The notes under the pieces are model-generated. The model worked only from the letters and a program-made list of their open reading frames with translations, was not told the DNA's origin and did not search any database. The position numbers were made by a program, and so were the translations under genes. A stretch of 64,000 nucleotides of DNA from Armatimonadota bacterium (GTDB lineage Bacteria > Armatimonadota > Chthonomonadetes > Chthonomonadales > CAJBBX01), in assembly GCA_026392115.1 (NCBI GenBank), contig JAPLCQ010000087.1, forward strand, positions 1-64,000, given 5' to 3'. Position 1 is the stretch's first letter, and every line of letters starts with the position of its first letter. Shown here one piece after another: positions 1 to 64,000 of this stretch.

Positions 1-1344
1 GAGCCGCACCACCTGCAGCTCTATGCGTCCGGGCCGGCCATCCGTATCGGCGCCACGTACATCGCCGTGCTTCGCTTGCGCTGCGACCGTCCCCTGCGCA
101 TGCAGGCGCCCGAACTCATGCGCGACGGGCCGCCCTGGACCGGGCTCTCCGGCGGCTTCCCGCGCCCGCGCACCGCCGTCGGGCCCGACGCCGTGCAGCT
201 GGTGCAGTACTACCGCGCCGCGGCCACCGACCCGAAGCCGCGGCTCACCTTCTACCTGGGCGGCCTGCTGCCAGCGGGCGCGTCGATCACCGTGGAGCGC
301 CTCTCGTTCAGGGAGTGCAAGCCGGGCGATGCGCCGCCGCCCTCGCCGTTCAGCGTCGATGTGGGCAACCTCATCCTCGGCGACGAGGCGGCCTGCGGCG
401 TGAAGCGGTGGACGCGAGCCGACCTGAAGGCACATGGCGACTTCTGGTACGACCCCGAGCGGCAGACGCTCTGGCTGAAGTGCGACATCAACCCGGTCCA
501 GCGCTACGGTCGCATCGAGTGCGCCATGTACCGGCACATCATCAACCAGTCGGAGCGCTCCCACGTCACCTACGAGGGGCTCGCGCTGAAGTACGGCGGC
601 GCCCACGGGATTGGAGGGGCGGCGACGCACCACATCATCGTGCGCGGATGCGACATCTCCTATATCGGCGGCGCGGACCAGATGGGCGGCGACAAGCGTG
701 TGCGGTTCGGCAACGGCATCGAGTTCTGGGCCGGGGCCCACGACAACCTGGTGGAGCGGTGCAGGCTGTGGGAGATCTACGACGCGGCGCTCACCAACCA
801 GAGCATGGGCGACCCCGTGACCGAGGCCGACATCACCTACCGCGACAACGTCATCTGGAACAGCGAGTACTCGTTCGAGTACTGGAACCGACCGGAGACC
901 TCGACCACGCGCAATATCCGCTTCATCAACAACACCTGCGTCGACGCGGGCCGCGGATGGGGCCACGCCCAGCGCCCCGACCCCAGCGGGTGCCACCTCC
1001 GCTTCTACGAGAGCCCCGCGCGGGCGACGGGCATCGAGATCAGCGGCAACCTCTTCATCGAAGCCACCGGTCCTGCCTTCTACGCCCCGGCCTGGCCCGC
1101 CGCCGACGCGCGCGCACTTCGCATGGAGCGGAACGTCTGGGTGCAGCGCCGGGGGACCATGATCTCGGTGGCGGGCCGCGACTACCCCATGGAGGGCTTC
1201 GCCAGGTACCAGGGCGAGCTGGGTCTCGACCGCGGATCCATGACGATAGACCCGCGCTTCGTCAACTCGGCCCGGCGCGACTACCGGCTCCGCCCCGACA
1301 GCCCGTGCCCCGGCCTGGGCGCACGCACCACGGGAGGCAAGTGA
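1..1344 (+). CDS. Right-handed beta-helix (pectate-lyase-fold) protein, 5' partial
   Basis: The reading frame is open to the first base, so the true start lies outside the window; the first internal start codon is a GTG at 67. About 447 residues are visible. The C-terminal two thirds are rich in short beta-coil turns such as NNTCVDAG, DNVIWNSEYSFEYWN and GNLFIEATG, with many Asn residues, which is typical of parallel beta-helix proteins of the pectate-lyase superfamily. The protein is probably secreted and acts on or binds a polysaccharide, but no catalytic site can be assigned. Its stop codon overlaps the ATG of the next gene (ATGA), so the two are translationally coupled. The fold is a fairly safe call; enzyme activity is not. 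Confidence 0.75.
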   Translation, partial: EPHHLQLYASGPAIRIGATYIAVLRLRCDRPLRMQAPELMRDGPPWTGLSGGFPRPRTAVGPDAVQLVQYYRAAATDPKPRLTFYLGGLLPAGASITVERLSFRECKPGDAPPPSPFSVDVGNLILGDEAACGVKRWTRADLKAHGDFWYDPERQTLWLKCDINPVQRYGRIECAMYRHIINQSERSHVTYEGLALKYGGAHGIGGAATHHIIVRGCDISYIGGADQMGGDKRVRFGNGIEFWAGAHDNLVERCRLWEIYDAALTNQSMGDPVTEADITYRDNVIWNSEYSFEYWNRPETSTTRNIRFINNTCVDAGRGWGHAQRPDPSGCHLRFYESPARATGIEISGNLFIEATGPAFYAPAWPAADARALRMERNVWVQRRGTMISVAGRDYPMEGFARYQGELGLDRGSMTIDPRFVNSARRDYRLRPDSPCPGLGARTTGGK

Positions 1345-2600
1345 TGAATCGGTTCGCACTCCTATTCGCTCTCGCGGCGCTGGCCGGGCCGGTTCAGGCC
1401 GCCGATTGGCCCCGCTGGCAGGGCCCCTCCGGCACGAACCGCATCCCCGCCGGTTGGAAAATCCCCGGATCGCTTCCCGCCGCGCCTCGGGCGCTCTGGC
1501 GCCTGCCGGTGGGGCTGGGCCAGGGCTCGCCGGTGGTCGCCGGCGGCAGGGTCTTCTACCTGGACAACCAGGAGGGCAAGGAGGTGGCCCACGCCGCCTC
1601 GGCCGACACGGGCAAGGAGCTGTGGCGCGTCACGCTGGACGACGTCTTCGCCGACAGCGGCTCGCCTCCCGGCCCGCGCAGTACGCCCACCGTGGACGGC
1701 GACCGCGTCTACGTGCTCTCCTGCCGGGGCGAGTTCCGCTGCCTCCAGGCAGCCGATGGCCGGCAGGTCTGGCGCACCAACTTCATGAAGGAGTTCGGCG
1801 CGCCGGAGCTGTTAGAGGCGGGCGACATGCCCGGAACCACGCGCCACGGCCACACCGCCTCGCCCCTCATCGACGGCGACCGGATGTACATGCCCGTGGG
1901 CGGCCAGCCGGGCGCCTCCATGGTCTGCTTCAACAAGCGCGACGGGCGCGTCCTCTGGAAGTCGCAGGACGACGTGCCCGGCCATACGGGTCCGGTCATG
2001 GCGACCCTGGGCGGCGTGCGGCACCTGGTCTGCTACACCTCGGCGGCGCTCATCGGGCTGGCCCCGGCCGACGGCGCCCTCCTCTGGCGCGTGCCCATCA
2101 AGACGCTCTACGGGCGCCACGTCACCACGCCGGTCATCGTCGGCGACACGGTGGTGGTGGGCTCCTACACGGCGGGGCTCATCGGAGTGCGGGTGGGCAA
2201 GGGCGAGGGCGGCCTCGCCGCCGAGGTGGCCTGGAACGACCGCTCGCTGGGCATCGACTTCTCCAGCCCGGTTGCCGTGGGCGCGCACGTCTACTGCATC
2301 GGCCCCGGAGGGCGGCTCTTCTGCGTGGAGGCCCGGACCGGCGCACGGGCCTGGGTGGAGGTTGGCTTCTTCTCGGGGATGCTGGAGGCAGGCTTCGCCG
2401 CGTTCCTCGTGGCGGGCCCCAACCTCCTGATCCTGGCCGAGGGCGGCCAACTCATGCTCGTCCCGGCGTCGTCGGCGGGCTGCAAGCTCGTGGCGAAGAC
2501 GCAGGCCTGCGGCAAGAACTGGTGCAGCCCGGCCTACTCCGACGGCAAGCTGACACTCCGCGACGACAAGGAGCTGCTCTGCCTGCGGCTCATCGACTGA
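1344..2600 (+). CDS. Secreted PQQ-type beta-propeller repeat protein
   Basis: This 418-residue protein begins with a signal peptide (hydrophobic residues 4-17, likely cleavage after PVQA). It then shows repeated propeller blades of the PQQ/Trp-docking kind, for example SPVVAGGRVFYLD, STPTVDGDRVYVLS, ASPLIDGDRMYM and SPVAVGAHVYCI, each followed by a xxGxxxW segment. The opening ADWPRWQGPSGTNR resembles the start of many secreted PQQ-like proteins of Planctomycetota and Armatimonadota. Nothing shows that a cofactor is bound; a scaffold or binding role is likely. The start overlaps the stop of the beta-helix gene by one base. The last 30 bases of the gene and about 35 bases beyond it recur at 3965-4030. 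Confidence 0.85.
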   Translation: MNRFALLFALAALAGPVQAADWPRWQGPSGTNRIPAGWKIPGSLPAAPRALWRLPVGLGQGSPVVAGGRVFYLDNQEGKEVAHAASADTGKELWRVTLDDVFADSGSPPGPRSTPTVDGDRVYVLSCRGEFRCLQAADGRQVWRTNFMKEFGAPELLEAGDMPGTTRHGHTASPLIDGDRMYMPVGGQPGASMVCFNKRDGRVLWKSQDDVPGHTGPVMATLGGVRHLVCYTSAALIGLAPADGALLWRVPIKTLYGRHVTTPVIVGDTVVVGSYTAGLIGVRVGKGEGGLAAEVAWNDRSLGIDFSSPVAVGAHVYCIGPGGRLFCVEARTGARAWVEVGFFSGMLEAGFAAFLVAGPNLLILAEGGQLMLVPASSAGCKLVAKTQACGKNWCSPAYSDGKLTLRDDKELLCLRLID

Positions 2601-2638
2601 AGGCGGGCGGCGAGGCGGCCGCGTCTTGAGCGCCCGCC
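2571..2638 (+). repeat. Direct repeat copy A: 3' tail of the propeller gene
   Basis: These 68 bases cover the codons for ELLCLRLID, the TGA and 38 bases of 3' flank. They match 3965-4030 at about nine positions in ten by eye, in the same orientation, with a two-base gap after the stop codon. The core GCGTCTTGAGCGC also occurs alone at 2676-2688. Confidence 0.85.
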
Positions 2639-2731
2639 TCGTGGAACGGGTTCCGGTGTCCGGTGAAGGACGCCTGCGTCTTGAGCGCGGGGCCGACCCC
2701 TATGCGCCAGCCACGCGGTTCGCGGCGGCGC

Positions 2732-2781
2732 CTGCACACGGACGGACGGGGCCCGGCGCCGCGCCCGGACCGCGCCCGTGT
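2732..2781. terminator. Hairpin region between convergent genes
   Basis: GC-rich inverted repeat text lies between the propeller gene (+) and the SGNH hydrolase gene (-). ACACGG at 2735-2740 can pair with CCGTGT near 2776-2781, with further GC pairing inside. No T-run follows on either strand, so this is a possible two-way terminator only. Confidence 0.35.
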
Positions 2782-2784
2782 CGG

Positions 2785-3687
2785 CTACTTCCTACCGCTG
2801 GGCGCCAGGAGGGGTTGGAGGCGCTGGGCGTAGAGCTCGTAGCCGGCCGGGGAGAGGTGGATGCCGTCCGGGGCGAACAGCTCCGGCTTGAGCGTTCCGT
2901 CGGGACGGGTGAAGTCGGCCCAGAGGTCGATGATGCGCACTCGGGGGTCGCGGTCGAGCTTCAACTGGTCGAGGGCGGCGTTGGTCTTCTTCATGTCCTC
3001 GTGGAAGCGGACGCCGGGGGCGTGGGCCGGGAGAATCTTGGCGACCACCAGGGAGGCCTTCGGGAACCTTGCCAGAAGGTTGGCCGCGCAGACGGCGACG
3101 CCCCGGGCGGCGGCTTCGGTTCCGGTCTCCGGGGTGAAGAACATGTTGTTGTTGCCGATCATGAGGACGACGATGCGGGGCGCCAGGCCTTCGACGCCTC
3201 CGTGGTCGAGGCGCCAGAGGACGTTCTGGGCCTTGTCGCCGCCGATGCCGATGTTGACGGCCTTGAGGCGCGGGAAGCGCGACTGCCAGGCCGCGTTGAG
3301 CTTGCCGGTGTCGAGCGGGCTTCCCCACTGCTGGGTGATGCTGTCGCCGACGAGCAGGACGTCGACGGGGCCGCGATTGGCGCGGACGTGCTCGACGAGC
3401 TTGGCGTGGGTATCGAGCCAGTTGGTCCCGCCCCAGTAGCCGGCGGCGGGCGTCACGGGCCAGAGGGCGGGGTCGTGCTTGCCGGCCTCGGAGCCGGGGC
3501 GGCGGGCGAACTCGGGCTTCAGGACGTAGGCGCGCTCGGCGTCGGTGAGGGGCCAGCCGGTGCGCTGCGGGTCCATCTTGCCCTCGTTGTAGGGGGCATA
3601 GGGGTACGCAAAGGGCTTCTGCGCGGCGGCCGAAAGGGGCGCCAGTAGCGCGACGGACAGGGCGAGCATGGTTCGGATGAGTGACAT
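2785..3687 (-). CDS. Secreted SGNH/GDSL hydrolase (PAF-acetylhydrolase-like)
   Basis: A 300-residue esterase-family protein. The start at 3687 has a good ribosome site (GGAGGAAG) and opens a signal peptide ending near LSAAAQ; the frame continues further upstream but without homology. Block I is LLVGDSITQQWG, block II is NIGIGGDKAQN, block III is VLMIGNNNMF and block V is DGIHLSPAGYELYA, giving the Ser, Gly, Asn and Asp/His residues of the SGNH fold. The spacing resembles the platelet-activating-factor acetylhydrolase beta/gamma branch. Such bacterial enzymes often deacetylate carbohydrates; the substrate here is unknown. The gene sits 37 bases downstream of the stop of a truncated WbsX/GH99-like frame, suggesting that the two once formed an operon. 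Confidence 0.88.
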   Translation of the reverse strand: MSLIRTMLALSVALLAPLSAAAQKPFAYPYAPYNEGKMDPQRTGWPLTDAERAYVLKPEFARRPGSEAGKHDPALWPVTPAAGYWGGTNWLDTHAKLVEHVRANRGPVDVLLVGDSITQQWGSPLDTGKLNAAWQSRFPRLKAVNIGIGGDKAQNVLWRLDHGGVEGLAPRIVVLMIGNNNMFFTPETGTEAAARGVAVCAANLLARFPKASLVVAKILPAHAPGVRFHEDMKKTNAALDQLKLDRDPRVRIIDLWADFTRPDGTLKPELFAPDGIHLSPAGYELYAQRLQPLLAPSGRK

Positions 3688-3724
3688 GTGAGCTTCCTCC
3701 GCGTTGGTCCGAGGGACTGCCCCG

Positions 3725-3931
3725 CTACCGGTGCGCGCGGTAGAGGGCGTCGTAGGGGCCGAGGCCCAGATCGGCGGGCTGGATGTCCTGATGGGCTCCG
3801 GCGCGGGGTTCAAAGGCCCGGCGCACGGCGTCCAGCGGGCCGAATACGGCGGCGCGCGTGGGGAGCAGGTAGTGGCCCTCGCCGAACTCGTTCCAGTTAT
3901 CCAGAAGGACGAGCCCGCGGGCCAGACCGGT
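3725..3931 (-). pseudogene. Truncated remnant of a WbsX/GH99-like glycan protein (C-terminal end)
   Basis: On the minus strand, a frame ending in TAG at 3725 reads LVLLDNWNEFGEGHYLLPTR and continues through FGPLDAVRRAFEPRAG to a final DALYRAHR. The WNEFGEG motif followed by a LDAVR segment is what I expect at the C-terminus of GH99-like/WbsX proteins. Only about 65 residues are recognisable; upstream of about 3931 the similarity stops, and the text becomes the second copy of the propeller gene's 3' tail. No start codon or ribosome site precedes the fragment. I infer a deletion or recombination that removed most of this gene. The family call is moderate; the truncation is clear only if the family call is right. 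Confidence 0.5.
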
Positions 3932-3964
3932 TCCCTCTCCTGCGAAGGCGCGAGCCCGGAGGCA

Positions 3965-4030
3965 GAGCTGCTCTGCCTCCGGCTCATCGACTGACGGGGG
4001 GACGAGGCGACCGCGTCTTGAGCGCCCGCC
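3965..4030 (+). repeat. Direct repeat copy B: displaced tail of a propeller gene
   Basis: This copy of 2571-2638 carries the codons for ELLCLRLID, a TGA and the same flank ending GCGTCTTGAGCGCCCGCC. It has no propeller gene in front of it; instead it abuts the broken WbsX/GH99-like remnant. Together the two copies bracket a 1.3-kb segment holding the SGNH hydrolase gene and the remnant. From 4031 to 4083 I see nothing recognisable. Confidence 0.8.
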
Positions 4031-4083
4031 CGGCCCCGAATGCCCGCCAGGCGGATCCTGGCGACGGCTGCCCGGACAGCGGG

Positions 4084-4743
4084 TTACGGCGCGGCGCGGA
4101 GGCCGGCCAGGACTGCCGCGGGGTCACCGGCCAGCAGCGCCGCCACGTTCAGCCTGAGCCCGGGGAAGGCTTCGCTGCCCAAGAGATCGGCGCCGCCGGG
4201 AGCCAAAGGCCGGTACTCGCCGTCTGTGAGCGTCCACCAGTCCAGGGCGCCGTCGTCGATGCGCCAGACCATGTACTCCTGAACGCCGGATCGCCGGTAT
4301 ACGCGGCGCTTATCGTGCGGGTCATATGAGGCGGAGGAGACGGCGACCTCGATCACCAGCTCCGGCGCGCCCTCCAGGTAGCCTCGCGAGTTCACACGGG
4401 AGGCGCCGCCGACGGTTCGCCTGAGGACTGTGTCGGGTTGGACCTCGTTGTCGGCATCGAGGATGACGGTGGCGTTGTCGAGCGCTTCCACTCCGGGCGC
4501 GCCGGCGGCGTAGGCGAGCGCCCAGCCGGCGATGACCGCGCGCGCCCGCGCGTGCTTGGCGCCGACCGGCGATGCCATGTAGACCACCCCTTCCACGAGC
4601 TCCGCCTTCTTGATGTGCGGCATCGCCTCGTAGCGGCGCTGGAACTCGGCCCGGCTCAGGTGGTCGCCGGTCTCCAGGGCGGGGACGCGCGGCATCGGCC
4701 GGAAACCGGTTGCCTCGACGGTCTGCACATGCCCCATCGTCAT
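4084..4743 (-). CDS. Uma2-family (DUF820) PD-(D/E)XK-type protein, copy 1
   Basis: A 219-residue protein with the Uma2 layout: ELVEGVVYMASP near residues 48-59, the VQPDTVLR segment carrying Asp104, LVIEVAVSS carrying Glu132 and a Lys at about 145 followed by YRRSGVQEYMVW. This matches the restriction-endonuclease-like core E, D, E-x-K. Uma2 proteins are very common and often multicopy in Cyanobacteria, Chloroflexota and Armatimonadota; their biological role is unknown. It is a single gene, and two more family members occur in the window, quite different from this one in sequence. Confidence 0.88.
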   Translation of the reverse strand: MTMGHVQTVEATGFRPMPRVPALETGDHLSRAEFQRRYEAMPHIKKAELVEGVVYMASPVGAKHARARAVIAGWALAYAAGAPGVEALDNATVILDADNEVQPDTVLRRTVGGASRVNSRGYLEGAPELVIEVAVSSASYDPHDKRRVYRRSGVQEYMVWRIDDGALDWWTLTDGEYRPLAPGGADLLGSEAFPGLRLNVAALLAGDPAAVLAGLRAAP

Positions 4744-4800
4744 CCTCCCGTGGCCCTGGCGCGGCCCACCGTTCGGATTGTACCTATAGGGCAGGCGGGG

Positions 4801-5997
4801 TCACTCTTCCTCGTCGGCGGCGGCGCGGAGCCAGTCGCAGGCTTCGCGGCAGAGGCCCACGACGTGGTAGTCGACCTTCCACTCGCTCCCCTTGTCGGTG
4901 CTGGGGACGGAGCCGTCGGCCTCGACGCGGTCGTACCAGCCGCCGTGGTCGGGGTCCATGAAGCGGTTGCGGAAGCTGTCGATCACCCGGCAGCAACGGT
5001 CGAGCAGGTCGGCGCGGTTGTGGGCGAGGCCCAGGCGGAGCATGGCGCGGGCGGTCTCGCACTGCTCCCATCGGCTCTTGCCTCGGTTGACGATGGAGCC
5101 GTCGGGCCGGGCGGGCGAGAAGAGGCCGGGCTGCTCTTCGTCCCAGCCCATGCTGAGGCCCAGGTCGGCCAGGTGGTGTGCGTGGGGCAGCCAGGTGTCG
5201 TCGAGGCCCTGCTGGAAGCCGCGGCAGAAGAGCCAGGCCCACTCCAGGTGGTGGCCCAGGTCGTAGCGGCCTCCGGCGGCTTCGGGCAGCGGGACCCAGC
5301 GTGCGTCGTAGACCTCGGGCAGGGGGCCTTTGCCCGCGATGAGGAGGCCCGCGACGAACCGGGCGGTGCGGCCCGCCTCGCGGATGCCCTGGCGGCCCAT
5401 GGTCGCCTCGGCAAGGGCGAGGTTGGCCTCGAACCAGTGCATGACGGGGTTCTGCGAGCGGGTGTCGGCCAGGGGCTCCCAGTCGGCCGTGGCGGATGGG
5501 ATGAGGCCGCCCTGGGCGTCGGTGAGGTGGTCGGCCACGGCCTCGCAGACCTGCTGTGCGGCGGCGAGCATGCGGTCGTCGCGCAGGACGCGGGCGGCGT
5601 GGGCCAGGCCGAAGAGGGCGAAGGCGTGGCCGTAGGCGTCCTTGCGGTCATCCAGCACGGCGCCGTTCAGGCCGACGGCCCAGTGGCAGCCTCCGTGGGC
5701 GCGGTCCATGAAGTGGCGTATGAAGAAGAGCGAGGCGCGCTCCACGGCGTCGAGGTAGGCCTGGTCGTCGGTTACGTCCCATCCGACGGCGAAGTTGTAG
5801 ATGAGGCGCGCCTGGCTGACGAGGGTGGCTCGGGGCTCGCCGTAGGGGCGCCAGGCGCGGTCGAGGCGGCATCGGAGGAGGCCGTCGGGCCCGGCGGCGA
5901 GCAGCCAGCGCGGCAGGAGGTCCTCGCGCAGGTGCGCCCGGAGCCGGCGGAGGCGCTTGCGGACCTCGGGCGGGATGGTCGGTTCTTCGGGGATCAT
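4801..5997 (-). CDS. AGE-family (N-acylglucosamine 2-epimerase / YihS-like) sugar isomerase
   Basis: A 398-residue (alpha/alpha)6-barrel enzyme. Three family histidine motifs are visible: DAYGHAFALFGLAHA (His124), RYDLGHHLEWAWLF (His249/250) and KVDYHVVGL (about residue 375). I chose the ATG at 5997 because it overlaps the TGA of the upstream aldo-keto reductase gene (ATGA), and no homology precedes it. AGE enzymes interconvert C2 epimers or aldose/ketose pairs such as GlcNAc/ManNAc, mannose/fructose or cellobiose; the sequence alone does not tell which. Coupling with an oxidoreductase suggests a sugar catabolic step. Cytoplasmic, with no signal peptide. Confidence 0.88.
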   Translation of the reverse strand: MIPEEPTIPPEVRKRLRRLRAHLREDLLPRWLLAAGPDGLLRCRLDRAWRPYGEPRATLVSQARLIYNFAVGWDVTDDQAYLDAVERASLFFIRHFMDRAHGGCHWAVGLNGAVLDDRKDAYGHAFALFGLAHAARVLRDDRMLAAAQQVCEAVADHLTDAQGGLIPSATADWEPLADTRSQNPVMHWFEANLALAEATMGRQGIREAGRTARFVAGLLIAGKGPLPEVYDARWVPLPEAAGGRYDLGHHLEWAWLFCRGFQQGLDDTWLPHAHHLADLGLSMGWDEEQPGLFSPARPDGSIVNRGKSRWEQCETARAMLRLGLAHNRADLLDRCCRVIDSFRNRFMDPDHGGWYDRVEADGSVPSTDKGSEWKVDYHVVGLCREACDWLRAAADEEE

Positions 5998-6893
5998 ACC
6001 GGCGGCGCCTCGCCCACTTCGACGTAATGCGAGACCCAATTGAACTCCAGGTCGTCCCAGGCGTTCGTGATCTCCAGCGCTTCGGGCAGGAGGGCCTCGA
6101 CCTCGGCGGGGGCCAGGAGCACAGGGTCGGACTTGGCGACGCGGATCGTCTGCTCAATCTGCGCGATGCTGTCGGCGCCGACGATGGCGCAGTCGATATC
6201 CTGCTGCAGCGAGTAGCGGAGGTAGGGCTCCATGGCCGCGGCGTGCTGGACGCGGCCGGCGCCGAAGACCTTCATGCCGAGGACGGCCATGCCGCGCTCG
6301 CGGGCGATGGGCAGGACCGAGTCGACGAACGAGTAGCGGTAGGCCAGGTTGAAGACGCCGGCGGGGAGCAGTACGGCGTCGAAGGCGACCTCGCGGACCA
6401 GGCGCGCGAGGACGTGGCGAACCCAGTGGCCGGAGACGCCCATGAAGCGGATATGCCCGGCGTCGCGCATCTCGCCGATGGCCTGTAACACGCTGTCCGG
6501 CGCCATGATGCGCTGGTACTCCTCCTCGGTGTCGACCCCGTGCACGTGGACCAGGTCCAGCGTCTCGGTGCGGAGGCGGGCAAGCGAGGTCTCGATGTCG
6601 CGCAGGGCGTTGTCGCGGTCGCGCTTCATGGTCTTGGTGCAGAGGAAGACGCGGTCGCGGTAGCCCTCCCGCAGTGCCGCGCCCATGCGCCGCTCGCTCT
6701 CGCCGCCCCCGTAGTTGAAGGCGGTATCGATGACATTGACGCCCAGGTCGATGGCGCGGCGGATGAGCGCCGTGGCGCCCTCCTCGCTGAGCTGAGTATC
6801 CCACTTGACGCCGCCAAGCCCCACCACCGAGGCCTGCCAGGGGATGCGCCCCAGCGGGCGAGTGGGCATGGGGCGCGAGAGGATATCGTCCAT
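5994..6893 (-). CDS. Aldo/keto reductase
   Basis: A 299-residue NAD(P)H-dependent oxidoreductase with the AKR catalytic tetrad: Asp56 and Tyr61 in NVIDTAFNYGGGESE, Lys87 in CTKTMKR and His118 in LVHVHGVD. The length and motifs fit the small AKR branch that includes YhdN/TIM-barrel reductases of sugar aldehydes and ketones. It is the first gene of a two-gene unit and overlaps the AGE epimerase start, so the pair probably acts on one carbohydrate. It also opens a run of minus-strand genes. Confidence 0.9.
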   Translation of the reverse strand: MDDILSRPMPTRPLGRIPWQASVVGLGGVKWDTQLSEEGATALIRRAIDLGVNVIDTAFNYGGGESERRMGAALREGYRDRVFLCTKTMKRDRDNALRDIETSLARLRTETLDLVHVHGVDTEEEYQRIMAPDSVLQAIGEMRDAGHIRFMGVSGHWVRHVLARLVREVAFDAVLLPAGVFNLAYRYSFVDSVLPIARERGMAVLGMKVFGAGRVQHAAAMEPYLRYSLQQDIDCAIVGADSIAQIEQTIRVAKSDPVLLAPAEVEALLPEALEITNAWDDLEFNWVSHYVEVGEAPPV

Positions 6894-7040
6894 GTTGGCT
6901 CCTGTGGCGCGGCTGCACGCCGCGTGGCGTCATGATACCGGACGGCTGGGCGTGAGGAGGCGAGGAGGCGAAGGGGGTGGTCGGTGTTGGTGGCTGGGCC
7001 CCATTCGCGACCACGTCCGGGCCGATCGGGGGCCGGCTGG

Positions 7041-7085
7041 GGCCCGCACGCAACGAGGGTGCGGGCCCAGTGAGACCGCACCCTC
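7041..7085 (-). terminator. Two overlapping, mutually exclusive hairpins after the pseudopilin gene
   Basis: GGGCCCGCAC at 7040-7049 pairs with GTGCGGGCCC at 7059-7068; GAGGGTGCGG at 7055-7064 pairs with CCGCACCCTC at 7076-7085. The central arm is shared, so only one hairpin can form at a time. They start 38 bases downstream of the pseudopilin stop on the minus strand. No T-run follows. Confidence 0.5.
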
Positions 7086-7122
7086 GATCAGCGCGGGCAC
7101 TCAGGCTGTGCGGGTTGAGCCA

Positions 7123-7968
7123 TCAGCTACAGGGCGCGCCCAGCGGCGAGTTCTGGAACGGCTCGGGATACCATCGGTCGCCCCACAGGAAGTCGGACGG
7201 GTTCAGGGTCTGCTCAAACCGCAGCCACTTCGCATGGCCGTCGAAGAAGTTGTAGTTGGCCCCCTGCGAGTGACGGTCCCACCGCACGCGGATCACTTCC
7301 GGCTTCTTGTCGCTGGTGGCGCTCAGGCCGGCCTCTGCGTCGGCCTTCGTGGTCAGCCGGTAGGAGTCGCCGGGGCAGATCTGGCTTCCGCCACTCGTGC
7401 TGCCGTGGGCCGAACTGGTGGCGTAGAAGCCGCCGGCGCCCTTCCACTTGCCGATCACCGCGCCGGAGTTCAGCAGGTTGCGGCGCTCAGCCAGCAGGAT
7501 CATGCTTGCGGGACGCTCGAAGGCGGCCTCCGTCGGGGGCAGCCAATCATGGGCGGGGATCGCGTTGTAGTTGTTGACGTAGGAGAACTTCGGCGCCTGG
7601 CCGTCGCAGCTCACGCCCACAACGCCGCCGGGGCCGCACGGAACATTGGGGGTGACCGGGTTGGTGTCGGACGGGCAGACGAAGATCTGCAGGTTCTTCA
7701 CGTAGGGCTGAACCACGTAGGACCAGTGCACCTTGTACGTGGGGATCTCGTACGTGGTCTGCATCATGGCGCCGTCGTAGTCCTGTGAGTACATGGCGAG
7801 CGACAGGCCCAACTGCTTCATGTTCGATAGGCAGGAGGCCGACCGTGCCTTCTCTCGGGCCTGCGCGAAGACGGGGAACAGAATGGCGGCAAGGATCGCG
7901 ATGATCGCGATGACTACCAGTAACTCGATCAGCGTGAAGCCCGCGCGGCGGCGGTTAGTTCGATTCAT
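7123..7968 (-). CDS. Pseudopilin-like protein with prepilin methylation motif and H-x9-DG end, copy 1
   Basis: A 281-residue protein. The start at 7968 has a GGAGGA ribosome site and gives a basic leader, [10 protein letters not shown], cut before Phe in [17 protein letters not shown]. After the transmembrane helix comes [19 protein letters not shown] and a globular domain, ending with [17 protein letters not shown] (H-x9-DG). This is the type II secretion-like prepilin family greatly expanded in Armatimonadota and Planctomycetota (DUF1559-like). It is probably processed by a prepilin peptidase and held in the membrane or a pseudopilus. Its partners and function are unknown. Two close relatives lie at 12715 and 13798. 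Confidence 0.88.
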
Positions 7969-8225
7969 GGGTTCCTCCAACGTGTTCTGCGCCGCGCAAA
8001 GTCCCACGGCATCGTCCATGATGGCGGCACTCTATGAAGCCATTGCTAACGGGACGTTAAGGCTCTGTGAAGCGCCCCAGTCAGCCGGATGCGATGGTTC
8101 GGTCCCGGCCCGGCGCCCTGCATGCGCTTGCAGTGCGGAATCACCCGACCTCGGAGCAGAGGTACGATATCACGAAGGCTTAACATCGCCTTCATGCGAC
8201 ATGAGTATTGCGGCTCCACACTGTA

Positions 8226-8339
8226 TGTGATCGGGTGGTGCGACACTCGATCAACCACTCGCGTACCTTTGACCATGCCCGACCTCCAAGGACTTGTGAC
8301 CTCTGGGCCCATCCGACTTGACCGGATGGGCCCTCTTTT
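8226..8339 (+). ncRNA. Candidate small RNA ending in an intrinsic terminator, copy 1
   Basis: A plus-strand element of about 114 bases in a 920-base gap with no plus-strand gene upstream. It has a 5' stem TGATCG (8228-8233) with CGATCA (8248-8253), a conserved GCGTACC, and a textbook terminator: GGGCCCATCCG (8305-8315), a 7-base loop, CGGATGGGCCC (8323-8333) then TCTTTT. A second copy at 8661-8772 keeps both stems and their spacing (77 versus 74 bases) while the sequence between them diverges. Possible -10 text lies just upstream (CACACT). From 7969 to 8225 I see nothing else recognisable. Confidence 0.45.
8305..8339 (+). terminator. Intrinsic terminator, 11-bp stem and T-run
   Basis: GGGCCCATCCG and CGGATGGGCCC form a perfect 11-bp stem with loop ACTTGAC, followed by TCTTTT. 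The orientation is plus, although all annotated genes from 2785 to 12466 are on the minus strand. This is why I infer an independent transcript. Confidence 0.75.
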
Positions 8340-8374
8340 CATCTACGGTCCTCGTGTGGGGGCAAACAGGCGGC

Positions 8375-8560
8375 TCAGTGCGCCGGGAGCCGCACGAAGA
8401 TGGGGTTGGAGTGGAACCAGAGGTCTCACCAGGGATTGGCGTCCACGACATCCAGGGCCGGCGCACCAACATCGGTGTTGGAGCCGCGTACCCGGAGCCA
8501 TAACGCCTGCCTGACGACTCGAACCGGTGGCGGGACGGCCCAGACCGGCTGTCGCAACGC
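8375..8560 (-). pseudogene. Decayed copy of the PHP gene's 3' end
   Basis: The minus strand encodes LRVRGSNTDVGAPALDVVDA and NPW, then a stop, then DLWF and SNPIFVRLPAH with a final TGA at 8375. The intact gene at 8890 reads LRVRGSNTEVEAPVMDTVGA, NPWR, DLWF and SNPIFVRLPMA. The Arg codon CGA has become TGA. A frame change separates LRVRGSN from an upstream RHRFE segment that also matches. Similarity fades at about 8560. It is therefore a non-functional duplicate of the last 55-60 codons. From 8560 to 8640 nothing else is recognisable. Confidence 0.8.
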
Positions 8561-8660
8561 CGTTGCTGCGCCCGTGTCCCCGGACCCATGGCGGGCCGCC
8601 AAGATCACGGTCCCTTAATCGTCCATTAACCCCACGTTACTACACCCGGGCTACACTGAC

Positions 8661-8772
8661 TGTGATCGGACAAAGACTTACCGATCAGCCACAATGCGTA
8701 CCGTCGAAGTCTCTCCTCCATATCGTGGATCGTTCGGGGGCCCGTCCGACTTGATCGGATGGGTCCCCTTTT
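8661..8772 (+). ncRNA. Candidate small RNA ending in an intrinsic terminator, copy 2
   Basis: The second copy of the element at 8226-8339. TGATCGG (8663-8669) pairs with CCGATCA (8681-8687), a 7-bp stem with an unrelated 11-base loop; GCGTACC follows as in copy 1. The terminator starts at 8737: GGGG plus CCCGTCCGA pairs with TCGGATGGG plus CCCC with one bulged T, followed by TTTTCTT. A TACACT box at 8652-8657 could be a -10 element. Like copy 1, it precedes the end of a PHP coding sequence on the other strand, so the whole block may simply have been duplicated. Confidence 0.45.
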
Positions 8773-8827
8773 CTTGTCGTACGCCTTTGCGCGAAACCTG
8801 GCGGAACAGTTTGTATCCACAAATGGG

Positions 8828-8867
8828 TGCGGCCGCCCCCCTCACGCAACTGAGAGGAGCGGCCGCA
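8828..8867 (-). terminator. Hairpin downstream of the PHP gene
   Basis: TGCGGCCGC (8828-8836) pairs with GCGGCCGCA (8859-8867), and a short CTCA/TGAG stem can form inside. It lies 23 bases beyond the stop codon of the PHP gene on the minus strand. No T-run follows. Confidence 0.5.
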
Positions 8868-8889
8868 TCGGATTGCGCAAGACGAAGTC

Positions 8890-10398
8890 TCAGGCCATCG
8901 GTAGCCGCACGAAGATGGGGTTGGAGTAGAACCAGAGGTCTCGCCACGGGTTGGCGCCGACCGTGTCCATGACCGGCGCTTCGACTTCGGTGTTGGAGCC
9001 GCGCACCCGAAGGTAGAAGCCCTTCCCGACGTTCTCGAACCGGTGGCGGAAGACCATGTAGGGCCCCTCGCGCCGGGCTTCCGACGGCCTCAACTGCGCC
9101 ACCACGCGCGTGGTCGGGTTCGAAAGCGCGTCGCGGTCCGCAGCCGGTCCGAGGATGTCGCCGGCGATCAGGTCCACATGGTGCAGGCGCGGCGTCTCGC
9201 CGGCGAAGTTGGGCCGGTTCGGAACGCGCAGGCGGATCGTGACATCCACCGGGGAGCCGGGCCTCGTCAGGGCCAGGGAGCCGCCCATGGTGGCCGCGTC
9301 GCCGTGGGCCGAGGCCCAGATCTCCAGACGGTCGATGAGGCCGCCCAGGACGGTGAACATGCTGCCCGACCGCAGGGCGTCCAGGATCGCCTCGGGGTTG
9401 CGCCGGCGGGCGAATGCCCAGGTCTTGGCGTACTCGCCGGGGAAGAAGTCCGGCTCCGTCTGCGCGTCACCCATCTTGCCGGTCCGGGTGACGTAGCCCC
9501 TGGTCAGGTAGGTGGACTGGTCAACGAGGGCGCGTTCGTCCCAGTGCTTGTGGCTGTCCGAATCGGCGGTGATGTACCAGGGCCGCCCCTCGCCCAGCAG
9601 GCTGTCCCAGAGGCCGCCCACCTTGGCCACATACCAGTCGTAGCCGCCGAAGGTCCGGTACGCCTCGGCGGGGTAGCCCGAGTAGGACTCGGCCGACGGC
9701 TTGTTGTCGTACTCGCCGCGGGCCTTGCCCGTGAGCCCCCCGGCCTGATGCCCCGGCGCACCCTCGAATCCGCGGGCCACGCTCGGGCCCGCGTCGGACC
9801 AGGCGCGCATCTCGTGCGGGCTGTCGAGCCCCCTGCGCGCCGGGTGGTTGGCGATGAAGAGGGGCTTCGGCGTGATCGACTCCAGATACTGGACGCCCTG
9901 AACCGCGATGGCTTCGGTGTTCTTGGCGCCGGGCAGAGAGACGTTCTTGGCGTCGAAGATCGCCTCGAACGTGGCCGCGTGCTGGGCCTCCTCGGCGCCG
10001 ACCGGGAGGATCACGCTGCCGTGTTCGGCCGCGGGGATGTTCCACTCGACGCCCTGGAACACGGTGAGGCCGGGGTTCGCGCGCCTCGCCGCCAGCAGCT
10101 CCGGGTACGCCTGCGCCAGCGCCACCTTGTCGTGCCGGGGGCCGCCATGGTCCGTGATGACGCACCAGTCGAGGCCGTAGCGGCGTGCGGCGGCGACCTG
10201 CTGCGCGATCTCGTAGAGGCCGTCGGGGCTGTACTTTGTATGGATATGGTGGTCGCCGGCCAGCCACCAGCCTCCGGCGTAGGGGTTCATCCCGGCCGAC
10301 GCACGGCCCGCCGACAGAGACCCCGTACCCAGGGTCAGCGTAAGGCCGGCCGCCCTGGTGAGGACCACGCGGCGAGTCATCTGAGCAGGATTCGTCAT
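8890..10398 (-). CDS. Tat-exported PHP-domain metallophosphoesterase-like protein
   Basis: A 502-residue protein. The N-terminus MTRRVVLTRAAGLTLTLG (about residues 7-24) looks like a twin-arginine signal. The PHP-domain metal motif follows as AGDHHIHTKYSPDG near residue 50, with WCVITDHGG and further His/Asp sites (FIANHPARR, ITADSDSHKHWDE) for a multi-metal centre. Exported PHP proteins of this length in related phyla have no proven substrate; the fold supports phosphoester or similar hydrolysis. The C-terminal 150 residues form a beta-rich domain ending SNPIFVRLPMA. A broken copy of this end lies at 8375-8560. A ribosome site GGAGG precedes the start. Confidence 0.82.
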   Translation of the reverse strand: MTNPAQMTRRVVLTRAAGLTLTLGTGSLSAGRASAGMNPYAGGWWLAGDHHIHTKYSPDGLYEIAQQVAAARRYGLDWCVITDHGGPRHDKVALAQAYPELLAARRANPGLTVFQGVEWNIPAAEHGSVILPVGAEEAQHAATFEAIFDAKNVSLPGAKNTEAIAVQGVQYLESITPKPLFIANHPARRGLDSPHEMRAWSDAGPSVARGFEGAPGHQAGGLTGKARGEYDNKPSAESYSGYPAEAYRTFGGYDWYVAKVGGLWDSLLGEGRPWYITADSDSHKHWDERALVDQSTYLTRGYVTRTGKMGDAQTEPDFFPGEYAKTWAFARRRNPEAILDALRSGSMFTVLGGLIDRLEIWASAHGDAATMGGSLALTRPGSPVDVTIRLRVPNRPNFAGETPRLHHVDLIAGDILGPAADRDALSNPTTRVVAQLRPSEARREGPYMVFRHRFENVGKGFYLRVRGSNTEVEAPVMDTVGANPWRDLWFYSNPIFVRLPMA

Positions 10399-10544
10399 GG
10401 TTCAACACCTCCGTGGGTGCTCGAGCGCCGGCGCCACCTTCACTGTGCCCGATTATGGCCGATCAATGTCAAGGGCGCGTTAGGCGAACGCGACGGGAGG
10501 CCGACGACGCCCGGCGACGCTGCCGGATCGCCCCTGACGCCGAA

Positions 10545-10576
10545 GAGGCCCCCGTGCGAGATCGCACGGGGGCCTC
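10545..10576 (-). terminator. Strong hairpin after the SufR-like gene
   Basis: GAGGCCCCCGTGCG (10545-10558) pairs with CGCACGGGGGCCTC (10563-10576). It begins 24 bases past the regulator's stop on the minus strand. There is no T-run, only TTC after the stem. Confidence 0.6.
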
Positions 10577-10599
10577 CAGCATCGGCTGCGGCTAGGCGA

Positions 10600-11235
10600 T
10601 TAGCCCTTGACCTTGATCTTGAAGGCGCAGGTGAAGTCGCCGGAGGCGATGTGGGAGGTCCGCTCGACCTTGCCGGTCTTGCCCATGATCTCCTGGAAGA
10701 AGCGGAGCTCGGTGTCGCACAGGCCCTGATGCTCCTTGGCCACCTTGCAGATGGCGCAGTTCAGCTCGGTCAGGGTCAGCGTGCCGTCCTCGTTCTCGGC
10801 GAGGTCGGCCATGTAGCCGAGCTCGGTCTGAATCTTGGCGAGCTCACGAGCGCGGCCGGCCCCGTCCTTCTCCTCGGTGCGGTAACGGTACTGGGCTACG
10901 AGCCGGTCGCAGCGGCGGTCGAAGATCTTGGTCAGCCCCTCGGTTCCCAGCGTGTCGGCTGTATGGTCGAGGAGGGCGTTGGCCAGATCGTCGTAGGAGC
11001 GCGGGAAGGTCTCGTCGCCGGCGGGCGAGATGGCGTACCGGTGAACCGGGCGGCCTACGGATCGGCGCTCGATGGTGGTGCGGACAAGCCCCTCGGCCTC
11101 GAGCGCGGCCAGATGCTGCCGAACCGCCACCGGGCTGATGTGCAGTTCGTCTCCGAGCGTATCGGCGGTCATGGGGCCGTTCTCCTTGATCGCGCCGATA
11201 ATCTCCTGCCTTGTGAATCCATTTGTCTTTGACAT
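10600..11235 (-). CDS. SufR-like winged-helix transcriptional regulator with cysteine cluster
   Basis: A 211-residue DNA-binding protein. Residues 8-70 form a winged helix-turn-helix (TADTLGDELHISPVAVRQHL, then GLVRTTIERRSVGRPVHRY). The C-terminal half carries Cys160, Cys163, Cys173 and Cys203 in TELNCAICKVAKEHQGLC and DFTCAFKIK. The C-x12-C spacing (160 to 173) plus a distal Cys resembles SufR-type regulators, which bind a [4Fe-4S] cluster and repress iron-sulfur assembly genes. Whether it controls suf genes cannot be seen, since none are nearby. It stands alone, with a hairpin terminator downstream. Confidence 0.82.
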   Translation of the reverse strand: MSKTNGFTRQEIIGAIKENGPMTADTLGDELHISPVAVRQHLAALEAEGLVRTTIERRSVGRPVHRYAISPAGDETFPRSYDDLANALLDHTADTLGTEGLTKIFDRRCDRLVAQYRYRTEEKDGAGRARELAKIQTELGYMADLAENEDGTLTLTELNCAICKVAKEHQGLCDTELRFFQEIMGKTGKVERTSHIASGDFTCAFKIKVKG

Positions 11236-11401
11236 CTTTCTCGTAACGCTCCCCTTTGTATTCCGGTGTGGTCGCGGCCTCAGCGGGCGCGCTCATGCAG
11301 GCAGCGAAAGGCGCGGCGCACTTCTCACCCACCGGTTGGACTGGGCTATTGTACCCTTTCGCATAGAAAGCGATAGGTTGCGCGTCGTGGAGATGCGCGG
11401 T

Positions 11402-12466
11402 TCAGGGCCACATGGCGCACATTTCAAGACCCATGGTCTCCGGCAAGCCCGCCATGACGTTCATGTTCTGGATCGCCTGCGACGCCTGACCCTTGCCGAG
11501 GTTGTCCAGCGCCGAAACCACGGTGACGCGGCCCGTCCGGCCATCGACGCCGAGGCCGATGTGGCACATGTTGGAGAGCGCCGTGTGCTTTGTGGAGGGC
11601 AATCCGTCGGTGATCCAGACGAACGGCTCGCCGGCGTAGAAACGGCGGTAGCGGGCCAGCAGGTCGTCGCGGCTCACGTCGGCGGTCAGCTGCGCGTAGC
11701 AGGTGGCCAGGATGCCCCGCGTCATGGGCGCCAGGTGCGGCGTAAACGTGATCGCCAGCGGTGTGCCGGCAAGGCGGGAGATCTCTTGCTCGATCTCCGG
11801 CGTGTGGCGGTGCGTGCCGGAGATCTTGTAGGCCGTCATGCTCTCGTTGGCCTCGGCGAAGTGGAACTCCTGGCAGTACTTGGCCCTCCCGCCGCCGGAG
11901 ATGCCGGACTTGGCGTCGACCACGATGCTGTGCGGGTCCGCCAGGCCGCCCACGCCGGGCGACGCCGGGCTCTCGGCGAAGAGGGGCGCCAGCGCCAGGA
12001 TCGAGGCGGTCGTATAGCACCCGGGGTTGCCCACCACGGCGGCGGTGCGGATGGCCTCGCGGTGCAGCTCGGGCAGGCCGTAGGCCGCCTCGGCGCTCAG
12101 GTCCGGCGAGGCGTGGGGCCCCTTGTACCAGGCGTCGTAGACGGTCGTGTCGCGGAAGCGGTAGTCCGCGCTCAGGTCGATGACGCGGCAACCGGCGGCG
12201 ACCAGCTCCGGCGCCTGGCGCATGGCCGCGCCGTTGTCGCGCGCGAGGAAGACGAAGTCGCATTCCGCCAGGCGGTCGGGCGCGGCGGCGGGCTCGTAGA
12301 CCAGCTCCACGCGGCCCGACATGCTTGGGAAACCCTCCCACACGGGCTTGCCCGCGTAGGTGGACGAGACGGCCGCCCGGATGGTCGACTCGGGATGCCT
12401 GGCCAGCAGCCGTATCAGCTCGCCGCCTCCGTATCCGGCAGCGCCCACAATGGCGATGGTAAGCAT
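11402..12466 (-). CDS. argC: N-acetyl-gamma-glutamyl-phosphate reductase
   Basis: A 354-residue cytoplasmic enzyme of arginine synthesis that reduces N-acetylglutamyl phosphate to the semialdehyde with NADPH. The N-terminal Rossmann motif is AIVGAAGYGGGELIRLL (residues 4-20); the catalytic Cys150 lies in VGNPGCYTT; GISGGGR and the substrate His region SGTHRHTPEIEQE are present. I chose the ATG at 12466 because the family begins there and AGAGGAC precedes it; the open frame upstream has no homology. No other arg gene is adjacent, so it appears to be a single-gene unit. A TATACT box about 50 bases upstream could be its -10 element. Confidence 0.95.
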   Translation of the reverse strand: MLTIAIVGAAGYGGGELIRLLARHPESTIRAAVSSTYAGKPVWEGFPSMSGRVELVYEPAAAPDRLAECDFVFLARDNGAAMRQAPELVAAGCRVIDLSADYRFRDTTVYDAWYKGPHASPDLSAEAAYGLPELHREAIRTAAVVGNPGCYTTASILALAPLFAESPASPGVGGLADPHSIVVDAKSGISGGGRAKYCQEFHFAEANESMTAYKISGTHRHTPEIEQEISRLAGTPLAITFTPHLAPMTRGILATCYAQLTADVSRDDLLARYRRFYAGEPFVWITDGLPSTKHTALSNMCHIGLGVDGRTGRVTVVSALDNLGKGQASQAIQNMNVMAGLPETMGLEMCAMWP

Positions 12467-12627
12467 ATGCGTCCTCTCTGTGCAACGGATTCCGGCACGA
12501 AGCATCGGCTTTGAGTATATCGCAGTAGCCGACATCGTGCGCACCGAGCGAGCGGCTGGGGCCTGTTTCGCGTGCACGGAGACCACAACGCGGAAGCAGG
12601 CGGTCGTGGGGTACAGTCATTGATTAA

Positions 12628-12647
12628 GGGCCGATAGTGTCGGCCCC
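12628..12647 (+). other. Hairpin in the leader of pseudopilin copy 2
   Basis: GGGCCGA and TCGGCCC form a 7-bp stem about 70 bases ahead of the start at 12715. It may end transcription from upstream or structure the 5' leader. No T-run. Confidence 0.35.
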
Positions 12648-12714
12648 GGCGAGCGGATGCCGCTGCACTACGGGAGGGCAACTGCGCCGCCGCGCACCAT
12701 CGAAGGAGTGCTGC

Positions 12715-13389
12715 ATGTCAAGACGTTCCGGCTTCACCCTGATCGAACTGCTGGTTGTGATCGCCATCATCGCCATCTTGGCGGCGATCCTCTTCCCGGT
12801 CTTCGCCCAGGCCCGCGAGAAGGCCCGCACCTCGTCCTGCCTCTCCAACGTCAAGCAGATCGACCTCGGCGTTCTGATGTACGTCCAGGACTACGACGAG
12901 CGCTTCCCCTACCTTTCGTGGAACGGGAACAACACGCTCGGGCGCCATTGGCAGGACCTGACCATGCCGTACGTGAAGAACACCGGCATCTGGCGCTGTC
13001 CCTCCGCGACCGATCCCGTATCGCAGTCCGGCGGCTGGAACGAAGTCAACGGCTACGTCAACCGCGCCACGGACTACACATGGAACGAGTCCGCCGCATG
13101 GTCGGTCAAGCTCTCCGGCACCGGCAACCCCGCCAGCACCTTCCTGATCATGGACAAGGGCAACTCCCTCTGCTTCACGACATGGTATGACTGGCGCGGC
13201 CGCGCGATGAACACGCTGGACGGCAACTGGAACAGCGTCGCCGGCCCGCACACCGAGGGCAAGAACATCGGCTTCGTCGATGGCCATGCCAAGTTCTTCC
13301 GCAGCCAGGCCATCCGCCCGCGCGACCTGAACGACGGCACCACCGCCGCCGATCCGAACTCGCCCTACTTCGGCCACATGGCGAACTAG
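12715..13389 (+). CDS. Pseudopilin-like protein, copy 2
   Basis: A 224-residue protein of the same family as 7123-7968. The ATG at 12715 follows GAAGGAG and gives [20 protein letters not shown], with cleavage expected before Phe. [20 protein letters not shown] follows the helix, and the C-terminus has [17 protein letters not shown] (H-x9-DG). Short-range order ([17 protein letters not shown]) is typical of the Armatimonadota members. It is followed by its own hairpin and then by another family member on the same strand. Confidence 0.88.
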
Positions 13390-13426
13390 TCCCGCAAGGG
13401 ATTTCGTTCGGCTCCGAAACGCAAGA

Positions 13427-13472
13427 GGGGCCGCTCCTTACCCTGTCCAGACACCAGGGAAGGAGCGGCCCC
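13427..13472 (+). terminator. Long hairpin after pseudopilin copy 2
   Basis: GGGGCCGCTCCTT (13427-13439) pairs perfectly with AAGGAGCGGCCCC (13460-13472); CCCTG/CAGGG extends the pairing inside. The following ATTGCTTT is only weakly T-rich. It lies 37 bases past the stop codon. Confidence 0.65.
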
Positions 13473-13797
13473 ATTGCTTTGGGCTTTCGCCGCGGAACGG
13501 CGTCGCCACACGTCGTACGGTGGTCCCGATGACGGCCGACCGGCGCTGCATCCGGTCGCACATCAGCCGGCGCTAAGGAGGGCTAGCACCCTCATAGACG
13601 CTCCGCCCACCCGCCGGGTTCCCGGTGTCGCGCCGTTTTTCGCCTCTGCGGGCGTGTACGGGGAGGAATCGCATCGCCGACTGCGGAACAATGCAGTACC
13701 ATAGTGTGTCGCACCGTAGTACGAGGCCGGCGCCGCGATGAGCGTCGCCGCCCTACTGCAGACCATGAAGGTCAAAGTACCCATGGAGGGAAGTCGC
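13473..13797. other. Intergenic stretch before pseudopilin copy 3
   Basis: About 325 bases without a convincing gene. A GTTTTT run near 13634 follows GC-rich text but without a clean stem. A TACCATAGT near 13695 could be a promoter -10 region. I recognise no known riboswitch. Confidence 0.3.
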
Positions 13798-14562
13798 ATG
13801 TCGAGACGTCGAGGCTTTACCCTGATCGAGCTGCTGGTGGTGATCGCCATCATCGCGATCCTGGCCGCGATCCTGTTCCCGGTCTTCGCCCGCGCCCGCG
13901 CAGCCGCTCGGAAGTCCGTCTGCCTCAGCAACATGAAGCAGATCGGCCTGGCCGTGATGATGTACACCCAGGACTACGACGAAGTCTACGCGCCGAACCG
14001 CATGTTCCCGCCGGGAACCAGCGACTACAACGCGAACCCGCCCACCGGCGCCACCTGGCGCGCGGCCGTGTTCCCCTACCACAAGAACAAGCAGATTTTC
14101 AACTGCCCGGACGACGCCCGTAACGTCAACTGGTCCGAGGCGTACCTGGACTGCGTGCTCTACCGTGGCGGCAACTGCACCGGCTCCGGCGACCGCGGAA
14201 ACTACCACCTGTCCTATGCCTACAACGGCGGCGTGTTCAACAACACCACCGGCATCAAGGCCGCCCGCATCCAGGCTCCGGCCCAGGTGCTCATGATCCA
14301 GGAGACCCGCATGGAGTACCCCGACCTCGGGTACTGGTGCACCCCCTGGGATCTCAGCGGCGTCTTCCAGCTGACCGGCGCCGGCGCCTGGATCAGCCAC
14401 GACGGTATGCTGAACTGGACGTTCGCCGACGGTCACGCCAAGGCCATGAAGCTCGGCGCCACCGCCAGCCCGACCTGGATGTGGTACGAGGGCAACGTGA
14501 ACGAGACCGACAGGACCAACTTCCTGAACGGCATCCGCACGGTCAACACCGAGTACCAGTAA
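13798..14562 (+). CDS. Pseudopilin-like protein, copy 3
   Basis: A 254-residue protein. The ATG at 13798 has a GGAGGG ribosome site; [20 protein letters not shown] is the prepilin segment, then [20 protein letters not shown], and a C-terminal [17 protein letters not shown] (H-x9-DG). It differs from copies 1 and 2 in its middle domain, which contains several Cys ([20 protein letters not shown]). Such proteins are likely processed by a prepilin peptidase and displayed or retained at the membrane; their roles are unproven. Confidence 0.88.
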
Positions 14563-14624
14563 CTCCGTATCAGGTGCGAGGCCCGGAGGCTGCACTGCAG
14601 CCCGCGATCTCGGCACGACGCACC

Positions 14625-14657
14625 AGGGGCCGCCCACTCTCGCAGTGGGCGGCCCCT
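14625..14657. terminator. Bidirectional hairpin between convergent genes
   Basis: AGGGGCCGCCCACT (14625-14638) and AGTGGGCGGCCCCT (14644-14657) form a perfect 14-bp stem with loop CTCGC. It separates pseudopilin copy 3 (+) from the guanylyltransferase gene (-). No T-run on either side. Confidence 0.65.
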
Positions 14658-14675
14658 AGCTGTGGATGGGCGGTC

Positions 14676-15791
14676 CTAGAGAAGCGTGTCGCCGTAGCGC
14701 TCGGTGACCAGTGCGTGCATCTCCTTGATGGCCTCGGCCCGGTCGGCGCGGCAGACCAGCGTGGCATCCGGCGTGTGCACCACCGCCAGGTCGTCGCAGC
14801 CGATCACGGCCAGCAGGTGCTCCGGGTCGGAGCTGGCGACCAGCGTGTTCCTCGAGTCGAGCAGCAGGCTCCGGCCGGGACCCAGCGCGTTGCCGTGTTC
14901 GTCGCGGGGGCAGGTGTTGGCGAACATGGGCCACGAGCCCACGTCCATCCAGCTCAGGTCCAGCGGGATGGCGGCCACGCGCACCAGCGGGTCTCTGCCC
15001 ACCTGCTCCATGACGGCGTAGTCGATGCTCGTCTTCGGCAGCTCGGGGTAGACCTCCGCCAGTACGGCGAGGCGGTCCGGCGCATCCCAGCGCTCCGCCA
15101 GCGCCACCAGCGCGGCGTGGTTCTCCGGGCAGTGCCGCGCCATGGCCGCCAGAATCGTCTCGGCGCGCCAGACGAAGTTGCCGGCGTTCCACGCGTACCG
15201 CTCCGGCTGGGCGGCGTATTCCGCGGCCCGCTCGGCGCCCGGCTTCTCGTGGTAGACCTCCACCCAGCAGGAGCCGTGCGGCCCCGGCGCGCCCATGCGC
15301 ACATAGCCGAACCCGGGCGCACCCCAGGTGGGCCGCACGCCGAAGGCCACCAGCGCGTCGGGCTCCTCCTCGGCCACGGCGAAGCCCCTGTCCACCGCCT
15401 CGCGGAACCGATCCTCGGGCAGGATGATCTGGTCGGCGGAGAAGACGCCCACGGCCGCCTCGGCGTCGCGGGAGGCGATCACGGCCGCCCCGAGCCCCAC
15501 GGCGTTGAGCGTGTCGCGCCCCACCGGCTCTCCCAGGAAGTTCGCCGCCGGCAGCTCCGGCAGGGCCTGCAGGATCACCTCCTCGTGCATCTGCGAGGCG
15601 CAGACGTAGAGGTGAGAGGGGTCAACCAGGCCGCGCAGGCGCTCGGCGGCGGTCTGCAGCAGGCTGCGTCCGTCGGGCAGGGGGATGAGCTGCTTGGGCA
15701 GGCTCCGCCGCGACATGGGCCAGAGGCGCGTGCCCGACCCTCCGGCGATGATCAGCGCGTAACGGTGGTCTTTGCTCGATGCCTTGCCCAT
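14676..15791 (-). CDS. manC: Mannose-1-phosphate guanylyltransferase
   Basis: A 371-residue enzyme that makes GDP-mannose from mannose-1-phosphate and GTP. The nucleotide-binding signature AGGSGTRLWPMSR is at residues 16-28, followed by PKQLIPL; VFSADQII and the sugar-binding WNAGNFVWR and SIDYAVMEQ segments fit the family. It lacks the C-terminal phosphomannose isomerase domain of longer ManC/AlgA proteins. The start at 15791 has GGGGAGC upstream. It is the last of four co-oriented genes (epimerase, kinase, nucleotidyltransferase, this gene). Its product is the substrate of the epimerase encoded first. Confidence 0.92.
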   Translation of the reverse strand: MGKASSKDHRYALIIAGGSGTRLWPMSRRSLPKQLIPLPDGRSLLQTAAERLRGLVDPSHLYVCASQMHEEVILQALPELPAANFLGEPVGRDTLNAVGLGAAVIASRDAEAAVGVFSADQIILPEDRFREAVDRGFAVAEEEPDALVAFGVRPTWGAPGFGYVRMGAPGPHGSCWVEVYHEKPGAERAAEYAAQPERYAWNAGNFVWRAETILAAMARHCPENHAALVALAERWDAPDRLAVLAEVYPELPKTSIDYAVMEQVGRDPLVRVAAIPLDLSWMDVGSWPMFANTCPRDEHGNALGPGRSLLLDSRNTLVASSDPEHLLAVIGCDDLAVVHTPDATLVCRADRAEAIKEMHALVTERYGDTLL

Positions 15792-15808
15792 GAAGCTCCC
15801 CTTCCCGT

Positions 15809-16597
15809 TCAGAAACCCCGCAGGTCGGTGCTCTGGCGCGCCGGCAGTCCCGGCTTCGGCAGACGCTTCAGCACCACATACTCGATGCCCTTGGAGGCGC
15901 AGAACGCACGCTTCTCGGGCTTGTCTCCGTCCTCGTTCACCACGTAGGCGTCGGGGCGAATCCACTCGATCTCCGGCTCCGCGTCCAGCCATCCCATGCC
16001 GCGGGAGACCACGGCCCGGTGGACGTGCCGAACGGACCCGACCATGAAAGCGCGCTCCTCGGCAGGGAAGAGCGGGTGGCCCGGGCCCTTGAGGCTCTCG
16101 ATATTGGCGTCGTTGCCCAGGCACACATAGAGATCGCCGTAGGCGGCGGCCTCCTCGAAGAAGCGGACATGGCCCGTGTGAATCCAGTCGAAGCAGCCCG
16201 TCACCACGGCGCGGCGCACGCCCGGACGCACCTCGAAGCTGGGTGCAACAGGCGGGAAGGGCTCCGAGCCGCCGTCGCCAACGTCCAGCACCTCCATGCC
16301 GGCGCGCTCTATGGACGCAGCCACGGCGAGGTTGCCGCCGGCGACGGCCCACGGCATGTCGCCCACGCTCATAAGCGGCAACGCCTCCAGCACCGTGACC
16401 GCGGAGACCTGGCGCATCGCCTCCAGGAAGTAGCGGCGCTCCGCCTCCGGGAAGCGGGGCGCGGCGCCGGTGATCTCCTCCGCCAGCCAGTCGCTCCAGA
16501 GCGCCACCGTGACGTCGCCCAGTTGCGCGGCGCGGTCCAGCAGCCGCACGCCCGGTGAGCGTGTGTCGTCGAACGCGCCGGTCACCACGATGCGCAT
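15809..16597 (-). CDS. Two-domain cytidylyltransferase-fold sugar nucleotidyltransferase, N-terminal domain degenerate
   Basis: A 262-residue protein made of two related halves. The C-terminal half (from about residue 128) has an intact active site, VVTGCFDWIHTGHVRFFE, with the HxGH motif, then SLKGPGHPLFPAEERAFMV as in HldE/TagD-type enzymes. The N-terminal half begins IVVTGAFDDTRSPGVRLLD and later FPEAERRYFLEAMRQVSAVT, clearly aligned to the second half, but SPGV replaces HTGH, so it should be inactive. It starts 3 bases after the kinase stop (ribosome site GGGAGG). I infer that it activates a phosphorylated sugar supplied by the kinase; nucleotide and sugar are unknown. Confidence 0.82.
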   Translation of the reverse strand: MRIVVTGAFDDTRSPGVRLLDRAAQLGDVTVALWSDWLAEEITGAAPRFPEAERRYFLEAMRQVSAVTVLEALPLMSVGDMPWAVAGGNLAVAASIERAGMEVLDVGDGGSEPFPPVAPSFEVRPGVRRAVVTGCFDWIHTGHVRFFEEAAAYGDLYVCLGNDANIESLKGPGHPLFPAEERAFMVGSVRHVHRAVVSRGMGWLDAEPEIEWIRPDAYVVNEDGDKPEKRAFCASKGIEYVVLKRLPKPGLPARQSTDLRGF

Positions 16598-16600
16598 GGC

Positions 16601-17401
16601 CTATCCCTCCCGAACCGGCGCGCCGCCCAGCCGGATGCGTATGCCCGCGGAGCCCGGCGGCGGCGCTTCGGAGGCGATGATCAGGTACCCGCCCCCGCAG
16701 CCCGAGTACATCGCGCCGGCGTAGCGCCGCTGGTGCCAGGCCAGCAGGCCGCGCAGGTCGATATCGATGAGCGGGTGGACCACGGTCCGCGGCAGCAGGG
16801 CCTCCCAGCAAGCCATGCAGGCGTTCATCGAGGCGCCCAGCGCGGCGGCATCGAGGCGCAGGATGGCGTCGTAGCAGTCGGCGCCGGTCCGGCCCAGGGC
16901 GCGTACGCCGTCCGGGGTCAGGTTCTGCTCGCCGAGAGGGTGGTAGCCCGCGGGCCGCTGGTTCACCGGTATCAGGTGGAGCACGCGCTCCAGCCATGCG
17001 GCCACGACCGGGTCCAGGCACTGCTCGATGCGCGCCGGGAACCGACCGCCCTCGTGGTCGGCGCGGTAGTCCAGACGGCAGACGCCGGGGACGATGAGGC
17101 CGATCATGTCCTGCGAGCCGGAGGGGTCCGGCCTATCGCCGTTCTCTGCCCGATAGAGGGTGCGCACCTGCTCCATGCGGTCGCCGGAGGGCAGGCCGGC
17201 GGGCCAGAGGCGCTGCGCCACCTTGCGCGTGCCCGTGGCCAGGCCGCAGCGCTCCATGTAGCGGACCTCGGGCTCCAGCGCGACCACGACCATGGAGCCA
17301 GGCGGCTCCGGGTTGAGGCGCGAGACAAAGGGCTGGTCGATCCATCCGCCGGCCAGCGCCAGCCGGTAGGGAAGCGAGCCGATCACCGAGGTCAGGGGCA
17401 T
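16601..17401 (-). CDS. GHMP-superfamily sugar kinase-like protein
   Basis: A 266-residue protein. PYRLALAGGWIDQPFVSR near the N-terminus, a GSQDMIGLIVPG segment near residue 95 and a C-terminal AMYSGCGGGYLIIA motif resemble the three conserved regions of GHMP kinases, although it is short and motif 2 is not the usual Gly-Ser-rich loop. A role in phosphorylating a sugar at C1 (or a relative lacking activity) fits its place between a GDP-mannose epimerase and a nucleotidyltransferase. It starts 4 bases after the epimerase stop and ends 3 bases before the nucleotidyltransferase start, so the genes are tightly coupled. Confidence 0.65.
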   Translation of the reverse strand: MPLTSVIGSLPYRLALAGGWIDQPFVSRLNPEPPGSMVVVALEPEVRYMERCGLATGTRKVAQRLWPAGLPSGDRMEQVRTLYRAENGDRPDPSGSQDMIGLIVPGVCRLDYRADHEGGRFPARIEQCLDPVVAAWLERVLHLIPVNQRPAGYHPLGEQNLTPDGVRALGRTGADCYDAILRLDAAALGASMNACMACWEALLPRTVVHPLIDIDLRGLLAWHQRRYAGAMYSGCGGGYLIIASEAPPPGSAGIRIRLGGAPVREG

Positions 17402-17405
17402 GGTT

Positions 17406-18458
17406 CTACCAGCGCTCCTCGACGATGCGCTTGCCGGCCTTGCGGTCCGCCATCTGCGAGGCGATCCAGTCGTAGGTCCGCTTCATGCCGTCGCGGAGCG
17501 GCGTCGACGGCTCCCAGCCGAGCACCTGCCGTATGAAGGTGTTGTCGCTGTTGCGCCCGGCCACGCCCTTGGGGGCGTCCAGGTCGTAGCGCCGCGCCAG
17601 CGTCACGCCTGCGATCTCCTCGACGATGCCCACGAGCTCGTTGATGCTCACCAGCTCGCTGGAGCCGAGGTTGATGGGCGTGGCGATGAGCTCCGGGCAG
17701 TGCATGATGGCGTCGATGCCGGCGATGCAGTCGTCGATGTAGCAGAAGCTGCGGGTCTGCGAGCCGTCGCCCCAGATTTCGATGCTCAGGTCGCCGCTGT
17801 CGATGGCCTCCAGCACTTTGCGGGACATGGCGGCCGGCGCCTTCTCACGCCCGCCGAACCAGGTGCCGAAGGGGCCGTAGACGTTGTGGAACCGCGCGAT
17901 GTGGGTCTCAAAGCCGCGCTCGGCGGTGTACTCCTGGCAGAACATCTCGGAGATGAGCTTCTCCCAGCCGTAGCCGCGCTCGGCCATGGCGGGATAGGCG
18001 TCGGACTCCTTCAAGGCGGTGACGTTGGCGTCCTGCTGCAGGTCGGTGTTGTATGCGCAGGCCGAGGAGCTGTAGAAGTAGCGTCGCGCTCCGGCGTGCC
18101 AAGCCGCCTCCAGCAGGTGCGTGTTGATGAGGACGCTGCGGAGGCACTCGACGCGGAAGCGCTCGATGAAGCCCATGCCGCCCATGTCGGCGGCCAGGTT
18201 GTAGACTTCGGCCGCGTCTTCCACGGCGCGGACGGCGTTCTCGCGCTCGCGGAGATCGAGGCAGAGACACTCCACGCCGGGCACGCGCTGGTACCACTCG
18301 CCCACCGGCTTGCGGTCGACCGCGCGTATCCTGCGAAAGCCGAGGTCGCTGAAGTGGCGCACCAGCGCACCGGCGATGAATCCGCCTGCGCCCGCGATCA
18401 CGATCAGGTCATCCCGGCCGAGATCACGGTCCGCGGGACGGGGTAGCGCGACTGCCAT
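17406..18458 (-). CDS. GDP-mannose 3,5-epimerase-like SDR enzyme
   Basis: A 350-residue extended short-chain dehydrogenase. The NAD site is VIAGAGGFIAGALV (residues 20-33). Features matching GDP-mannose 3,5-epimerase are VYNLAADMGGMGFIE, SSSACAYN carrying the catalytic Cys, YGWEKL (Tyr-x3-Lys) and FHNVYGPFGTW with GGREKAPAA. That enzyme converts GDP-D-mannose to GDP-L-galactose and GDP-L-gulose. It is the first gene of the four-gene nucleotide-sugar operon, with ribosome site GGGAGG ahead of the ATG. Substrate assignment rests on family motifs and on the guanylyltransferase in the same operon. Confidence 0.88.
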   Translation of the reverse strand: MAVALPRPADRDLGRDDLIVIAGAGGFIAGALVRHFSDLGFRRIRAVDRKPVGEWYQRVPGVECLCLDLRERENAVRAVEDAAEVYNLAADMGGMGFIERFRVECLRSVLINTHLLEAAWHAGARRYFYSSSACAYNTDLQQDANVTALKESDAYPAMAERGYGWEKLISEMFCQEYTAERGFETHIARFHNVYGPFGTWFGGREKAPAAMSRKVLEAIDSGDLSIEIWGDGSQTRSFCYIDDCIAGIDAIMHCPELIATPINLGSSELVSINELVGIVEEIAGVTLARRYDLDAPKGVAGRNSDNTFIRQVLGWEPSTPLRDGMKRTYDWIASQMADRKAGKRIVEERW

Positions 18459-18530
18459 TGGGTGCCTCCCTTGCTCCAGCCGCGTGGGCGGCGGGCGCTC
18501 ACAATGGTACCACCGGCGCGCAGACGCGGC

Positions 18531-18558
18531 GAGGCCCCCGCGTTGCGGCGGGGGCCTC
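18531..18558 (-). terminator. Hairpin after the SdrD-type giant gene
   Basis: GAGGCCCCCGC (18531-18541) pairs with GCGGGGGCCTC (18548-18558), loop GTTGCG. It starts 33 bases beyond the stop of the SdrD-type gene and shares the GAGGCCCCCG stem base with the hairpin at 10545. No T-run. Confidence 0.6.
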
Positions 18559-18591
18559 GGAGCTTCGAGCGGGCGGCCGCCTGCTATGGAG

Positions 18592-21500
18592 CTAGCGCAG
18601 GTAGCCCTTGTTGGTCGTGCCGTTGTCGTAGTTCTCGTTGATGGCCGTGGCCGTGTTGTTGACGTCGCTGAGGCTCTTGCCGGCCGGCAGGACGCCTCCC
18701 CCCAACACGCTGTTGGCGATGACCGAGAACTGGTTGACCATGAGGCCGGCGAAGGGACCGGACTGGATCGTCAGGCCGCCCAGGCCGGACCGGATGATTC
18801 CGGCGTTGGAGAAGTCGATGTTGAGCCGCAGCGCCAGTACCTGTCCGGCGAGCACCGTGATGCTCCCCGTCGGGTTCACTGCGCTTGCCGTCAGGGCGCG
18901 GGCCGTGCCGCCCTGCGGGAGGAAGGCCTGGATGGCCGCCGCGCTCGTGAACTTCAGCGTATAGGCGCCGCCGACGGTCACGTAACCCGCCGGGTAGACG
19001 GCGCCGAACCTGGCCAGGAGCAGCGCGCCGGGGTTGTTGCCGCAGGCGCGGGCGCCCCAGCCGCCCTGGGTGTAGGTGGTGTACCGGCCGCAGGTCTGCG
19101 TTGCCTTGTAGCCGGCATCGATGGTACGGTTGGTCTGGCCGGAGGCCAGGGCGACGAGGCCCGTCTCACCGGCCGTGGAGGTCACGTCGCTGTCCACGGT
19201 GCGATCGGCGCCCTGGAGGGCCGAGGTGAAGCCGTAACCCGAGACCGTGCCGAAGCGCACCTTGTAGGAGCCGGGCGCCAGGTCGGTGAAGAGGTATGCG
19301 CCCGTGCCGCTCGTCACCTGGGTCTGCAGCGGAGCGCCCGCGGAGGAGAGCAGCGTGACGGTGACACCCGCGGCGGGCAGTTCGCCGGCGTCCTGGATGC
19401 CGTTGCCGTTGGCGTCGAGCCAGGCGAAGTCGCCGAGCGACGCCGTCTGGAAGACGCCTGCGTCCAGCGTGAGGTTGGTATCGCCCGAGGCGAGGGTCAC
19501 AGCGCCCGTGGCGCCGGTACCGGCGGCGATATCGCTATCGACTGCCACGCCGCCGCTGTACTTGGGCGAGACGACGTAGCCGACCGGAACGTCCACCACG
19601 ACGCTGAATACGCCGGGGTTCAGGCCGCTGAAACGGTAGAGGCCGGAGGGATCGGTGGTCGTCTGGCCGATGGTCTGTCCGCTTGCGTCGAGCAGCCGGA
19701 CGGTGACGCCGCCAAGGCCGGGCTCGCCCGTATCCTGGATGCCGTTTCCGTTCAGGTCCAACCAGACGCGGTCGCCGATGGCCGCGGGATGGATGATGCC
19801 CGCATCCAGCGTCATCACGGCCTGTCCGGCCGCCACAGCCACCGTCTCGGTGGCGCCGGCTGCATCCACGTGGCTCTGCACGGTGGCGTCGCCGCCGACG
19901 TATCGGGCGGTGAACAGGGCGCCGGAGGGGAGCGTGACGATCACGGAGTAGTCGCCCGGCGTCAGGTCCTCGAAGCTGTAGAAGCCGGAGGCGTTGGTCG
20001 TTGTGGTCGCGCCGGGCACGCCGTTCTTGACGATCTGGACGGTCACGCCGGCCACGCCGGGCTCGCCCGCATCCTGGAGGCCGTTGCCGTTCAGGTCTTC
20101 CCACACGGTGTCGCCGATGCGGGAGTGAGTGTAGAGGCCCGCGTCCACGGTGGTGATCTGGCTGCCGGAGATGAGGCTGAGGCTGGGCGAAACGCCCGTC
20201 GCCACATCGGCGTCGCTGTCGACGGCGCGATCGGAGCCGACCAGAGCCAGGGTGCGATGGTGGGCCGCCGGCAGGCCGAACCTCACGGAGTAGGTTCCCA
20301 CGCCGAGGCCGGCGAAGAGATAGCCTCCGGTTCCGTTGGTGGTCGTAGAGGCGATGGCCGAACCGCCGGCATCCAGCAGGTCGACCGGCACGTTGGCGAC
20401 GCCGGGCTCATCGGCGTCCTGTAGGCCGTCGCGATTGTTGTCGAGCCAGACGCGGTCGCCGATGGAGGCGGGGCGAACCAGGCCCGCGTCAAGGTAGTAG
20501 ACCGACTGGCCGGGCTTCAGGACGACGGCTTCGGTGATACCGCCGGCGTCGGCATGGCTGCGGGCCTCGATGTCGGCCAACGGGTTGAGCACGGTGAAGA
20601 GGTAACCCGAGGGGAGGTGGACGCGCACGGCGTAGGCGCCGGGGTCGAGGTTGTCGAACTCGTACTTGCCGGCGGCGTTGGTCGTCGTCGTGTTGATGAC
20701 CGCCAGGCTCGCGTCGAGCAGGTCCACGGTCACGCCGGCCACGCCGGGCTCGCCCGCGTCCTGCACACCGTCGCCGTTGACATCCTCCCAGACCGTATCG
20801 CCCACTTCACAGGCGCCGTACAGGTCGTAATCGGGGTGCAGGAAGAGCGTGTTGCGCCCGTCGGCGCCGATGATGTCCCAGCGGTAGTAGCCGATGGGAA
20901 GCGAGGGCACCTTCCAGTCGATGTCGCCCACGTTCACCGGGTTGGCGAACACGGGGGCCGTTACGGTGGGATCGGCGGCGATGGCGGCGCTCTCCCACTC
21001 CCTGTCACCGGACGGGTTGTTGTCGGTCACGGTCCATGCATGGTCCGGGCTGGTCAGCTTGTGGTAGATGGCCGGGGAGATCGTGAGCGCCGTGGCGATG
21101 AGCGGGTCGTCGGCGGGCAGGCCCGGATGCGCGCCCTCGGCCTGGGTGCTGGCGGCGTACGCGAAGGGCGGGAACGGGGCCAGGTGCGGGTCGGTGCCGT
21201 CGTCGGCTCGGTCGAAGTCGCCGTTCCAGGTGTTCAGCACGGCCGGGACGGTGTTGACGTCCATGTAGAAGTTCCAGGCGCCGGAGTACTTCGACCGCGG
21301 GTAGAGGCTCGGGCTCGGATCGTTGGGGCCGTAGCCGATGAAGCCGAAGCTGGAGCGGCCGGTCGCGCAGACCGACCCGAAGGTGCGGATCTTGAAGTTG
21401 TTCTGCTCGCCCACCGTGGCCGTGGTGGCCCAGGTGACGCGCAGGTTGTACCGGTACTGGTTGGCGCCCGCGTTGAACGCGGCCGGAGCGTTTGGCAGGG

Positions 21501-21885
21501 CGATGTCGAACCAGTCGTCGTCAGGCATCGATGTGGAGAACCACTCGCCGACGAGGTTGCCGGGCGCGGCGCTCTTGGCGGCCAGCGGATCGGCGTAGAG
21601 CGCGAAGCGCACGAGGTCCGGAGCGGTGGAGGGGATGGGATCCCACTTGCCGCCCAGATCGCCGTCGAAGATGCCGAACCGGAGCGTCGGATCGGCGCCG
21701 GGGGCGATGATGCCGAAGTACGCGCCGTCCTCGCCGATGCTGGAGAGGCCGCGGGTCACGTTGACGAACCGCCCGCTGCGGTTGTCCGCGTCGGGCAAGC
21801 CCGATACCAACTGGCCGAACGAGGCGGTGGTTGCGATGGCTAGAAGGGCAATGAGCGCAATGGCTCGAAAAGATCTGTGTAGCAC
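18592..21885 (-). CDS. Giant secreted protein with five SdrD-B-like repeats
   Basis: A 1097-residue protein starting at a GTG (21885) with GGGAGA upstream; the frame runs on further but without signal-peptide character. After the signal peptide (cleavage near TTASFG) comes an N-terminal domain of about 340 residues. Five repeats of 105-120 residues follow, opening near residues 363, 473, 592, 703 and 820 with IGDTVWEDLNGNGLQDAGEP-type text: the Ca-binding SdrD B-domain. The C-terminal 170 residues start TYTQGGWGARACGNNPGALL and carry no LPxTG or obvious anchor. A surface-stalk or matrix protein is likely. Confidence 0.85.
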   Translation of the reverse strand: MLHRSFRAIALIALLAIATTASFGQLVSGLPDADNRSGRFVNVTRGLSSIGEDGAYFGIIAPGADPTLRFGIFDGDLGGKWDPIPSTAPDLVRFALYADPLAAKSAAPGNLVGEWFSTSMPDDDWFDIALPNAPAAFNAGANQYRYNLRVTWATTATVGEQNNFKIRTFGSVCATGRSSFGFIGYGPNDPSPSLYPRSKYSGAWNFYMDVNTVPAVLNTWNGDFDRADDGTDPHLAPFPPFAYAASTQAEGAHPGLPADDPLIATALTISPAIYHKLTSPDHAWTVTDNNPSGDREWESAAIAADPTVTAPVFANPVNVGDIDWKVPSLPIGYYRWDIIGADGRNTLFLHPDYDLYGACEVGDTVWEDVNGDGVQDAGEPGVAGVTVDLLDASLAVINTTTTNAAGKYEFDNLDPGAYAVRVHLPSGYLFTVLNPLADIEARSHADAGGITEAVVLKPGQSVYYLDAGLVRPASIGDRVWLDNNRDGLQDADEPGVANVPVDLLDAGGSAIASTTTNGTGGYLFAGLGVGTYSVRFGLPAAHHRTLALVGSDRAVDSDADVATGVSPSLSLISGSQITTVDAGLYTHSRIGDTVWEDLNGNGLQDAGEPGVAGVTVQIVKNGVPGATTTTNASGFYSFEDLTPGDYSVIVTLPSGALFTARYVGGDATVQSHVDAAGATETVAVAAGQAVMTLDAGIIHPAAIGDRVWLDLNGNGIQDTGEPGLGGVTVRLLDASGQTIGQTTTDPSGLYRFSGLNPGVFSVVVDVPVGYVVSPKYSGGVAVDSDIAAGTGATGAVTLASGDTNLTLDAGVFQTASLGDFAWLDANGNGIQDAGELPAAGVTVTLLSSAGAPLQTQVTSGTGAYLFTDLAPGSYKVRFGTVSGYGFTSALQGADRTVDSDVTSTAGETGLVALASGQTNRTIDAGYKATQTCGRYTTYTQGGWGARACGNNPGALLLARFGAVYPAGYVTVGGAYTLKFTSAAAIQAFLPQGGTARALTASAVNPTGSITVLAGQVLALRLNIDFSNAGIIRSGLGGLTIQSGPFAGLMVNQFSVIANSVLGGGVLPAGKSLSDVNNTATAINENYDNGTTNKGYLR

Positions 21886-22110
21886 GGGTTCTCCCTTAGG
21901 CGCCTTGCGGCGCACCGGCCTGAGCTCGCAACAGGGGTCTGCTTCGGGTTGTGCGACGCTCAACGGCTTGGCAGCGAAGGCGCCGAACGACGCGCACCGG
22001 ACCCAAGCCACGAAGGAATATTACGTCAGGCTAAGGAATGGGGCGCGGCGCTTTGGTGTGCGGGCCGCGGAGGGGAGGAGTACGCGGGTGCTGAACGCGA
22101 CCGGCGCCGG
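21886..22110. other. Intergenic leader of the SdrD-type gene
   Basis: About 225 bases between the DUF4340 stop and the SdrD-type start. AATATT text near 22020 may belong to a minus-strand promoter. No terminator hairpin with a T-run is visible after the DUF4340 gene. Confidence 0.3.
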
Positions 22111-23043
22111 CTATTTGGCCGTGCCGGGGTCCTTGGACAGCCGGTTGAAGGTCTCGGCGGTGATCGTGTAGACGGCTCCGCCGCCGGCGCTTCCCCGGGC
22201 ATAGCGGGCGGCGCCGGGCGCCTTGCCGCCGACCTCCAGCCACCCCGTCTTGCCGTTCTTGAGCGTGATCTCCACGCGGATCTCGGGCCGCAAGAGGCCG
22301 AACCGCCCGGCGTCCGCGGGGGCCTCGGCGGCAACGCCGGCGGCGTCGGCCACCGTGTCGAACAGGATGTCATCCACGGTGAAGCGGTCGGCCTTCATGC
22401 CCGCCTTCGGCGAGGCGTAGCGCCACTCGTCGCCTGCGCGCCGTGCGCTCCACCGGAGCTTCGGCGTGGTGACCGCGAGGCCGGCCACCTGCTCCACATC
22501 GGCTTCGACCATCCTCTTGGACCGGAGGTCCAAGGCGCGTTTGGTGCGTACCGAGGCGGCGGCGGCGTTGGAGAGCAGCAGAAGGCGACCCGTAGCCGCC
22601 TCCCGCGCGTAGACGGAGCCCTTGCCCGGGTCGGGTCCGCCGAGGCGGAGCGTGATGCCGTTGCCTCGGGCGGTCAGCGTGGCCTCGCCATTGGGCGGGG
22701 CGAGACCGTACCGTGCGAGGTCGGTGGGCCTCTCGATGACGATCTCCGTCGGCTGCTCCAGCAGCTCCTCGAGGAGCGCCTTCACGGCATCGGCGTCGGC
22801 GGGCGCCTTGATGGGCTCCGTGAGCCGCCACCGGTCGCCCGAACGCGCCAGCGAAAGCGAGCGACCGGTCGACCGGTAGGCGAGAGCCGTCACATCCTCG
22901 GTTCGGAGGCCCAGGACGGCCCCAACCTTCGGCGCCTCGCCGGGTTCCGTCACGGGGCGGCGCAGGTCGAGCCAGAGCCACCCTCCGAGCAGCGCCGCCG
23001 CCGCCGCCCAGACCCCTGCGCTGGAGACCTTCACGCGGTCCAT
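22111..23043 (-). CDS. DUF4340-domain protein of a Gld-like exporter operon
   Basis: A 310-residue protein with one N-terminal membrane segment (residues 8-26) and an extracytoplasmic beta-rich region repeating short motifs such as DVTALAYRSTGRSLSLAR with SGDRWRLTEP and ARYGLAPPNGEATL, typical of DUF4340. In many bacteria this family is encoded right after the GldG-type component of an ABC-2 exporter, as here (10 bases after it). The function is unknown; it may be an exported partner of the transporter. Confidence 0.85.
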   Translation of the reverse strand: MDRVKVSSAGVWAAAAALLGGWLWLDLRRPVTEPGEAPKVGAVLGLRTEDVTALAYRSTGRSLSLARSGDRWRLTEPIKAPADADAVKALLEELLEQPTEIVIERPTDLARYGLAPPNGEATLTARGNGITLRLGGPDPGKGSVYAREAATGRLLLLSNAAAASVRTKRALDLRSKRMVEADVEQVAGLAVTTPKLRWSARRAGDEWRYASPKAGMKADRFTVDDILFDTVADAAGVAAEAPADAGRFGLLRPEIRVEITLKNGKTGWLEVGGKAPGAARYARGSAGGGAVYTITAETFNRLSKDPGTAK

Positions 23044-23053
23044 GCCGGTCTCC

Positions 23054-24640
23054 TCAGCGCCGCTTCCACCAGCTGTAGCCGGCCATGAGGAGGCAGGCGA
23101 GCGGCGGCAGCAGGAGGTTGAAGATGACGACCTTCACGGTCTCTTCGGGCCTCAGATAGAGCTGATCGGGCTTCTCGTCGCGCGGGGGGATATCGACCAG
23201 GGCGTCGTCCTCGGCCAGCCAGTTCACGGCGTTGGTAAAGAGGTCGCGGTTGCTGGAGGTGGGTTCGCCGGCCATCATGTCGTCTGCGAACTCGGTGGAA
23301 CCCACGGCCAGCAGGCGTCCTTTGCCCGCGGCGGCGTTCTCGGCCACGACGGCCAGGTTGAATGGCCCCTTCTTGTCGGCGCCCGCCGGGCGCAGGTCGA
23401 TGGTCCGCTGGCCGGCTTTCAGGGGCTTGGTCAGCGTATCCGGGCCCGAGCGCATGATCGGCGTGATGACGACGCCCTTGGGGGCGGGCTGGATGCTGTC
23501 CAGCGTCCGCGCCAGCGGGAAGGTGACATCGGCCAGGCCGCGGTTCACGTCGTGGGTCTCGAACTTGCGGACGTTCACCTCCTTGGATACGGCCGTCATC
23601 CCCCCGTAGTCGACCAACTGCGCCACGACGTTGTCGCCGGCGCGGAGGCCGAGCGGCGCGGTGACGCCCGGAAGCGCGGGGCCGCCCACACGGAGCAGGA
23701 GGAGCACACGGCCGCCGGAGGCCAGGTAGGCGTTGACGGCCTTCACCTCGTCCGGCTTGAAGTCGATGCGCGGCCCGGCGATGACGAGCACGTTGACGTC
23801 CTTGGGCACGGCGCGCTCGCGGCCCATGAGGTCGAGCGTGGTCACCGTGTGCTGCTGCTCGGCCAGCACCTGGCGCACCAGCGAGGCCGCGTCCCGCTCA
23901 TAGCTCTCCGGGTTCAGCTCGCCGTGGCCGGTGGTGAACGCCACGGTCTTGCGCTCGGTGCGGCTCAGCTTGAGGATGGCGCCGGTGAAGTCCTTCTCGG
24001 TGGTCCCCTTCACCTCCTCGCGCCCGCCCGCCGCGTTGGTGAAGATCACCACGGGCGGCATGCCTCCGGCCTGCGCGCTTACGAACTTGTCTGGCTCGCG
24101 GAGGTAGTCCACCATGCTGAAGCGGAAGCTCGGCGACCGGTCGGCGTACTGCTCCAGCAGGTCGCGCACCTCGCGGGCCTGACGGGCCTCGTAGGGCTTC
24201 TGGGTGCTGCGGGTGTAGTAGGCGGTGGCGGTGATCGGCTGCTTCAGCCCCTTGAGGATGCGTCGCGTCATGGGCGCCAGCGTGAGGCGGCGGTTGCCCG
24301 TGATGTCCCACTGCACGTGCCGCCGGTAGGCGATCACGTTGGCGATGCCGATCGCGGCCAGCACCGCGACGATGAGCCCCGCCGACCGGAGCGAGCTCCG
24401 CCCCTCCGGCGATCGGATGGCCGCCACGATGACGGCTCCCATGCCGTAGAGGAAGAGCGCGGTGAGGCCGACGGAGGCGCCGAGCCCCGCGTTGACGATC
24501 CAGTTCCGCGGTTCCGCCATGCTGGAGAGGTAGAGCCAGTAGAGGAGCGTTCCCAGCGCCGCCACGACGGCCATCCATCCGGCCTGCGCGGAGACCCACT
24601 GGAGGCGCGACATCTCCGCGGTCCGATCCCTGCGTGCCAT
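23054..24640 (-). CDS. GldG-like ABC transporter auxiliary protein
   Basis: A 528-residue membrane-anchored protein with three N-terminal helices (about residues 19-38, 48-73 and 86-105), a large extracytoplasmic domain containing KQPITATAYYTRSTQKPYEA and TGHGELNPESYERDAAS, and a C-terminal helix (about 505-523) before a basic tail. This is the architecture of the GldG / DUF4350-type component that accompanies an ABC-2 permease. It begins 3 bases after the permease stop. In Bacteroidota, Gld proteins serve gliding; in this kind of organism the exported substrate is unknown. Confidence 0.85.
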   Translation of the reverse strand: MARRDRTAEMSRLQWVSAQAGWMAVVAALGTLLYWLYLSSMAEPRNWIVNAGLGASVGLTALFLYGMGAVIVAAIRSPEGRSSLRSAGLIVAVLAAIGIANVIAYRRHVQWDITGNRRLTLAPMTRRILKGLKQPITATAYYTRSTQKPYEARQAREVRDLLEQYADRSPSFRFSMVDYLREPDKFVSAQAGGMPPVVIFTNAAGGREEVKGTTEKDFTGAILKLSRTERKTVAFTTGHGELNPESYERDAASLVRQVLAEQQHTVTTLDLMGRERAVPKDVNVLVIAGPRIDFKPDEVKAVNAYLASGGRVLLLLRVGGPALPGVTAPLGLRAGDNVVAQLVDYGGMTAVSKEVNVRKFETHDVNRGLADVTFPLARTLDSIQPAPKGVVITPIMRSGPDTLTKPLKAGQRTIDLRPAGADKKGPFNLAVVAENAAAGKGRLLAVGSTEFADDMMAGEPTSSNRDLFTNAVNWLAEDDALVDIPPRDEKPDQLYLRPEETVKVVIFNLLLPPLACLLMAGYSWWKRR

Positions 24641-24643
24641 GGG

Positions 24644-25351
24644 TTACCTCCACTTCCAGGCGGCCACGGCTCGAACCGATAGGAAGAGCATGCCGCCGAT
24701 GAACGAGAGGTAGAAGAAGAGGTCGCGAGTGTCGATGAGGCCCTTGGCGAAGGACTCCAGGTGCGTGGGGACGGCGATGTAGGCCAGCAGCTTCTGCCAC
24801 CAGGCCTCGCCGTTGGAGGCCCAGACGAGCAGCCAGAGGAAGAGCAGCACGAAGAGCGTGCCCACGTAGGCGACCACCTGGCTCTTGGTCATCGCCGAGA
24901 TCAGCAGCCCCACGGCCAGGAAGACGCCGCCGAAGAGGAGCAGGCCCAGGTAGCCCGCGATGATCGGTCCCCGGTCCGGCGCGCCCAGCCGCGAGAGCGC
25001 CAGCGGGTACTGGAGCGTCAGCGCGAGCATGAAGGCGTAGAAGGCCCAGGCCGCCAGGTACTTGCCCAGCACCATCTGCGTGTCGGTGACCGGCGACGTC
25101 ATCAGCACCTCGATGGTGCCGCGCTGCCGCTCTTCGGCCACGAGCCTCATGGTCAGCGCAGGCGCCAGCATGATGAGGTAGATGGTGACGTTGCCGAACC
25201 AGGCCCGCAGGTCGCCGAACCCCGCCAGGGCCACGCCGGCCACGAAGAAGTAGCCGCCCACAGCCAAGAAAGCCGCCAGCACGACCCATCCCATGGGCGA
25301 TCCGAAGTGGGCCCGCAACTCGCGGCGGGCGATGGAGAGGATGGCCGTCAT
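24644..25351 (-). CDS. ABC-2 type (GldF-like) permease
   Basis: A 235-residue integral membrane protein with about six hydrophobic helices (for example MGWVVLAAFLAVGGYFFVAG and LFVLLFLWLLVWAS). The loop EERQRGTIEVLMTSPVTDTQ is a hallmark of ABC-2 permeases of the GldF/NosY type. Its start overlaps the ATPase stop (ATGA at 25348-25351), and it precedes the GldG-like gene, so ATPase, permease and auxiliary protein form one transporter. Confidence 0.88.
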   Translation of the reverse strand: MTAILSIARRELRAHFGSPMGWVVLAAFLAVGGYFFVAGVALAGFGDLRAWFGNVTIYLIMLAPALTMRLVAEERQRGTIEVLMTSPVTDTQMVLGKYLAAWAFYAFMLALTLQYPLALSRLGAPDRGPIIAGYLGLLLFGGVFLAVGLLISAMTKSQVVAYVGTLFVLLFLWLLVWASNGEAWWQKLLAYIAVPTHLESFAKGLIDTRDLFFYLSFIGGMLFLSVRAVAAWKWR

Positions 25352-26310
25352 GCCGCCTCCTCCTCAGCCGGCTCGGCCTGGTCATCGGCCGTGAGCCTGA
25401 TGTAGACATCCTCCAGCGACATCTCGACGCTGCCCATCTCGCGGAGGCCCCATCCGGCGGCCACCACGCAGGCGGCCACGGGCTCGCGGATGTCCGTCTC
25501 GGCGGCGGCCTCCAGGTCGTACCGTCCGACGCCCTCCTCCAGCGGGTGGCGATGCACCGAAGCCACGCCGGGCGTCGCGCTCAGCGCCTGCGTCACGGCC
25601 TCGGCCGGGCCTCGCACGACGAGCGTCACACGCTGATTGCCGCGCAGGCGGGCCGTCAGGTTCTCCGGCGTATCGACGGCCGTGACGCGCCCTTCGTTGA
25701 TGATGACGATGCGGTCGCAGAGCATCTGCACCTCGGAGAGGATGTGGGTGCTGAGAATGACGGTATGGCTGTCGCGCAGGCCGCGGATCATCTCGCGGAC
25801 CTCCACGATCTGGCGCGGGTCGAGGCCCACCGTGGGTTCGTCCAGCACCAGGATGGGGGGATCGTGAACCATGGCCTGGGCGATGCCCACGCGCTGCCGG
25901 AAGCCCTTGGAGAGCTTGAGGATGAGCGAGTCCGCGCGCTCGGCGATCTGCGTGGCGTCCATGACGGTTCGCACACGCGCGGCGACGGCCGATCCGGAGA
26001 CGCCCCGAAGCCGGGCGCAGAAGGCGAGGAAGTCGCGCACGCTCATATCGTCGTACATCGGCACCTGCTCGGGCAGGTAGCCGATCCGGCGGCGGGCCTC
26101 CAGCGGCTGTCGCACGACGTCGAAACCCGCCACGCGTGCCGTGCCGCCGGTCGGCGGCATGAACCCGGTGACGATGCGCATCGTGGTGGTCTTACCGGCG
26201 GCGTTGGGCCCCAGGAAGCCCAGAATCTCGCCCTCGGCGACGGAGAACGAAACATCCTCTATGGCGACGTGGTTGCCATAGTACTTGGTCAGGCGATCAA
26301 CCTCTACCAT
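25348..26310 (-). CDS. ABC transporter ATP-binding protein (GldA-like)
   Basis: A 320-residue ATPase. Walker A is GPNAAGKTT (residues 34-42), the signature region is LSKGFRQRVGIAQ (133-145), Walker B is ILVLDEPTVGLDP (153-165) and the switch His lies in STHILSEVQ. A regulatory C-terminal domain of about 100 residues follows, as in ABC-2 exporters of the GldA/CcmA/DrrA type. It is the first gene of a four-gene unit (ATPase, permease, GldG-like, DUF4340). Confidence 0.92.
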   Translation of the reverse strand: MVEVDRLTKYYGNHVAIEDVSFSVAEGEILGFLGPNAAGKTTTMRIVTGFMPPTGGTARVAGFDVVRQPLEARRRIGYLPEQVPMYDDMSVRDFLAFCARLRGVSGSAVAARVRTVMDATQIAERADSLILKLSKGFRQRVGIAQAMVHDPPILVLDEPTVGLDPRQIVEVREMIRGLRDSHTVILSTHILSEVQMLCDRIVIINEGRVTAVDTPENLTARLRGNQRVTLVVRGPAEAVTQALSATPGVASVHRHPLEEGVGRYDLEAAAETDIREPVAACVVAAGWGLREMGSVEMSLEDVYIRLTADDQAEPAEEEAA

Positions 26311-26392
26311 GGGCCCTCACTGAGCGGCGGACGCGAAACAGCGCGTTCCGCGCCACTGCGTAGGAGTGAACAGATGCGCTTGTTACGCCGAA

Positions 26393-26431
26393 CGCCCGCC
26401 CGGAGGTTCCGCAAGAGCCCCCGGGCGGGCG
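26393..26431 (-). terminator. Hairpin after the Ig-repeat giant gene
   Basis: CGCCCGCCCGG (26393-26403) and CCGGGCGGGCG (26421-26431) form a perfect 11-bp stem 10 bases past the stop codon on the minus strand. No T-run. Confidence 0.55.
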
Positions 26432-26440
26432 GCGAGGCGC

Positions 26441-29400
26441 CTACGGCACGACGTTGAAGGCGCTGGTGGCGGCGGTCGCCGAGTACCAGGCGTCGCCGGA
26501 GAACTCGGCGGCGCCGGTGTGGGCGCCGGTGGGCTCGCCCGCCGGGATGGACCAGGTCGCCGCGGCCCAACCGTCTGCGGCCGCGGCAGCCGTTCCGATC
26601 GTCGTGCCGTTCACCTTGAATGTGATGCTCTTGCCGGGCTGGATCACGTAGTCCGGCAGGCTTCGCACGTAGGCCCGCAACGGGTGGTCGGCGCCGCGCT
26701 TCCCGGAGCGGATGTAGAGCCAGAGGTAGAGGTTGCCCTTGGTCGCCGTGAGCTTCCCGGTGTTGCTGGAGGCCAGGTAGCCCAGATCGCCCGCGAACGC
26801 GCCGCTGATGGTCCGCACGCCGGAGCCGCCGCCCTCAGGCACGGTATAGCCGAACTGCACGTAGCACGAGGCGTTGGTGTTGGCCGTGCCGATGGAAGCG
26901 CCGTCGACCTTCACCGTGATCGGCTTGTTCGGGATGACGGCGTTGGCCAGCGTGTAGAGGTAGACCTTGAGCACCGTGTACTGCCGGATCTTCTGGGTTC
27001 GATCGACGACATACACCTTTGTCGCCAGCGTCTGGGCGGTGAGGGCGCCGGAACCCGCGCTGCCGGTGTAGAGGTCGTCGCCCGCAAACGAGGCCGACAG
27101 CGCGCGCGACGCGGCGCCCGGCGTGATCACCCAGGCAAGCGAGGCGTGGCCCGCGGCGTCGGTGTTCGCGGACCCGACGGAGGCGCCGGCCACCGAGAAG
27201 GCGACCGCGCGGCCCGAGATCGTCGCATTGTCGGTCGTGCGCCGCAGGTAGGCGCGGAGGTAGGTCGTCTCGCCGATGACGCCGCTCCGGTCCGGCGCGT
27301 AGAGGCTGGTCGCGGCACGAACCTGCAGGGCGCCGGAGCCGCTCGAGCCGTTGTGCGAGGCGTCGCCGCCGAAGAGCGCCCCGAGCGCCCGGGAGCCGGG
27401 TCCCGAGCCGGCGGGCACGGTGTAGGCCATGGATGCGGCGCCGCCGGCCGCGGTGGTTGCGGAGCCGACGGTCGTGCCGTCCACCGAGAAGGTGAGCGGG
27501 CGCCCGACCAGAGGCGAGGCGTCGGTCGCGCGTTTGAGTGTGGCGGCCAGGGCGGTCGAGGCGCCGATCACCCCGGATGCCGCGGGGACGGAGACCGTCG
27601 TGTCGGCCTTCAGGACGCTCAGCGTCGCGGTCGCGCCCGCCGGTCGGTTGAGCGCGTCGCCCCCGAAGTCGGCGGCCAGCGGCTTCGCGCCCGGCGTCAG
27701 GCTCGACGGTACGGTGGTGGGCGCCGAGGCGACACCGGAGGCGTTGGTGTTCCACGAGCCGATGGCGGAGCCGTTGAGGAGGAAGGTGACCGCCTTGCCC
27801 GCCAGCGGCGCGGCGTCGGCGGCCCGCTTGAGCGTGGCCGTCAGCGTGACCGCGCCGCCGAGTTGTCCGGAGCGGTCCGGCATGGTCAGCGTCGAGTCCG
27901 ATGCCGTCTGCGTCAGCGTGCCGGAGCCCGAGGCCGCGGCGAAGTCATAGTCGGCGACCGACGAGGCGCCGAGAGTCCTGGCGGCCTGCTCGCCGGTGAT
28001 GACCGTGGAGAGCGTGGCCACTCCGGCGACGCTGGTCTGGGCCGAGCCCACGGCCGTGCCGGCCAGCGTGAACGCCACCGGCTTGCCGGCGATCGGCTGG
28101 TCCACGTCGGTGCGCGTCAGCGTGGCCTGCAGGTTGACGCTTGAGCCGCCGGGCCCCGAGGCGTTGGGCACGGCCAGCGCCGTGGGCACGAGGTCCCCGG
28201 TTCGCTCCAGCCGCATGGAGTAGGGGCCGGTATTGGCGCCGTCGAAGCCGTCGGAGACAATCACGGTGAAGCGCCCCGCGTTGGCCAGGGTCTGCGACCA
28301 GACGGTCGTGGCGGACGACGAGGCCGGGTCAAACCAGGTGGCCGGCGGCAGGAAGACGCGCACCCAGGGCCAGAGGCTACCGCTGGTCCGCGCGGCGGTG
28401 ATCGTGGCGAGGTTGCCGATGGAGCCGTTGAAGGTGTAGGTGTCGACCTGGCCGATGTTCGCGATGGCCGGTCCGGGCGTGACCTGCACGCCGGGCGCCA
28501 GCGGAGCGGCGTTCTGCGGGTCGTTCATCCGCTGGAGCGTGAAGCCGAGCTGCCCGCCGCGGAGGCCGTTGAAGCCGTCATGCACCAGCAGCACGTGCCT
28601 GCCCGACGAGGGCAGCGTGGCGATGCCCTGCGCCATGACGCTGCCGGTCTGCAGGAAGAGCTGGTCGCCGTTCGGCCCGTAGAGCTGCATCCCCGGCCAG
28701 AGGTCGCCGGCCCCGCTCCAGGGGTGGACGCACCGCGCATAGACGACATCGTTGGCGGAGCCCTGGAACACATAGGTGGAGACCAGGTTCGCGTTGCCGG
28801 CGCCGGCGGGCGTGATCGTCGTGTTCGTGTAACGGCCAACGCCGAGGTCCGTCGCGCCGCCGGGGTTGTTGATCCGCTGCGCGTAGAAGGCGAAGTCGCC
28901 CTCAAAGGCCTCTCCGGCGAAGTAATCGCAGACGAGGTAGGTGTAGGTCCCTGCCGCCGCCACGGTCTTCCGGAGCTCGGCGGTGGGGTTGCCGTCCGCC
29001 TTGAGCAGCATCGTGCCGTCCGGGGCGCAGAGCCAGATGCGCGGGTAGAAGCCCGAGGTGGTGAGGCTGGCCAGGCGTGCGAAGAGCGTATCGCCGGCCG
29101 TCGCCTGCACGGTGTAGGTGGAGATCAGGTTGGGAGCGCCGGTCGTGACGTTGACGCGTCCGTTGGCCGTGGCGCCGTAGGCGATGGCCGCCGCGTTGCC
29201 GGGGTTGTTCAGCCGCTGGGCGTAGACCAGGTATCCGCCGGTGCGCGAGTTGTTGAAGCCGTCGTACACCTGCACGGTGTAGACGCCCGGCATGTCGATG
29301 TTGATCGCCTTGTCTATGGTCTGCGAGCTGTACATGCTGACGATCATCGCGCCGTTGGGGTCGAAGACGCGCAGGCCGGGCCAGATGCCGCTGCCGTGGG

Positions 29401-29617
29401 GCAATGCCACCCGGAGGAAGACCACGTCGTTGAGGGCGCCCGTGAAGGTGTAGACGCCCGGCGCGGCCGCCGCCGCGATCACGCCGCGGTAGGTGGCGCC
29501 GAACGCCATGGCGGTCTGCGCGCCGACGACCGACGGCCATGCGCCGGCCAGGGCGAGCATCGCGGACAAGACCGCCGCGCGTCGCAAGCCCGTCGCAAGT
29601 GAGCCTAGAATAGCCAT
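26441..29617 (-). CDS. Giant secreted protein with PPC-like and bacterial Ig-like repeats
   Basis: A 1058-residue protein. The ATG at 29617 (GGGGA upstream) opens a signal peptide ending near PSVVGAQ. Residues about 30-475 hold four repeats of the kind STYTVQATAGDTLFARLAS, resembling the pre-peptidase C-terminal (PPC) beta-sandwich. Residues about 480-1058 hold six Ig-like repeats (Big_3-type) with the pattern PLAGKAVTFLLNGSAIGSWN, then ASGVASAPTTVP, then AADFGGDALN. No anchor is visible at the C-terminus (ends AFNVVP). It is probably an extracellular adhesin or matrix protein. TATAAT on the minus strand at 29673-29678 is a likely -10 box. Confidence 0.85.
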   Translation of the reverse strand: MAILGSLATGLRRAAVLSAMLALAGAWPSVVGAQTAMAFGATYRGVIAAAAAPGVYTFTGALNDVVFLRVALPHGSGIWPGLRVFDPNGAMIVSMYSSQTIDKAINIDMPGVYTVQVYDGFNNSRTGGYLVYAQRLNNPGNAAAIAYGATANGRVNVTTGAPNLISTYTVQATAGDTLFARLASLTTSGFYPRIWLCAPDGTMLLKADGNPTAELRKTVAAAGTYTYLVCDYFAGEAFEGDFAFYAQRINNPGGATDLGVGRYTNTTITPAGAGNANLVSTYVFQGSANDVVYARCVHPWSGAGDLWPGMQLYGPNGDQLFLQTGSVMAQGIATLPSSGRHVLLVHDGFNGLRGGQLGFTLQRMNDPQNAAPLAPGVQVTPGPAIANIGQVDTYTFNGSIGNLATITAARTSGSLWPWVRVFLPPATWFDPASSSATTVWSQTLANAGRFTVIVSDGFDGANTGPYSMRLERTGDLVPTALAVPNASGPGGSSVNLQATLTRTDVDQPIAGKPVAFTLAGTAVGSAQTSVAGVATLSTVITGEQAARTLGASSVADYDFAAASGSGTLTQTASDSTLTMPDRSGQLGGAVTLTATLKRAADAAPLAGKAVTFLLNGSAIGSWNTNASGVASAPTTVPSSLTPGAKPLAADFGGDALNRPAGATATLSVLKADTTVSVPAASGVIGASTALAATLKRATDASPLVGRPLTFSVDGTTVGSATTAAGGAASMAYTVPAGSGPGSRALGALFGGDASHNGSSGSGALQVRAATSLYAPDRSGVIGETTYLRAYLRRTTDNATISGRAVAFSVAGASVGSANTDAAGHASLAWVITPGAASRALSASFAGDDLYTGSAGSGALTAQTLATKVYVVDRTQKIRQYTVLKVYLYTLANAVIPNKPITVKVDGASIGTANTNASCYVQFGYTVPEGGGSGVRTISGAFAGDLGYLASSNTGKLTATKGNLYLWLYIRSGKRGADHPLRAYVRSLPDYVIQPGKSITFKVNGTTIGTAAAAADGWAAATWSIPAGEPTGAHTGAAEFSGDAWYSATAATSAFNVVP

Positions 29618-29672
29618 ACCCGATCCCCTATCCGCCTGCCGACCGTCCACCGGCGGCGACAACGCAGGCGCC

Positions 29673-29678
29673 ATTATA
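29673..29678 (-). promoter_or_regulatory. -10 box of the Ig-repeat gene
   Basis: ATTATA on the plus strand reads TATAAT on the minus strand, 56 bases ahead of the start at 29617. No good -35 match lies 17 bases further up (CACGGA). Confidence 0.5.
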
Positions 29679-29847
29679 TCGCGCGGCGCGCTGGATCCGT
29701 GCCCCGCGGCATCGACTTCTCGCCGCCGCGGACCGAGCCTTCGCGCCTGCGCGGTACTATGAATACCCCAGTACGCTGCCCAGTCCCAAGGGTTCCCGCG
29801 GCGCGGCTGAGCGGCAGCACAGGAGCCGACGGAGAGGGTTAACGCGA

Positions 29848-31122
29848 GTGACGATGGCGCAGCGCGCCGAGGCTGGTGCCAGGCGCTGGTTTGTTGTGGG
29901 ACGCGTGCTGGGTATCGTCGCGTGCCTGCTTTCCATGGCCGGCGGCACGATGTTCGGGATTCTCTTCTGGGGCAGCAGCTCCATTCGCGGCGCTTTCGTC
30001 CGGATTGTGGGCGAAGGCTTCAGGCATCCCAGCCTCAATCCCCTGGCCATCTGGCAGCCGTACCGGCAGTTCCCCGGCGTCAACAGCATCAACATCCTTG
30101 TGCTGGGCGTCGACTACGACTACAACAACAAGAACCAGGTCCTCAAGACCCACGGGCGCAGCGATACGATCCTCCTGGCCCACATCGACTTCGCCAAGCG
30201 CCGCATCACGGCGATGACGCTTCCGCGCGATACGGCCATGGAGATCCCCGGGCGGCGGGGCATCTACAAGGCCAACGCGGCGCACCAGTTCGGCGGGCCC
30301 GACCTGACCGCACAGATGCTCCGCGACTCGTTCGGAGTGGAGACCGACTACTGGGCGACCCTCAACTTCAAGGGCTTCGAGCAACTGATCGACGCCATCG
30401 GCGGCGTCGACATCACGGTCAAGAAGCGCATGAAGTACGACGACAACTGGGGCCACCTGCACATCGACCTCTACCCCGGCTTCCAGCACATGACGGGCTA
30501 CCAGGCCATGGGCTTCGTGCGGATGCGCCACAACGACAGCGATCTGATGCGGGCCGAGAGGCAGCACGAGTTCATCGAGGCCGTCCGCAACCGGCTCAAG
30601 CAGCCCACCGTCTTCTTCGACCTCGCGGAAGCCGTGGAGAAGCTGGCCGGGAACGTCAAGCGCTCGCCCAATCTGAGCGAGGACCGGCTCTTCGCCATCG
30701 CCAACTTCGCCCGCGGGCTGCCCAAAGAGAATGTCATTATCAAGACGGTGCCGACCCGGCCCGCCAGTCGGGCCTTCCTCGCGGCCGACCCGGATGCGAC
30801 GGAGGAGCTTGTGAACGAGCTCTTCTTCGACGGCAACCCCGCGGCGGCGACGATCAGCGTGCCCTCCTTCAGCCGCGCCGCGGCATCGGGCGGCGGCCGG
30901 GCGCGCCGATCCAAGCGCGGGTCCGACCAGGGCGACACGGGGTCGGATGCGCTCGACGCCCCGGCGGACGACACCCAGGTCGGCGATCCGGCGCCCGACC
31001 CCGGCTCTGATCCGTCTCCGTCTCCGACCCCGGCTGATCCGGGGACCTCGCCGCCGCCCGCGGCTCCGACCGACCCGCCGCCGTCGGCCAACCCGCCTCC
31101 GCCCGCATCGGGAACGAGCTGA
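29848..31122 (+). CDS. LytR-CpsA-Psr (LCP) family cell-wall polymer ligase
   Basis: A 424-residue protein that probably attaches glycopolymers to peptidoglycan from lipid-linked precursors. A membrane helix (about residues 14-40) is followed by the LCP domain: INILVLGVDYDYN, GRSDTILLAHIDF, TLPRDTAMEIPGR, ANAAHQFGGPD and GFVRMRHNDSDLMRAERQHE, with the conserved Asp and Arg residues. After residue 310 comes a basic, then Pro/Asp/Ser-rich tail ending SANPPPPASGTS, unusual in length. I chose the GTG at 29848 because GGAGAGGG lies 9 bases upstream; an ATG two codons later is the alternative. The cupin gene follows by 36 bases. Confidence 0.88.
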   Translation: MTMAQRAEAGARRWFVVGRVLGIVACLLSMAGGTMFGILFWGSSSIRGAFVRIVGEGFRHPSLNPLAIWQPYRQFPGVNSINILVLGVDYDYNNKNQVLKTHGRSDTILLAHIDFAKRRITAMTLPRDTAMEIPGRRGIYKANAAHQFGGPDLTAQMLRDSFGVETDYWATLNFKGFEQLIDAIGGVDITVKKRMKYDDNWGHLHIDLYPGFQHMTGYQAMGFVRMRHNDSDLMRAERQHEFIEAVRNRLKQPTVFFDLAEAVEKLAGNVKRSPNLSEDRLFAIANFARGLPKENVIIKTVPTRPASRAFLAADPDATEELVNELFFDGNPAAATISVPSFSRAAASGGGRARRSKRGSDQGDTGSDALDAPADDTQVGDPAPDPGSDPSPSPTPADPGTSPPPAAPTDPPPSANPPPPASGTS

Positions 31123-31158
31123 TCACGGCACCGGTATAGCAACCCGAGGAGCACAGGC

Positions 31159-31515
31159 ATGAAGATTCTGCAATCCGAGACCGTTCCGTACCGCGAAGTC
31201 GCGCAGGATGGCGCCGCCGAGTGCCGGATGCGCGAACTGATCACAGCCGCCGACGGCGCGCCGACGTTCGCCATGCGCCAGTTCGAGCTGGGTATCGGCG
31301 GCAACACGCCGTTCCACAGTCACGCGTGGGAGCACGAAGTGTTCATCATCTGCGGCGAGGGGCATATCCTCACGTCCGGCGGCGACGAGCGGCCCCTGCA
31401 CGCCGGCGACGCCGTGCTGGTGGCGCCGGGCGAGGAGCACTCCTTCCGCAACGACGGCGAGTTTCCCATGCGCTTCCTCTGCATGATCCCGGTCGAGCAG
31501 GTCTGCTGCCGGTAG
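31159..31515 (+). CDS. Single-domain cupin protein
   Basis: A 118-residue conserved beta-barrel. Cupin motif 1 is HSHAWEHEVFIICGEG with two His and a Glu as metal ligands; motif 2 is DAVLVAPGEEHSFRND with the third His. A metal-binding site is therefore complete. Small cupins of this kind range from dioxygenases and isomerases to sugar-binding proteins; the substrate cannot be told. It follows the LCP gene on the same strand and precedes the promoter of glnA. Confidence 0.88.
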   Translation: MKILQSETVPYREVAQDGAAECRMRELITAADGAPTFAMRQFELGIGGNTPFHSHAWEHEVFIICGEGHILTSGGDERPLHAGDAVLVAPGEEHSFRNDGEFPMRFLCMIPVEQVCCR

Positions 31516-31546
31516 GATACGCGCCCAAGGACGGCCGCCGTCGCGT

Positions 31547-31575
31547 TTGACAGCGGCCGCCGGCACTGGTATAAT
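31547..31575 (+). promoter_or_regulatory. Consensus sigma-70 promoter of the glnA leader
   Basis: TTGACA (31547-31552), a 17-base spacer and TATAAT (31570-31575) match the housekeeping consensus at all twelve positions. The start of transcription is expected near 31582, giving a leader of about 220 bases before glnA. Confidence 0.85.
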
Positions 31576-31581
31576 GATCGC

Positions 31582-31717
31582 CGAGCGGCCATCGGGCCTC
31601 TCCGGAGGCTCTTCGAGCCTCGGCAATACGCAATGGCTGTGGGCACATCGTGGTGACCCGGCAAGCACAGACGCTCCAGGCGTATCCGCACATGCGGAGA
31701 CCGCCGGGGCGTTTTTT
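31582..31717 (+). ncRNA. Structured leader RNA or small RNA ending in a terminator, upstream of glnA
   Basis: From the start inferred from a perfect promoter, about 136 bases fold into several stems: GCCGAG (31580-31585) with CTCGGC (31619-31624), GGCC/GGCC (31587-31590 and 31595-31598), AGGCTC/GAGCCT (31606-31611 and 31615-31620) and CTGTG (31637-31641) with CACAG (31666-31670). It ends in a strong intrinsic terminator with six T. It may be an attenuated or riboswitch-controlled leader of glnA, or a separate small RNA such as a nitrogen-regulation RNA. I do not recognise a known glutamine, 2-oxoglutarate or other riboswitch core, nor 6S or SRP RNA. Confidence 0.55.
31671..31717 (+). terminator. 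Intrinsic terminator inside the glnA leader
   Basis: ACGCTCC (31671-31677) pairs with GGGGCGT (31706-31712, one G-T pair). Inside are GGCG/CGCC (31679-31682 and 31702-31705) and TCCGC/GCGGA (31685-31689 and 31694-31698) closing loop ACAT. TTTTTT at 31712-31717 follows at once. Confidence 0.8.
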
Positions 31718-31801
31718 GTTGTGAGCGCGCCGCGCGGGCGCCCTGAACCCCGCGTGCGGCGCGTGCGACACCGCCTCAACCCATAAGGAGCAAACAACAC
31801 G

Positions 31802-33217
<1,416 letters not shown>

Positions 33218-33242
33218 GCGAACACCGCCCAGACCGATCCGC

Positions 33243-33273
33243 AAGGCCCGCCCCCGCAACGGTGGCGGGCCTT
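33243..33273 (+). terminator. Hairpin after glnA
   Basis: AAGGCCCGCC (33243-33252) pairs with GGCGGGCCTT (33264-33273), 25 bases past the glnA stop. The T content after it is low, so some read-through into the Uma2 gene is possible. Confidence 0.6.
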
Positions 33274-33310
33274 GCCTGCAAGAGGTCTTCGCGCCGCCCC
33301 GCACCGGCTG

Positions 33311-33316
33311 TATAAT
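33311..33316 (+). promoter_or_regulatory. -10 box of Uma2 copy 2
   Basis: TATAAT lies 28 bases ahead of the ATG at 33344, with AGGAGG between. The -35 position reads TTCGCG, a weak match. Confidence 0.5.
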
Positions 33317-33343
33317 GCAGCGGGGCCAGGAGGCTCCCCGACC

Positions 33344-33940
33344 ATGACCACTATCATCGACGCAACGAGCGGCATCACCTTCGAGGAGTTCTTGCGCCTG
33401 GAGGGGCACTACGAGTACATCAATGGAAATGCGGTCGAAATGTCCCCGATTTCAGACGAACACAACCGTGTCACGCTCTTCCTACTGCGCATCTTGGGTG
33501 ACTACACAGAATCGCGAGGTTGTGGTGAAGTGCGCCACGACCCCTACGTGATGAGGCGGGTTGCGGCGGAGCCGGGACGCGCTCCCGACGTTATGTTCGT
33601 CGGTTCCGAGCATCTGGACCGCATCAAGCCCACCCACCTGGAGGGGCCCGCCGACCTGGTGGTGGAGGTTGTGAGCCCCGAGAGCCGTGTCCGCGACCGG
33701 GGCGACAAGTTCTACGAGTACGAGCAGGCCGGTGTGCGGGAGTACTGGATCATCGACTCGGACCGCAAGCGCGCCGAGTTCTACCGGTTGGGCGGCGACG
33801 GCGCCTACGAGCCGGCCCAGCCGACCGCGGACGGCCGCTATGAGAGCGCCGTGATCGCGGGGCTCTGGATCCGCGTCGGATGGCTCTGGGACCGCCCGCC
33901 CGTCCTGTCGGTCTTGCGCGAATGGGGGATCATCGCCTGA
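33344..33940 (+). CDS. Uma2-family protein, copy 2, between glnA and P-II genes
   Basis: A 198-residue Uma2 (DUF820) protein. The core residues are Asp82 in RAPDVMFVG, Glu108 in DLVVEVVSPES and Lys122 in RGDKFYEYEQAGVREYWIID; the N-terminal YEYINGNAVEMSPIS supplies the first acidic residue. The start is set by AGGAGG and the loss of homology upstream. Its TGA is followed directly by the ATG of the P-II gene, so both are probably transcribed together. There is no known link between Uma2 and nitrogen control; this gene may have been inserted into the glnA-glnB pair. Confidence 0.88.
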   Translation: MTTIIDATSGITFEEFLRLEGHYEYINGNAVEMSPISDEHNRVTLFLLRILGDYTESRGCGEVRHDPYVMRRVAAEPGRAPDVMFVGSEHLDRIKPTHLEGPADLVVEVVSPESRVRDRGDKFYEYEQAGVREYWIIDSDRKRAEFYRLGGDGAYEPAQPTADGRYESAVIAGLWIRVGWLWDRPPVLSVLREWGIIA

Positions 33941-34279
33941 ATGAAGCAGATTGAGTGCATCATCCGGCCCTACAAGCTCGACGAGGTGAAGATCGCCCTC
34001 AGCGAGATCGGCGTGACGGGGATGACCATCAGCGACGTGCGGGGCTTCGGTCGCCAGCGGGGTCACACGGAGCGGTTCCGCGGGGCCGAGTACGCCATCG
34101 AGATGCCGCCGAAGGTCAAGATCGAGATGATGGTTCGCGACGAGGACGCCGAGGGGATCATCGAGACGCTGGTGCGCCACGCGCGGACCGGCGAGCCGGG
34201 CGACGGCAAGATTTTCGTCCTGCCCCTGGAGGAGGCCGTCCGAATCCGGACCGAGGAGAGCGGCGACGAGGTCCTGTAG
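33941..34279 (+). CDS. glnB: Nitrogen regulatory protein P-II
   Basis: A 112-residue trimeric sensor of 2-oxoglutarate, ATP/ADP and nitrogen state. MKQIECIIRPYKLDEVKIAL, the T-loop GHTERFRGAEYAIEMPPKV with Tyr51 at the uridylylation position, and ARTGEPGDGKIFVLPLEEA (the second P-II signature) are all present. Position 46, often Tyr, is Phe. It directly abuts the Uma2 stop. With no amtB gene beside it, GlnB or GlnK cannot be told apart with certainty; closeness to glnA suggests control of glutamine synthetase. Confidence 0.95.
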   Translation: MKQIECIIRPYKLDEVKIALSEIGVTGMTISDVRGFGRQRGHTERFRGAEYAIEMPPKVKIEMMVRDEDAEGIIETLVRHARTGEPGDGKIFVLPLEEAVRIRTEESGDEVL

Positions 34280-34308
34280 CCCCGCCGCCGCCGGGAACGA
34301 CCCTTGGC

Positions 34309-34821
34309 CTACCGGACGGGCCGCCAGTCGCCGTTGTCGTCCGTGTACTCCACCAGCGTCACGGGGTTGATGACCCCCTTGCCGGCGGCCTGGCCCGTCA
34401 CGCGCAGTTTGGGCATCATGTCGTTCAGCTTCTTCTGGGCCTTGGCGGCCCCGGTGAACATGATGAAGCGCTGCACGCCCCGCCGGCTCCAGGCGAGGCC
34501 GGGCTTGCGGGCGAGCGCCGCCGGGACCGTGGCGTGACAGGAGGCGCGGGCGGTGGCATCGGCCTCCTTGGCGGTGAGCACCTTGTCGGTCGAGTCGGTC
34601 AGATCAAGGCGGAAACCCGCGCCGGACTTCACGCCGAGAACGACGTAGCCCTCCACCGAGGTGAGCGTCTTGGCCGGCAGCTTGGTCCGGACATACTCGT
34701 CCACGGTCACGTACTGATGTTGCGGCTTGGGCCCTCGAGCGGCCCCGGACTGGGCGAGAGCGGGCGTCAGCAGGCCGGCCAGCGCCAGGGCGGCCAGTCC
34801 TACCTTGATGGGCGAAGACAT
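34309..34821 (-). CDS. Small secreted protein, OB-fold-like
   Basis: A 170-residue protein with a signal peptide (MSSPIKVGLAALALAGLL, cleavage near PALAQ). The mature part has alternating hydrophobic strands (SVEGYVVLGVKSGAGFRLDL, then KLRVTGQAAGKGVINPVTLV), suggesting a small OB-like beta-barrel; I do not recognise a family. AAGGAG lies about 9 bases ahead of the ATG at 34821; a GTG directly before it is an alternative start. It is convergent with the P-II gene and divergent from the glycosidase gene. Confidence 0.7.
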   Translation of the reverse strand: MSSPIKVGLAALALAGLLTPALAQSGAARGPKPQHQYVTVDEYVRTKLPAKTLTSVEGYVVLGVKSGAGFRLDLTDSTDKVLTAKEADATARASCHATVPAALARKPGLAWSRRGVQRFIMFTGAAKAQKKLNDMMPKLRVTGQAAGKGVINPVTLVEYTDDNGDWRPVR

Positions 34822-34910
34822 CACGATGAGCTCCTTCGGTCGATGGGCGGCCTGCCCGCCGACCCCGAGTTGGTACGGATACGATACCGCGAAGGCCCGC
34901 GCCGCGTATG

Positions 34911-34916
34911 CCATAA
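34911..34916 (+). promoter_or_regulatory. -10 box of the glycosidase-dapF unit
   Basis: CATAAT lies 28 bases ahead of the ATG at 34945, in the divergent region with the gene at 34821. No clear -35. Confidence 0.35.
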
Positions 34917-34944
34917 TGGGCCTCTCTCCCGCACTTCGGAGCCT

Positions 34945-37203
34945 ATGATCACCTCGCCCATTCGCCGGTTGCGCCTCGGTCCGCGCCGGGCGTCGGTCGC
35001 GCTGTCGGCGCTGCCGGCTCTGGCCGCCCTTTCCACGGCTTCCGCCCAGACTCCCGCCTTGCGCACCAATCCGGCGCTGGGGCCCTTTCCGCTGGCCTCC
35101 GCGGTCGACTTCCGGTACCTGCTCGACGCTCCCGCCGGTAGACACGGTTTCGTGGCCTCCGGCAAGCCGGGCAAGGGCTTCATCTTCGGCGACGGCCGAC
35201 GCGCCCGGTTCTGGGGCGTCAACATCAGCGGCAAGAGCGTCTTCGTGCCGGAGGCCACCATCACGCGGGTGGCCGACGTGCTGGCACGTGCGGGCTGCAA
35301 CATGGTGCGGCTTGAGGCCATCGACTCCGTGGGCGGCCTCCTGGACGCGCCCAACGTCACCACGTCGCGGCGGCTGGACGAAGGCCGGCTCGCGCTGATC
35401 GACGCCTGGACCCACGAACTGCGGCGGCGGGGCATCTACTACTACTTCGACCTGCTCGACTTCCGGCAGTTCCGCGCCGACGATGGGGTGGCCTCCGTCG
35501 CGGAGGTGGGCCGGGCCGCGCGGCCCTACGCCTGCTTCGATCGGAGGCTGATCGCGCTGCAAAAGGAGTATGCCACGCAGCTCCTGACGCACCGGAACCC
35601 GCGCACAGGCTTGCGGTACGTCGATGACCCGGCGCTGGCGCTGGTGGAGGTCTGCAACGAGCATGGCCTGCTGATACGCCCCCAGGCGCTGGGCGCCCTG
35701 GCCGATCCCTACGCCGAGGCGCTGCAACGCCGATGGAACGGGTGGCTGCTGGCCCGTTACGGGAGCCGGGCCCGTATGCGATCGGCATGGGCCGCCGACG
35801 GCTCCGCCGCCTTGGCCGCCGGCGAGGACCCGGCCCTGGGCTCCGTCCGCCTGCCCGACCTGTCCGGCCCAGGCAGGGCGCGCGTGGCCGACGGCGTTCG
35901 GTTCTGCACCGCGACGCAGGCCGCCTACTTCGCCGAGATGCGCGGCCACCTGCGCTCCATCGGCCTGCGCGTGCCCGTGACGGCCACGGTCTCATCGGAC
36001 AGCGTGGCCGACGTCGAATCGACCAGTGCCATGGACTTCACGGCGGGCAACATCTACGCGGACCACCCGGTCTTCGCCGGACGCGACTGGCAGGGCGCGT
36101 TCCTGTTCAATGACGCGAACCCGCTCCGCGGCGCGTCTGCGTGGCACGCAGGGGCGGCGTTGGCCTCCCTGCGGTGGCGCGGCAAGCCTCTTGTGGTGCG
36201 CGAGTGGGCGACCGTCTGGCCGAATCGCTATCGATGCACCGCCGTTCCGGAGATGGCCGCCTACGCCGCGCTGCACGACGTGGACGCCGTGCTGCTCTTC
36301 GGGTACCAGATCGCGACCAAGCCGGAGGAGCTCTCCGACTTCGACCACCAGGCCGATCCCGCCGTCTGGGGTCTCTTCGGCCATGGCGCGGCGGCCTTCC
36401 TTCGGCCCGGTGCGCAGGCGCCCGGCAGCGTGCGCGTCATCCACTCGGCCGAGCGCTTGGCCGCCTGGCCCTGCACCGTCAGCGACGTGCATCGTGCGGG
36501 GTGGTTCGGTGGGGTCGACAACCGGGTCGGTACGGCCGCGGCCGTCGCCCCGACTCGCGCGACACGGGCCGAGGCGGGCATGCGCGGCGCCGTGAAGGCG
36601 CTGATCCCCGGCTACGCTCCGGACCGGCTCGCGACAGCCGCCGAGGGCGTCTACATCGCGCTTGGCGGCGGGGTTGTGCGGAACGCGTCGGCGGGCCGGA
36701 TGCGAACAGAGACGCCCGTGTCGGCATCGCTCGCGGGAGAGATGACCGCCGGCGCGGGCCACGAGTTTGGACCGTGGCGGCTCAAGACCGGCAGCCCGGT
36801 CGCGGCTCTGATGGCCACCAGCCTGGACGGCAAGCCCTTCGCGATGTCGCGCCACTATACCGTGAAGATGGTGACCCAGGCCGTCAACACCGGGCAACGC
36901 ATGGAGCCCGCCGCGGCAGGCGCCCCGGCACGGTACCGCATCGCCGACTGGGGGAGGCCGCCCGTGGTCACGCAGGGCCGCGCCTCGGAGACGGCCACCA
37001 TCCTCACGCTTCACGGGCGGGCCCTGCTGAGCCTGGGTATGGTGGACGGCACATGGGAACTGGTCGTGCGCGACGGTCGGGCCGGCCTCCTCTGCGACAC
37101 CGGCGGCATCAGCGGCACGCTCTTCGGAACCCCGATCACCACCGTGGCCGACCAGTTCGTGACGGCGCCCGCAACGCCCCAGCCCCGAAAGGCGAGCCCA
37201 TGA
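34945..37203 (+). CDS. Secreted TIM-barrel glycoside hydrolase (GH5/GH42-like clan A)
   Basis: A 752-residue protein with an N-terminal basic segment and signal peptide (about residues 1-33, ending STASAQ). The barrel starts about residue 60 (FWGVNISGKSVFVPE). The acid/base Glu is probably that of LVEVCNEHGLL near residue 239 and the nucleophile that of LVVREWATVWPN near residue 420, the clan GH-A pattern. The last 200 residues form beta-rich domains. The polysaccharide substrate is unknown. The TGA overlaps the dapF start (ATGA), an odd pairing of a secreted glycosidase with a cytoplasmic amino-acid enzyme. Confidence 0.78.
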   Translation: MITSPIRRLRLGPRRASVALSALPALAALSTASAQTPALRTNPALGPFPLASAVDFRYLLDAPAGRHGFVASGKPGKGFIFGDGRRARFWGVNISGKSVFVPEATITRVADVLARAGCNMVRLEAIDSVGGLLDAPNVTTSRRLDEGRLALIDAWTHELRRRGIYYYFDLLDFRQFRADDGVASVAEVGRAARPYACFDRRLIALQKEYATQLLTHRNPRTGLRYVDDPALALVEVCNEHGLLIRPQALGALADPYAEALQRRWNGWLLARYGSRARMRSAWAADGSAALAAGEDPALGSVRLPDLSGPGRARVADGVRFCTATQAAYFAEMRGHLRSIGLRVPVTATVSSDSVADVESTSAMDFTAGNIYADHPVFAGRDWQGAFLFNDANPLRGASAWHAGAALASLRWRGKPLVVREWATVWPNRYRCTAVPEMAAYAALHDVDAVLLFGYQIATKPEELSDFDHQADPAVWGLFGHGAAAFLRPGAQAPGSVRVIHSAERLAAWPCTVSDVHRAGWFGGVDNRVGTAAAVAPTRATRAEAGMRGAVKALIPGYAPDRLATAAEGVYIALGGGVVRNASAGRMRTETPVSASLAGEMTAGAGHEFGPWRLKTGSPVAALMATSLDGKPFAMSRHYTVKMVTQAVNTGQRMEPAAAGAPARYRIADWGRPPVVTQGRASETATILTLHGRALLSLGMVDGTWELVVRDGRAGLLCDTGGISGTLFGTPITTVADQFVTAPATPQPRKASP

Positions 37204-38063
37204 GACGCAGCCATCGATCCATTCCGTTCACCAAGATGCAGGGAGCAGGCAACGACTTCGTGGTGGTGGACGGCCGAGGCGTCCGCGGCGTCGACTGGTC
37301 GAGCCTCGCGCCGGAGATGTGCGACCGCCACACCGGCATCGGCTCCGACGGCCTGCTGGTGGTGGACGGCGCCAGACGCGCCGACGCGGCCATGCGCATG
37401 TACAACCCGGACGGCACGCCCGACGTCTGCGGCAACGGCCTTCGGTGCATCGCCCGTTTCATCGCCGAGCGCGATCCCGAGGCAATGGAGCGCGCCCGGC
37501 AGGGCCTCCTGCGCATCTGCACCATGGCAGGGGTCCGCCAGGCTCAGCTGCTGCCGACGCCGGAGGGCCTGCGCGTGGGCGTGACCATGGGCAAGCCCGT
37601 CTTTGAGCCCGGGCGCGTGCCGGTGATGGCTCCGGGCCCCCGTGTGCTGGATTACGACCTCGAGACGGCCGCCGGGCCGATCACCATCAGCGCGCTCTCC
37701 ACGGGATCGACCCACGCCGTCACATTCGTGGACCAGCTCCCCGACGACAGCCGTTTCGGAGCGGTGAGCCCGTTGGTGGAGCGCCACGCCGTCTTCCCGG
37801 CCCGCACCAGCGTCATGTGGGCGCGGGTGATGGACCGATCCACGATCCACGTGCGGATATGGGAGCGCGGCGTGGGCGAAACGCTGGCCTGCGGCACGGG
37901 CGCCTGCGCCGCGGCCGTGTCGGCGATCCTGCGGGGCGATGCCGACGGCGCGGTGGATGTGGTGAGCCGCGGAGGGGTCATCCACGTGGAGTGGGCGCCC
38001 GGCGGGGCCATGCGGCAGACGGGGGGCGCGGAGACGGTCTTCGAGGGCGTCTACACCACCTGA
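37200..38063 (+). CDS. dapF: Diaminopimelate epimerase
   Basis: A 287-residue PLP-independent racemase of lysine and peptidoglycan synthesis that converts LL- to meso-diaminopimelate. The two catalytic cysteines are Cys77 in YNPDGTPDVCGNGLRC and Cys231 in ETLACGTGACAAA. The N-terminal PFTKMQGAGNDFVVVDG is canonical. It overlaps the glycosidase stop by four bases, so it is probably read by coupled translation. It is convergent with dprA, 7 bases apart. Confidence 0.95.
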   Translation: MRRSHRSIPFTKMQGAGNDFVVVDGRGVRGVDWSSLAPEMCDRHTGIGSDGLLVVDGARRADAAMRMYNPDGTPDVCGNGLRCIARFIAERDPEAMERARQGLLRICTMAGVRQAQLLPTPEGLRVGVTMGKPVFEPGRVPVMAPGPRVLDYDLETAAGPITISALSTGSTHAVTFVDQLPDDSRFGAVSPLVERHAVFPARTSVMWARVMDRSTIHVRIWERGVGETLACGTGACAAAVSAILRGDADGAVDVVSRGGVIHVEWAPGGAMRQTGGAETVFEGVYTT

Positions 38064-38070
38064 CCGACCC

Positions 38071-39156
38071 TCAGAGCACGCGGACGTAGGTGTTGCCCGG
38101 CAGGCGGCGCACGTGGCCCGACAGCTCGAGCATCGTCAGCTCCACCGCCAGCTCGGACGAGGGCAGCGCCAGCTCGGACGCCAGTCCGTCGACGTGCTGC
38201 GGGCTGAGGCTCAGCGCCTCCAACACGCGCCGACGCGAGGGGGCCATCTCCGTCAAGGGAACGGTGGCCCTCTGGCCGGGCTCCTGGACGCGGATGTTCA
38301 GGGCCAGCAGCACGTCGTCGGCCGACTGGATGAGCAGAGCGCCGTCGCGGATCAGGTCATTCGTGCCTCGCGAGAAGGGCCTGTCCACGTTCCCCGGGAT
38401 CGCCATCACGGTCTTGCCCTGGTCGGCCGCCTGTTGCGCGGTGATGAGGGCTCCGCTCTGCAGCCCGGCCTCCACCACCAGCAGGCCCATGCCCAGGGCG
38501 CTGATGATCCGGTTGCGCTGGGGAAAGTGCCACGGCTCCGGCCCGGAACCCAGCGGGAACTCGGTGAGCAGCGCCCCCTTGCCTTCGCCGACGATGCGCT
38601 CGAACATCGGGATGTTGTCCTGCGGGTAGTCGCGGTCCAGCCCGCACCCCAGCACCGCGAGCGTGCGTCCGCCGGCATCCAGCGCGGCCCTGTGCGCGGC
38701 GGCGTCGATGCCGATGGCCCCGCCGCTGACGACGGTGAGCCCCGCCGCCGCCACGTCGCCGACGATGGTCTTCGTGACGGCCCTGCCGTAGGGGCTGGCA
38801 TGCCGCGAGCCGACCACGGCCACCGCGAAGCGGTCGCGTTCGTCCAGCTCGCCCCGCATGAAGAGGATGGGCGGGGCGTCGTCCAGTTCGCGGAGCGCTT
38901 CGGGATAGTCGGCGTCCTGGATCGTGAGCAGGCTTGCGCCGAGTGCGCGGAAGCGGTTGAGATCGGACTCCGTGGGCGCGTGGCGGGGATCGCGGAGCTT
39001 GGTCAGCGTCGTCAGGTGGATGCCGGAAATGTCTGCCAGAGCGTCGAGGTCGGCGTCCAGGATGGCCTCGGGGGAGCCGAACTCCTCCAGCAGGAGGCGC
39101 AGGCGCCGGGCGGGAAGCTGCACGTTGGCCAGGCGGATCCAGTGCTCAAGCGACAT
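38071..39156 (-). CDS. dprA: DNA-processing protein DprA
   Basis: A 361-residue protein that loads RecA on incoming single-stranded DNA during natural transformation. The Rossmann-like DprA core contains VVGSRHASPYGRAV, VVSGGAIGIDAAAHRAAL, EFPLGSGPEPWHFPQRNRII and GNVDRPFSRGTNDLI; an N-terminal helix-hairpin region (LARISGIH-like DALADISGIHL) and a C-terminal winged-helix segment (LSPQHVDGLASELALPSSEL) complete the usual three domains. Together with the pilins it hints at, but does not prove, competence. Confidence 0.95.
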   Translation of the reverse strand: MSLEHWIRLANVQLPARRLRLLLEEFGSPEAILDADLDALADISGIHLTTLTKLRDPRHAPTESDLNRFRALGASLLTIQDADYPEALRELDDAPPILFMRGELDERDRFAVAVVGSRHASPYGRAVTKTIVGDVAAAGLTVVSGGAIGIDAAAHRAALDAGGRTLAVLGCGLDRDYPQDNIPMFERIVGEGKGALLTEFPLGSGPEPWHFPQRNRIISALGMGLLVVEAGLQSGALITAQQAADQGKTVMAIPGNVDRPFSRGTNDLIRDGALLIQSADDVLLALNIRVQEPGQRATVPLTEMAPSRRRVLEALSLSPQHVDGLASELALPSSELAVELTMLELSGHVRRLPGNTYVRVL

Positions 39157-39184
39157 GGTTGTGCCGATCAGGCTCCTGATGTGC

Positions 39185-39216
39185 CGACAGGCGTGAGATG
39201 GCTCTCACGCCTGTCG
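39185..39216 (-). terminator. Hairpin after the Gly-rich propeller gene
   Basis: CGACAGGCGTGAGA (39185-39198) and TCTCACGCCTGTCG (39203-39216) form a perfect 14-bp stem with loop TGGC, between the propeller gene and dprA on the minus strand. No T-run. Confidence 0.65.
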
Positions 39217-39242
39217 AGTTCGACGGGATTCAGGCCGCGCGG

Positions 39243-40967
39243 TTAGCCGCCGCCCATCCCCATGTTGCGTCCGCCGCCGCGGCCCGAGCCGCGACCGCCC
39301 CTGCCGCCGCTACCCGAACCGGAGCCCATGCCGGGCATGCCCGAGCCGCCGGGGCCGCCGCGCGTGCCGCCCATGCCGCCCATGCCGCCGGGTCCCATGT
39401 TGTTCGTCTGGTCGGTGGCCTTCTTGCGGGGCCGCTTGGCCACGGAGTTGTCCACCGTGAACGACCAGGTCTTATTCACCATGTTGCCGGCCCAGTCCGC
39501 GGCCGAGATGGTCACCGTGTGGCGACCGTCGGGCAGCGGGCGAACCAGGGCCGCGGTGGTGGGCTCGGGCGTGTCATAGGTGACGGTCGCGTAGCGAAGG
39601 TCGAAGTGGTAACCGGGCTTGTCCTCGTTCTCTTTGCCGTCGGGACGCCGGACGATGCCGTCGCCGTCGATGAGGACGCGGACGGTGGAGGGGTTCACAC
39701 CGGAACCGACGTCGGCGATCTTGGCCTCGAAGCGGATCGGCGGGTTGCCGTTGATGACGACGCCCATGTCGGGCTCCAGGACCGTCACATCCGGCGGCAG
39801 CGAATCCAGCGCGCCCGTTCGGAAGCAGGCCAGCGAGCCGTCATCGGAGAGGACCAGCAGCTTGTCGTCGGTCACCACGGGGGTGGCGGCAACGTTGGTC
39901 CAGGTCGGTAGGGCGTCCGGATCGGTCGTCGCGGGCTGGGTGGTGTAGAGCCACTTGCTGGCGCCCGTGTTGCCGTCGATGACGTAGACCGCGCCCAGCA
40001 CGGTGCCCACGACGAGCATATCGCCGGAGACCGCGGGAGAGGCCAGGACGTCGTACTCCAATTGCGGCGCGGCCTTCCAGCGGGGCCGGCCCAAGCGGGG
40101 CTCGAAGCTGTAGAGGCGGCTGTCGCGGGTGATGACATACGCGCCCAGGTCGTTCACGACCGGGCTGCAGGCGATGTCGTTGGGCAGCATCTGCGTCCAC
40201 CGCAGCGAGAGGTTGCGGCTGGAGAAGCAGTAGAGCGTGGCGCCGGCCGCTACGTAGACGTTGTCGCCGTAGATGATCGGGGCCATGCCGAGGACGCTGC
40301 CTCCGAGCCGGACGGTGGCCCGCTGCTTGCCGCTGGCCGCGCCGACGGCATGCAGCACCTGGTCCAGCGAGAGCACGAAGACGAGCCCGTTGGCCACCGC
40401 GGGCGGAGCGGCCACCTCGTCGCCGGCGTTGTAGCCGCCGCGCCAGGTGGGCACTTCGTTGCCCGTGCGGGTATCGATGGCCCAGACGTGTCCGTCGGCG
40501 GAGCCGAAGTAGAGCACCCCGTCGGCCGCCACGGGCGACGAGCCGACCTGGCTGCGAGTGTCGAAGAGCCACTTGCCGTGCCCGTTGGCCGTCTGCAGCG
40601 CGTAGAGCTTGCCGTCCTCGGCGCCGGCATAGAGCATGTCGCCGACGATGACCGGCGTGGTGCGAATCCGGGTGCTCAGCGGCTGGTCTTCCGGATACTT
40701 CCACTTCATGGCGCCGGTCGCGATGTCGACGGCGTACATGCGGTCGCCGGAGGCGAAGTAGACCGTGTCGGCGTCGGCCACAGGCGAGGCCGGGTTATTC
40801 CCGTCACGGTTGGCCGTGTACTTCCAGTCCAGTGCCAGGGGCAGAGCCAGCTTGCCCGCGGCGTAGGCCGAGTTCGTAGATGCCGTCAGGGCCAGAAGGC
40901 CGGCGGCGGCAAGGAGGACCCGGGGCACCTTGGCGCTCGGCATACGTCGGCTGCGCGCGTGGAGCAT
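39243..40967 (-). CDS. PQQ-type beta-propeller protein with Gly/Met-rich C-terminal tail
   Basis: A 574-residue secreted protein. A signal peptide ends near SAYA. Eight or so blades of the kind ADTVYFASGDRMYAVDIATGAMKW and GVLYFGSADGHVWAIDTRTG cover about residues 45-385. A beta-sandwich (about 390-520; PDVTVLEPDMGVVINGNPPI, then HTVTISAADWAGNM) resembles an Ig/fibronectin-type module. The last 50 residues are almost only Gly, Met, Arg, Ser and Pro (GGMGGMGGTRGGPGGSGMPG), an extreme low-complexity tail of unknown use. The start at 40967 has a GGGGG ribosome site. Confidence 0.85.
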   Translation of the reverse strand: MLHARSRRMPSAKVPRVLLAAAGLLALTASTNSAYAAGKLALPLALDWKYTANRDGNNPASPVADADTVYFASGDRMYAVDIATGAMKWKYPEDQPLSTRIRTTPVIVGDMLYAGAEDGKLYALQTANGHGKWLFDTRSQVGSSPVAADGVLYFGSADGHVWAIDTRTGNEVPTWRGGYNAGDEVAAPPAVANGLVFVLSLDQVLHAVGAASGKQRATVRLGGSVLGMAPIIYGDNVYVAAGATLYCFSSRNLSLRWTQMLPNDIACSPVVNDLGAYVITRDSRLYSFEPRLGRPRWKAAPQLEYDVLASPAVSGDMLVVGTVLGAVYVIDGNTGASKWLYTTQPATTDPDALPTWTNVAATPVVTDDKLLVLSDDGSLACFRTGALDSLPPDVTVLEPDMGVVINGNPPIRFEAKIADVGSGVNPSTVRVLIDGDGIVRRPDGKENEDKPGYHFDLRYATVTYDTPEPTTAALVRPLPDGRHTVTISAADWAGNMVNKTWSFTVDNSVAKRPRKKATDQTNNMGPGGMGGMGGTRGGPGGSGMPGMGSGSGSGGRGGRGSGRGGGRNMGMGGG

Positions 40968-41087
40968 AGCTATCGCACCCCCTGTTTCGTTCGAGAAAGT
41001 GTCTGGGCAGGGACGGCTCGTTCACTCTACACGGGGTTGGACGTGCGCAATCCCGGGACAGTGACCCAATCATCGGCAAGTATAGCG

Positions 41088-41105
41088 GACAGGTGGGGAC
41101 CTGTC
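41088..41105 (-). terminator. Short hairpin overlapping the glycosyltransferase stop
   Basis: GACAGGT (41088-41094) and ACCTGTC (41099-41105) with loop GGGG; the right arm overlaps the stop codon at 41104. Weak terminator candidate. Confidence 0.35.
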
Positions 41106-41997
41106 AAGCTTGAGGGCGGCTTCCGCGCCCAACGCTTCGCAGGCGACGCTTGACGGCGGAGCCCGCATGGAGCATTACGTTCTTGCAGAGCCCCAGCGCG
41201 ATGACGCCCAGGACCGCCGCGGCGGCCGCCGGACCGCCCGTCTTCCGGTAGTAGAGGAGCTGGCTCTTGAGCAGTTGCTCGGTCATCCGCCGGCTCGACT
41301 GCCGAACGCTCCCCATCCAGTGATGGACCACCTGGACGTCGGGAAGGTACCGCACCGACCAGCCGGCCCGGCGCAAGCGCCAGCACCACTCCACGTCCTC
41401 GTAGAACATGAAGAAGCGTTCGTCGAGCAGGCCCACCTGCTGCGCCGCCTCCGCCCGCACGAAGAGGCACGCGCCGGAGACCTGGTCCACCTCGGTCTCC
41501 ACGCCGAAGTCTTCGCGCCCGTGCTCCAGGGCCGTCGCGTAACGCCTGGGCGCCAGGCGCCGGAGGCCTGTGACGTGGAGGAACTCCCGCAGCGGCGTGG
41601 GGAAGCAGCCGCCGTTGCGCTGCAGCGATCCATCGGTGTTCAGCAGCATGGGTCCGCAAGCGCCCATGCGCGGGTCGGCATCCATGTGGGCAACCGCCAG
41701 CGCCAGCGAACCGGGGCGCGCCTCGGTGTCCGGGTTGAGGAGCAGCAGGTACCGCGCGCCGGCCTGCTCCAGCGCCTGGTTGTTGGCCCGGGCGAAGCCC
41801 ACGTTGCGGTCGTTGGCCACGATGCGGGTCTCGGGGAACTCCCGTGCGGCCATCTCGGGGCTGCCGTCGGCGGAGGCGTTGTCGATCAGCCGGACGGACG
41901 TGCGCAGGCCTTCCGCCGCCGCGGGCAGCGCCCGGAGGCAGTCGCGGAGCATGTCCCGCGTGTTGTAGCTCACGATCACGATGCAGAGGTCGTCCAT
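41104..41997 (-). CDS. Family 2 glycosyltransferase (rhamnosyltransferase-like)
   Basis: A 297-residue GT-A enzyme. The nucleotide-sugar site is CIVIVSYNTRDML and LIDNASADGS; the DxD-like LLLLNPDTEARPGSL; GACLFVRAEA and YEDVEWCWRLRRAGW complete the WbbL-type pattern. A hydrophobic stretch near the C-terminus (AAAAAVLGVIALGLC) may tether it to the inner membrane. It probably adds a sugar, such as rhamnose, to a lipid-linked glycan. No strong ribosome site lies before the ATG at 41997. It diverges from the metallopeptidase gene. Confidence 0.88.
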   Translation of the reverse strand: MDDLCIVIVSYNTRDMLRDCLRALPAAAEGLRTSVRLIDNASADGSPEMAAREFPETRIVANDRNVGFARANNQALEQAGARYLLLLNPDTEARPGSLALAVAHMDADPRMGACGPMLLNTDGSLQRNGGCFPTPLREFLHVTGLRRLAPRRYATALEHGREDFGVETEVDQVSGACLFVRAEAAQQVGLLDERFFMFYEDVEWCWRLRRAGWSVRYLPDVQVVHHWMGSVRQSSRRMTEQLLKSQLLYYRKTGGPAAAAAVLGVIALGLCKNVMLHAGSAVKRRLRSVGRGSRPQA

Positions 41998-42136
41998 GGC
42001 GCCGATCGCGGGCCCGGCTTCCGGGCGGGTGGAGATGGGCGAAGGATACCCCAGAGCGCCGGGAGCCTGCGGCCATGGGCCTCCGCTGGGGTAGTCTGAG
42101 TGCGCCGAAGACCGGCTGGGAGTGAACGGTGGGCCA

Positions 42137-42901
42137 ATGGGCGAGCTGAAAGACGGCGACTTGCTGCAGGTGGCGGGACACGAGTATCTGGTACGGATCG
42201 CCGCGTCGACGGGCCGCAAGGCGACCGCGCGGGTTCGGGGCGCCCAGATATTTGTCAGGGTGCCGTCCGCCGCCGAGCCGAACCTGCGCCGGACCATGCT
42301 TTCCGAGCTGGAGGCGAAGCTCCAAACCATGCTTTCCGACGGCCCGCCCGCCCAGAAGGGGATGCAGCCGCTGCAGTTCACGGACGGCCAGGTGGTGGAG
42401 GTTCTGGGCGTGAAGTACGCCGTGGCCGTCGCCCAGGGCGTCGGTACCGAGAGCCGCGGCACTTGGTACCGCGACTGGATTCGCGTCGAGTTGGCCGCGG
42501 GCCTCACCGCCGCCGAGCGGACCGAGCACACCGGCGCCCTGGTCCGGAGGCTCATCACGGCCAGGGCCCTGCCCATCGTGACCAAGCGCGTCCGTGAGCT
42601 GAACGACCTGCACTTCGGCGCAACGATCCGCCGCGTCATACTGCGGGACCAGTACTCCCGATGGGGCAGCTGCTCGGCCGCCGGGACCATCAGCCTGAAC
42701 TTCCGCCTGTTGTTCGCCCCGCCGTCGGTGCTGGACGCCATCATCGTACACGAACTGGCGCATACGCGGCACATGAACCACAGCCCCCAGTTCTGGGCCG
42801 TGGTGCGGCAGGCCATGCCCGACTATGACGCCGCCGAGCGGTGGCTGGTGGCCAACGCGGCGCGACTGGGCGTGCAGCGGCCCGACGATATCGAAGGATG
42901 A
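42137..42901 (+). CDS. YgjP-like (DUF45/M48-type) zinc metallopeptidase
   Basis: A 254-residue protein of the YgjP/WLM-like family. The zinc site is HELAH (residues 205-209) in VLDAIIVHELAHTRHMNHSP with a third His at about 215; the upstream YSRWGSCSAAGTISLNFRLL is the family signature. No signal peptide, so cytoplasmic. The family's substrate is unknown. I prefer the ATG at 42137; a GTG five codons earlier also fits the frame. Confidence 0.85.
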   Translation: MGELKDGDLLQVAGHEYLVRIAASTGRKATARVRGAQIFVRVPSAAEPNLRRTMLSELEAKLQTMLSDGPPAQKGMQPLQFTDGQVVEVLGVKYAVAVAQGVGTESRGTWYRDWIRVELAAGLTAAERTEHTGALVRRLITARALPIVTKRVRELNDLHFGATIRRVILRDQYSRWGSCSAAGTISLNFRLLFAPPSVLDAIIVHELAHTRHMNHSPQFWAVVRQAMPDYDAAERWLVANAARLGVQRPDDIEG

Positions 42902-42966
42902 GGACGGAGCGCCTCCGCCGGGCCTGGAGGCGGCTCCGTGACGCCATACCCAAGAGGAGAGCGACC

Positions 42967-44073
42967 ATGAAGCGAGTCGTCATCGAGGCGGGCCGACACG
43001 CCCGCGCGGCGTGCCCCGTGGTGGCGCCCTGGGACGGCGCGGCGCCGCCTGGCCTGGCCGCCGAGGGGCTTCTGACCGCCGCGCAGGCGCACGACCAGGG
43101 TCTCGCCTTCGTCCTGCCGACGTTGGCCGCGGAGAGCCGCGCGGCCCTGGAGGCCGCGCCCGCCGCGCCGCCCGGTTCGGGCGTCTCGCTCACCGACAAC
43201 GGCAAGCAGGTCGACGTGGAGATCGGCGGCCGGCTCTTCACCGCCTACCGCTACGGCGACGTGCCGTCGCGGCCCTACCTCTGGCCCGTGATGGCCCCCG
43301 GCGAGGTCCAGGCCACGCGCGCCTACCCCATGATCCCGGACGTCGCCGGCGAAACCCACGACCACAAGCACCACCGCTCCATGTACTTCGCCTACGGCGA
43401 CGTGAACGGCGTCGACAACTGGAGCGAGGAGCCCGGCCACGGCCGCACCGAGCACCGGACCATCGACCGCCTGATCTCCGGCCCGGTCTACGGCCTGCTG
43501 GAGACCACCTCGGACTGGTTGAGCGCCGCCGGCGAACACGTCCTGCGGCAGAAGCTGGCCCTCACCTTCTGGAACACCGGGGCCGACCTGCGGATGGTCG
43601 ACGTCGACCTGCGCCTCAAGGCCGACACCGGTGACGTGCGCTTCGGCGATACCAAGGAGGGCGGCCTCATCAGCTTCCGGGTCGCCTCGTCCATGGACGT
43701 GCCCCGGGGCGGCAAGATCGAGAACTCGTGGGGAGGCGTCAACGAGCCCGAGAACTGGGGCCTCGCGGCGCACTGGTGCGACTACAGCGGCGTGGCCGAG
43801 GGCAAGGCCATCGGCATCTGCGTCATGGACCACCCGGACAGCTTCCGATACCCCACCTATTGGCACGTGCGCGACTACGGCCTCTTCACCGCCAACCCCT
43901 TCGCCCTGAACGACTACACCCAGGGGCGCAAGGAGGGGAGCCACCTCCTGAAGCAGGGCGAGACGCTGCGCTTCCGCTACCGCGCGATCATCCACGCCGG
44001 CGACGCCGGGGCGGTGGACGCCCGGGCGCGTTACCTGGACTTCGTGGCCCCGCCGCGGGCCGCGGGGGAGTAG
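42967..44073 (+). CDS. DUF6807 (PmoA-like) family protein
   Basis: A 368-residue beta-rich protein. The region RPYLWPVMAPGEVQATRAYP and HDHKHHRSMYFAYGDVNGVD is characteristic of DUF6807, formerly named PmoA, whose fold resembles sugar mutarotases. His-rich HDHKHH may bind a metal or sugar. The old name methane oxygenase is misleading. The start is set by AGGAGAG. It is followed after 4 bases by a small gene, and members are often near glycoside-degradation genes, as here. Confidence 0.85.
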   Translation: MKRVVIEAGRHARAACPVVAPWDGAAPPGLAAEGLLTAAQAHDQGLAFVLPTLAAESRAALEAAPAAPPGSGVSLTDNGKQVDVEIGGRLFTAYRYGDVPSRPYLWPVMAPGEVQATRAYPMIPDVAGETHDHKHHRSMYFAYGDVNGVDNWSEEPGHGRTEHRTIDRLISGPVYGLLETTSDWLSAAGEHVLRQKLALTFWNTGADLRMVDVDLRLKADTGDVRFGDTKEGGLISFRVASSMDVPRGGKIENSWGGVNEPENWGLAAHWCDYSGVAEGKAIGICVMDHPDSFRYPTYWHVRDYGLFTANPFALNDYTQGRKEGSHLLKQGETLRFRYRAIIHAGDAGAVDARARYLDFVAPPRAAGE

Positions 44074-44077
44074 GCGA

Positions 44078-44362
44078 GTGAAAGTGCGCGTACGGCTCCG
44101 GGCCAAGGAGCAGACTCTGGAGGGCGTCTTCACCGGGGCCAACGCCGAGCAGGTGGTGGGCGCGATCCAACGCGAGGCGGCGAACCGTGCCGGGCTGCTC
44201 GTGCGCATGGCCATCATGGCCCTGTCGCCGCTCGCCTTCGCCCGCGAGGCCGTCCGGCTCCACAACGAGCAGTCCGGCGCGCGTCACCCGCTCCCGAACT
44301 CCTGCGCCGAGTTCCTTCAGGCCGCCATCGGAGCCGGCCTGGCGGAAGTTCTCGAACCATGA
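44078..44362 (+). CDS. Small conserved-looking protein, unknown
   Basis: A 94-residue protein starting at GTG 44078 with GGGGGAG upstream. The N-terminal MKVRVRLRAKEQTLEGVFTG has a beta-strand pattern, and the remainder a helical one. No family recognised. Its TGA overlaps the ATG of the next gene (44359) and it starts 4 bases after the DUF6807 gene, so it is translated as part of this unit. Confidence 0.6.
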   Translation: MKVRVRLRAKEQTLEGVFTGANAEQVVGAIQREAANRAGLLVRMAIMALSPLAFAREAVRLHNEQSGARHPLPNSCAEFLQAAIGAGLAEVLEP

Positions 44363-46806
44363 CGTTGCGCTCCGCCACCTGCTGGCTGGGCCTGATGCTG
44401 GTTGCGGCGATCCCTTGCGGCGCCGTCACCGACCTGACCATGGGCCTCGCGCCGGGCACGCCCGCCGAGGAGGCGGCGCTGATGCTCAACAACGGCTCGG
44501 CGGTCTCCGGCGGCGTGCGGCGCGCCGAGGTCGGCGGCGGATGGATATACGCCCTCACCATGCCGCCCGGCGCCAAGGTCGAGTTGCGCATGGTGCGCGA
44601 AGGGCGCGCCCAGGTCACGCTGGCCGACAGCGCCGCCCAGAAGGTGCCCTGCGCCATCACCGTGGGCGGACAGACCGTCTACGTTCGTTTCACGGTCCCC
44701 GCGGCGCATCCCATCGGTGGCCGCATCCGCGTGAAGATCAAGGCGGCGGCCGTGCCGCTGGCGGTCAGCGGCCTGGAGGTTCGGGCCGCCCTGCCGGACG
44801 GCGACGGCGACGGCGTCTCCGACCTCGTGGAGCGCCTTCTGGGCGATCCCAGCGGCGAGCGGGTGGCTCCCGCGCCCGTGCGCCACGTGCCCTCGATCCT
44901 CGATGTCGACGCCGCCGGACAGCCCGCCACCGCCTGGACCCCGCCGGGCAAGGGGGAGCGGAGCGTGCGCCTGACGCCGGCCGACGTGGCCGCGCCGGTG
45001 CGGGCCATGGGCATCCGCAAGCCCCGCGCCTATGCCGAGGCCTGCCTCCGGGCGGCGCTCCACGCGGCCGCGGCCCGCCAGGCGGGTCAGCCGCTGCGCC
45101 TGGAGCTTCCCGCGGCGGCGCCGAACGACCCGGCGACCGCCCTCGCCGCCGACGCGCTGGCGGGAGCGCTGGCCGGGGCCCAGACCGACCTCTTCGCCGA
45201 GCAGGGCTCCGTGCCGGGCGCCGCCCTCCCCGGGGGGCTGCGCGCGGCGCTGGCCGGCCTCTGGCTCACGCCGCCCGTAGAGCCCGCCGCGGGCCGTTTG
45301 GGCCTGCTCGTGGGCGATCCGCTCTCCGCTCCCAACGCCTCGCCGCTGGAGGCGCTCCGGGCGCTCTACATCCCGCTGGCCGAGCATGGCGCCGCGCCCG
45401 CGCTGATCCGGTCGGACATGCTGCAGGATGCCTCGGCATTGCGCGGCATCTCGGCTCTCATCGTCTCCTTCGCCGTGGAGGTCCCAAGTGACGCGGCGGC
45501 CGTGCGGTCGCTGGCCGAATGGGCGCGGGCCGGCGGCGTGCTCCTGGTCATCGGCGCCGACGCCGACGCCGCGGCCGACGCGGGCGCGTGGTGGCGGGCC
45601 GCTGGCCAGCCCAGCGCAACGGCGGCCCTCTTCGCGCAGGCGGGCCTCCAGGGCGCCGTCCCCCGCAAATCCGCCCCGACGGCTCTGGACCTGCCCATCC
45701 CGTGGGTGCAGGCGGGCGCGTTGGCCGAGGCCGCACAGGCCGGGCAGTGGGCGCTGGACCTGGCGTCGCCGGTCCTGCGCGGCGGCGATTGGCTGCTGCG
45801 CCTGGAGCCGGGCGCGGCCGGCCTGCCGCTGCCGGCGGTGGAGTCCATCGACCTCCGCGTGGCCGGCAGGCCGGCGGTGGCCTTCCGGTGCGGCACGGAG
45901 ACCGAGACCCGCTTTCTGTGGGATGACGACGGCACCGTCATCACCGGCAACGCGCGCACTCCCGCGGTCGAGGGCGCCTGGACCTATCGGTTCGCTCCCC
46001 TGCCCGGCGCGGGGCCCGCCCGGCTGACGCTGCGCCTGCGCGGAGCCTGCCGCGTCTCGATCGCCGCCGCGCCGCCGGCCGGTCCGCTCCTGGAGGCCCA
46101 GGGCGCGGGCCTCGGCGCCCTCTTCGCCACCGTGCGGGCGGCGCGTCCCGAGTACGTCGCCCCCTGCGCCGCGCCGCCCGGCGCCACGCTCCTGCTGAAG
46201 GTGCGCCCGGGAGGCGAGCCGGTTGTCTGGGAGGCGCCCTGCGGCAAGGGGCGCGTTGCCTACGCGGGGCTCGACCCGCTCCACTTCGGTTCATCGGTGC
46301 GGGCGGCGAGGCTGCTCCGGGCGCTGGTCCGCCGGGCGTTCGACCGCACCGACGGGCAGTACAGCGAGACGGGGCTCGTGGTCTGGCGGCGCGGCTCGCT
46401 CGTCACGGCCCACGCGGCGCTCAGGCCGCAGCAGCTGGACGGAGCCTACGTGGACCTGCTGGACGCCGACCTGCCCGAGACGGTGGACCCCAGCCTGCAG
46501 CCCGGCGCTTCGGTCGTGCTTGCCGAGGTCCCTGCCGGCAGGCGCCCGCGCGTGGCGGCCTCGGACCGGCCCCTGGTGGCCGTTTCCGAGGGACTGCAGT
46601 CCACGGGCTATGCGGTGGCGGCGGGCCCCGAGGGGCGCGTCACCACGCGCATCTCCCGCGGCCGCAGCCGTCCCGCGGGCGCGAAGGCGTTCAGCCTCTG
46701 GGGCGAGCCGCTGGCCGTGCAGGTGCAGGAGAACAGCCGCACCGTGGCCGTGCGGGTGGCGGCCCCGGCGGACGGCGCGGTGGTGCGGCTGGGCTGGAAG
46801 CGGTAG
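44359..46806 (+). CDS. Large secreted protein of unknown function with Ca-binding-like motif and GATase-like domain
   Basis: An 815-residue protein. A signal peptide covers residues 1-23. DGDGDGVSDLVERLLGDPS at about residues 147-165 resembles a thrombospondin type 3 / dockerin-like calcium loop. Around residues 350-420, ISALIVSFAVEVPSDAAAVR with LAEWARAGGVLLVIGADAD resembles the GATase-like (beta-galactosidase trimerisation) fold; a similar fragment near residue 620 reads WEAPCGKGRVAYAGLDPLHF. No catalytic residues are recognised. The text is very Ala/Gly-rich. It overlaps the small upstream gene. Confidence 0.7.
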   Translation: MTLRSATCWLGLMLVAAIPCGAVTDLTMGLAPGTPAEEAALMLNNGSAVSGGVRRAEVGGGWIYALTMPPGAKVELRMVREGRAQVTLADSAAQKVPCAITVGGQTVYVRFTVPAAHPIGGRIRVKIKAAAVPLAVSGLEVRAALPDGDGDGVSDLVERLLGDPSGERVAPAPVRHVPSILDVDAAGQPATAWTPPGKGERSVRLTPADVAAPVRAMGIRKPRAYAEACLRAALHAAAARQAGQPLRLELPAAAPNDPATALAADALAGALAGAQTDLFAEQGSVPGAALPGGLRAALAGLWLTPPVEPAAGRLGLLVGDPLSAPNASPLEALRALYIPLAEHGAAPALIRSDMLQDASALRGISALIVSFAVEVPSDAAAVRSLAEWARAGGVLLVIGADADAAADAGAWWRAAGQPSATAALFAQAGLQGAVPRKSAPTALDLPIPWVQAGALAEAAQAGQWALDLASPVLRGGDWLLRLEPGAAGLPLPAVESIDLRVAGRPAVAFRCGTETETRFLWDDDGTVITGNARTPAVEGAWTYRFAPLPGAGPARLTLRLRGACRVSIAAAPPAGPLLEAQGAGLGALFATVRAARPEYVAPCAAPPGATLLLKVRPGGEPVVWEAPCGKGRVAYAGLDPLHFGSSVRAARLLRALVRRAFDRTDGQYSETGLVVWRRGSLVTAHAALRPQQLDGAYVDLLDADLPETVDPSLQPGASVVLAEVPAGRRPRVAASDRPLVAVSEGLQSTGYAVAAGPEGRVTTRISRGRSRPAGAKAFSLWGEPLAVQVQENSRTVAVRVAAPADGAVVRLGWKR

Positions 46807-46815
46807 CCCGCCGCC

Positions 46816-48729
46816 TCAGTCCGGCGCCGACACGGTGGGCAGCTCCGTCATGCGGAGGCGGGTGGCGCCGTAAGGCATGAGCGTCACCATCTCCTTCTCG
46901 CCCGAGCCGGGGCAGGGGCTCTCGGGCGTGGGACCCGCAGAGTTCATCACCAGTCCCCAATCCGGCACGCGGCGGGCGAAGGCCGAGGCCCGCAGCGGGC
47001 AGTGGGCGTCGGTGAAGGGCGACACATCGTCCCGCACCTCGCGCCGCTCGATAGCCACGTGCGGCGTGGCGTCGGAGCCCAGTTCCAGCGTGTAGGCCCA
47101 CTCGCCGGCGGACAGCAGCTCGTAGTCGGCGCTCCGCTGCCCCGGCGCCGGGTCCGGATTCCCCGCGATGAGCCGGTACTCCGCGGGCACCTTCAACGAG
47201 AGGACGAGCGGACCGTAGTGGAGCGCCGCCGCGCCCCGGTAGCGCCGCTCGCACCGGACGCGCATGGGCAGGTGGAGGCGGAGCTCGTCGCCGGCGCTCC
47301 AGACGCGGCGCACGGTATGCCAGCCGGGCTCCAGGTCGTCCGAGCCGTCGGGGCTCGTCAGTTCCGCCCCCTCGCACCAGCCCGGCACGCGGACCGTCAG
47401 GCCGAACGGCTCCGGCGCGCCGCTGACCACGCGGTAGGTGACATCCATGTCGAACGGGTAGCCCGTGCGCGCCTCGATCACCACTTCGGCGCCGCCGACT
47501 TTGGCGCTGACCACCGACGGCCCAAGCACGGCCGACACGAGGCCGCCGTCGGGCGCCCGCATCCAGAGGCTCCGAACGAGTTTGGGCCACCCCTGGTGCA
47601 GGTTGGCGGTGCAGCAGCCGTAGTTGGGCTCCAGTCCGAACGTGTTGGAGGTGTCGTCGTTGTTGGTCCAGTGGCGCGGCGCCACGGTGCAGAGGGCCTG
47701 GTTGGCCTGCTGGTCGTACTGGTGGCCCCACATGTCCTCGGTGAACGCCCCGGGCAGCGCGTTGTAGGCGATGCGCTCCAGGCGGTCGGCCAGTTCGTGC
47801 GCGCCGAAGAGCGGCAGCAACTCCTCGAGCGAGTACATGTACTCGACCACGGCGCATAGCTCCGTGCCCTGCGTGGGGTCGAGGCCGGCGTAGTGCTCGT
47901 CGCCGGTGAAGATGCCCGTGGCCTGGCCGTGCCGGCTGTCCAGCGCCGCCATGGCCCGTCGGGGCCCCTCCGCGTCGGCCGGATCGCCGCTCTGACGCCA
48001 CCAGACGCCCGCGGTCTTCACGGCCATGGCGTTGTTCACGACGTGCGTGTGCAGCACGCAGGCCTCGCGAGGGGTCTTGTCCGTGTGGACGAAGTCGGCG
48101 AAGTGGGCGCGCCAGCCGTAGCCCTGCTCGGCCAGTTGCGCGGCGACGTCGAGCAGCCAGGCCTCGCCGGTGCGCTGGTAGAGCCAGTGGATGGAGAGCA
48201 CGCCGTCGGCCCAGCGGTGCTTTCCCCAGTCCCGAAGCGGCACGGCGGCCAGGTTGTCGCGGAGCCAGCGGCAGAAGCCCGTGACGGCGGGCACGACGCG
48301 CGGGTCGCCGGTGGCTTCGGCGTGCTGCACCAGCACCTTCAGGACCAGGAAGACGGGCCAGTGGTCGTAGGCTTGCCGGTCCGGGGCCTGCACGGGCCCG
48401 ATCCAGCCGTCGGGCCGCACCATGCCCAGGATGCCGTCGATCCAGCGCTGGGCCTTCGCCTTCAGGCGCGGGTCATCCAGCACGTGGGCCAGCGGGGTCA
48501 GCCCGTCCAGGTAGTAGGGGCCGCGCTCCCACCCCTCCACGCCGCCGCCCAGCCACATGTTGCCGGGCCCCAGGTCGGGCCAGAACTCCTCGATGCGCCC
48601 GGTGATGGTCGCGGCCTGCAGGCGGCACTGCGCATCCAGCCAGCCCAGCGGGCGCACGGAACCCAGCGGCAGGGGCGCGAAGGCGGTGGGCTGAAGCCCG
48701 GGCCGGTCGGCGGCAGGCGTGGCAGGCAT
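46816..48729 (-). CDS. DUF1680 / GH127-type glycoside hydrolase (beta-L-arabinofuranosidase-like)
   Basis: A 637-residue (alpha/alpha)6-barrel enzyme. GH127 uses a cysteine nucleophile held by zinc: Glu290 and Cys292 in GTELCAVVEYM, then Cys372-Cys373 in NYGCCTANLHQGWPKL, with spacing (80) close to the 77 seen in the studied enzyme. No signal peptide, so cytoplasmic. It probably cleaves beta-linked L-arabinofuranose or a similar sugar. I chose the ATG at 48729 with GGAGGA; the frame continues upstream without homology. Confidence 0.9.
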   Translation of the reverse strand: MPATPAADRPGLQPTAFAPLPLGSVRPLGWLDAQCRLQAATITGRIEEFWPDLGPGNMWLGGGVEGWERGPYYLDGLTPLAHVLDDPRLKAKAQRWIDGILGMVRPDGWIGPVQAPDRQAYDHWPVFLVLKVLVQHAEATGDPRVVPAVTGFCRWLRDNLAAVPLRDWGKHRWADGVLSIHWLYQRTGEAWLLDVAAQLAEQGYGWRAHFADFVHTDKTPREACVLHTHVVNNAMAVKTAGVWWRQSGDPADAEGPRRAMAALDSRHGQATGIFTGDEHYAGLDPTQGTELCAVVEYMYSLEELLPLFGAHELADRLERIAYNALPGAFTEDMWGHQYDQQANQALCTVAPRHWTNNDDTSNTFGLEPNYGCCTANLHQGWPKLVRSLWMRAPDGGLVSAVLGPSVVSAKVGGAEVVIEARTGYPFDMDVTYRVVSGAPEPFGLTVRVPGWCEGAELTSPDGSDDLEPGWHTVRRVWSAGDELRLHLPMRVRCERRYRGAAALHYGPLVLSLKVPAEYRLIAGNPDPAPGQRSADYELLSAGEWAYTLELGSDATPHVAIERREVRDDVSPFTDAHCPLRASAFARRVPDWGLVMNSAGPTPESPCPGSGEKEMVTLMPYGATRLRMTELPTVSAPD

Positions 48730-48848
48730 GGCGTCCTCCAGGGGGCGTTCGTTGTCCGCGGATTCTACCCGGCGGCCATGCACGGTACCATAGAGCCGGA
48801 TGGAGGCGCGGACGCCACGGTGACGGCGACGGGCCCGGGGGGAGCCAG

Positions 48849-49943
48849 ATGAGGCATCGACGAACACGGACGGTGGGCATTCTGACATCGGGCGGCGATT
48901 GCCCGGGCCTCAACGCGGCCATCCGCGGCGTGGCCAAGGCCTGCATGGGCACCTACGGCATGGATGTCATCGGCATCCTCGACGGCTTCACGGGGCTGGT
49001 CGAGAACCGCGTCATGCACCTGACCGAGCGCGACATGATCGGCCTGCTGACCCTGGGAGGCACGATCCTGGGCACCAGCCGCAACAAGCCGCACAAGATG
49101 CCCCGGGCCGACGGCACCACGCGGGACATGACCGGCGCCGCCGTGGACACCTACCACCGGCTGGACCTGGACTGCCTGATCTGTATCGGCGGCGGCGGCA
49201 CGGCCAAGAACGCCATCCGCCTCGCCAACGAGGGCCTCAACATCATCACGCTGCCCAAGACGATCGACAACGACGTGGCGGGCACGGACCTGACCTTCGG
49301 CTACGACAGCGCCATGTTCATCGCCGCCGAGGCCATCGACCGCCTGCACACCACCGCATCCAGCCACCAGCGGGTGATTCTGGTCGACATCATGGGACAC
49401 AACGCCGGCTGGCTCGCCCTGGGCGCCACGCTGGCCGGCGGCGCCGACGTCTGCCTGATCCCGGAAATCCCCTACAACAAAGAGGCCGTGCTCAAGGCGG
49501 TGGAGAACCGGCGCACCAAGGGCCGCCGGTTCAGCCTCGTCTCGGTGGCCGAGGGCGCCCGCCCGGCCGTCCCCGAGCGCGAAATCCCGGTGGGCGATGC
49601 GCCGACCGACCTGGCCACCGAGGAGCCGCTGGAGACCGTCACCAGCCTGACGTTGGCCATGGAGGTGGAGGCGGCCCTGGGCATCGAAACGCGCGTCACC
49701 ACGCTGGGCCACGTCCAGCGGGGCGGCACCCCGACGCCCACCGACCGGCTCCTGGCCACGCAGCTCGGCTGCACCGCCGCCCGGCTCATCCACGAGAACG
49801 TCTTCGGGGTGATGGTGGCGGTTCGCGGCTCCCGGTTCGAGCCCGTGCCGCTGGACCAGGTGGCGGGCCTGAAAAAGACCATCCCGCTGGACCACCCCAT
49901 GGTCGAGACGGCGCGGATGATAGGCGTCTGCCTGGGCGACTGA
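48849..49943 (+). CDS. pfkA: 6-phosphofructokinase (group III / mixed-substrate type)
   Basis: A 364-residue glycolytic enzyme making fructose 1,6-bisphosphate. GILTSGGDCPGLNAAIRG (10-27), ICIGGGGTAKNA (111-122), the catalytic PKTIDNDVAGTD (136-147), VDIMGHNAGWLAL and GHVQRGG are present. PKTIDND rather than PGTIDND and GGGGT in place of GGDGS put it among the group III enzymes, some of which use ATP and others pyrophosphate. GGGGGAG precedes the ATG. It stands as a single gene. Confidence 0.92.
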   Translation: MRHRRTRTVGILTSGGDCPGLNAAIRGVAKACMGTYGMDVIGILDGFTGLVENRVMHLTERDMIGLLTLGGTILGTSRNKPHKMPRADGTTRDMTGAAVDTYHRLDLDCLICIGGGGTAKNAIRLANEGLNIITLPKTIDNDVAGTDLTFGYDSAMFIAAEAIDRLHTTASSHQRVILVDIMGHNAGWLALGATLAGGADVCLIPEIPYNKEAVLKAVENRRTKGRRFSLVSVAEGARPAVPEREIPVGDAPTDLATEEPLETVTSLTLAMEVEAALGIETRVTTLGHVQRGGTPTPTDRLLATQLGCTAARLIHENVFGVMVAVRGSRFEPVPLDQVAGLKKTIPLDHPMVETARMIGVCLGD

Positions 49944-49952
49944 CACAAACCA

Positions 49953-50019
49953 ACACGGACCGACTCGGCCTTTGACGGGGTCCGTGTCAGTCCGTGTCGG
50001 TCCGTGGAGGTCCGTGTCC
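49953..50019. repeat. Short tandem repeat of GTCCGTGTCN, with inverted copy
   Basis: Four 10-base units run from 49980 to 50019 (GTCCGTGTCA, GTCCGTGTCG, GTCCGTGGAG, GTCCGTGTCC). ACACGGAC at 49953-49960 is the reverse complement of the unit and can pair with any of them, so the array may serve as a terminator between pfkA and the NIPSNAP gene. Confidence 0.75.
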
Positions 50020-50023
50020 CGTT

Positions 50024-50767
50024 CTACTTGATCGGCGAGTAGTCCGTCGGTGTCATGTAGATCGACTCCGCCTTGTCCACCAGCCGCCCGTCGCGCTCCG
50101 ATTCTGTGCGGACGCGCGTCCACTCGGGATCCTGGCCAAACTCGCGCCATGACTTGTCGGCGGCCTCGCGGCTCTTGTGGGCCAGCAGGTAGATCAGCGT
50201 ATCGTTCATGCCCTGCTCCTGGCCCGTGGGGGTCCAGTAGCCGATGGATGTCATCCCGTGCTTGCGGAAGAGCCGCAGCGTGTTGTCGCGGAACCGGGCG
50301 TTCAGGGCGTCGAGCTTGCCGGGCGCGGCGGTGTAGATGCGCATCTCGAAGAGCCGATCACCGCGGCTTGAGGAGCGGCGGATGGCCGGCGAGTAGTCCG
50401 TGGCCGTGAGGAACTGCGACGTGATGCGCGTCACCAGCTTGCCGTTGGCCTCGGACTCGCGTGCGGCCTTCTGCCAGTCCGGATCTTTGCCGAACTCGGC
50501 GAAGGAGGCGTCGCGGGCCTCCTTGGTGGGGCAGGCGACGATGTAGACCAGCTTGTTCTGCGTGTTGTCCACGGGAACCCAGTAGCCCACGCTGTCGATG
50601 CCGTGCTTGCGGAAGAGGCGCACGGTGGCGGTTCGGAACCGGGCGTTCAGGCCGTCCAGCTTGCCGGGCTCGGCATAGTAGGTGCGGATCTCGAAGCAGC
50701 GCGTGTCGCGGGCGGGCTCGGCCGGCGGCAGGGCCGCAACGGCGCACAGGGCGACGAGCTGGACCAT
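50024..50767 (-). CDS. Tandem NIPSNAP-domain protein
   Basis: A 247-residue protein with a short hydrophobic N-terminus (residues 1-15) and two NIPSNAP (dimeric alpha-beta barrel) domains: FEIRTYYAEPGKLDGLNARF at about 25-44 and FEMRIYTAAPGKLDALNARF at about 140-159, each followed by FRKHG and a GYW motif. The two halves arose by internal duplication. The function is unknown; members are common in Planctomycetota and related groups. It starts 24 bases upstream of the accC end but belongs to its own unit. Confidence 0.88.
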   Translation of the reverse strand: MVQLVALCAVAALPPAEPARDTRCFEIRTYYAEPGKLDGLNARFRTATVRLFRKHGIDSVGYWVPVDNTQNKLVYIVACPTKEARDASFAEFGKDPDWQKAARESEANGKLVTRITSQFLTATDYSPAIRRSSSRGDRLFEMRIYTAAPGKLDALNARFRDNTLRLFRKHGMTSIGYWTPTGQEQGMNDTLIYLLAHKSREAADKSWREFGQDPEWTRVRTESERDGRLVDKAESIYMTPTDYSPIK

Positions 50768-50791
50768 GGTATGGCTCCCTTCCGAGGTTGG

Positions 50792-52147
50792 TTACTCGGT
50801 GTCCGGCGTGATGTGCCGGGCGATGAAGTCGGTGGCGATCTCGCCGTGCCGGTAGGCCGGAGTGGCGATGATGCGCTTCTGCAGGCTGATGTTGGTCGGA
50901 AGCCCCACGATGCGGATCTCGTCCAGCGCGCCGGCCATCCGCGCGATGGCCTCGGGGCGGGTCGGCGCCCAGACGATCAGCTTGGCCAGCATCGGGTCGT
51001 AGTAGGGCGGCACGTCGTAGCCGGGATAGATGTAGCTGTCCACGCGGACGCCGGGCCCGCCCGGGAAGTGGAGCGACTCGATCCGCCCAGCCGACGGCGC
51101 GTAGCCCCGCTCGGGGTCCTCAGCCGTGATGCGGCACTCGATGGCGTGTCCGTTGATGTGTACGGACTTCTGTGCGATGGAGAGCGGCTCGCCGGCGGCG
51201 ATGCGAATCTGCTCATGGACGATGTCGAAACCCGTGACCAACTCCGTCACCGGATGCTCGACCTGCAGCCGCGTGTTCATCTCCAGGAAGTAGAAGTCGC
51301 CCTTCTTGTCGACCAGGAACTCCACCGTGCCGGCGTTGCGGTAGCCCACGCTCCTGGCCAGGCGCACGGCGGACTCGGCGATGCGCGTGCGGAGCGAGCC
51401 GGGCAACTCCCCGGCGGGGGCCTCCTCCACCAGCTTCTTGTGGCGCAGGTTCTGCAGCGAGCACTCGCGCAAGCCGAGGTGGATGGCGTGGCCGCGGCCG
51501 TCGCCCATGATCTGCGCCTCGATGTGCCGGGGCGCCTCGATGAGCTTCTCCAGGTAGACCTCGGGGTTCCCGAAGGCGCTCTCGGCCTCGGATCGGGCCA
51601 TCTGCAGGGCGCGGGGCAGTTGGTCGGGCTCGTCCACGCGCCGGATGCCCGTGCCGCCGCCGCCCGCAACGGCCTTGATGTAGACCGGGTAGCCGATCTT
51701 GCCGGCCACGCGCAGCGCGTCGGCCTCGCCGGTGATCTCGCCGCCTGAGCCGGGGATCACGGGGACGCGGGCCGCGCGGGCGATCTCGCGAGCCTGCGCT
51801 TTGTCGCCCATCTGCTCGATCACGGCCGCCGGCGGGCCGATGAAGGCCAGCTTGCAGGCCTCGCACGCCTCGGCGAAGCCCGCCTGCTCGCTCAGGTAGC
51901 CGTAGCCCGGATGGACCGCCTCGGCGCCGGTGATATGGGCCGCGCCGATGATGTTGGGCGCATGGAGGTAGCTGTCCTTGTTCGGCGGCGGGCCGATGCA
52001 GACGGCCTCGTCGGCGAGCTTGACGTGCAGCGACTCCGCGTCGGCCTGGGAGTAGACCGCCACGGACTGGATCCGCATCTCGCGGCAGGCGCGTATGACG
52101 CGGACGGCTATCTCGCCCCGATTGGCTATGAGGATCTTCTTAAACAT
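50792..52147 (-). CDS. accC: Biotin carboxylase subunit of acetyl-CoA carboxylase
   Basis: A 451-residue enzyme carboxylating biotin on AccB with ATP and bicarbonate. The MFKKILIANRGEIAVRVIRA start, AEAVHPGYGYLSE, the glycine loop AVAGGGGTGIRR, YLEKLIEAPRHIEAQ, FLEMNTRLQVEHPVTE and YDPMLAKLI are all family features. Two oddities: Thr in GGGGT where GGGGRG is usual, and LRECSLQNLRHKKLVEEAP with one extra residue compared with the common QRRHQK text. I prefer the ATG at 52147; one three codons upstream is possible. A pilin gene separates it from accB. Confidence 0.93.
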   Translation of the reverse strand: MFKKILIANRGEIAVRVIRACREMRIQSVAVYSQADAESLHVKLADEAVCIGPPPNKDSYLHAPNIIGAAHITGAEAVHPGYGYLSEQAGFAEACEACKLAFIGPPAAVIEQMGDKAQAREIARAARVPVIPGSGGEITGEADALRVAGKIGYPVYIKAVAGGGGTGIRRVDEPDQLPRALQMARSEAESAFGNPEVYLEKLIEAPRHIEAQIMGDGRGHAIHLGLRECSLQNLRHKKLVEEAPAGELPGSLRTRIAESAVRLARSVGYRNAGTVEFLVDKKGDFYFLEMNTRLQVEHPVTELVTGFDIVHEQIRIAAGEPLSIAQKSVHINGHAIECRITAEDPERGYAPSAGRIESLHFPGGPGVRVDSYIYPGYDVPPYYDPMLAKLIVWAPTRPEAIARMAGALDEIRIVGLPTNISLQKRIIATPAYRHGEIATDFIARHITPDTE

Positions 52148-52207
52148 GCGCTCCATTCACTTGCAGGCCGCAGGCGGCCGGAGTGTGCGGGGTCGACCCG
52201 GCTCTGG

Positions 52208-52561
52208 TCAGAACCCCTCGTGCCCGGGGTGCGGGCAGGAGATGCGGCCCGTGGCCGGGTCATAGCGGTAGGGCTCGCCGCCCACGGCGCACTTGCGGAG
52301 TTCGCCCGTGATCTCGCGGACCTGCGACAGGTCCGCCGGGTAGCCGCCGTCGGGGTCCGACGCCTGCGCGGCCTCGATGCACTGCCGGTCCGAACGGAGG
52401 TTCTGGACGCAGACGCTGTCCTTGGCGTAGGTGATGACGCCCTTGGCCTTCTTGCCGTCGGGCGTCCCGCCGCCCGTGAGGCGCGGGATGAGGACCGCGG
52501 CCAGGATGACCAGCACGACCACCACGACCAGAATCTCGATGAGCCCGAACGCGCGCCGCAC
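52208..52561 (-). CDS. Minor pseudopilin between accB and accC
   Basis: A 117-residue protein with a GTG start at 52561, five bases after the accB stop. MRRAFGLIEILVVVVVLVIL is a prepilin segment with FGLIE in place of FTLIE, keeping the key Glu at position 5 of the mature protein. The remainder is short, acidic and carries three Cys (VCVQNLR, QCIEAAQ, KCAVGGE) and a final ISCPHPGHEGF. It is much smaller than the H-x9-DG pseudopilins. Its place inside the acc operon is unusual. Confidence 0.8.
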   Translation of the reverse strand: MRRAFGLIEILVVVVVLVILAAVLIPRLTGGGTPDGKKAKGVITYAKDSVCVQNLRSDRQCIEAAQASDPDGGYPADLSQVREITGELRKCAVGGEPYRYDPATGRISCPHPGHEGF

Positions 52562-52566
52562 GGCGG

Positions 52567-53010
52567 TCAGTCCCCGTCCGCCGCGGCAATGGCGAAGAGC
52601 GGCTGGCCGTACTCGACCGAGGCGCCGTCCTCCACCAGCACGTCGCGCACCACGCCGGTGGTCTCGCTCCGGACCTCGGACATGAGCTTCATCGACTCGA
52701 CGCCGCCCACGACCTGCCCCTCGGTCACCAGGTCGCCCACGGCGATGGGCCTCTCCAGGTGGTGGAAGACACCCACCAGCGAAGCGGTCACCTGCTCGGC
52801 GTCCGGCTCGGAGCCCGCGGGCGCGGGCGCCTCCCCGGCCGCCGGATGGTCGGCGGACGACGCGGGCTCTTCATGGGCATGGTGGCCCGCGGCGCTCGGC
52901 TCTCGGCGCAGGACGATGCGACGGTCGCCGGCGCGGAGCGTCACCTCGCGCGCTGTGGAGCCGGCCAGGAGGCTCGCGATGGCCTCGACCTCTCGGATCA
53001 GATCTTCCAT
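52567..53010 (-). CDS. accB: Biotin carboxyl carrier protein
   Basis: A 147-residue carrier subunit of acetyl-CoA carboxylase. An N-terminal helical part (1-36), a Pro/Ala/His-rich linker (about 37-75) and a biotinyl domain with Lys108 in VGGVESMKLMSEV. The common EAMKM is ESMKLM here. It overlaps the end of the Cys-rich membrane protein gene by 13 bases, and no strong ribosome site lies before the ATG, which suggests coupled translation. Confidence 0.95.
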   Translation of the reverse strand: MEDLIREVEAIASLLAGSTAREVTLRAGDRRIVLRREPSAAGHHAHEEPASSADHPAAGEAPAPAGSEPDAEQVTASLVGVFHHLERPIAVGDLVTEGQVVGGVESMKLMSEVRSETTGVVRDVLVEDGASVEYGQPLFAIAAADGD

Positions 53011-54272
53011 TGGAATATGCAGTGCTCCGTGAAGTGCAGGGCCCAGGTGAGGACCATGAGGATGAGGCTGCCCAGCAGCACGATGTTGGCGATCTCGTTG
53101 CTCGAGGCGAGCTGGCCGATGTCGATCCCGCGGGCCGTCTGCTCCAGCGATAGGCGTGACATCACCGTATCGGCGGATCGGAGGGCGACCTCCATGGCGG
53201 ACTTCATCGTGCTGAACTGCGAGACGGCCAGGGCCGGGATCGCCAGGACCACAAGCGGCGACACCACCTGGTACTTCAGCCGCTGGTGCTCGTTGTAGAT
53301 GATGCAGTTGCGGCAGCGCTCGCGCTTCTGCGCCGGGCTGACGGAGCTGTTCTGCGGAATCTTGACCTCGGCGCCCACCACCTTGGGCGGCGGCGTCGCG
53401 ACGAGCGGCTTGAAGGGAGAGACGGGCTTTGCGGCCCCCAGCGGGTCGTCCAGGTTGTACCGATTGGCGTTATCGACCGGCTCATTGTCCTCGGGAACCA
53501 TGGAACGCGCTCGCGCCGCCTCGTGGGCCATGCCGACCATGGCCGTACGGATCACCTGCTCCTCGCACATGCAGCCCACCCGCACGCGCCAGCAGCGCTT
53601 CTGCAGATGGAAGACCGGGCAGTGGCTACGGACGAACTCGCGGCAGAAGGGGAGCTGGTAGCACTTGGCCATGGCGCCGATGAGGGGCGGCCGGATCGGC
53701 TCCTCCTCCTCGACCTCGGCTCCGAACTGCATGGCCGACCGCTGGGTCTTCTTCCGCGAGGAGCCGTAGCGGACGCGGTTCACCAGGTCGATGACGACCA
53801 GGATGATGCCGGGGATGGCCAGAACCAGCCCCGCGATCCGCGCCTCGTTGTAGACGGCCAGCGCGGCTGTGTTGCGGCCCGTCAGCCAGTTGGTGACGAG
53901 GCCCGGCGCACCCATCTCGACGCCCAGCGGCACGCCGTAGTAGAGCCCGGCGGCCAGGAGGACCAGGGCGTAGCCGAGCCCCTCCTCGGCCCAGTAGAGG
54001 ATCGACGACGTGAGGAGGAGCACCGCCAGCGAGATGTTCAGGTACGAGATGGCGCCCTGGATGTTGCCGATGATCCGGACGCGCGCGTCGTGGGTCAGCG
54101 ACTCCCACTGCCCGAGCCCGCCGCCCGTGAAGCCGTAGACCAGATAGCCCACCAGGACCAGCACGGCCAGACCGGACAGGAACATCAGCTTGCGCGACGC
54201 GTCCAGAAGCCACTGCGTGACCTTTTCGGCGCCGCCGGAGGTTCTGGACCTATTCCTTCTCACCGGGCGCAT
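52998..54272 (-). CDS. Cys-rich polytopic membrane protein, unknown
   Basis: A 424-residue protein. Likely membrane helices are at about residues 29-49, 74-94, 98-118, 147-164, 337-352 and 396-413. The long loop between helices 4 and 5 holds Cys204, 210, 218, 227, 234 and 236 (KCYQLPFCREFVRSHC, then RCWRVRVGCMC) and Cys320/323 (ERCRNCIIYN), suggesting a zinc or iron-sulfur site. I recognise no family. The ATG at 54272 follows ATCGGGGG. It sits between efp and accB and overlaps accB, so it is part of the acc unit. Confidence 0.7.
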   Translation of the reverse strand: MRPVRRNRSRTSGGAEKVTQWLLDASRKLMFLSGLAVLVLVGYLVYGFTGGGLGQWESLTHDARVRIIGNIQGAISYLNISLAVLLLTSSILYWAEEGLGYALVLLAAGLYYGVPLGVEMGAPGLVTNWLTGRNTAALAVYNEARIAGLVLAIPGIILVVIDLVNRVRYGSSRKKTQRSAMQFGAEVEEEEPIRPPLIGAMAKCYQLPFCREFVRSHCPVFHLQKRCWRVRVGCMCEEQVIRTAMVGMAHEAARARSMVPEDNEPVDNANRYNLDDPLGAAKPVSPFKPLVATPPPKVVGAEVKIPQNSSVSPAQKRERCRNCIIYNEHQRLKYQVVSPLVVLAIPALAVSQFSTMKSAMEVALRSADTVMSRLSLEQTARGIDIGQLASSNEIANIVLLGSLILMVLTWALHFTEHCIFQWKI

Positions 54273-54297
54273 CCCCCGATCGGCGCGGCCGCCAAGG

Positions 54298-54858
54298 CTA
54301 CTTGGCCCGCTCCAGGTAGTTGTCGGTGCGGGTATCGATCTTGATCCGGTCGCCGACATTGATGAAGAACGGCACGTTGATGACGGCGCCGGTCTCGACG
54401 GTGGCGGGCTTGCTGCCGCCCGAGGCCGTATCGCCCCGGACGCCCGGGTCGGTCTCCGTCACCTCGAGCTCCACGAAGAAGGGCACTTCGACGCCGATGA
54501 TGACGCCGGCGTGGTCCACCACCTGGACCTCCATGCCGTCCTTGAGGTACTTCACCGGATCGCCGATGGCGGCCCTGGTGACCGAGACCTGCTCGTAGGT
54601 CTGGCCGTCCATCAGGAAGTACTCGTCCTCCTGGTTGTAGAGGTACTGCATGGGCTTGCGCTCGATGTGCGCCTGCTCCATCTTCTCTCCGGCCCGGAAC
54701 GTCTTCTCGATGGTGGCCCCGGTTCGCAGGTTCCGAATCCGCGTGCGAACGAAGGCGCCGCCCTTGCCCGGCTTGACGTGCTGGAACTCCACGATGGTGA
54801 AGATATCGTTGTCCTGTATGATGGACAGGCCGTTCCTGAAATCACTGGTATCGATCAA
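54298..54858 (-). CDS. efp: Translation elongation factor P
   Basis: A 186-residue factor that relieves ribosome stalling at proline runs. The three beta-barrel domains are intact: MIDTSDFRNGLSIIQD, the loop HVKPGKGGAF with Lys32 at the position that is modified in other bacteria, and the C-terminal GDRIKIDTRTDNYLERAK signature. I chose the TTG at 54858, which gives the canonical N-terminus and is 9 bases from GGGAGGG; the TTG three codons earlier overlaps the ribosome site. A GGGGC/GCCCC hairpin lies at 54883-54896 in the leader. Confidence 0.95.
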   Translation of the reverse strand: MIDTSDFRNGLSIIQDNDIFTIVEFQHVKPGKGGAFVRTRIRNLRTGATIEKTFRAGEKMEQAHIERKPMQYLYNQEDEYFLMDGQTYEQVSVTRAAIGDPVKYLKDGMEVQVVDHAGVIIGVEVPFFVELEVTETDPGVRGDTASGGSKPATVETGAVINVPFFINVGDRIKIDTRTDNYLERAK

Positions 54859-54960
54859 CTGACGCAACCCTCCCGTAGCTCAGGGGCGTGCGCCCCCGAC
54901 TCGCAGACGGATAGTTTACCATAGGCCCGCCGACGCCCTCCCGAGGCCAGCCGCGCGGTA

Positions 54961-55731
54961 TCACTCCTCGTCGGTGTCCCACCAGAAGAACCAGAAGTCC
55001 GACGCCATCAGCGACGCAGCCAACTCGGAGAGCGTATCCTGGAAATCGAGCAGGTCCGGGCAGTAGGCGACCATCTCGTGAGCGAGAGCCAGGGCCTCGC
55101 TCTCGTCAGCGGGCCGCCGGGTCACGCTGCACTCGATGCAACTGCCGGTTATGGCGATCACCTCGGCGCCGTAGCGGAGTTGCCAGTCGCGCAGGAGTAC
55201 CACGTGCTGCTCCGGCGGCGGGCACGCGAACCAGTCGCCGAAACGTACATGGGCCGGGACCTGCCAGCCGCTCGCGCATGGGATCCGGGCGATGGCAACT
55301 TCAGCAAACGGCTTTCGGGTGCGTGCATCCACGTGCGCCGTCGGTGCGATGGGCTCGATGTCGTCGTCGTCGGGCCACTCACCGACCTCCACAGGACCAG
55401 GGCCATCGGGACCCTCGTCATCGCTCTCGTCGAGCGCCTCCTGCAGGGTCTGCAGGACGGCCTCGGCAGTCCAGTTGCGGGACGCGAAGAGGATATCCTC
55501 AGGTGCTTGGTCGCCCTGCCGGTAGACATCCAGCAAATCTGCGACATCGTCCGGGCTTCCCAAGATGACCGGCACGAAGCGCCCTTCGGCCTCGTCCGCC
55601 ATCCGGGCGCGCCGTTCCAGCGCCTCGACGCCGGGGACGATGACGGTCTCGAACGGGAAGCCCTGCGGAACCGGCGCCGCCTCGGCCTTCTGCTTGCCGC
55701 CGCCGCCGAAAAGTCTCCCCAACCAACCCAT
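54961..55731 (-). CDS. DUF4253-domain protein
   Basis: A 256-residue soluble protein. Residues 1-14 are MGWLGRLFGGGGKQ, possibly membrane-associated. The C-terminal 110 residues carry the DUF4253 pattern, LLRDWQLRYGAEVIAITGSC, RPADESEALALAHEMVAYCP and FWFFWWD. A very acidic linker (ALDESDDEGPDGPG) separates the two parts. The function of the family is unknown. The start at 55731 follows GGAGGTG. Confidence 0.85.
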   Translation of the reverse strand: MGWLGRLFGGGGKQKAEAAPVPQGFPFETVIVPGVEALERRARMADEAEGRFVPVILGSPDDVADLLDVYRQGDQAPEDILFASRNWTAEAVLQTLQEALDESDDEGPDGPGPVEVGEWPDDDDIEPIAPTAHVDARTRKPFAEVAIARIPCASGWQVPAHVRFGDWFACPPPEQHVVLLRDWQLRYGAEVIAITGSCIECSVTRRPADESEALALAHEMVAYCPDLLDFQDTLSELAASLMASDFWFFWWDTDEE

Positions 55732-55857
55732 GCCGCACCTCCGTCGGAATGATACCGGCATGGTACCCATTGGCGCGCGGGCGTAGCGCATAATGGCCTA
55801 TGGCCGATCCCGTACTGCCGCGTTCGCGTTGGCGCGGTCGGCGGAGGGCGGCTCCCC

Positions 55858-58563
55858 ATGAGGCTCCTACGATCGGCGCTCGGCGCGGCCGCACTGGCCT
55901 GCGTCGCGCCGGCGGCGTTTGCACGTCAGCCCCAGCGGCTGACAGCCCGGTTCGCCGAGGGGCGGGAGGGCTGGCTCGCCGTGCCGCCCCCCACGGCGCC
56001 GCCCACGCAGATCGGCCTCACGGAAGGCCCCCCGGCGGGCCGCTCGCTGCGCCTCCGCTACGCGGTGACGGCCAGGAAGCTGGCCGGCGTCATCCACCCG
56101 GTCGACGGCCTTCTGGGCGGAGGCATCCGTCTGCGCGCGAAGACCGACACGCCCACGACGCTGGTGGTCGGGTGCATCGAGCGGGACGGCTCCTCCTACA
56201 TGCGCACGCTGCAGACCCGGGCGGGTGAATGGGTACGCTTCGAGGCGGCCTTCAGCTCCCTGACCCTGAGCGACGACTCCAAGGACGAGAACGGCGCGCT
56301 GGACCTGGCGCAGGTGGCCAACGTGGTCATCGCCGACGCGGGCGGCTTCATGCCCACGACGGGCATGGATCGGACTCTCTGGCTGGACGACATCGAGCTG
56401 GGCGCCGATGTGGCGGGCGCCGGCGCGAGCCCCTACACGCCGCTGCTGCCCTGCGGCCCCGCCTCGGCGTCGGGCAGCCGGGCAACGCGCGGCGTTCGCT
56501 ACGCGCCGGGTAAGTTCGGTCGGGCCATGGTGGCCGACAGGCCAGGCGCCCAGGGGCTCGTGCCGGTGCGCGTCGCCGCCGACGATGCCGGATGGAGCCG
56601 ACGGCAGGGCGCCATCGAGATGTGGCTCCGCCCCACGGTCGACGTGGCCGCCATCCCGGACTTCAGCGGCATCGTCTCGCTGCAGCAGGAGCCCTTCATG
56701 CCGGGGTTCAAGGGAAGCCTGCAGCTCTTCATGACCGGCTCGCACCAGCTGGCGTTCATGCTCAACGGCTCCATGGAGAACCTGGCCGCGTCGTTGCCCC
56801 TGCAGTGGAAGGCCGGCCGTTGGCGCCATGTGGCGGTCACCTGGGGCCCGGCGGGCATGAGGCTCTATGTGGACGGCGTGGCGGCGGGCTCCGGGCGCGT
56901 CACGGGAGGCCCGTCGGCTCCGGCCGGCGATCTCGTGGTGGGCAGCCACGCATGGACCATCGTCTCCTCGCGCCCGTCGATGATGGCCTTCGACGACCTG
57001 CGCGTCTCCTCGCGGCAGCGGTCCGACGCCGAAATCATGGCGTCGGCGCGCCGCACCGAGCCGATCGCCCGTGACGCGGACACCGTTGCGCTGGAGCGGT
57101 TCGACGGCTCTCCCGCGCCGCCCGCCGCGCTCACGGGCGGCTCGTGGCCCTGGCACAGCTTCCGGCCGGGACAGCCCGTCACGCTGAGCGTTCCGGGTCG
57201 GCAACCGGTCCGCGGTCGCATCTCCGAGGCCGGCGGGCGCGCCGCGGCGACCCTGACCCCCTCCGCGGGAAGCCTCCGATCCGCGGGACTCGCGCATCCG
57301 GGCTTCTACCGCGTGACGGCTGGAACGGCCGACGAGTGGCTGCGGGCGCTGCCCAGGGCCGCCATCCCCCGCGACCCCTTCTTCGGCGCCTCGGCCTGCT
57401 ACGCGCAGATGCCCGACGGCGAGCGCTTCTTCCGGCTCGCGCGGGAGGCCGGCGTCCAGACGCTGCGCATGCCCTTCGAGTGGTTCGAGATCGAGCCGCG
57501 GGAAGGGCGGTTCGTCTGGGAGAAGTACGACCGCATCGCGGCCTGGGCCGCCGGGCACGGCGTGGAGCTCATCCCCACGTTCATCTGGGAGAAGCCGCAG
57601 CCCGCTTGGGCGGGGCCCGGCGAGGCCAAGGCGGGCCTCGAAAGCCAGGAGCGCTACCCGCCCACCGACATGGCCCGGTGGCGCCGCTTCGTGGGCGCGG
57701 TGGTGGCGCGGTACAAGGGGACGATCCACTGGTGGATCCCGGCCAACGAGCCGAACCTGGCGCGCTACTGGCACCCGAAGCCCGACGCCCGCGCCTACAC
57801 GGAGCTGCTCCGGCACACCCGCGAGGCGGCGCGCCAGGCCGATCCGAGCGCCCGCATGCTGGGATTGAGCGCGTCGGGGATCGACCTCCGGTTCATGGAG
57901 GAGTGCTTCAAGGCGGGCGCGCTGAAGTACTGCGACGCCGTGGGCGTCCACCCTTACAACTGCCCGCGCGACCCCGACGAGGCGGCGCCGATCAACATCA
58001 TGGACCCGGCTTCCCGGCGCGATACGTGGCGCGAGGGCCTCCGTGCGGCCGGCGCGCTGATCCGCCGCTACGGGGGCGCCCAGAAGCTCTGGCTGGACGA
58101 GGCAGGGCAGCCCTACCGCAACGACTTCCTTGCGCCCGACTGGGGCCGCCCGGAGCCCGAGGCCGCGCGCATCCTGGCCAAGGAGCTGGTGGAGGCGCGG
58201 GCAAGCGGCTGCGTCGATCGCGTGCTCTGGTTCTCGTTCTACGGCGGCGACTACGGCTCGTTCGCGCTGGTGCGGCCCGACGGCAGCCCGTCACTGCCGC
58301 TGGCGGCCTTCTGCGCCGCGCGGGCCATGCTGGCGGGCTCCGCCTACCTCGGCGACGGCAAGCGCGGCCCGGGAGTGGCTTCGCGGCGCTTCAGAACCGC
58401 CCGGGGCAACGTCGAGGTGTTGTGGAGCGCCGCCGGCGCGGCGACGGTTCGGCTGCCGCGCGGATCAACCGCATACGACCTCTACGGCTTCCCAATGGCC
58501 TTGCGCGGCGCCGAGCGGGCGCTGAAGCTGACGGCGTCGCCGGTCACCATCGCGGGGCCGTAA
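55858..58563 (+). CDS. Secreted modular glycosidase: LamG-like domain plus clan GH-A barrel
   Basis: A 901-residue protein. Signal peptide 1-22. A carbohydrate-binding-like sandwich (about 27-185), then a concanavalin/LamG-like domain (about 215-420: QGAIEMWLRPTVDVAAIPDF, WRHVAVTWGPAGMRLYVDG) and a TIM barrel (about 500-860). The acid/base Glu is likely in WWIPANEPNLARYW (about 630) and the nucleophile in LWLDEAGQPY (about 747), the pattern of GH39/GH5-type retaining enzymes. The substrate is unknown. It diverges from the DUF4253 gene. Confidence 0.82.
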   Translation: MRLLRSALGAAALACVAPAAFARQPQRLTARFAEGREGWLAVPPPTAPPTQIGLTEGPPAGRSLRLRYAVTARKLAGVIHPVDGLLGGGIRLRAKTDTPTTLVVGCIERDGSSYMRTLQTRAGEWVRFEAAFSSLTLSDDSKDENGALDLAQVANVVIADAGGFMPTTGMDRTLWLDDIELGADVAGAGASPYTPLLPCGPASASGSRATRGVRYAPGKFGRAMVADRPGAQGLVPVRVAADDAGWSRRQGAIEMWLRPTVDVAAIPDFSGIVSLQQEPFMPGFKGSLQLFMTGSHQLAFMLNGSMENLAASLPLQWKAGRWRHVAVTWGPAGMRLYVDGVAAGSGRVTGGPSAPAGDLVVGSHAWTIVSSRPSMMAFDDLRVSSRQRSDAEIMASARRTEPIARDADTVALERFDGSPAPPAALTGGSWPWHSFRPGQPVTLSVPGRQPVRGRISEAGGRAAATLTPSAGSLRSAGLAHPGFYRVTAGTADEWLRALPRAAIPRDPFFGASACYAQMPDGERFFRLAREAGVQTLRMPFEWFEIEPREGRFVWEKYDRIAAWAAGHGVELIPTFIWEKPQPAWAGPGEAKAGLESQERYPPTDMARWRRFVGAVVARYKGTIHWWIPANEPNLARYWHPKPDARAYTELLRHTREAARQADPSARMLGLSASGIDLRFMEECFKAGALKYCDAVGVHPYNCPRDPDEAAPINIMDPASRRDTWREGLRAAGALIRRYGGAQKLWLDEAGQPYRNDFLAPDWGRPEPEAARILAKELVEARASGCVDRVLWFSFYGGDYGSFALVRPDGSPSLPLAAFCAARAMLAGSAYLGDGKRGPGVASRRFRTARGNVEVLWSAAGAATVRLPRGSTAYDLYGFPMALRGAERALKLTASPVTIAGP

Positions 58564-58567
58564 GGGG

Positions 58568-58614
58568 GCGCAGGGCGGCGGCCGAGGGGTTCACCCGGAG
58601 CCGCCGCCCTGCGC
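58568..58614. terminator. Bidirectional hairpin between convergent genes
   Basis: GCGCAGGGCGGCGGC (58568-58582) and GCCGCCGCCCTGCGC (58600-58614) form a perfect 15-bp stem between the modular glycosidase (+) and the SGNH hydrolase (-). No T-run. Confidence 0.65.
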
Positions 58615-58622
58615 GAAAGATG

Positions 58623-59879
58623 TTACTGCGCCGCCTCCACCGTGTAGGTGTGCGGTACCGGACGGGCCGCCTGCCGCTGCTGCCGCGCGATGTCGGCGTC
58701 CCAGGCGTCCATGGCCGCCAGCGCGGCGTCGCTCTTGGGCGACTTGCACCAGTCAAGCGGCAGCTGCACCTGGCGCCAGCGGGTGAAGTGGACCTGGTTG
58801 TGCGAGAGCGTCAGGGCGTGGACGCGGGCGGCCTGCTCCGCCATGGGCGTGGCCGCGAGGGCCAGGTTGACGCCCCGGGCCAGGTCGGCGGCGGGGTAGA
58901 CGCCCGCTTCCCGGCCGTCGATGCTCAACCGGTAGCTGCCGCCGGAGAGGCCCGCGACGCGGACGATCTGGCGGTTGAGGGTCTCCTGGAAGTCCGACGA
59001 GGCCAGAACCAGCGCGAAGGTCGCCTCCTTCGAGTCGACGGGCATGGGAAGCGCCTTGTCCAGCTGCGTCCAGGTGAGCTTGGCGCCGGGCGTGACGCCG
59101 CCGACGGTGCAGTTCTGTGTGCTGGTCGCCTTGCCCGCCCGGGCGTCGATCTCCACCGAGGAGACCAGCGCAGGGGCCCGCCAGGCCTTCAGGAGGCACG
59201 CGGCCATGGTCAACTGGCCGGCCGGGCCGGGATGCACGCGGTCGGCGATGATCTTCTGCGCCAGCGCCGCGTCGGTGGTGTTGGCCTTCTTCAGCATGGC
59301 GACCACGTCCGTGCAGAGGTCGGCGACGCCCAGCTTCTTCTCGTCGGCAAGCTGCTGCACGAAGTCGCCGTAGCGCACGAGGACGTTGTTGTAGCCGCCG
59401 GGGAACGCGGGCGCGCGGGTCACGTCGTCGAACGGCGAAGGGCGGATGAGCGTCATGCGCAGGTTCGGCAGGGCGCCCTTCATGGTGCTGACGATGTTGC
59501 GGTAGCCGTCGGCGTAGGTCTTGAAGATGCCCTCGTCGAAGGCGCGGTACGAGCCGTCGTTCATGCCGAGCATCACGGTCATGACGGTGGGCTTGTAGGC
59601 GATGACGTCGCGCTTCAGGCGCACGTCGACGGGGCCGCCGCCGCCGCCCGTCACGCGGTCGCCGCCCCAGCCCGAGTGCGTGAACGTGACGTTCAGTCCC
59701 GGGAAGCGGGTGACCACGAAGGTCTCCACGAACGTCGTATAGAGCCTCTGGTCGGTGATGCTGTCACCGTAGAAGACGACCCGGTCGCCCTGCTTGAGCG
59801 CGAACTGGGCCAGGCAGGCCCCGGTCGCCAGCGTCAGCGCCAGCAGCGCCACCGCCGTCGTCATGATCCTTCGCAGCAT
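58623..59879 (-). CDS. Secreted SGNH/GDSL hydrolase, larger form
   Basis: A 418-residue protein with a signal peptide (cleavage near GACLAQ). Block I is VVFYGDSITDQRLY, block II THSGWGGDRVTG, block III VMLGMNDGSY and block V DRVHPGPAGQ, giving the Ser, Gly, Asn and Asp/His residues. The last 170 residues (VSSVEIDARAGKATSTQNC onwards) are a beta-rich accessory domain often found in planctomycete-type GDSL proteins. It is probably a carbohydrate or ester deacylase; only distantly similar to the hydrolase at 2785. Confidence 0.88.
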   Translation of the reverse strand: MLRRIMTTAVALLALTLATGACLAQFALKQGDRVVFYGDSITDQRLYTTFVETFVVTRFPGLNVTFTHSGWGGDRVTGGGGGPVDVRLKRDVIAYKPTVMTVMLGMNDGSYRAFDEGIFKTYADGYRNIVSTMKGALPNLRMTLIRPSPFDDVTRAPAFPGGYNNVLVRYGDFVQQLADEKKLGVADLCTDVVAMLKKANTTDAALAQKIIADRVHPGPAGQLTMAACLLKAWRAPALVSSVEIDARAGKATSTQNCTVGGVTPGAKLTWTQLDKALPMPVDSKEATFALVLASSDFQETLNRQIVRVAGLSGGSYRLSIDGREAGVYPAADLARGVNLALAATPMAEQAARVHALTLSHNQVHFTRWRQVQLPLDWCKSPKSDAALAAMDAWDADIARQQRQAARPVPHTYTVEAAQ

Positions 59880-60013
59880 AGTGCTCCCTCCCGCGGCCGG
59901 TTCCGTAGCGCCGGCTCCCTGCCGATCGCCGCGCCGCGCACCCGGTATTATGCACGGCTGGAGCGCCGCATGGGCGCGTTGCCCGGCGGGTAGCGCCGCA
60001 ACCGCGCTTGCCG

Positions 60014-60019
60014 TATAAT
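60014..60019 (+). promoter_or_regulatory. -10 box of Uma2 copy 3
   Basis: TATAAT lies 31 bases ahead of the ATG at 60050; GGAGGAG is the ribosome site. The -35 position has no good match. Confidence 0.5.
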
Positions 60020-60049
60020 GCCATGGAAGGGTCGTGGACGGAGGAGCCC

Positions 60050-60706
60050 ATGAGCGTCGTCATTGAACCGATCACCCGGATGGTGCAGTGGGACGAGCCC
60101 ATTGATGCGCTGGTGCGGATGCGCACGCGCGAGAGGGCGCGCCGCCGCCGCTTCATCGATACCGTGCGCGAGGACCAGAAAGCGGAGTTCATCTACGGGG
60201 AGGTTGTCGTGCATTCGCCCGTCACGCTACGTCACAACGAAGTCTCATCGCGGCTCGCCACGCTGCTCCGCGCCCACTGCCAGCGCGAGTCCCTGGGGAA
60301 GGTGGGCATCGAGAAGCTGATGATCTCGCTCTCCCGGAACGACTACGAGCCCGATGTCTGCTGGTTCGGCCCCGCCAAAGCCTCCGACCTGCGGCCCGAC
60401 CAGCGCCGCTTCCCGGCCCCGGACTTCGTGGCGGAGGCGCTCTCGCCATCGACCGAAGCCAACGACCGCGGAGTGAAGCGGGTCGACTACGCCGCCCACG
60501 GCGTGGCCGAGTACTGGATCATCGATCCCGAGGGGGAGACGGTGGAGCCGCTGATCCTATCGGGCGCCGCTTACGCCGACGCGCCGCCGGTGCGGCAGGG
60601 CGACCTCTCGTCCGCCACGATACCCGGTTTCCGCATCCCCGTGCGCGCCCTGTTCGACGACAAGGCCTGCCACGCCGCCCTGGCCGCGCTCTTCCTCGAG
60701 CCCTGA
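60050..60706 (+). CDS. Uma2-family protein, copy 3
   Basis: A 218-residue Uma2 (DUF820) protein. EFIYGEVVVHSPVTLRHNEV holds the first acidic residue, YEPDVCWFG carries Asp102, PDFVAEALSPST carries Glu129 and a Lys at about 143 precedes YAAHGVAEYWIID. The N-terminal 40 residues (very Arg-rich RTRERARRRRFID) are not in the other two copies. A single-gene unit in its own promoter. The role is unknown. Confidence 0.88.
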   Translation: MSVVIEPITRMVQWDEPIDALVRMRTRERARRRRFIDTVREDQKAEFIYGEVVVHSPVTLRHNEVSSRLATLLRAHCQRESLGKVGIEKLMISLSRNDYEPDVCWFGPAKASDLRPDQRRFPAPDFVAEALSPSTEANDRGVKRVDYAAHGVAEYWIIDPEGETVEPLILSGAAYADAPPVRQGDLSSATIPGFRIPVRALFDDKACHAALAALFLEP

Positions 60707-61272
60707 GGTTCGGCTACAGCGTTCGCACCCGTAGCCCGGCGCGCAGCGCAAGCCACCGCGGCGCCGGAATCGGGGTCCTTCGCTGCGTTCGGCGCGCACG
60801 CCGTCAGTCCGGTCAACACGGTCAAGCCGTGCCCTTGACGTCATCCTGACGCGAAGCGGAAGGAACCCCCGGCCTGAGCCGCCGCACCCGGGGGACCACC
60901 CCGACCCGCCGTTCAGCGCGACGCCAACGGAAGCGCCGTGCAACGCGGAAGCGCGGCGGGTGGCTTACGGGGGGTCCTTCGGCCATACGGCGGCCTCAGG
61001 ATGACGGCCCGGGGGCAGGGCGCACGGCCCTTGACGGCCGTGCTGAGCGACGCCAAGCACCCCGACTCGCGCACCGCACCCTCGTACCCGAGCGCGAAGC
61101 GCAGGCCACCAGGGCAGGCCCCCGCGCAAGCCACCGCGCCGCCGGAGTCGGGGTCCTTCGCTGCGTTCGGCGCTATGGCAGGGGCAAGCGCCGCGGCAAG
61201 GGTCCAAGGGACTCGCTTCTCTGCCATGGGAAAGCGAGTCCGTTGCCCACGTCGCGGCCGGCCGCGAGACAG
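60707..61272. repeat. Gene-free spacer with REP-like direct and inverted repeats
   Basis: About 565 bases with no gene. A 50-base direct repeat occurs at 60746-60795 and 61124-61173 (48 of 50 identical), each containing GGGGTCCTTCGCTGCGTTCG. GTCATCCTGA at 60840-60849 and GAAGGAACCCC at 60859-60869 are inverted relatives of GGGGTCCTTC at 60971-60980 and TCAGGATGAC at 60996-61005. The GGGTCCTTCG and CAGGATGAC text is typical of dispersed intergenic repeats in high-GC bacteria. Confidence 0.8.
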
Positions 61273-62256
61273 TCAGAGCTCCGCGGTGGTGCTGTCGTAG
61301 AACTCCACGTACTCGTCCGGCGCCGGGCCTTCGCGCATGGCGATGGCCGCGCGCGGGTGCTGGTTGTAGAGCCCCGTGATGTAGTAGGGCGCGCTGGGGC
61401 CCCAGTCGTACCGGGCGCGGAGGGGCAGTATCTGCTCCTGGATGAACTTCAGCACCGGCCGCAGCTTGAACTTTGGGTTGCGGAGCCAGCCGAGCAGCAG
61501 CTCCATGGGGCAGTTGCCCGCGCCGCGGCCCAGGCCCATCATGGAGGCGTCGGCCCGGTTGCAGCCCAGGATGATGGCCTCGATGGTGTTGGCGAAGGCG
61601 AGCTGCAGGTTGTTGTGCGCGTGGATGCCCACGTGCCGCCCGTCGCCCGCCGCCGCCTGGTAGAGCTGCACCAGCTGGTCCACCTGCTCGCGGTAGAGGT
61701 TCCCGAAGCTGTCCACCACCACCAGCGTGCCGGTGGGCGTCCGCGCCGCTACCTCCAGCGCCTGGGCCAGCTCGGCCGAGCCGACGATGGAGATGGCCAT
61801 GACGTTGATGGTCGTCTCGTAGCCCAGCTCGTGGTAGTGGTGCACCATCTCCACGGCTTCGGATATCTGGTGGACGTAGCAGGCCACGCGCATGAGCCCC
61901 AGCACGCTCTCGGAGGCGGGGACGTCGTGCTTGCGCCAGTCCGACTTGCCTCCGGCATCGACCATGGCGGAGAGCGTCAGGCCGGTCCGCGCGGCGTCAT
62001 GGTCGCCGAAGACGCGGCGCAGGTCCTCCTCGCGGCTGTGGCGCCACTTGCCGTACTTCGGCTCGGGGAAGGCGTCCGGCGAGTTGCGATAGCCCACTTC
62101 CATCATGTCGATGCCAGCCTCGAGGCAGGTGTCGTAGAGGGCCTTGGCGAAGTCGTCGCTGAAGTGGGAATTGGTGACCAGGCCTCCGTCGCGCAGGGTG
62201 CAGTCGAGCACCTTGATCTCGGGCCTGTAGGTGATCCATGGAGCGTTATCCGGCAC
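61273..62256 (-). CDS. HMGL-like (DRE-TIM) aldolase / carboligase
   Basis: A protein of about 327 residues. IKVLDCTLRDGGLVTNSHF is the DRE-TIM metal motif near residue 14, and IHAHNNLQLAFANTIEA with ASMMGLGRGAGNCPMELLL is the second family signature, as in 4-hydroxy-2-oxovalerate aldolase, homocitrate synthase and related enzymes. The substrate cannot be told; the sequence also carries a C-terminal YYITGLYNQHPRAAI end. The frame opens at a TTG (62334), but GGAGAAG sits just before the GTG at 62256, which gives a more usual N-terminus; the start is uncertain. Confidence 0.82.
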   Translation of the reverse strand: MPDNAPWITYRPEIKVLDCTLRDGGLVTNSHFSDDFAKALYDTCLEAGIDMMEVGYRNSPDAFPEPKYGKWRHSREEDLRRVFGDHDAARTGLTLSAMVDAGGKSDWRKHDVPASESVLGLMRVACYVHQISEAVEMVHHYHELGYETTINVMAISIVGSAELAQALEVAARTPTGTLVVVDSFGNLYREQVDQLVQLYQAAAGDGRHVGIHAHNNLQLAFANTIEAIILGCNRADASMMGLGRGAGNCPMELLLGWLRNPKFKLRPVLKFIQEQILPLRARYDWGPSAPYYITGLYNQHPRAAIAMREGPAPDEYVEFYDSTTAEL

Positions 62257-62396
62257 GGGCTTCTCCGTTGCTGGCGTGATAGGACCTGTATTGTCGCACA
62301 AGAAGCGCACCGGCGGCTCCTGAGGTACCCTCAACCATCAGGCGCGGCCCCGTCGCGCGCCGCCGACCGGCATCCGATGACCAAGGAGAGAGCCCC

Positions 62397-63083
62397 ATGA
62401 ACCGCCCCACAGCAACCCTGGCCGCCGCCCTGAGCCTGGCCCTGGCAGTCGGCATGGCCGCCGCCCAGACCGATGCGGCGAAGAGCGCCATGGAGACGAG
62501 CCCGCGCGGCTGGGTCAGCATCATTCCCAAGCCCGACCTGAAGGGCTGGACCCGCGTGCCCGTGCCGCCCGGCGCGCCGCTGGGCAAGGCGCAGTGGAGC
62601 GTGGACAAGGCCGGCCCCATGCTGGTCTGCGACGGCGAGGGCGGCCACGACATGCTGCTCTGCGACCGCGAGTTCGGCGACGCGATCCTCCACGTGGAGT
62701 TCCGGTACACCCGGATCGAGGGTAAGTCGGGCTACAACAGCGGCATCTACGTGCGGAACAACAAGGACGGCTCGATCTGGCACCAGGCGCAGATCGGCGA
62801 CGCCTCGGGCGGTTACCTCTTCGGCGAGACCCCCGGCGCCGACGGCAGGAAGCGCTTCTTCCAGACGGCCGGCAGCGTGAAAGACGGCCGGGTGAAGCCG
62901 GCGGGCGAGTGGAACACGGTAGAGATCACCGCGCAGGGCGGCACGCTGAGCCTCTGGGTGAACGGCGCCGTGACCTGCGAAGTGAGGGATTGCGGCCAGG
63001 CCCGCGGCATCGTAGGGCTCGAGGGAGAGGGCTACCGCATCGAGTTCCGCAACATCAAGGTGAAGGAGATGAAGGGGCGGTAG
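62397..63083 (+). CDS. DUF1080 (3-keto-disaccharide hydrolase-like) secreted protein, copy 1
   Basis: A 228-residue protein with a signal peptide (cleavage near GMAAAQ). The concanavalin-like DUF1080 domain spans about residues 45-226: DLKGWTRVPVPPG, DMLLCDREFGDAILHVEFRY, GKSGYNSGIYVRN, GEWNTVEITAQGGTLSLWVNG and IEFRNIKVKEM. Members act on or bind glycans, one branch hydrolysing 3-keto-glycosides. AGGAGAG lies before the ATG. A second DUF1080 gene lies at the window end. Confidence 0.9.
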   Translation: MNRPTATLAAALSLALAVGMAAAQTDAAKSAMETSPRGWVSIIPKPDLKGWTRVPVPPGAPLGKAQWSVDKAGPMLVCDGEGGHDMLLCDREFGDAILHVEFRYTRIEGKSGYNSGIYVRNNKDGSIWHQAQIGDASGGYLFGETPGADGRKRFFQTAGSVKDGRVKPAGEWNTVEITAQGGTLSLWVNGAVTCEVRDCGQARGIVGLEGEGYRIEFRNIKVKEMKGR

Positions 63084-63110
63084 GCGGCCCCCCGGGGCCT
63101 TGCAGCGGCG

Positions 63111-63230
63111 TATGTGCGGGCCCGGCGTATGGCGCGGACCCGGGGTATGGTGCGGACCCGGGGTATGGGCGGACCCGGCGTATGTGCGGACCCGGCGTAT
63201 GGTGCGGACCCGGGGTATGTGCGGACCCGG
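63111..63230. repeat. Tandem repeat of a 17-18-base unit, seven copies
   Basis: Seven units of the form GTATGGTGCGGACCCGGG alternate between 17 and 18 bases (GTATGTGCGGACCCGGC and relatives). The unit length is not a multiple of three, so it is not a protein repeat, and it lies between two DUF1080 genes. Confidence 0.85.
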
Positions 63231-63335
63231 GGCGTTGCCCCGGGCTACCATGGGTCGCGCCTTTGGCGCTTGGCCCAGAGAATCCAGCCCCGAAGGGGCG
63301 GTCCACGCTTGCCCGGGGCAGGGCCCCGGGCAAGC
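63226..63335. repeat. Cluster of palindromes (REP-like)
   Basis: Four hairpins lie close together: CCCGGGGC/GCCCCGGG (63226-63233 and 63237-63244), GCGCC/GGCGC (63257-63261 and 63265-63269), GCCCC/GGGGC (63287-63291 and 63295-63299) and GCTTGCCCGGGGC/GCCCCGGGCAAGC (63307-63319 and 63323-63335). From 63336 to 63496 I see nothing recognisable. Confidence 0.75.
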
Positions 63336-63496
63336 TCAGAGACGCGCCGGGCCCTGGTTCCGTATATGAAATGTACCGCCCCGATGGCTCGGAGCACGGG
63401 CCGCGGGGAGGGGCCGGGCGGACGCGGGTCGCGTTCCGGTTGCTAAGCGCGCAGGGGCCGCCGAGCGGCGGCTCCAGCGCACTCTACTTCCACCGC

Positions 63497-64000
63497 CTAC
63501 TTGCGCGGCTCCGGTCCGTGCGACAGCAGGCGGATTTCCACCTTGCGGAACTCCACCGGGTGGCTCTCGGACTGCAGCGAGATGTATCCGCCGTCCAGCA
63601 GCTTACGCCCGGTCACGGCTATCAACGCCGCGGCGTCGCCGTCGTTGGGGTCCAGCTGCGGCTGCTCGTACTCCAGCACCACCTGGCCGTTCACGCGGTG
63701 GATCACCTTGCCGGAGCCGTGCACCTCGCACTCGGCCGTGACCCACTGGTCGCCGTCGTAGGTCTTGGAGCTGGAGTTGGTGCAGTGCGGCGTATGCAGC
63801 TTCCCCTGGTAGACCACGTTGGTGCCGGGCGTACACAGGTTGTTGGTGGAGCGCGGGCCCGTGCCGTCGCCGCCCAGCAGCTGCGCCTCGATGCTCACCG
63901 GAAAGTCCTGGTCCTTGCGCATGGTCTTCGGATCCTGGCAGTGGAGCATGGCGCCGCTGTTGCGGAACGCCCAGCCCGCGCCGCCGGGGCACTGCTCGCC
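63497..64000 (-). CDS. DUF1080-domain protein, copy 2, 5' partial
   Basis: The minus-strand frame ends at 63497 and is open to the last base, giving 167 visible residues; the start is outside the window. AGWAFRNSGAMLHCQDPKTM, GPRSTNNLCTPGTNVVYQGK, HRVNGQVVLEYEQPQLDP and SESHPVEFRKVEIRLL fit the DUF1080 domain, with a DGGYISLQSESHPVEFR end typical of the family. It is convergent with copy 1; the two are clearly different in sequence. Confidence 0.85.
   Translation of the reverse strand, partial: GEQCPGGAGWAFRNSGAMLHCQDPKTMRKDQDFPVSIEAQLLGGDGTGPRSTNNLCTPGTNVVYQGKLHTPHCTNSSSKTYDGDQWVTAECEVHGSGKVIHRVNGQVVLEYEQPQLDPNDGDAAALIAVTGRKLLDGGYISLQSESHPVEFRKVEIRLLSHGPEPRK

Follow-up and report, generated by a model that had tools for sequence, protein, structure and literature searches.

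The RNA encoded at 31576-31717 of the 64,000-nt stretch of Armatimonadota DNA analyzed here (the window) is very probably a transcription-attenuation leader of glnA, with its terminator under the control of an ANTAR-domain response regulator. There is good support for attenuation as the mode of glnA control; we infer the protein binding, the read-through, the signal, and which of the three ANTAR proteins of this genome acts. Transcription would start constitutively at a strong sigma-70 promoter, and by default the terminator would form, yielding a short RNA of ~135 nt. Upon a nitrogen-related signal, probably nitrogen status, a REC-ANTAR protein would be phosphorylated and dimerize, and the dimer would bind the hexaloop hairpin P1 and stabilize a second hairpin, P2. 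As P2 occupies part of the 5' arm of the terminator, polymerase would then read through into glnA.

Several features of the locus (Table 1) had been described by a first-pass annotation made from the letters alone. The perfect promoter that it proposed was borne out at all 12 consensus positions. This was the sole promoter-like site in a scan of positions 28000 to 36000, where the shuffled sequence yields 0.6 sites at a looser 9-of-12 cutoff. Likewise, the strong six-T intrinsic terminator it placed 84 bases before glnA folds at the predicted distance from the ATG at 31802 (gap, 31718-31801), and its structured leader with several stems could be resolved, between promoter and terminator, into the hairpins H1, H2, and P1. 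The predicted RNA starts at ~31582, with H1, H2, P1, and the terminator following in this order. The stems of H1 and H2 are both retained in two congeners (G001 and G002), with an altered loop in H1 (UUCG and CUCG) and despite sequence changes in H2. The glnA gene was the single match, and thus the sole copy found, in the window's genome (G000). The two congeners also retain a GC-rich stretch resembling a hairpin at 31727-31762, downstream of the terminator and before glnA. The sole Rfam match in the window was an Acido-Lenti-1 RNA (RF01687) at 63226-63270, just above the gathering score.

Table 1. Features of the glnA leader region and its nitrogen-related surroundings
Feature	Coordinates	Strand	Details and basis
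Sigma-70 promoter, TTGACA-17-TATAAT	31547-31575	+	-35 TTGACA at 31547-31552; -10 TATAAT at 31570-31575; 17-nt spacer; extended -10 TG upstream; 12/12 consensus
Hairpin H1, GAGcGGCC-AUCG-GGCCuCUC	31583-31602	+	Tetraloop; fold, genus level only
Hairpin H2, GAGGCUC-UUC-GAGCCUC	31605-31621	+	Fold, genus level only
P1, ANTAR-type hexaloop hairpin, GGGCAC-AUCGUG-GUG(A)CCC	31641-31659	+	Loop at 31647-31652; conservation, shuffling, R1/G4 rule
Candidate P2, AGC-ACAGAC-GCU	31664-31675	+	Hexaloop at 31667-31672 with A1 and G4; fold, -1.8 kcal/mol
Intrinsic terminator, GACGCUCCaGGCG...CGCCGGGGCGUUUUUU	31670-31717	+	Fold, -29.3 kcal/mol; six T at 3' end
glnA ribosome-binding site, AAGGAG	31785-31790	+	Sequence
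glnA, glutamine synthetase, 471 aa	31802-33217	+	Pfam Gln-synt_N and Gln-synt_C
P-II protein gene (glnB type), nitrogen context	33941-34279	+	Pfam P-II

The terminator is the most stable element of the leader, and it was absent from the list returned by a simple terminator scan. The fold of the full leader was better than that of all 200 dinucleotide shuffles (z = -3.8), whereas the leader minus the full terminator folded no better than its shuffles (z = -0.6). Folding energy therefore backs the terminator, and the case for P1 is made by conservation; as the energy outside the full terminator is at chance level, no claim for P1 was based on energy alone.

Published ANTAR targets consist of two hairpins of at least 3 bp, each with a hexaloop carrying A at position 1 and G at position 4 (A1/G4), the second of which overlaps a terminator; the top pairs of the first hairpin and the distance between the two hairpins also matter (PMC3369931). 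P1 has six core pairs with one bulged A, and its loop shows A1, G4, and a C-G closing pair. The top pairs, C-G over A-U, together with A1/G4 are the EutV determinants described in PMC3369931. The candidate P2 is weak, with three contiguous pairs only, and has the A1/G4 loop. Its 3' arm (31673-31675) lies inside the 5' arm of the terminator (31670-31682), so that the two structures are mutually exclusive. The linker between P1 and P2 is 4 nt long (31660-31663), just under the 5 to 12 nt of the Enterococcus faecalis eut leaders, for which a linker of 3 nt was inactive (PMC3369931).

Within the genus, two congeners share 92% and 87% identity with the whole leader. Farther out, a member of another genus (G007) has an identical stretch of 28 nt (31639-31666), P1 included, before its glnA, where the flanks diverge. 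An exact-core search allowing up to 3 mismatches in 291 genomes found matches confined to the genus and G007. Sequence alone being too narrow a criterion, glnA upstream regions gathered across the family, order, and phylum were compared by structure and loop rules. The named relatives belong to the Chthonomonadales of the Armatimonadota, the phylum that the first-pass annotation had supposed. This comparison, which the first-pass annotation had called for, showed the P1 hexaloop and the terminator to be conserved: a promoter, a hexaloop with a purine at position 1 and G at position 4 (R1/G4), and a terminator recur before glnA across the Chthonomonadales. The order promoter, hexaloop hairpin, short linker, terminator, glnA is shared by family f1, G012 (f2), and G022 and G025 (f3). 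Most Chthonomonadales, as well as families f6 and f24, have a promoter of the form TTGAC[AT]-n17/18-TAT(A/AG)nT at the corresponding position. In a 12-sequence set from f1, f2, and f3, the hexaloop hairpin, linker, and terminator nearly always follow a sigma-70-type promoter; none was recognized in G003. The outer helix of the terminator is kept, with base changes, in the alignment of that set. Leader sequence beyond P1 and the terminator is not conserved.

The loop of P1 varies between genera at positions 2, 3, 5, and 6, while purine 1, G4, and the C-G closing pair are kept (AUCGUG, AUUGAC, GUUGAG, GCUGAU, ACCGAA, AAGGAU, AUCGUU, GCAGAU, AGUGUC, GAAGUU, and GAUGUU). Roughly half of the relatives have G in place of A at position 1. 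Clear counterparts of P2 are present in the window's genus, G004, G012, and family f6. Indeed, the f6 leaders (G033, G047, and G060), as read from sequence, carry two hexaloop hairpins, AGGC-GAGGUA-GCCU (with close variants) and GAGG-GACGCU-CCUC, the second of which overlaps the terminator GGGACGCUCC...GGGGCGUCCC. No canonical P2 was evident in the glnA leader sequences of G003, G005, G006, G008, G009, and G011. An extra R1/G4 hexaloop (P0) occurs close to the transcript's 5' terminus, at a long distance from the pre-terminator hairpin, in G004, G006, G007, G008, G013, G016, and G019. The P2 gap in several relatives could reflect a relaxed architecture, or P2 could simply have gone unrecognized. 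We consider it a tentative and rather unlikely proposal that the order as a whole uses a relaxed form of ANTAR control, with one strong pre-terminator hexaloop and a second hairpin that is degenerate or has moved 5' (P0); antitermination of this kind would need no canonical P2 embedded in the terminator.

Some relatives differ in what precedes glnA. The members of genus g18 (G023, G026, G027, and G029) have ANTAR proteins and no such leader at glnA; this counts against the ANTAR reading, as do the weak P2 with its short linker to P1, the lack of an evident canonical P2 in six relatives, and the frequent G at loop position 1. In one genome (G017:C82, locus L184), ~400 nt of additional sequence separates the leader from glnA; it contains long inverted stretches and may be what is left of a mobile element. 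Upstream of glnA in G031 (L167), which lacks ANTAR proteins, and in G040 (L168), which has one ANTAR protein and no hexaloop leader, GTnAC-n6-GnAAC boxes resembling GlnR operators were observed, and this suggests control at the DNA level in the families of these two genomes.

Because P1 was first picked by eye, it was tested against controls. In the 55 nt preceding the terminator, the observed hexaloop score was reached in at most 17 of 1,000 dinucleotide shuffles for 11 of 12 leaders, the twelfth (G025) being mis-anchored in this test. Under a single rule for every genome (a hairpin of the form C-[RNNGNN]-G with a score of at least 4), an R1/G4 hexaloop was detected in 25 of the 27 promoter-bearing glnA leaders from genomes encoding ANTAR proteins, while control loop classes were far rarer in the same leaders (R1/C4, 4; R1/T4, 3; R1/A4, 1; Y1/G4, 2), and promoter and hexaloop occurred together in none of 9 genomes lacking ANTAR proteins; as several of the 27 leaders come from near-identical relatives and the ANTAR-lacking genomes belong to other families, so that phylogeny is confounded, these counts serve as support and not as a formal P value. 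Isolated hexaloop hairpins in ANTAR-lacking G031 and G045 have no promoter and were treated as chance inverted repeats.

In the 12-sequence alignment, the structure described above pairs 91% of cells, versus 35 to 54% when it is slid along the alignment, and the 8 double-changed cells were reached by 0 of 500 shuffles. A second alignment (A2), built from the results of the model search, includes antisense matches, and the covariation analysis made no use of it. When 41 genomes were searched with the covariance model, the top 16 matches were all glnA leaders (E values of 7e-20 to 1.5e-6), including two from outside the seed (G030 and G017), the P1 loops of which (AGUGUC and AAUGAU) fit the rule. 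Weaker matches (G004:C3, G024:C103, G010:C48, G023:C114, G020, G013, G010:C115, and G006:C104) were rejected as members, since inspection showed most of them to be bare terminators or parts of coding sequence and none to stand before a nitrogen gene. The model of the whole leader thus finds glnA leaders only.

Each of the genomes examined from the family and order encodes ANTAR-domain (PF03861) protein. The window's genome encodes three, two of which have a receiver domain. ANTAR1 (L070, 2511-3116) is a REC-ANTAR protein whose gene is followed, 12 nt downstream, by a gene for a GAF-GAF-HisKA_2-HATPase kinase, a pairing that resembles that of EutV with EutW and recurs in several relatives. Its best PDB matches were Rv1626 (1S8N) and EutV (6WSH and 6WW6). 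Compared with the EutV residues reported in PMC8934654, ANTAR1 has kept M172, N173, and R175 of the loop, whereas R168 and R177 are not retained, with the numbering offset derived within the present analysis. ANTAR2 (L071, 6854-7435), also a REC-ANTAR protein, is encoded immediately upstream of amtB and glnK in G000 to G002, and a gene of this type lies near amtB in G004 to G007. No receiver domain was recognized in ANTAR3 (L072).

The amtB leader that adjoins the REC-ANTAR gene (L071, 6681-6853, reverse strand) itself bears an R1/G4 hexaloop hairpin. Most amtB leaders bear such hexaloops on differing stems, with the loops GCUGUC in G000, ACAGUC in G001 and G002, ACCGUU in G006, and AGUGAG plus AACGAA in G004. 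In G005, the loops AGUGAG and AACGGA stand before a P-II gene that there precedes amtB, and the AGUGAG loops of G004 and G005 sit on different stems. The amtB leader of G007 is GC rich and has no clear hexaloop, and no obvious terminator was found in the amtB leaders of G000 to G002 and G004 to G006. The amtB-glnK genes are a probable second ANTAR target.

Several other explanations of a structured, terminator-ended RNA at this position were considered. Glutamine riboswitches are found at glnA in other phyla, and a structured leader with a terminator before glnA would also suit a metabolite-sensing riboswitch (e.g., for glutamine) that controls the terminator. Of the two options, attenuation or a riboswitch, that the first-pass annotation had offered, the conserved hexaloop and the terminator favor attenuation. 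The leader shares with the glnA-type glutamine riboswitch and the Downstream-peptide RNA of Rfam its position before glnA or other nitrogen genes, but it matched no Rfam family at the gathering score, and nothing relevant appeared at E values up to 10. The glutamine riboswitches were included in this search, and the covariance model of the glnA motif did not recognize the leader, in agreement with the initial reading, in which no glutamine-sensing core was recognized. Furthermore, there is no conserved multistem core, as H1 and H2 do not extend beyond the genus, and what is conserved is a single hairpin in which only purine 1 and G4 are fixed loop letters. An R1/G4 hexaloop on changing stems, before a terminator, in genomes with ANTAR proteins is the signature of an ANTAR target and leaves a riboswitch unsupported and very improbable. 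The other initial suggestion, a stand-alone small RNA that has a promoter and a terminator to itself and lies before glnA by chance, must likewise be considered highly unlikely. The promoter and terminator do form a complete unit, from which a transcript of ~135 nt is expected upon termination, and the short terminated RNA may exist as a by-product. Three observations argue against a small RNA: wherever relatives carry the element, it precedes glnA; the scan recognized no second promoter for glnA; and the sequence is not conserved beyond P1 and the terminator.

An unregulated, constitutive partial terminator that simply reduces glnA expression would fit the terminator being the most stable element and the need of a single-copy glnA for some read-through. 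It would, however, explain neither the invariant letters of the hexaloop nor the joint absence of hexaloop and promoter from ANTAR-lacking genomes, and we regard it as even less likely than a riboswitch or a small RNA. The geometry of a hairpin before a terminator is common to several systems, which speaks for another RNA-binding antiterminator (of the LicT/SacY, PyrR, TRAP, or HutP type) or a protein-free attenuator. These appear the least probable of all, as the R1/G4 hexaloop with its C-G closing pair is the ANTAR determinant (PMC3369931), and ANTAR genes not only occur here but also show linkage to nitrogen genes.

Control by an ANTAR protein agrees with known systems in many respects. Like the targets of EutV (eutP of E. 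faecalis), NasR (nasF), and AmiR (amiE) (PMC3369931, PMC8934654), the glnA leader has an A1/G4 hexaloop hairpin just 5' of a terminator, C-G and then A-U top pairs, and a second hexaloop overlapping the 5' arm of the terminator, with a REC-ANTAR protein and a HisKA_2-type kinase encoded in the genome and a nitrogen gene downstream. In contrast to these systems, position 1 is A or G across the relatives, the P1 stem is often interrupted by a one-base bulge or mismatch three pairs beneath the loop, P2 is weak or noncanonical in several relatives, some of the leaders have a further 5' hexaloop, and the host is an Armatimonadota bacterium. According to the summary of Ramesh et al. (2012) in PMC3369936, ANTAR leaders at glutamine synthetase and ammonium genes occur in Actinobacteria, Bacteroidetes, Firmicutes, and Proteobacteria. 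The present leader belongs to the same class of RNA motif at the same class of target gene, and Armatimonadota is not among the phyla named in that summary. As such leaders were already reported in four phyla, this one represents a known kind in another phylum. A literature search for ANTAR and Armatimonadetes returned only Antarctic papers among the matches listed.

Overall, the leader provides a concrete candidate mechanism for the control of the central ammonium assimilation gene in a little-studied phylum and would extend ANTAR control of nitrogen genes to the Armatimonadota. In the structure of EutV with RNA, the ANTAR dimer engages only a single hexaloop at once, and G4 is flipped out, which raised the question of whether one hexaloop is sufficient (PMC8934654). 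As several relatives have no clear second hexaloop, the Chthonomonadales offer a natural test of this question.
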